Under the pieces are notes generated by a model. The model worked only from the letters and a program-made list of their open reading frames with translations. It searched no databases and was not told the DNA's origin. Both the position numbers and the translations under genes were made by a program. This document shows positions 1-14,719 of a DNA stretch of 14,719 nt, one piece after another. Position 1 is the stretch's first letter. Each line of letters begins with the position of its first letter. Origin of the DNA: Caldisericota bacterium (GTDB lineage: Bacteria; Caldisericota; Caldisericia; Cryosericales; Cryosericaceae). Location: the NCBI GenBank assembly GCA_022710025.1, contig JAKLHS010000003.1:1-14719 (forward strand), given 5' to 3'.

Positions 1-3
1 CAT
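1..3 (-). CDS. Start codon of a further gene in the BMC operon (cut by window edge)
   Basis: Only the ATG (complement of positions 1-3) is inside the window. It is preceded by a GGAGG ribosome binding site (complement of 10-14) with a 6-base spacer, and the stop codon of the upstream shell-protein gene (16-18) lies 12 bases before it. This is the normal spacing of a co-transcribed gene, so the BMC operon almost certainly continues to the left. Nothing can be said about the product. Confidence 0.6.
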
Positions 4-15
4 GAAACGCCTCCG

Positions 16-804
16 TTACTTTTCGGTCTTGTGATTTCCCTTCTTGCCCGTGCTTTTCCTGTCTACAACCAGGTATGTTTTCAGCGAGGACACAAGAGCT
101 TTCTTTGCTCCCTGCACTCGCTTGAGATCCTCCACTGACACAAACGGCCCCTGCTGCTCGCGAAATTCGACAATACGCTGTGCCAGAGCCGGGCCGACAC
201 CAGGCAGGGCATCCAGCTGCTCCGCCGTTGCCGTGTTGAGGTCGACTCTCTCGCCAAGCTTCGATGTCGATGGAGTCTCCGGCATCTCGCGCATTTCCGG
301 AGGAGTTGCCGGCAGATGACTCTGCTGGAACAGCGTTGAGATTTCCGGCTCTTCCTTTGCTGCCACCTCTTTGACCTTCTGCGCGGATTGCACCGTTTCG
401 ACGATTTCCTGCGCAGGTGCAGCCGACTGGGACTCAGCGTGCGCCGTGGCAACCCCTACCGTTTCCTCGGTTGTTGCAGGCGTTGCGCCTTCCCCGGCTG
501 GAAGCCCCAGATTTTTGCTCATAACGTCGACGATCCTATTCGTATCGAGATCGGGACGAGGAATGACGTGTATGGAGACGACCTCACCGACACGTTCCGC
601 AGCAGCGGCTCCGGCGTCAGTAGCGGCCTTGACGGCCCCGACATCGCCGCGCACGGCAACGGTTACGAGTCCCGCTCCGGAGTATCCTTTGCCGACGAGC
701 CGGACATTCGCCGATTTGACCATGGCATCGGCGGCCTCAATCGCGCCAATCAACCCATATGTCTCGATAAGCCCCAGTGCGGCAAGTTTCTCATTCTCGG
801 GCAT
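16..804 (-). CDS. BMC-H microcompartment shell protein fused to a C-terminal helix-hairpin-helix (ComEA-like) domain
   Basis: The protein is 262 residues from the ATG at 804, chosen because a perfect AGGAGG sits 6 bases upstream and because the BMC fold begins at once ([18 protein letters not shown]). The longer frame to 900 would overlap the preceding gene and adds no recognisable sequence. Residues about 5-85 are a complete BMC-H domain with the pore-loop segment GYSGAGLVT and the conserved VRGDVGAV. Residues about 95-183 form a low-complexity linker rich in Ala, Glu, Thr and Pro. Residues about 187-248 match ComEA-type tandem Hh[19 protein letters not shown], then a second hairpin in which the usual GIG is replaced by QGAKKAL. 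BMC-H proteins form hexagonal shell tiles and are normally about 90-100 residues, so this one carries about 170 extra. EutK, a BMC protein with a winged-helix tail, is a known precedent for a nucleic-acid-binding-like extension. The BMC assignment is firm; DNA or RNA binding is inference. Confidence 0.92.
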
Positions 805-841
805 GAGACTCCTCCTCAGCAAGCGTTGTGACAGGATTCGT

Positions 842-1135
842 TCACGATTTGTGGAATGTGTCGCGACCATCGACTTCGAGCGAGTCGAGGATCCCGACAA
901 TCGTGGCGTCTGCAGGAGCTTCGCCGGTCAGGTCTGTTTGCCTGCCTGCGCTTCCCAGAGCTACGAGCACAAGTTCGCCCTCGCCCGCTCCAACCGCATC
1001 GACAGCTACGATCGGTGAATCGTCCAGAAGCTCGTTCTGCACTGTTGCTCGTTGCACCACAAGGAGTTTGCGAGCAGAAAGCTTCCCGGCTTTGACAGTA
1101 GAGACCGCCGAGCCAATTACACGAGCAATGATCAT
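842..1135 (-). CDS. EutN/CcmL-family microcompartment vertex protein (BMC-P)
   Basis: The protein is 97 residues from the ATG at 1135, preceded by GGGAGG about 9 bases upstream. A start at 1162 would only prepend nine residues upstream of that ribosome binding site. The sequence follows the EutN/CcmL pattern throughout: [19 protein letters not shown] at the N-terminus, KLLVVQ, then [24 protein letters not shown], then [15 protein letters not shown]. Family members form pentamers that close the twelve vertices of polyhedral BMC shells. The next gene, a BMC-H/HhH fusion, begins 37 bases downstream with its own AGGAGG, so the two are co-transcribed. The family does not reveal which metabolic type of compartment this is, because ethanolamine, propanediol, choline and other BMCs all use related vertex proteins. 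Confidence 0.93.
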
Positions 1136-1345
1136 GATTGTTATCCTCCCACGTAAAAACAACTCATCTGCCCAAGGCTACCTGCCCAACAAGATAAAGG
1201 TATACCGTCCTTGAGTCCTCACGTCCTTCACGTGATTCCCCAGCGCATCCGCCCAGGCAATACAACAGAAAGCATTTCAGAAGGTCACGTTCATGACTCG
1301 CGGTCTGCGAGCTGCCCCGATACAGAAAACTATCGGGTCACGAGA
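1136..1345 (-). promoter_or_regulatory. Structured 5' leader of the BMC operon
   Basis: No credible ORF lies here. Three short perfect inverted repeats are visible. CCCGATA/TATCGGG (1316-1322 with 1331-1337, 8-base loop) sits at the predicted 5' end of the transcript. CTCGC/GCGAG (1297-1301 with 1307-1311) and CACGT/ACGTG (1220-1224 with 1230-1234) follow. The last 50 bases before the EutN ribosome binding site look unstructured. I recognise no known riboswitch class: the cobalamin and TPP signature motifs were not found. A regulatory function is inferred only from leader length and hairpins. Confidence 0.4.
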
Positions 1346-1374
1346 AGTCTAGAGTGAAACCGAAAATATGTCAA
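1346..1374 (-). promoter_or_regulatory. Promoter of the BMC operon
   Basis: On the minus strand TTGACA (1374-1369) is followed by a 17-base spacer and TAGACT (1351-1346). The -35 is perfect and the -10 matches four of six consensus bases. Transcription would begin near 1339 and give a leader of about 200 bases before the EutN start at 1135. No intrinsic terminator is visible between the end of the ABC ATPase gene (1431) and this promoter, so read-through from the transporter operon is also possible. Confidence 0.7.
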
Positions 1375-1430
1375 CTCTGTGAAGATTCCTGAGCGCCTGG
1401 CTCATCATACCGCCGGAGATGCCGCTGTCA

Positions 1431-2126
1431 TCAGTCCCCTTCGAGTAACCGTTGTACTGTCGCTTCCGTCCGCGGCGCCTCGCGCACCGTCCCCCCTCCA
1501 ACGACATAGAGACGGTTGGGCAGCAAGCGGATCGTCTCCAGGTTGTGTGTCGACAGCACGACGGATTTTCCCCGGGATGTCGCCCAGGTGATCAGTCCGT
1601 GCAGCTCCCGCAAACTGGGAAGATCCAGGTGCAGCTCCGGCTCATCCATGAGCAGGACATCTGTCCACTGTGCCACAAGCCCCAGAAGCATGACCTTCCG
1701 TTGTTGCCCGGACGACATCTCGTCCAGAAAACGACTGCCGAAACCGACAACCTCGGAGAAGACCTCGGGATGGTCCGATGCAACAAGTTCGTCCATTGTC
1801 CTGAGGCGTCCCAGCGAGCTCAGTTCTATGACTTCATCCACAGTGATGTGAGACTGGGGGATTGCTGGAGACAGGAACCCGACCAGGGCTGCAAGTCTTT
1901 GCGACTCGATAGAAGCGACGGATTTCCCCTTGACGGACACCTCGCCTGCCATGGGCGGGAGAAAACCGCGGATCGTTCGCAGGATCGTCGACTTTCCTGT
2001 GCCGTTGCGTCCCACCAGAGCAACCGCTTCTCCCGGCTGGACATCAAACGAGATTCCCGTCAGAATCGGGCGGGCGCGGCCATATCCGACGGCAACGTCC
2101 CTGAGAGAAAGGAGAGCGTTTGTCAT
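1431..2126 (-). CDS. ABC transporter ATP-binding protein (cobalamin/iron-siderophore type)
   Basis: This 231-residue protein is the nucleotide-binding subunit that would power import through the adjacent FecCD-type permease. Walker A is GRNGTGKST at 39-47, the signature is MSSGQQRK at 137-144 (variant of LSGGQ), Walker B is VLLMDEPELHLD at 157-168 with catalytic Glu162, and the H-loop is STHN with His194. The Q-loop glutamine is not in its usual register; the segment reads GFLSPAIPQ, with the nearest Gln at 91. The ATG (2126-2124) overlaps the permease stop by four bases and has AGGAGG five bases upstream, which indicates translational coupling. Length is slightly below the usual 250-260 of FecE/BtuD-like proteins. 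The substrate cannot be read from this subunit. Confidence 0.93.
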   Translation of the reverse strand: MTNALLSLRDVAVGYGRARPILTGISFDVQPGEAVALVGRNGTGKSTILRTIRGFLPPMAGEVSVKGKSVASIESQRLAALVGFLSPAIPQSHITVDEVIELSSLGRLRTMDELVASDHPEVFSEVVGFGSRFLDEMSSGQQRKVMLLGLVAQWTDVLLMDEPELHLDLPSLRELHGLITWATSRGKSVVLSTHNLETIRLLPNRLYVVGGGTVREAPRTEATVQRLLEGD

Positions 2127-3160
2127 ACCGCCCTCCTTGTTTTTGTGGCGAGCCAGATCATGTACGGTGCGCCGAAAAGGGACAGCACCGTGTTCAGCGG
2201 AATCTCCGACAAACTGACCGAACGGGCCAGCAGGTCCCCGAACACGACAAGGATAGCCCCCATGAGCATGGTCAGCATGACAAACGTTCTGTCAGTGTGT
2301 CGCGTCAAAAGACGCGCCAAGTGGGGAGAGAAGAGGCCGGCGAAGCCTACGACACCCGAGGCGGCTACATCGGTCGCGGCAAGAGCGACGCTGACAAAAA
2401 GCATGCCCAGGCGCGTCCTGCGGACGTTTACACCGACGTTTGTCGCGAAATCGTCCCCTACAAGGTAGGCTCTCAGAGGACGCATATGCGTCATGACGAT
2501 GGGGACGGCGATCACCAGCCCCGCCGCAACAACCGTCACAGCAGAGCCTGAGGCCCTGTTGAGTCCCATCCAGGACCAGAAGACTGAGTGCGATAAGATG
2601 TTCGGGCGTGCAGACACCAGGATCGAGTACATGGCATTCAGCATATAGGACAGCGCAAGTCCGGACAGGAGAAACGCGAGCAGGTCATGCCCCAGACGCT
2701 TGCTGATCATCAACAGCAACACAAGAACTCCCAGGGCGCCGGCGAGCGGAGCAATCACCATCACCGGCATGATGCCCACCGCTCCGGAGATCCCGAACAG
2801 GGCAACCAGGGTGACTGATAACTGCGCTCCCCCCGACACACCGAGCAGGTAACTGTCCGCCAGAGGATTCCGAAATGCCGTCTGGAGAAGGAACCCGGAT
2901 AAACCCAAAGATGCCCCCACCAGCACCCCCAGCCCGATGCGCAGAAGTCGCAGCATGACGATTTGCGCTGCAGGGGAACTTTTGGAGCCACTCTGGGCAA
3001 GTGTTCTCAGTCCCTTCAGTACCTCCCCCGGTCGCAGACCGGAACTCCCAAAGAAAATGCTGGCACACATGACGGCGATAAGAACCACGGTCGTGCCGAT
3101 GAGCACGACCGTGTCACGCCGCCTTGTGCCGGATTCAGCGCCCGGCTGCACGCTGGACAT
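2123..3160 (-). CDS. FecCD/BtuC-family ABC transporter permease
   Basis: A 345-residue, very hydrophobic membrane protein of the FecCD/BtuC family, which forms a homodimeric channel importing iron-siderophores, haem or cobalamin. Family motifs are clear: RLLRIGLGVLVGASLGLSG with the following Q and RNPLADSYLLGVSGGAQ near residues 70-115, the coupling segment GVVGFAGLFSPHLARLL near 265-285, and the C-terminal GDLLARSVSLSEIPLN followed by LFGAPYMIWL. A basic cytosolic N-terminus precedes the first helix. The ATG at 3160 lies inside the 3' end of the binding-protein gene (26-base overlap) and has only a weak ribosome binding site, so translation is probably coupled. The product supplies the membrane pathway for the binding protein encoded upstream and the ATPase encoded downstream. 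Confidence 0.93.
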   Translation of the reverse strand: MSSVQPGAESGTRRRDTVVLIGTTVVLIAVMCASIFFGSSGLRPGEVLKGLRTLAQSGSKSSPAAQIVMLRLLRIGLGVLVGASLGLSGFLLQTAFRNPLADSYLLGVSGGAQLSVTLVALFGISGAVGIMPVMVIAPLAGALGVLVLLLMISKRLGHDLLAFLLSGLALSYMLNAMYSILVSARPNILSHSVFWSWMGLNRASGSAVTVVAAGLVIAVPIVMTHMRPLRAYLVGDDFATNVGVNVRRTRLGMLFVSVALAATDVAASGVVGFAGLFSPHLARLLTRHTDRTFVMLTMLMGAILVVFGDLLARSVSLSEIPLNTVLSLFGAPYMIWLATKTRRAV

Positions 3161-4541
3161 AACCGGCTATCAATTCCAACCCCGTGATGATGCGGGGAGA
3201 CGGACGGAAGATGTAGTCACCGATCATGTCGTAGACCTGACCGAGTTTGACTGCTTTTACTATGGAAAATGACGTCCTCCCAGTAACATCGCCTTCTCCC
3301 ATACCGGACGCCACGACGATGATGTCCGGGTTCTTGCCGATGACGAATTCCTCGGAGAGCGTCGGCCACGGTGTGCCTGTCTCGTCCGCAATGTTGGTTC
3401 CTCCTGCCACTGCGATCAGATCCGAGATAAATGTCCCCTTCCCGGCACTCATGAGAGGGCTGTTCCAGATCTCTACATAGATCGATGGTTTCCGCGGCAA
3501 TTTTGCTGCCGCTTCCCGCACCCCGGCAATGGCACGATTCATTGACAGCGCCACCTCGAAGCCGTGATCGGGAACGCCCAAGACAATGCCCAGCTGCCGA
3601 ATGGCATCCACGATCTGCGTCAGAGTCTTTGGATCATCTGCATAGACGGTGCGCCCCATCTTTTTCAGCCTGTCTACGACGGCCAACGGCGTTCCGTCCG
3701 TCACAAGGATCAGGTCCGGCGACAATACCAGCAGCTTTTCCAACGATGGGTTGTTGAATGCCCCCACGGTGGGAATCTTGACGGCTTCCTTAGGAAAATC
3801 GGTATATTCCGACGTAGCAATGATGTTGCCGCCCTGGCCCACGGCGAAGCAGTTCTCCGCAAGATTTGGTGCCAGTGTTACGAGACGCATTTTCCCCGCT
3901 TTTGCAGGAAACGTGTCATGCTGGCTGCCGAGAACGTCTGTTATCTTGGAGGGGATCTGACAGACGATGGTCGTGGCTTTGTTCTTCGTGCTCACTGTCA
4001 CGGTACCGCCACTCTGCGATACCAGCATGTTCAATATCTTGTCGGTCGCATAGAGGGTTCCCGTCTTCCCGACGACATGAAACAGATCCCTGCGCGTGCT
4101 CGCGACATACGCGCCGTCAATCAGAAGGCGCGGACCCAGTTCATATGCTCCGGTAACGGGACCTATGGCGAAATATACGGTATTCTGCGCTTTTTCAAAA
4201 CGAACGATCCCCCCCATAGCCTCGACGACGGCCCGCATGGGAAAGGTCACGCCATCCGTCGTGCTCACGGGGACGAAACCGGCTGGAAACGTTCCTGTCG
4301 TGCGCTTCGATGCAACGGTGACGGCAAACGAAGAAGAACCTGGAACGAGCTCGACGGAGATGCGACGCGTCGCAGCGGCTGCAACAGCAGAATCATTGGG
4401 CCCGAAACAAATCGGTGCCAGAAGAGATTCCAACATAGCAAGAACAAGCACAATAGCCATACGACAGGTACCGCGTGCTTTCCAGCAACGTGCCGGCCCA
4501 GCTCGCATGCCAAGCCTTCGTGCATCGACTGTTTCGTACAT
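3135..4541 (-). CDS. Periplasmic/cell-surface substrate-binding protein (TroA/BtuF fold) with copper-amine-oxidase-like stalk domain
   Basis: The start at 4541 (468 residues) is preferred because GGAGG lies about 7 bases upstream; the frame upstream of it shows no conserved sequence. After a basic N-region a hydrophobic export segment covers about 28-47, with an Ala-rich possible cleavage zone near 52-58. There is no good lipobox. Residues about 88-190 resemble the copper-amine-oxidase N-terminal-like domain (FPMRAVVEAMGG, a beta-rich repeat), usually found on exported Firmicutes-type proteins. Residues about 218-468 are the class III binding-protein domain: RLVTLAPNLAE, VGAFNNPSLEKLLVLSPDLILV, AGGTNIADE and NPDIIVVASG. 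It would capture a ligand outside the membrane and hand it to the permease, whose start it overlaps. Cobalamin, haem or ferric siderophore are possible ligands; nearby B12-related genes make a cobamide attractive but unproven. Confidence 0.88.
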   Translation of the reverse strand: MYETVDARRLGMRAGPARCWKARGTCRMAIVLVLAMLESLLAPICFGPNDSAVAAAATRRISVELVPGSSSFAVTVASKRTTGTFPAGFVPVSTTDGVTFPMRAVVEAMGGIVRFEKAQNTVYFAIGPVTGAYELGPRLLIDGAYVASTRRDLFHVVGKTGTLYATDKILNMLVSQSGGTVTVSTKNKATTIVCQIPSKITDVLGSQHDTFPAKAGKMRLVTLAPNLAENCFAVGQGGNIIATSEYTDFPKEAVKIPTVGAFNNPSLEKLLVLSPDLILVTDGTPLAVVDRLKKMGRTVYADDPKTLTQIVDAIRQLGIVLGVPDHGFEVALSMNRAIAGVREAAAKLPRKPSIYVEIWNSPLMSAGKGTFISDLIAVAGGTNIADETGTPWPTLSEEFVIGKNPDIIVVASGMGEGDVTGRTSFSIVKAVKLGQVYDMIGDYIFRPSPRIITGLELIAGYVQRAAGR

Positions 4542-4572
4542 GGTGGTGCCTCCATCCAGTTGAGTTTTTGGT

Positions 4573-4618
4573 CCGGCCGCTTGTGGTGAGAACTGCACAC
4601 CTCCCACACAGCCACCGG
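4573..4618 (-). promoter_or_regulatory. Imperfect long hairpin in the leader of the binding-protein gene
   Basis: On the minus strand the arm from 4618 (CCGGTGGCTGTGTGGGAG) can pair with CTCACCACAAGCGGCCGG, which ends at 4573. The pairing leaves a bulged A, a bulged G and one G-G mismatch around a loop of about 10 bases. It lies about 31 bases upstream of the ATG at 4541. There is no U-tract after it, so it is not an intrinsic terminator. Its role is unknown. Confidence 0.4.
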
Positions 4619-4652
4619 TTGCATCCGCTTCTGAGGGCGGACCGCACTGCTA

Positions 4653-4672
4653 CGTCAGAGCGTTGTCTGACG
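4653..4672 (-). promoter_or_regulatory. 5'-terminal hairpin or operator at the importer transcription start
   Basis: A perfect 7-bp inverted repeat, CGTCAGA/TCTGACG, with a 6-base loop. From the promoter at 4678-4704 transcription would start near 4671, so the repeat covers about +1 to +19. It could be an mRNA 5' stem-loop or a repressor operator; the sequence alone does not decide. Confidence 0.45.
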
Positions 4673-4677
4673 CTTTT

Positions 4678-4704
4678 ATTATACCCGTTCGGAAACAGTG
4701 TCAA
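4678..4704 (-). promoter_or_regulatory. Promoter of the ABC importer operon
   Basis: On the minus strand a perfect TTGACA (4704-4699) and a perfect TATAAT (4683-4678) are separated by 15 bases, two fewer than the optimum. This short spacer may make the promoter weaker or dependent on an activator. The leader from about 4671 to the ATG at 4541 is about 130 bases. Confidence 0.7.
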
Positions 4705-4716
4705 CGCACGCGTGCG
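4705..4716. repeat. 12-bp perfect palindrome adjoining the importer promoter
   Basis: CGCACGCGTGCG reads identically on both strands and directly abuts the -35 box of the importer promoter. It also lies upstream of the divergent HAD-hut operon. The position suits a dimeric regulator, but no regulator gene is in the window. Confidence 0.4.
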
Positions 4717-4835
4717 ACACCCCGGCAATCCCGTTTCATCTGCCATATCGGCAGTCATGGCATCTGCAGCTCTGCTTCATCCCTATTCCGTGTGGCAAAT
4801 CAGATGCTTCCACTGGCGATGTGCCGCCTTTGCCT

Positions 4836-4841
4836 TATACT
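4836..4841 (+). promoter_or_regulatory. Probable -10 element of the HAD-hutH-hutU operon
   Basis: TATACT (five of six consensus bases) lies 28 bases upstream of the GTG start at 4870, with AGGAGG (4854-4859) in between. No good -35 hexamer is seen at 16-18 bases upstream, so an activator or an extended spacing may apply. Confidence 0.4.
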
Positions 4842-4869
4842 GAACACGAAAGAAGGAGGAAAAAGAGCC

Positions 4870-5592
4870 GTGATACGCGCGATAAGCCTCGATCTGTGGA
4901 AGACTCTCATCATCGACAAGCCGGAGGATGAGGCCTTGCGCGACAGGATTCGAGCTCACGCTATTTTCTGCGTACTTGCAGAGAGAGGCATCGTCGCATC
5001 GGAAGAAACACTCTATGCCAGTCTACGACGCATAGACGTTTTGCGGAGCGACGTCAGGGAAATGCCGGATTGGACGATCACCACGGCAAACCAGGTACGA
5101 TTCGTGCTGACACAATCGACGATCTATCCAACTCCCGATCTTGTCGATGCCATCGTGCCCCATTACGATTCGGCGATCCTGGACAGACTGCCTTCGCTCC
5201 TCGAGCTGGATGCCCCGCACACGCTTGCGGCGTTGTCCGCCGCGTATCCGCTTTCATTGACCTCCAACACGGGCAAAACTCCCGGACACATCCTGTTGCA
5301 TGTTCTGGACGCATTCGGCATTCGCGGTTTTTTCTCTCATTTCGTGTTTTCCGATGAAATCATGTGCGTGAAGCCGCAGCAAGGCATCTGGGATTATCTG
5401 ATAAGCGTCAACGGAGTACAGCCCGATGAGATCCTTCACGTCGGCGATTCCTACTCCGTGGATTACAGAGGAGCTCGTGAGGCGGGGCTCCGGGCGGTTC
5501 TCTTTGGGTGCCGCGAGCCTCGTGGCCATGATGCCAGCTGTATCGATTCCCTCAATGAATTGACGCATGTCATCCAGGAGATGAACGCATGA
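4870..5592 (+). CDS. HAD-superfamily hydrolase, first gene of the hut operon
   Basis: A 240-residue protein from a GTG at 4870, chosen because AGGAGG lies 10 bases upstream and HAD motif I follows directly; the frame continues upstream but through promoter sequence. Motif I is ISLDLWKTL with nucleophile Asp8; the second Asp of the phosphatase DxD is Trp10, as in haloacid-dehalogenase-like members. Motif II is LTSNTG (Ser132), motif III is Lys168 in CVKPQQG, and motif IV is HVGDSYSVDYRGA with Asp193 and Asp198. A helical cap domain (about 17-105) fits subfamily I. Its stop overlaps the hutH start by four bases (ATGA), so the two are translationally coupled. The substrate is unknown; a role tied to histidine breakdown is suggested only by the coupling. 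Confidence 0.88.
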   Translation: MIRAISLDLWKTLIIDKPEDEALRDRIRAHAIFCVLAERGIVASEETLYASLRRIDVLRSDVREMPDWTITTANQVRFVLTQSTIYPTPDLVDAIVPHYDSAILDRLPSLLELDAPHTLAALSAAYPLSLTSNTGKTPGHILLHVLDAFGIRGFFSHFVFSDEIMCVKPQQGIWDYLISVNGVQPDEILHVGDSYSVDYRGAREAGLRAVLFGCREPRGHDASCIDSLNELTHVIQEMNA

Positions 5593-7076
5593 ACATATGC
5601 CTTACTGGTTCCAACCTGACTCCCGGCAATGTTGTCGACGTCGCTCGCCACGCCGCTCACGTAGAACTGTCTACGAAGGCCGTCGACGATATCCGCACAG
5701 CTTCGTCCTTTGTGCAGAAGATCGTCCGTGACGAGGCGCCCGTCTATGGGATCAATACCGGTTTTGGCTCGCTGTGCAACGCTCACATCTCACCCGTTGA
5801 TCTTGGCAGATTACAGGAAAATCTGGTCGTCTCACATGCCGTCGGTGTGGGACCCTGTCTCGCGGAAGACGAGGCAAGAGCTACCATGATCGTGCGCGCC
5901 AATACTCTTGCAAGTGGACATTCAGGCGTGCGCCTGGAAGTCGAGCAACTCCTCATCGATCTTCTGAATGAACGCGTGTATCCCCTGATCCCGTCACAAG
6001 GCTCGCTGGGGGCTTCCGGTGACTTGGCCCCGCTTGCTGCGCTGGCTCTCGTGCTTATTGGCAAAGGAAAGGCCAGGGCCGGGAGTGAGGTTCTCGGCGG
6101 ACCGACCGTGCTTGAACGAATCGGAAGGGCACCGGTACAGCTTCAGGCCAAGGAGGGACTCGCTCTTATCAATGGAACAGCCGTCATGACGGGAATTGGT
6201 ACGCTCGTTTTCGTTGACGCCCAGGTTCTCCTCCATACCGCCAATCTCGCTGCAGCCATGACCCTGGAAGCTCTGCGCGGTCGTCTCGAACCATTTGACC
6301 GGCGTATCCAGGGACTTCGAAGACACGCAGGACAGGCTGCCGTCGCTGACGAGGTTCTCGCCTATGTGGAAGGCAGCGAGCTCGTCGGCACGTGCAGGGA
6401 AGTCCAAGATGCGTACAGTCTGCGCTGCGTTCCACAGGTTCACGGCGCCGTCTCTGAAACGCTGAGCTTCATCGAGACTGTTCTCGGCAACGAGCTCAAT
6501 GCCGTGACAGACAATCCTCTCCTCTTTCCGGAGGATGGCGATGTTCTGTCGGGCGGCAATTTTCACGGGGAGCCTGTCGCGCTGGTTATGGATTATCTGG
6601 GGATCGCCGTCTCCGAACTCGCCAGTATCAGTGAGCGGCGCACCAATCGCCTCCTGAACCCGGTCCTGAGCCGCGGTTTGCCGGCATTTCTTACCCGTGA
6701 TCCCGGGCTGAACTCTGGTCTCATGATCGCTCAATACACGCAAGCTTCGCTCGTGTCAGAGAACAAGACGCTTTCCCATCCCGCATCGGTCGACAGCATC
6801 CCCGTTTCGGCTGACCAGGAAGATCACGTCAGCATGGGAACGATCGCTGCACGCAAGGCGAGAGCTATTGCCGACAACACGACGACGGTACTGTCCATTG
6901 AACTGCTGGCGGCATGCCAAGCTATCAGTATGCTTGGAGCAGAGGCTAAGCTCGGCGTGCACACCAGAAAAGCTTACGAGCGTGTCAGAAAACTGGTGCC
7001 ACCGTCCGACGGTGACCGGCTTTTCATAGATGACATCAATGCCGTGCGCTCACTCATCGTGGCAAACGCACTCTGA
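5589..7076 (+). CDS. hutH: Histidine ammonia-lyase (histidase)
   Basis: A 495-residue cytosolic enzyme that removes ammonia from L-histidine to give trans-urocanate, the first step of histidine utilisation. The signature GSLGASGDLAPL spans 138-149; Ala142-Ser143-Gly144 would cyclise to the MIO electrophile. Other family landmarks are YGINTGFG (Tyr53), SH at 82-83 where histidases carry the substrate-selecting His, LINGT with Asn195, Arg279 in AYSLRCVPQVHG, GGNFHGEP (Phe325), and SADQEDHVSMG with Glu411. Length and motifs are those of a complete, active HutH rather than a phenylalanine or tyrosine lyase. The ATG has AGGAG eight bases upstream within the HAD gene, overlaps that gene's stop, and is followed 12 bases after its own stop by hutU. 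Confidence 0.97.
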   Translation: MNICLTGSNLTPGNVVDVARHAAHVELSTKAVDDIRTASSFVQKIVRDEAPVYGINTGFGSLCNAHISPVDLGRLQENLVVSHAVGVGPCLAEDEARATMIVRANTLASGHSGVRLEVEQLLIDLLNERVYPLIPSQGSLGASGDLAPLAALALVLIGKGKARAGSEVLGGPTVLERIGRAPVQLQAKEGLALINGTAVMTGIGTLVFVDAQVLLHTANLAAAMTLEALRGRLEPFDRRIQGLRRHAGQAAVADEVLAYVEGSELVGTCREVQDAYSLRCVPQVHGAVSETLSFIETVLGNELNAVTDNPLLFPEDGDVLSGGNFHGEPVALVMDYLGIAVSELASISERRTNRLLNPVLSRGLPAFLTRDPGLNSGLMIAQYTQASLVSENKTLSHPASVDSIPVSADQEDHVSMGTIAARKARAIADNTTTVLSIELLAACQAISMLGAEAKLGVHTRKAYERVRKLVPPSDGDRLFIDDINAVRSLIVANAL

Positions 7077-7088
7077 CGGGAGGATGAC

Positions 7089-8735
7089 ATGGAACCGATT
7101 CACGCACCACACGGAACGACTCTGAGCTGCAAAAACTGGCAGTTGGAAGCCCCGATGCGCATGCTCATGAACAATCTGGACCCCGCCGTCGCCGAGCGTC
7201 CCGAGGACCTGATCGTCTACGGCGGCAAGGGCAAGGCCGCACGAAACTGGCAGGCATATGCCGACATCATTGCCACGCTCCGGAGCATGGATATCGACGA
7301 CACTCTTGTCGTTCAATCGGGAAAGCCCGTCGCCGTATGGAAAACCACGATCGATGCCCCGCGGGTGATCATCAGCAACTCGATGCTGGTTCCTCACTGG
7401 GCAACCTGGGATGAGTTTCACAAGCTGGAAGACAGGGGTCTCACCATGTATGGCCAGATGACTGCAGGCTCCTGGATCTACATTGGAGCTCAGGGGATCC
7501 TCCAAGGCACATATGAAACACTGGCGGCAGCTGCTCAGCAGGCAGGCTGGGAGGATCTGGCCGGCAAATTCGTATTGACCGGCGGGTGCGGCGGCATGGG
7601 CGGAGCGCAACCGCTTGCTATCACCATGAATGGCGGTGTCGGCCTTGTCGTCGAGTGCGACCCGGCACGCATTCAGAAGCGCCTTGACACTCGATACATA
7701 GACACCATGGTTTCCGATCTCGACGAAGCGCTCAACCTCGTTCAGGAAGCGCTTGCAGACAAACGGGCGCTTTCAGTCGGCCTTGTTGCGAACGCCGCAG
7801 ACGTGTTCCCGGAACTGCTGAGGAGGGATATCATCCCGGATATCGTCACCGACCAGACGTCCGCTCATGACACCCTGAACGGCTACGTGCCCAACGGTAT
7901 GCCTCTTGCGGATGCCTATGCCCTTCGCACGACCGATCCAAAGGAGTACGAGAAGCGTGCCCTGGATGCCATCACGGAACACTGCAAGGCAATGGTCGGC
8001 CTGCAAGACCGCGGAGCGATCGTATTTGACTATGGCAACAATATCCGCGGTCAGGCATTGGCCAATGGATACACCGATGCATTCAAGTTCGACGGTTTCG
8101 TTCCCAAGTACATCCGCCCCCTGTTTCAGAAAGGCAAAGGTCCGTTCCGATGGGCTGCCCTTTCCGGCGATCCAAAGGACATCTGGACAACGGACGAAGT
8201 CATCCTCAGAGAATTCTCCTGTGACAAGCACCTCGTGAAGTGGATACAGATGGCCCATGATCGGGTGCAGTTTCAGGGACTTCCCGCACGCATCTGCTGG
8301 CTGGGATATGGCGAACGCGAACGGTTCGGCCTGCTCATCAACGATCTCGTCAAATCCGGCACCATTTCCGCTCCCATCGTCATCGGACGGGACCATCTCG
8401 ACTGCGGGTCCGTGGCATCTCCTAATCGAGAGACGGAGAAAATGATGGACGGCAGCGACGCGATAGCAGACTGGCCGATCCTCAACGCCCTTCTGAACAC
8501 GATAGGCGGCGCTACCTGGGTATCCGTGCATCACGGAGGAGGCGTCGGCATCGGGTATTCTCTGCACGCAGGTATGGTCATTGTTGCAGACGGCACCGAC
8601 GAAGCAGCCAAACGATTGTCTCGTGTCCTGACATATGATCCGGGCATGGGTGTCGTTCGCCATGCAGATGCCGGTTACCCCACGGCCATTCAGTTTGCAC
8701 GAGACCACGGGATCCGCATGCCGTCGCTCAGATAG
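7089..8735 (+). CDS. hutU: Urocanate hydratase (urocanase)
   Basis: A 548-residue cytosolic enzyme converting urocanate plus water to 4-imidazolone-5-propionate, with tightly bound NAD+ acting as an electrophile. The length is typical. The NAD-binding glycine-rich segment is [13 protein letters not shown] near 163-175. The catalytic-region cysteine corresponds to Cys403 in [13 protein letters not shown]. Other conserved blocks are [11 protein letters not shown] (44-54), [12 protein letters not shown] (122-133), DQTSAHD (255-261), [11 protein letters not shown] (313-323) and [13 protein letters not shown] (479-491). The ATG is preceded by GGGAGG five bases upstream and follows hutH by 12 bases. 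The operon ends after this gene at an intrinsic terminator, so hutI and the later steps (hutG, hutF or ftcD) must be encoded elsewhere. Confidence 0.97.
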
Positions 8736-8801
8736 CGTAACGGAGCAGATGCCGGCGGCGACACATGACTCTGCCGCAGACTTTGCCCTGAGTCGAGGGA
8801 A

Positions 8802-8845
8802 CACTGGGTGCCGACCCACCGCAACGGTCGGCACCCAGTGTTTTT
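8802..8845 (+). terminator. Rho-independent terminator of the hut operon
   Basis: A perfect 15-bp stem, CACTGGGTGCCGACC (8802-8816) with its complement at 8826-8840, encloses a 9-base loop and is followed by TTTTT (8841-8845). It lies 66 bases after hutU. In the opposite direction, below the convergent gene that ends at 8889, the hairpin is followed by only a weak T-rich stretch, so it mainly serves the plus strand. Confidence 0.9.
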
Positions 8846-8888
8846 ACATTATGTATGCTGTCTCTCTCTTCCGGAATGGCCCCGCGGA

Positions 8889-9638
8889 TCACCCTTTCTC
8901 CGTGATTCCGATGGTTGCCACCGGTAAGGGGCAACCAACCAAGGTATCGTGGACGGTGACGACGGCGCAGGTTGCCGGCCCCGCCGATGCGTCAAGATCG
9001 ATACCAAGTTCACTGGCGAGACGAATCCGTAGTCCTGATTCCTGAGCAAGCACATCGAGCTCGTGTCGTACACCGCGGGAGCCGCACGGTATGACGTCGC
9101 CGACAGCGTCATCGTCACACAGGAAGCGGACAAGCGACGGTCTGAGGAGTTCGTTTCCATGTTCCAGCACGGCCTTTCCTACACGGGGTATGCCGACTAC
9201 CAGGACACGGTCACCCGGAAGGGTTTTGCGCCATCGCATATGCTCTGCGAAACCGACGACCGTGATGCCGAGGGCCGTCATGACGGTACGCATGTTTTCC
9301 TCGGTGCTCCCGTTCACCCGAACATTCTGGTAACCGTTATCCGTCAGTTCCGCCCGGATCCCGTCAAGTATCTTTCTGCCGGTCGATTCCCACTCGTTAC
9401 AGACGAGCGACGTTACAATAAGGGGGACGGCGCCCACTGCGGCAAGTTCGCTGAGGCACACTCTGAGCGTGTAAGCTCCACAGACCTCCTCGGGTGCCTG
9501 CACAACATCGGCTGGTTTCGCTCCTATGGCTCCCAGCGTGTCGCACGCAGTTACCAGGAACCCGTCCGTCCGGCGAATGACGCTTACGTCCCGAGCGGTA
9601 TCGATATATAGTTCGTCCCGCGCCCGATCATCAAACAT
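8889..9638 (-). CDS. AIR-synthase-related (PurM-like) protein, probable alpha-ribazole kinase CblS
   Basis: The protein is 249 residues from the ATG at 9638; GGGGG lies five bases upstream, and an adjacent ATG at 9641 is an alternative. The N-terminal PurM-like domain (about 26-130) shows ACDTLGAIGAKPADVV with Asp33, LSELAAVGAVPLIVT (63-76), VCNEWESTG (79-87) and VNGSTEENMRTVMTALGITVVG. The C-terminal domain opens at LPGDRVLVVGIPRVGKAV. It is shorter than PurM or selenophosphate synthetase and lacks their N-termini. This arrangement, especially GSTEEN and the short length, recalls CblS, the Firmicutes alpha-ribazole kinase annotated as AIR-synthase-related, which phosphorylates alpha-ribazole for lower-ligand salvage in cobamide assembly. 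The AIR-synthase-like fold is firm; the kinase assignment is from memory of the family and moderately sure. No cblT transporter is adjacent. Confidence 0.75.
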   Translation of the reverse strand: MFDDRARDELYIDTARDVSVIRRTDGFLVTACDTLGAIGAKPADVVQAPEEVCGAYTLRVCLSELAAVGAVPLIVTSLVCNEWESTGRKILDGIRAELTDNGYQNVRVNGSTEENMRTVMTALGITVVGFAEHMRWRKTLPGDRVLVVGIPRVGKAVLEHGNELLRPSLVRFLCDDDAVGDVIPCGSRGVRHELDVLAQESGLRIRLASELGIDLDASAGPATCAVVTVHDTLVGCPLPVATIGITEKG

Positions 9639-9873
9639 CATGTCCCCCGAGGATGTCACCATGCAGAGGACAAGACATGGAAAGCGATGAGCTCTCCACC
9701 GACAGCAACGGCGAACATCCGTGGTGTTTGCCGGATGTTCGCCGTTGTACCTTGGATGCCATCCAGAGCCTCTGCTGTTTCTGAAGATGCCGGATCCTGG
9801 CTGGTCTGCTTCGTGGCCGACGATTCTTTTCAACTGGTTTGACTGCCTTTTTCATCATGTAGTCCTCGTTCAC
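9631..9873 (-). CDS. Small ORF ahead of the CblS-like gene, possibly frameshifted
   Basis: A GTG at 9873 has a perfect AGGAGG six bases upstream and a promoter about 45 bases further up, so translation very likely starts here. As written the frame gives 80 residues (VNEDYMMKKAVKPVEK, then an Arg/Ser/Cys-rich tail) and ends at 9631, overlapping the CblS-like start by eight bases. The tail looks like an out-of-frame reading. A -1 shift at GAAAAG (9831-9826) enters a second frame that begins ESSATKQTSQDPASSETAEA and ends AFHVLSSAW at a TGA (9658-9656), giving about 72 residues of more ordinary composition and leaving 14 bases to the next ATG (9641). The difference is one base in an A-run. I recognise no family. 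It may be a real small gene with a sequencing indel, a programmed or decayed frameshift, or a leader ORF. Confidence 0.4.
   Translation of the reverse strand: MNEDYMMKKAVKPVEKNRRPRSRPARIRHLQKQQRLWMASKVQRRTSGKHHGCSPLLSVESSSLSMSCPLHGDILGGHDV
9706..9747. repeat. Perfect 16-bp inverted repeat upstream of the CblS-like gene
   Basis: CAACGGCGAACATCCG (9706-9721) is repeated in exact inverse complement at 9732-9747 around a 10-base loop. On neither strand is it followed by a T-run, so it is not a canonical terminator. It lies within the small ORF and about 65 bases upstream of the CblS-like start. It may act as an attenuator, an mRNA-stability element or a protein-binding site. Confidence 0.6.
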
Positions 9874-9918
9874 GGTCCACCTCCTCTCTGCCGTCGTTGC
9901 CGACAGCGGGGCTTCATC

Positions 9919-9946
9919 AATCTATGAATGCAGGGAATCCTGTCAA
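9919..9946 (-). promoter_or_regulatory. Promoter for the small ORF and CblS-like gene
   Basis: On the minus strand a perfect TTGACA (9946-9941) is followed by a 16-base spacer and TAGATT (9924-9919; four of six consensus bases). Transcription would start near 9912, about 40 bases before the GTG at 9873. It lies in the 104-base gap after the Cof-type phosphatase gene, so this pair can be expressed separately from the MFS-phosphatase pair upstream. Confidence 0.55.
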
Positions 9947-9977
9947 GCAGAGCCGGCAGAGCATGACGGTATTCTCG

Positions 9978-10910
9978 TCACACTCCATACATGCCGGTTG
10001 CGAACTGCAAAAGTGCAACCGCGGCACCACACTCCGCGTTCGACGGAACAATGAAGCGGGCAGCCAAGCGTGTCTGCTCGTCGGCGTTTGCAACCGCCAC
10101 AGAGACGCCTGCAAGCGCGAACATGCTCCGATCTGCTTCGCAGTCACCGACTGCCATGACGTACCGTGCGTCGATGCCCAGGTAGTCAAGGAGCCATGCC
10201 AGCGCAGAACCCTTGTCGACCCCGGCATCCATCATGTTCACGAAATCCACGTCCGCCTTGACCACTGTCGCCCTGTTACCGAGAGCACCGGCGATCAGCG
10301 ATCTCATCGTGCCGGTATCCTCTCTGAAACACCTGAGAGACAATTTGCGGACGTGTGAAGCCCGCACGATCCGAAAATCGGAAAGTTTCCGTACCTCGAT
10401 CGCCGTCGATCCATGGGTCGCCCCTCCTGGAAGATCCAGCGCGCCCGGGGTGTGAAACACCTGCGGCGTATCACCGCCAAACAGGGTTATGGCCGTCGAA
10501 ATGCGGGATGTGCACACTGCTTCAAGAGCAGCGACAACAACGTCATAAGGAATCCTGCGTTCCATGAGGATCGCGTGCGTATCCGGAGCAATGACCACTG
10601 CGCCCTGTTCAGCAATCACCGGCACCGATGTCCACTGCATCTGTTTCAGGTAGGGATCTATGTGATCCATGTCCCGGCCTGAAGCTACGGTGCATGCCAG
10701 ACCCACTGTCATGGCCGCGTTCAGGCGATCCGCACATTCGGTCGAAATACGGGATTCGTTGTTCAGCAGCGTCTTGTCGAGGTCAAATACAGCGAGCTGA
10801 TTTACGGGCGGGACGTCGTTCCCAACCGCTGGACGATCAGCTGCTCTCTTCTGTGACGCCTCAGTCTGCGGAGATTTCTGCAACGCTTTCGGCGTTCCCG
10901 GTATGGTCAT
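9978..10910 (-). CDS. Cof-type HAD phosphatase
   Basis: A 310-residue cytosolic protein of HAD subfamily IIB, a group that dephosphorylates sugar phosphates, nucleotides and cofactors such as pyridoxal phosphate or FMN. Motif I is FDLDKTL with Asp43 and Asp45, motif II is VASGRD with Ser78, motif III is Lys233 in GVDKGSAL, and motif IV is VGDCEADRSMF with Asp256 and Asp260. The cap domain lies between about 85 and 215. The first 36 residues precede the core and are hydrophilic. The ATG at 10910 lies 50 bases inside the end of the MFS gene and has GAGGAG only two bases before it, which is unusually close, so a slightly later start (for example a TTG ten codons in) is possible. Substrate unknown. 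Confidence 0.88.
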   Translation of the reverse strand: MTIPGTPKALQKSPQTEASQKRAADRPAVGNDVPPVNQLAVFDLDKTLLNNESRISTECADRLNAAMTVGLACTVASGRDMDHIDPYLKQMQWTSVPVIAEQGAVVIAPDTHAILMERRIPYDVVVAALEAVCTSRISTAITLFGGDTPQVFHTPGALDLPGGATHGSTAIEVRKLSDFRIVRASHVRKLSLRCFREDTGTMRSLIAGALGNRATVVKADVDFVNMMDAGVDKGSALAWLLDYLGIDARYVMAVGDCEADRSMFALAGVSVAVANADEQTRLAARFIVPSNAECGAAVALLQFATGMYGV

Positions 10911-12180
10911 CTCTCCTCACGTCATCGCAGTCTGCGCTTCCAACTGCCGCAAACGTGCGTATCCCCTTGAATGCGCGCGGCGCTACCATTATCAGCATGC
11001 ACACGAGAAATGTAATCCCGATCAGTCCACTCACCAGAAATCCCGTGTCGGCCCCGAGAGCATCGGAGATCTTGCCTGCATAGAGAGCGCCGATAGGCGT
11101 AGAGCCGACGTAGACAAGATTGTAGGCAGCCATGACTCGTCCCCGCATGACGTCAGGTGACTGCAGCTGAAGAGCGGTATTGCACATCGTCGAAAGGGTG
11201 GCCATGCCAAATCCGCAGGCTATAAGCAGTACTCCGGTCATATATAGGCTGTGCTGGATGCCCAAGAGCACCATTGCTGCCGACAGAGTCAGCCCTGCGC
11301 TGAGCACATGCGTAGGCGTCGGTTCGAGGTGCGGCCCGCTGAGAGACATCAGAAGTCCCGCCGCCAGGGCGCCAATCCCCAGAGCAGACATAAGGCCTCC
11401 GTAAGCATCCGCCTCCAGGCCCAGAGTCAATCTGGCAAAACTGGGGATGAAGATATTGAAATTGAGAAGGAAGAGACTGATCACGCCGGCAATAACGAGC
11501 AGCGCGGCGACGACTCTGTTGTTTCTGATATATCGGGCTCCATCGCGCACTTCGTCAACATAGTTGCCCGTTCCGTCCTTCGCCGGCTTTCTGCCGGCTT
11601 GCGTGAAGATGAGGCTGATGATGACAGCCGCATAGCTTAATGCATTCAGAGCAAACGTCCAAGGGATCCCGATCATGGCGATGAGGGCACCGCCTATGCC
11701 GGGCCCCATGGCACGAGCGACGTTGAACATTGTACTGTTGAGAGCAAGAGCATTCACGATCGCGGATCCCTCATGCACCTGCTCCTTGACAAAAGCCTGC
11801 CTTGTCGGCCAGTCGACGGCTGTCAGGATGCCGGTGAACGCTGCAATCGCAAGAACTTGCCAATACTGCGCATGCCCGCTGAACGTCACGACGGCCAGCA
11901 AAGCAGCTGCCACGGCGAACAGGCTCTGTGTCAGCAACAGGATCGAACGTTTGGGGTAACGATCAATGACAGGACCGATAAACAGCGACAGGACAAGGGA
12001 CGGCAGAAACTGTATTCCGGTCAGCAGTCCAAGTTTGAACGGGGAGTTCGTCAGCTGCAACACCAGCCATGATTGACCCGTGTTTTGCATCCACGTTCCT
12101 ATCAGCGAGATGCTTTGTCCTGCAAACCACAGCCGATAATCCTTTGACTCGAATGCCGGCAGGCGTCCCCTGATGCTCAA
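10861..12180 (-). CDS. MFS transporter, DHA3-type drug/metabolite exporter
   Basis: A 439-residue, 12-helix major facilitator of the MFS_3 (EntS/drug:H+ antiporter-3) type. It begins RLPAFESKDYRLWFAGQSIS and SLIGTWMQ, the typical opening of this group, and has motif A as GPVIDRYPKRS near 69-79. A hydrophilic tail of about 35 residues follows the last helix. The start is TTG at 12180 with AAGGA about seven bases upstream. The nearby ATG at 12185 cannot be used for this protein because it reads Met-Ile-stop, and the next internal Met (31) would delete the conserved N-terminus. The gene overlaps the Cof-type phosphatase gene downstream by 50 bases. It probably exports a small hydrophobic compound with proton exchange; no substrate can be assigned. 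Confidence 0.9.
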   Translation of the reverse strand: MSIRGRLPAFESKDYRLWFAGQSISLIGTWMQNTGQSWLVLQLTNSPFKLGLLTGIQFLPSLVLSLFIGPVIDRYPKRSILLLTQSLFAVAAALLAVVTFSGHAQYWQVLAIAAFTGILTAVDWPTRQAFVKEQVHEGSAIVNALALNSTMFNVARAMGPGIGGALIAMIGIPWTFALNALSYAAVIISLIFTQAGRKPAKDGTGNYVDEVRDGARYIRNNRVVAALLVIAGVISLFLLNFNIFIPSFARLTLGLEADAYGGLMSALGIGALAAGLLMSLSGPHLEPTPTHVLSAGLTLSAAMVLLGIQHSLYMTGVLLIACGFGMATLSTMCNTALQLQSPDVMRGRVMAAYNLVYVGSTPIGALYAGKISDALGADTGFLVSGLIGITFLVCMLIMVAPRAFKGIRTFAAVGSADCDDVRRDDHTGNAESVAEISAD

Positions 12181-12268
12181 ATCATTTCCTTTCGCTTACC
12201 GAATGACCATATAGTCCTCAGTGTATCCATCCGCCTGGGGAATCATGAATCTGCGGATCTCTGCTGCC

Positions 12269-12304
12269 GGGCAGCGGCGGGGACGCCGATTCGCCGCCCT
12301 TTTT
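12269..12304. terminator. GC-rich hairpin with T-run between MATE and MFS genes
   Basis: GCGGCG (12274-12279) pairs with CGCCGC (12292-12297), extendable by GGG/CC with a two-base bulge, and TTTTT follows at 12300-12304 on the plus strand. The genes on both sides are on the minus strand, where the same hairpin has an A-run before it and no T-run after it. It could weakly end the MATE transcript or stop antisense transcription. The 133-base gap (12181-12313) shows no convincing minus-strand promoter for the MFS gene. Confidence 0.3.
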
Positions 12305-12313
12305 CGGAGAGGA

Positions 12314-13792
12314 CTAGTGATCCGATGGGCTTTCCACCTCTACTTCGGCAACTGCCGACAACGCTTCTTCTCCCATGAGCAGCGGCTCAGCAACAGGAAC
12401 GTGCTCTATGACTTTCCTGCACCAATCCACTGTAAAGAGCAGAATGACTGAAAGAAGCCCCGCGACGATATTGCTGACAGTCATGCCAAACCAGACTCCC
12501 TGTGATCCCTTCTGCAGCGCTATGCCGAAATACCATGCCAGAGGAACGCGCAAGCCCCAGAGACGTACCAGGTCCAGGATCATGTTGGGAATATTGTGGC
12601 CCGACCCCTGGAATGCGGATTGAACACCCATCATCAGGCCGAAAAACGGGTTCGACCACAGGAAGACCGACATGAACCGGATGCCTTCGGCAATGACCAC
12701 GGGTTGGGTCGGGATAAACGCCTTGTAGACGAACGGCGTAATGATCCTCATGAAAACGCTGGCAATCGCCATAAGCGCGACCATAGTGGTCATACCTTGC
12801 CACACGACCTTCCGGGCGCGGTCTCTCATATCCGCACCGAGCGCTTGCCCCACCATCGTGGCGATCCCTATGCCTGCGCCATCATTGATGAGAGATGTGA
12901 TACTGAACATCCGGTCACCGATACCGTAGGCGGACAGTGCAATCGTCGGGTCCGGCGTACGGCCAATGATGCCCATCAGAACAATGAACCCGAAGGATGT
13001 CCCGGACCCGCCTATCGAAGCCGGAATACCGATACGCAGGATACGCCTAGTCCATACCGTTTCGGGAATCAGATCGCGCCATGTTACCCGGAGCTTGCGC
13101 TTTCCGCTTACAAGGATCCACAGAGAGATAACTGCGGCCAGTATCTCGCACAAAACCGTCGCCAGTGCTGCACCGGCGACTCCCATTCGATCAAACGGAC
13201 CCCAGCCGAAAATCATGAATGGGTCCAGAATCACGTTCAAAACAACGGTGACAATATTGATGATCATCGGCGTAACCGTGTCACCATACGCGTTCATGAT
13301 CTGCGCGTACAACGATGTCACAAAGATCGCCGGCAAGCCCGCGAAGATAATGCGCGTATAGCTGACGGCTGCCGACGAAACTGTTGTGTCGGGTGTAAGG
13401 AGAGGAAGAACAACCGGAGCGAGGAAGATACCCACGGCCGTCATGGCAAACCCCAGCAGGATACCGAGCGACATGGTCTGCCCGGCTGCCTTTTCGGCTT
13501 CTGCATGGTTGCGCGCTCCAATGAACTGCGACACCAGCGCAAGACCGGATGAACCGAATCCCGCCGCGAACGCTATGAGAAACCAGACGACCGGACCCGC
13601 TACCTGTACGCCCGCCACAGCCTGGGCGTTTTCGGCCGTGGGCAGGTGTCCGACCCAGAAGGTATCGGTCATGTTGTACACCATATTGAGCAGTGAACTC
13701 ACCATGACCGGCCACGCAAGCCGGAACATCGTTGGCACGACGGGTCCGTGCAGAATCTCCTGTCGCGACGGCATGCTGCTACGCATATTCAT
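12314..13792 (-). CDS. MATE-family multidrug/metabolite exporter
   Basis: A complete 492-residue MATE transporter (usual length 440-480) with 12 predicted membrane helices in two homologous halves. It opens MNMRSSMPSRQEILHGPVVP then LAWPVMVSSLLNMVYNMTDTFWVG, a standard MATE N-terminus, and contains GSSGLALVSQFIGARNHAEAEKA in the first half and the paired ALSAYGIGDR, MVGQALGADM and NPFFGLMMGVQSAFQGSGHN in the second. MATE proteins expel cationic drugs or metabolites in exchange for H+ or Na+. The acidic C-terminal tail of about 25 residues is hydrophilic. The ATG at 13792 follows the stop of an upstream paralogue by 12 bases, with AGGCGG about seven bases before it, so the two are one transcription unit. 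Substrate unknown. Confidence 0.93.
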   Translation of the reverse strand: MNMRSSMPSRQEILHGPVVPTMFRLAWPVMVSSLLNMVYNMTDTFWVGHLPTAENAQAVAGVQVAGPVVWFLIAFAAGFGSSGLALVSQFIGARNHAEAEKAAGQTMSLGILLGFAMTAVGIFLAPVVLPLLTPDTTVSSAAVSYTRIIFAGLPAIFVTSLYAQIMNAYGDTVTPMIINIVTVVLNVILDPFMIFGWGPFDRMGVAGAALATVLCEILAAVISLWILVSGKRKLRVTWRDLIPETVWTRRILRIGIPASIGGSGTSFGFIVLMGIIGRTPDPTIALSAYGIGDRMFSITSLINDGAGIGIATMVGQALGADMRDRARKVVWQGMTTMVALMAIASVFMRIITPFVYKAFIPTQPVVIAEGIRFMSVFLWSNPFFGLMMGVQSAFQGSGHNIPNMILDLVRLWGLRVPLAWYFGIALQKGSQGVWFGMTVSNIVAGLLSVILLFTVDWCRKVIEHVPVAEPLLMGEEALSAVAEVEVESPSDH

Positions 13793-13804
13793 GGGGCACC
13801 GCCT

Positions 13805-14719
13805 TCAGCTCTCGCCGGGTGCTGTGATCATCTCGACCGCCTCGTCTTCTGACGAGGTCTCGACAATCGAACCATGCTCAATGACCTTATGATGCCAGTC
13901 AATAGTTGCCAGGAGAACAAGGGCAAGGGCCCCGGCCAGCACATTGCTGATGAGCATCCCGATCCAGACCCCGCGGGATCCCATGCCGACTGCGTAACCG
14001 AGCAGCCATGAAAGCGGTACACGCAGTCCCCACAGCCGCACAAGCTGCATGATCATCGAGGGCATGTTGTGACCCGCTCCCTGGAATGCAGCCTGCACAC
14101 CGTTGACGATCCCGAAAAACGGCATCGACGGCAGGAACAGGTTCATGAACAAAATGCCTTCTCTGATGATATCCGGCTGCGTCGGAATAAAAGCCCTGAA
14201 CAGCCAGGGTGCCAATATCCACAAGACAACACCCTCGCCGACCAGCAAACTGAACATCAGCGTCGTTCCCTTCCAGACTACACCATCGGCACGCTTCTGC
14301 AGATCAGCACCCAGCGCGTGCCCTGCCATCGTGGAAATGGCCAGCGACAATCCGTCGATCGCGATGAAACTGACATTGATGAATCGGTCACCGATGCCGT
14401 ATGCCGACAAAGCAACAGTGGCATTGGGGAGGCGGCCGATGATGCCCGTCAGAACGACGAAGCCGAACGATGTCCCGGAAACGCCCACCGACGCAGGCAG
14501 GCCGATCCTGAGAATGCGCTTGTACCACTGCCAATCCGGTTTCAGATCACAAGGCTGAGCGACAAGACCTCTCCTGCCACGGAAAAGGATACCCAGGGAG
14601 ATGACGGCGGCCAGCATCTGACAGATGACGGTCGCCAGCGCAGCGCCTGCAACCGTCATCCTCGCAAACGGCCCGATGCCAAAGATCATCAGTGGATCAA
14701 GAACGATATTTGCCACGAC
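13805..14719 (-). CDS. MATE-family exporter, paralogue of the adjacent gene (N-terminus beyond window)
   Basis: The frame is open to the right edge, and the visible 304 residues begin VVANIVLDPLMIFG, which corresponds to about residue 184 of the neighbouring MATE protein. Some 180 residues, the first five helices or so, therefore lie outside. Shared stretches with the neighbour include VAGAALATV, LAAVISL, RILRIG, SGTSFGF, ALSAYGIGDR, AFIPTQP and VRLWGLRVPL, all collinear, so the two genes arose by tandem duplication and have since diverged strongly. The C-terminus ends with an acidic tail (SSEDEAVEM). An internal GTG near 14716 is not a genuine start because conserved MATE sequence continues through the edge. 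Confidence 0.92.
   Translation of the reverse strand, partial: VVANIVLDPLMIFGIGPFARMTVAGAALATVICQMLAAVISLGILFRGRRGLVAQPCDLKPDWQWYKRILRIGLPASVGVSGTSFGFVVLTGIIGRLPNATVALSAYGIGDRFINVSFIAIDGLSLAISTMAGHALGADLQKRADGVVWKGTTLMFSLLVGEGVVLWILAPWLFRAFIPTQPDIIREGILFMNLFLPSMPFFGIVNGVQAAFQGAGHNMPSMIMQLVRLWGLRVPLSWLLGYAVGMGSRGVWIGMLISNVLAGALALVLLATIDWHHKVIEHGSIVETSSEDEAVEMITAPGES

Follow-up and report, generated by a model that had tools for sequence, protein, structure and literature searches.

A BMC-H shell protein fused to a ComEA-type helix-hairpin-helix domain in an ethanolamine-utilisation locus of the Caldisericota

The first gene of the window, by which we mean the whole stretch of 14,719 nucleotides analysed here from a Caldisericota bacterium, encodes a real fusion of a BMC-H shell domain with a ComEA-type helix-hairpin-helix (HhH) domain. 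The product is a genuine, conserved shell-protein variant and, by analogy with characterised shell proteins, probably has an EutK-like outward anchoring role. A preliminary description of this DNA had left room for the fusion being an already well-characterised BMC type, but the searchable literature that we covered, including the main text of the 2021 BMC catalogue (supplements and most subscription papers lay outside this scope), yielded no published description of a BMC/HhH fusion. Single members have already been named automatically as 'competence ComEA-like helix-hairpin-helix protein' or 'EutM'. The way in which cells distribute metabolosomes such as Eut has yet to be explained, and the mechanism of EutK was described as still to be determined in a 2025 Salmonella study (PMC12487888). 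Were a tile of this kind of organelle to bear a nucleic-acid-type domain unrelated to that of EutK, it would provide independent evidence that shell tiles can come with anchors of their own, and the same shell bearing two different tails would make a clean test of tile anchoring. Should the tail bind protein, it would exemplify an HhH domain adapted to the docking of an organelle; with either ligand it would offer a modular arm for engineered shells.

Architecture of the fusion protein

The fusion gene (P0001; window 16..804, minus strand; 262 aa) was defined from its open reading frame, its Pfam and NCBIfam matches and an AlphaFold model. It starts with an ATG at 804 and ends with a stop codon at 16-18, and a ribosome binding site, GAGGAGGAG (GGAGGAG-type), is apparent in the sequence 5' of the ATG (809..817, minus strand). 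An alternative start at TTG 900, giving 294 aa, was rejected because it would overlap eutN and because relatives start at the ATG. The window begins at the contig end, 15 bases beyond the stop of the fusion, and the remainder of the operon is absent from it; an assembly artefact at this contig end was rejected since five further genomes of the genus show the same architecture.

A full BMC-H tile, a linker of about 90 residues and a ComEA-like HhH tail had been proposed in the preliminary description, and all three parts stand. Residues 9-84 (window 553..780, minus strand) match the whole of the Pfam BMC profile PF00936 (profile positions 1-75), unpermuted, with an E value of 8.2e-26 and 90.2 bits against a cut-off of 24.5. 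This tile has the PduA/EutM fold and keeps the assembly residues K30, N33 and R83, the counterparts of a PduA triad that is named in the title of a structure entry and that we take to be K26, N29 and R79. The BMC and HhH Pfam matches are separated by 100 residues; residues from about 96 to 180 (window 265..519, minus strand) form a disordered linker of low identity, in which pLDDT stays below 50 over the greater part of the stretch 111-181 and AlphaFold predicts no helix, at low confidence. Residues 185-245 (window 70..252, minus strand) match HHH_3 (PF12836) far above the cut-off, at an E value of 1.5e-20 that led us to reject a chance or weak HhH match, and on TIGR00426, the NCBIfam domain model for the 'ComEA helix-hairpin-helix repeat region', the protein scores 58.1 bits and so exceeds the cut-off of 53.1. 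Hairpin 1 reads LPGVGPAL, and hairpin 2 reads VQGAKKA and not V.GIG.K, which bears out the earlier remark that QGAKKA stands in place of GIG. Residues 247-262 (window 19..66, minus strand) make up, by charge count, a C-terminal tail rich in lysine that terminates in KTEK. Pfam identified no catalytic domain in the fusion protein.

The AlphaFold model is confident over both domains, with block mean pLDDT values of 84-97 for residues 11-90 and 87-95 for residues 191-250. Because comparison of the full-length fold gave BMC-domain proteins only among the 50 matches listed, the tail was modelled (mean pLDDT 74) and searched alone. Its model superimposes on ComEA 8dss with an rmsd of 0.8 Å over 62 columns (Foldseek E 7.1e-6). 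Among solved structures ComEA is the nearest to the tail by fold and the second nearest by sequence, behind EEPD1, and the PDB matches also include PsbU, as well as Tex, PolC and other nucleic-acid proteins.

Family members, clades and the eut locus

A search of BMC-domain proteins for co-occurring HhH domains had been suggested at the outset, and it was productive: PF00936 and PF12836 are both present in 63 of the 164 distinct proteins from two protein searches, and a profile recount returned the same 63 fusions plus a fragment (P0070). Judged from these sequences, the fusion is a conserved family. We aligned 48 of the 63, and both domains are matched at E 1e-5 in 48/48 of these, which were themselves chosen as fusions. 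Sorting by hairpin-2 motif gave clade A (n=22, the window's kind), clade B (n=16, to which P0045 from Spirochaetia belongs) and clade C (n=10). The motif is G-A/V-K-K/R in clade A, G-x-N/S-K in clade B and GhG in 7/10 of clade C; this uniformity within clades is partly by construction, and the BMC-domain tree, which is independent of the hairpin, joins A with B. Within clade A, mean pairwise identity is 0.84 in the BMC domain, falls to 0.32 in the linker and rises again to 0.75 in the HhH domain (0.71, 0.25 and 0.59, respectively, across all 48 fusions), and by this measure the HhH domain of clade A is constrained and its linker is drifting. Clade B linkers carry a motif, LF[PQ]x(5-6)FP, ahead of the HhH domain in 16/16 members (P0037, P0043 and P0052, for example), and it occurs in 0/32 members of clades A and C. 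Among the BMC proteins we also noted another odd shell-protein fusion, P0151, of 371 residues with acetyltransferase domains PF13508 and PF00583.

In the BMC-domain tree (64 rows, namely 26 fusions and 38 canonical proteins, and 90 columns), the A and B fusions are separated from the EutM proteins of the same loci with branch support of 100/98. Clade C is scattered among canonical BMC-H proteins in the best tree, and P0137, which is clade C by motif, groups with A and B in a larger tree of 136 rows. These topologies suggest two or more origins of the fusion, with a single origin for all fusions not rejected as a constraint (AU p 0.187). At the pore position, presumably equivalent to PduA S40, 34/48 fusions have D or E (17/22 in clade A and 16/16 in clade B, that is 33/38 for the two, and 1/10 in clade C), but of the 231 non-fusion BMC matches examined, some of them redundant, 196 could be read at this position (35 could not), and just 1 of these has D. 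On this alignment most A and B tiles would bear an acidic ring if hexameric, and perhaps such a pore favours the ethanolammonium cation; the fusion of the window has Ala at this position (residue 44, window 673-675). One study is described as having found Klebsiella EutK itself to act as a monomer (PMC12058022).

Urocanate hydratase encoded in the window shares 90-91% identity with the enzymes of Candidatus Cryosericum odellii, hinesii and septentrionale, with one equally close match labelled Coprothermobacter sp., which assigns the organism to Candidatus Cryosericum or a close relative of that genus. We examined fifteen genomes of this genus, 62-97% complete. The fusion is present in 6 of the 15, and EutB occurs in exactly those six and in no other; none of the 39 other genomes of the phylum had the fusion (54 phylum genomes searched, including the 15). 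Further afield, full-length searches aimed at the genomic setting of clades B and C gave no fusion in 296 genomes of the phylum of a Spirochaetes record and 46 of one order in it (4 shared with the 296), nor in 400 genomes of the phylum of an Anaerolineae record; no known carrier was in these sets, so that this negative says little. The fusion was likewise missing from 78 further loci examined. We observed that a BMC protein of 218 residues from another class of the phylum (L141 1790-2443) has a lysine-rich C-terminus and no HhH match.

Within the window, the only eut genes are the fusion and, directly upstream of it, the eutN/ccmL vertex protein gene (BMC-P; 842..1138, minus strand; PF03319, E 1.3e-24). 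Further upstream on the minus strand are genes for the ATPase of an ABC transporter of iron/cobalamin type (1431..2126; Pfam and NCBIfam), a FecCD/BtuC-type permease (2123..3160; PF01032) and a BtuF-like substrate-binding protein (3135..4541; PF01497), for which BtuF is the top NCBIfam match, under its cut-off, and which has about 200 extra N-terminal residues. At 12314-14719 are tandem MatE transporter genes, the second truncated by the contig end. The genome of the window is 61.6% complete, and comparison with the loci of relatives places its remaining eut genes on contigs C81 and C1 (the window's contig being C74).

Wherever the contig continues, the fusion is adjoined by eutA (5/5 genomes) and by eutN (5/5); among the five other fusion genomes, eutA is adjacent in five and eutN in four, the fifth contig ending at the fusion. 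Three loci span eutN to an rnfC-like gene (L104, L105+L106 and L107), and their shared order begins with eutN, fusion, eutA, eutB, eutC, eutL and eutE, continues with a second eutM (in some loci), eutH, eutM, eutQ and a HAD-family phosphatase gene, and ends with a second eutB and eutC, a cobalamin adenosyltransferase gene, eutJ, BMC-T and the rnfC-like gene. These names derive from NCBIfam and Pfam matches of the L104 proteins, among which EutB, EutJ, EutL, EutA (Pfam) and rnfC exceed the curated cut-off and EutC, EutE, EutH, EutQ and BMC-T are top matches that fall under the equivalog cut-off. EutA, EutB, EutC, EutE and EutL occur together with shell genes, the composition of an ethanolamine-utilisation BMC locus, and by its gene matches the fusion-bearing locus is an otherwise ordinary eut locus without EutK_C. 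EutK_C (PF16365) was found in 0/15 genus genomes by a search that was positive in 4/14 known genomes, E. coli included, with 1 above the cut-off. No Rfam element or riboswitch was detected at the gathering threshold in six stretches of the eut region. A stand-alone ComEA gene coexists with the fusion in the genus (ComEA was found in 13 genomes and 2/15 gave none). Two further features of the locus deserve mention. It has two EutB-EutC pairs (L104 4072-6228 and 12694-14940; also in L105 and L107), which perhaps represent two ammonia-lyases, the second of which may use another amino alcohol. Between eutQ and the second eutB, L104 6345-7586 encodes an HAD-IB type phosphatase whose N-terminus looks like a signal peptide by eye; it could free ethanolamine from phosphoethanolamine extracellularly, the substrate being a guess.

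Orientation, ligand and role of the tail

We tentatively read the fusion as an outward-facing, EutK-like positioning tile with nucleoid DNA as its most likely ligand, and give this reading somewhat less than an even chance. The protein would be a dedicated, probably minor, BMC-H tile of the ethanolamine-utilisation microcompartment, and its intact fold and assembly residues suggest that the BMC domain is built into the shell. Native BMC-H termini are described as lying on the shell exterior (PMC6787980), and because of this the tail most likely faces the cytosol, by analogy with solved shells. The C-terminus would exit on the outside of the shell, and from there the HhH domain would be carried into the cytosol by a flexible arm, some 85-100 residues long, that may serve as an organelle-positioning tether like EutK in Salmonella. 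Nucleoid DNA would be bound weakly and non-specifically, strength coming from the many copies per shell, and in clade A the hairpin-2 lysines and the basic tail may compensate for the lost ComEA contact lysines.

The residues through which such a tail might touch DNA can be compared with those of ComEA, for which side-chain contacts to DNA have been modelled for two lysines and one threonine, four lysines have been mutated, and the Geobacillus K166A protein (K164 in B. subtilis) is reported to be without DNA binding in a gel shift (PMC9747964). In B. subtilis numbering, the K164 position is Leu in 48/48 fusions, the K193 position is other than Lys in 48/48, the K197 position is Lys in 1/48, and the K199 position is K or R in 38/38 A and B fusions and in 4/10 of clade C; the genus ComEA proteins kept K164, K193 and K199 in all 13 found. 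The preliminary description had placed the tail among HhH modules that bind DNA without specificity, a view that is not supported in that form, since with both mutation-tested contact lysines replaced in every aligned fusion DNA binding is uncertain. Leu at the K164 position is also present in the Thermus ComEA-related structure 2duy and in 5/7 ComEA proteins from other families of the class, and for this reason we rejected the Leu replacement as proof of lost DNA binding. Both glycines of hairpin 1 are present in 48/48 fusions, and in 41/48 another residue (22 K, 15 N, 3 S and 1 R) stands in place of the second hairpin-2 Gly. All 22 members of clade A have K at 234 and K or R at 235, and 20/22 have a net charge of at least +3 over the last 16 residues (0 and +2 in the other two), whereas the genus ComEA is without a lysine-rich C-terminal tail. 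The mean net charge of the HhH core is -0.9 in clade B and -1.7 in clade C, with little or no basic tail in either. Net charge was dropped as a sign of DNA binding because the ComEA proteins of B. subtilis and G. stearothermophilus have a net charge of -2 over the same span. Contact residues and charge neither prove nor exclude DNA binding by the tail, which from sequence could be either a DNA tether in altered form or a module for docking on protein.

The positioning reading is supported by the eutN-fusion-eutA order with which the full eut locus of the genus opens, by the co-occurrence of the fusion with EutB and by the absence of EutK_C from the genus genomes. Further support comes from the constrained HhH domain set against a drifting linker, the fit to ComEA 8dss, the external BMC-H termini, the precedents of Salmonella EutK and PhaH, and the K234, K/R235 and basic tail of clade A. 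It is weakened by the loss of K164 (to Leu) and K193 throughout, by the loss of the hairpin-2 Gly in 41/48 fusions and by clade B and C cores that are near neutral or acidic. A bolder form of this reading, which we regard as possible and would not lean on, is an ATPase-free, one-protein BMC partitioning system: a tile with a nucleoid-binding arm, in which a ComEA-type HhH domain was captured separately from EutK, possibly repeatedly (once for A and B, and in C), and contact lysines were replaced by the hairpin-2 KK and a basic tail.

The outward arm might instead dock on protein, its HhH domain having been converted from DNA binding to the binding of a cytosolic protein, or of other copies of itself so as to link neighbouring shells, an alternative that is somewhat less likely than the DNA reading. 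Other proteins with the HhH fold are known to work through protein contacts. The erasure of both DNA-contact lysines in all 48 fusions, with the fold kept nonetheless, agrees with it. At E 1e-5 the T2SSK profile matches 19/48 fusions and the PsbU profile 4/48, PsbU is also among the PDB matches of the tail, and neither of these HhH families is known to bind DNA. The K/R at the K199 position in all A and B fusions also fits, since the ComEA authors are described as suspecting K199/K201 of ComEA-ComEA contacts (PMC9747964). Yet the hairpin-2 lysines and basic tail of clade A, missing from the genus ComEA, would be odd for a pure loss of DNA binding, and no candidate partner stands out among the identified locus genes.

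Cargo recruitment and a protein-protein role inside the lumen were raised in the preliminary description; a tail directed inward, holding an enzyme or the cobalamin machinery as a lumenal cargo recruiter, is unlikely. Bridging modules do exist in eut systems, since EutQ is described as bridging shell and cargo in Salmonella (PMC12487888), and the clade B linker motif could dock; against this, native BMC-H C-termini lie outside in the shells described (PMC6787980), the locus already has an EutQ homologue, and the linker has no predicted helix, at low confidence. Least probable of the four, and very improbable in our view, is a tail that acts on RNA or another nucleic acid, as a sensor or in its handling, or that ties the expression of eut genes to the organelle, in place of positioning: Tex, PolC and other nucleic-acid proteins share its HhH fold, but the fusion has no catalytic domain, the eut region gave no Rfam element, no regulator was noticed among the identified locus genes, and a separate ComEA gene is also present.

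Comparison with known systems

With ComEA the fusion shares the fold of the tail, the hairpin 1 glycines and, in clades A and B, K or R at position 199. It differs from ComEA in having no membrane anchor or secretion signal, in its N-terminal BMC domain, in the replacement of K164 and K193 in 48/48 and in the altered hairpin 2 of A and B, and its 62.4 bits on the comE model fall short of the cut-off of 152.35. PduK, which is described as influencing the placement of Pdu compartments (PMC13052382, PMC12058022), is likewise a BMC-H protein with an extended tail; it ends in a Cys-rich motif of Fe-S type, however, and an HhH domain is not described for such tiles in the parts of these sources that deal with them. 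Caulobacter PhaH is described in a review as attaching PHB granules to DNA, non-specifically, through an HhH domain (PMC13052382). By that description it combines, like the fusion, an organelle-binding part with an HhH domain, and its targets are PHB granules and not BMC shells. From canonical EutM and PduA the A and B fusions differ as a separate BMC-H lineage with an acidic pore in most members (33/38).

EutK had been pointed to early for its nucleic-acid-like tail, and the shared plan and eut context make it the proper comparison. Both proteins have an N-terminal BMC domain, a long C-terminal extension with a small end domain of nucleic-acid-binding type, and a place in a eut locus. The fusion differs in that its C-terminal fold is the ComEA-type HhH, with no PF16365 match, in that it scores 82 bits against a cut-off of 218 on the EutK equivalog, and in that its gene lies between eutN and eutA in a genus without an EutK_C match. 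In Salmonella, Eut compartments are reported to become more static and predominantly polar when eutK is deleted, and the positively charged C-terminal domain of EutK has been proposed to bind nucleotides (PMC12487888). Because the tail is likely cytosolic, the setting is a eut locus, EutK_C is missing and the plan is common to both, EutK is the closest functional comparison for the fusion.
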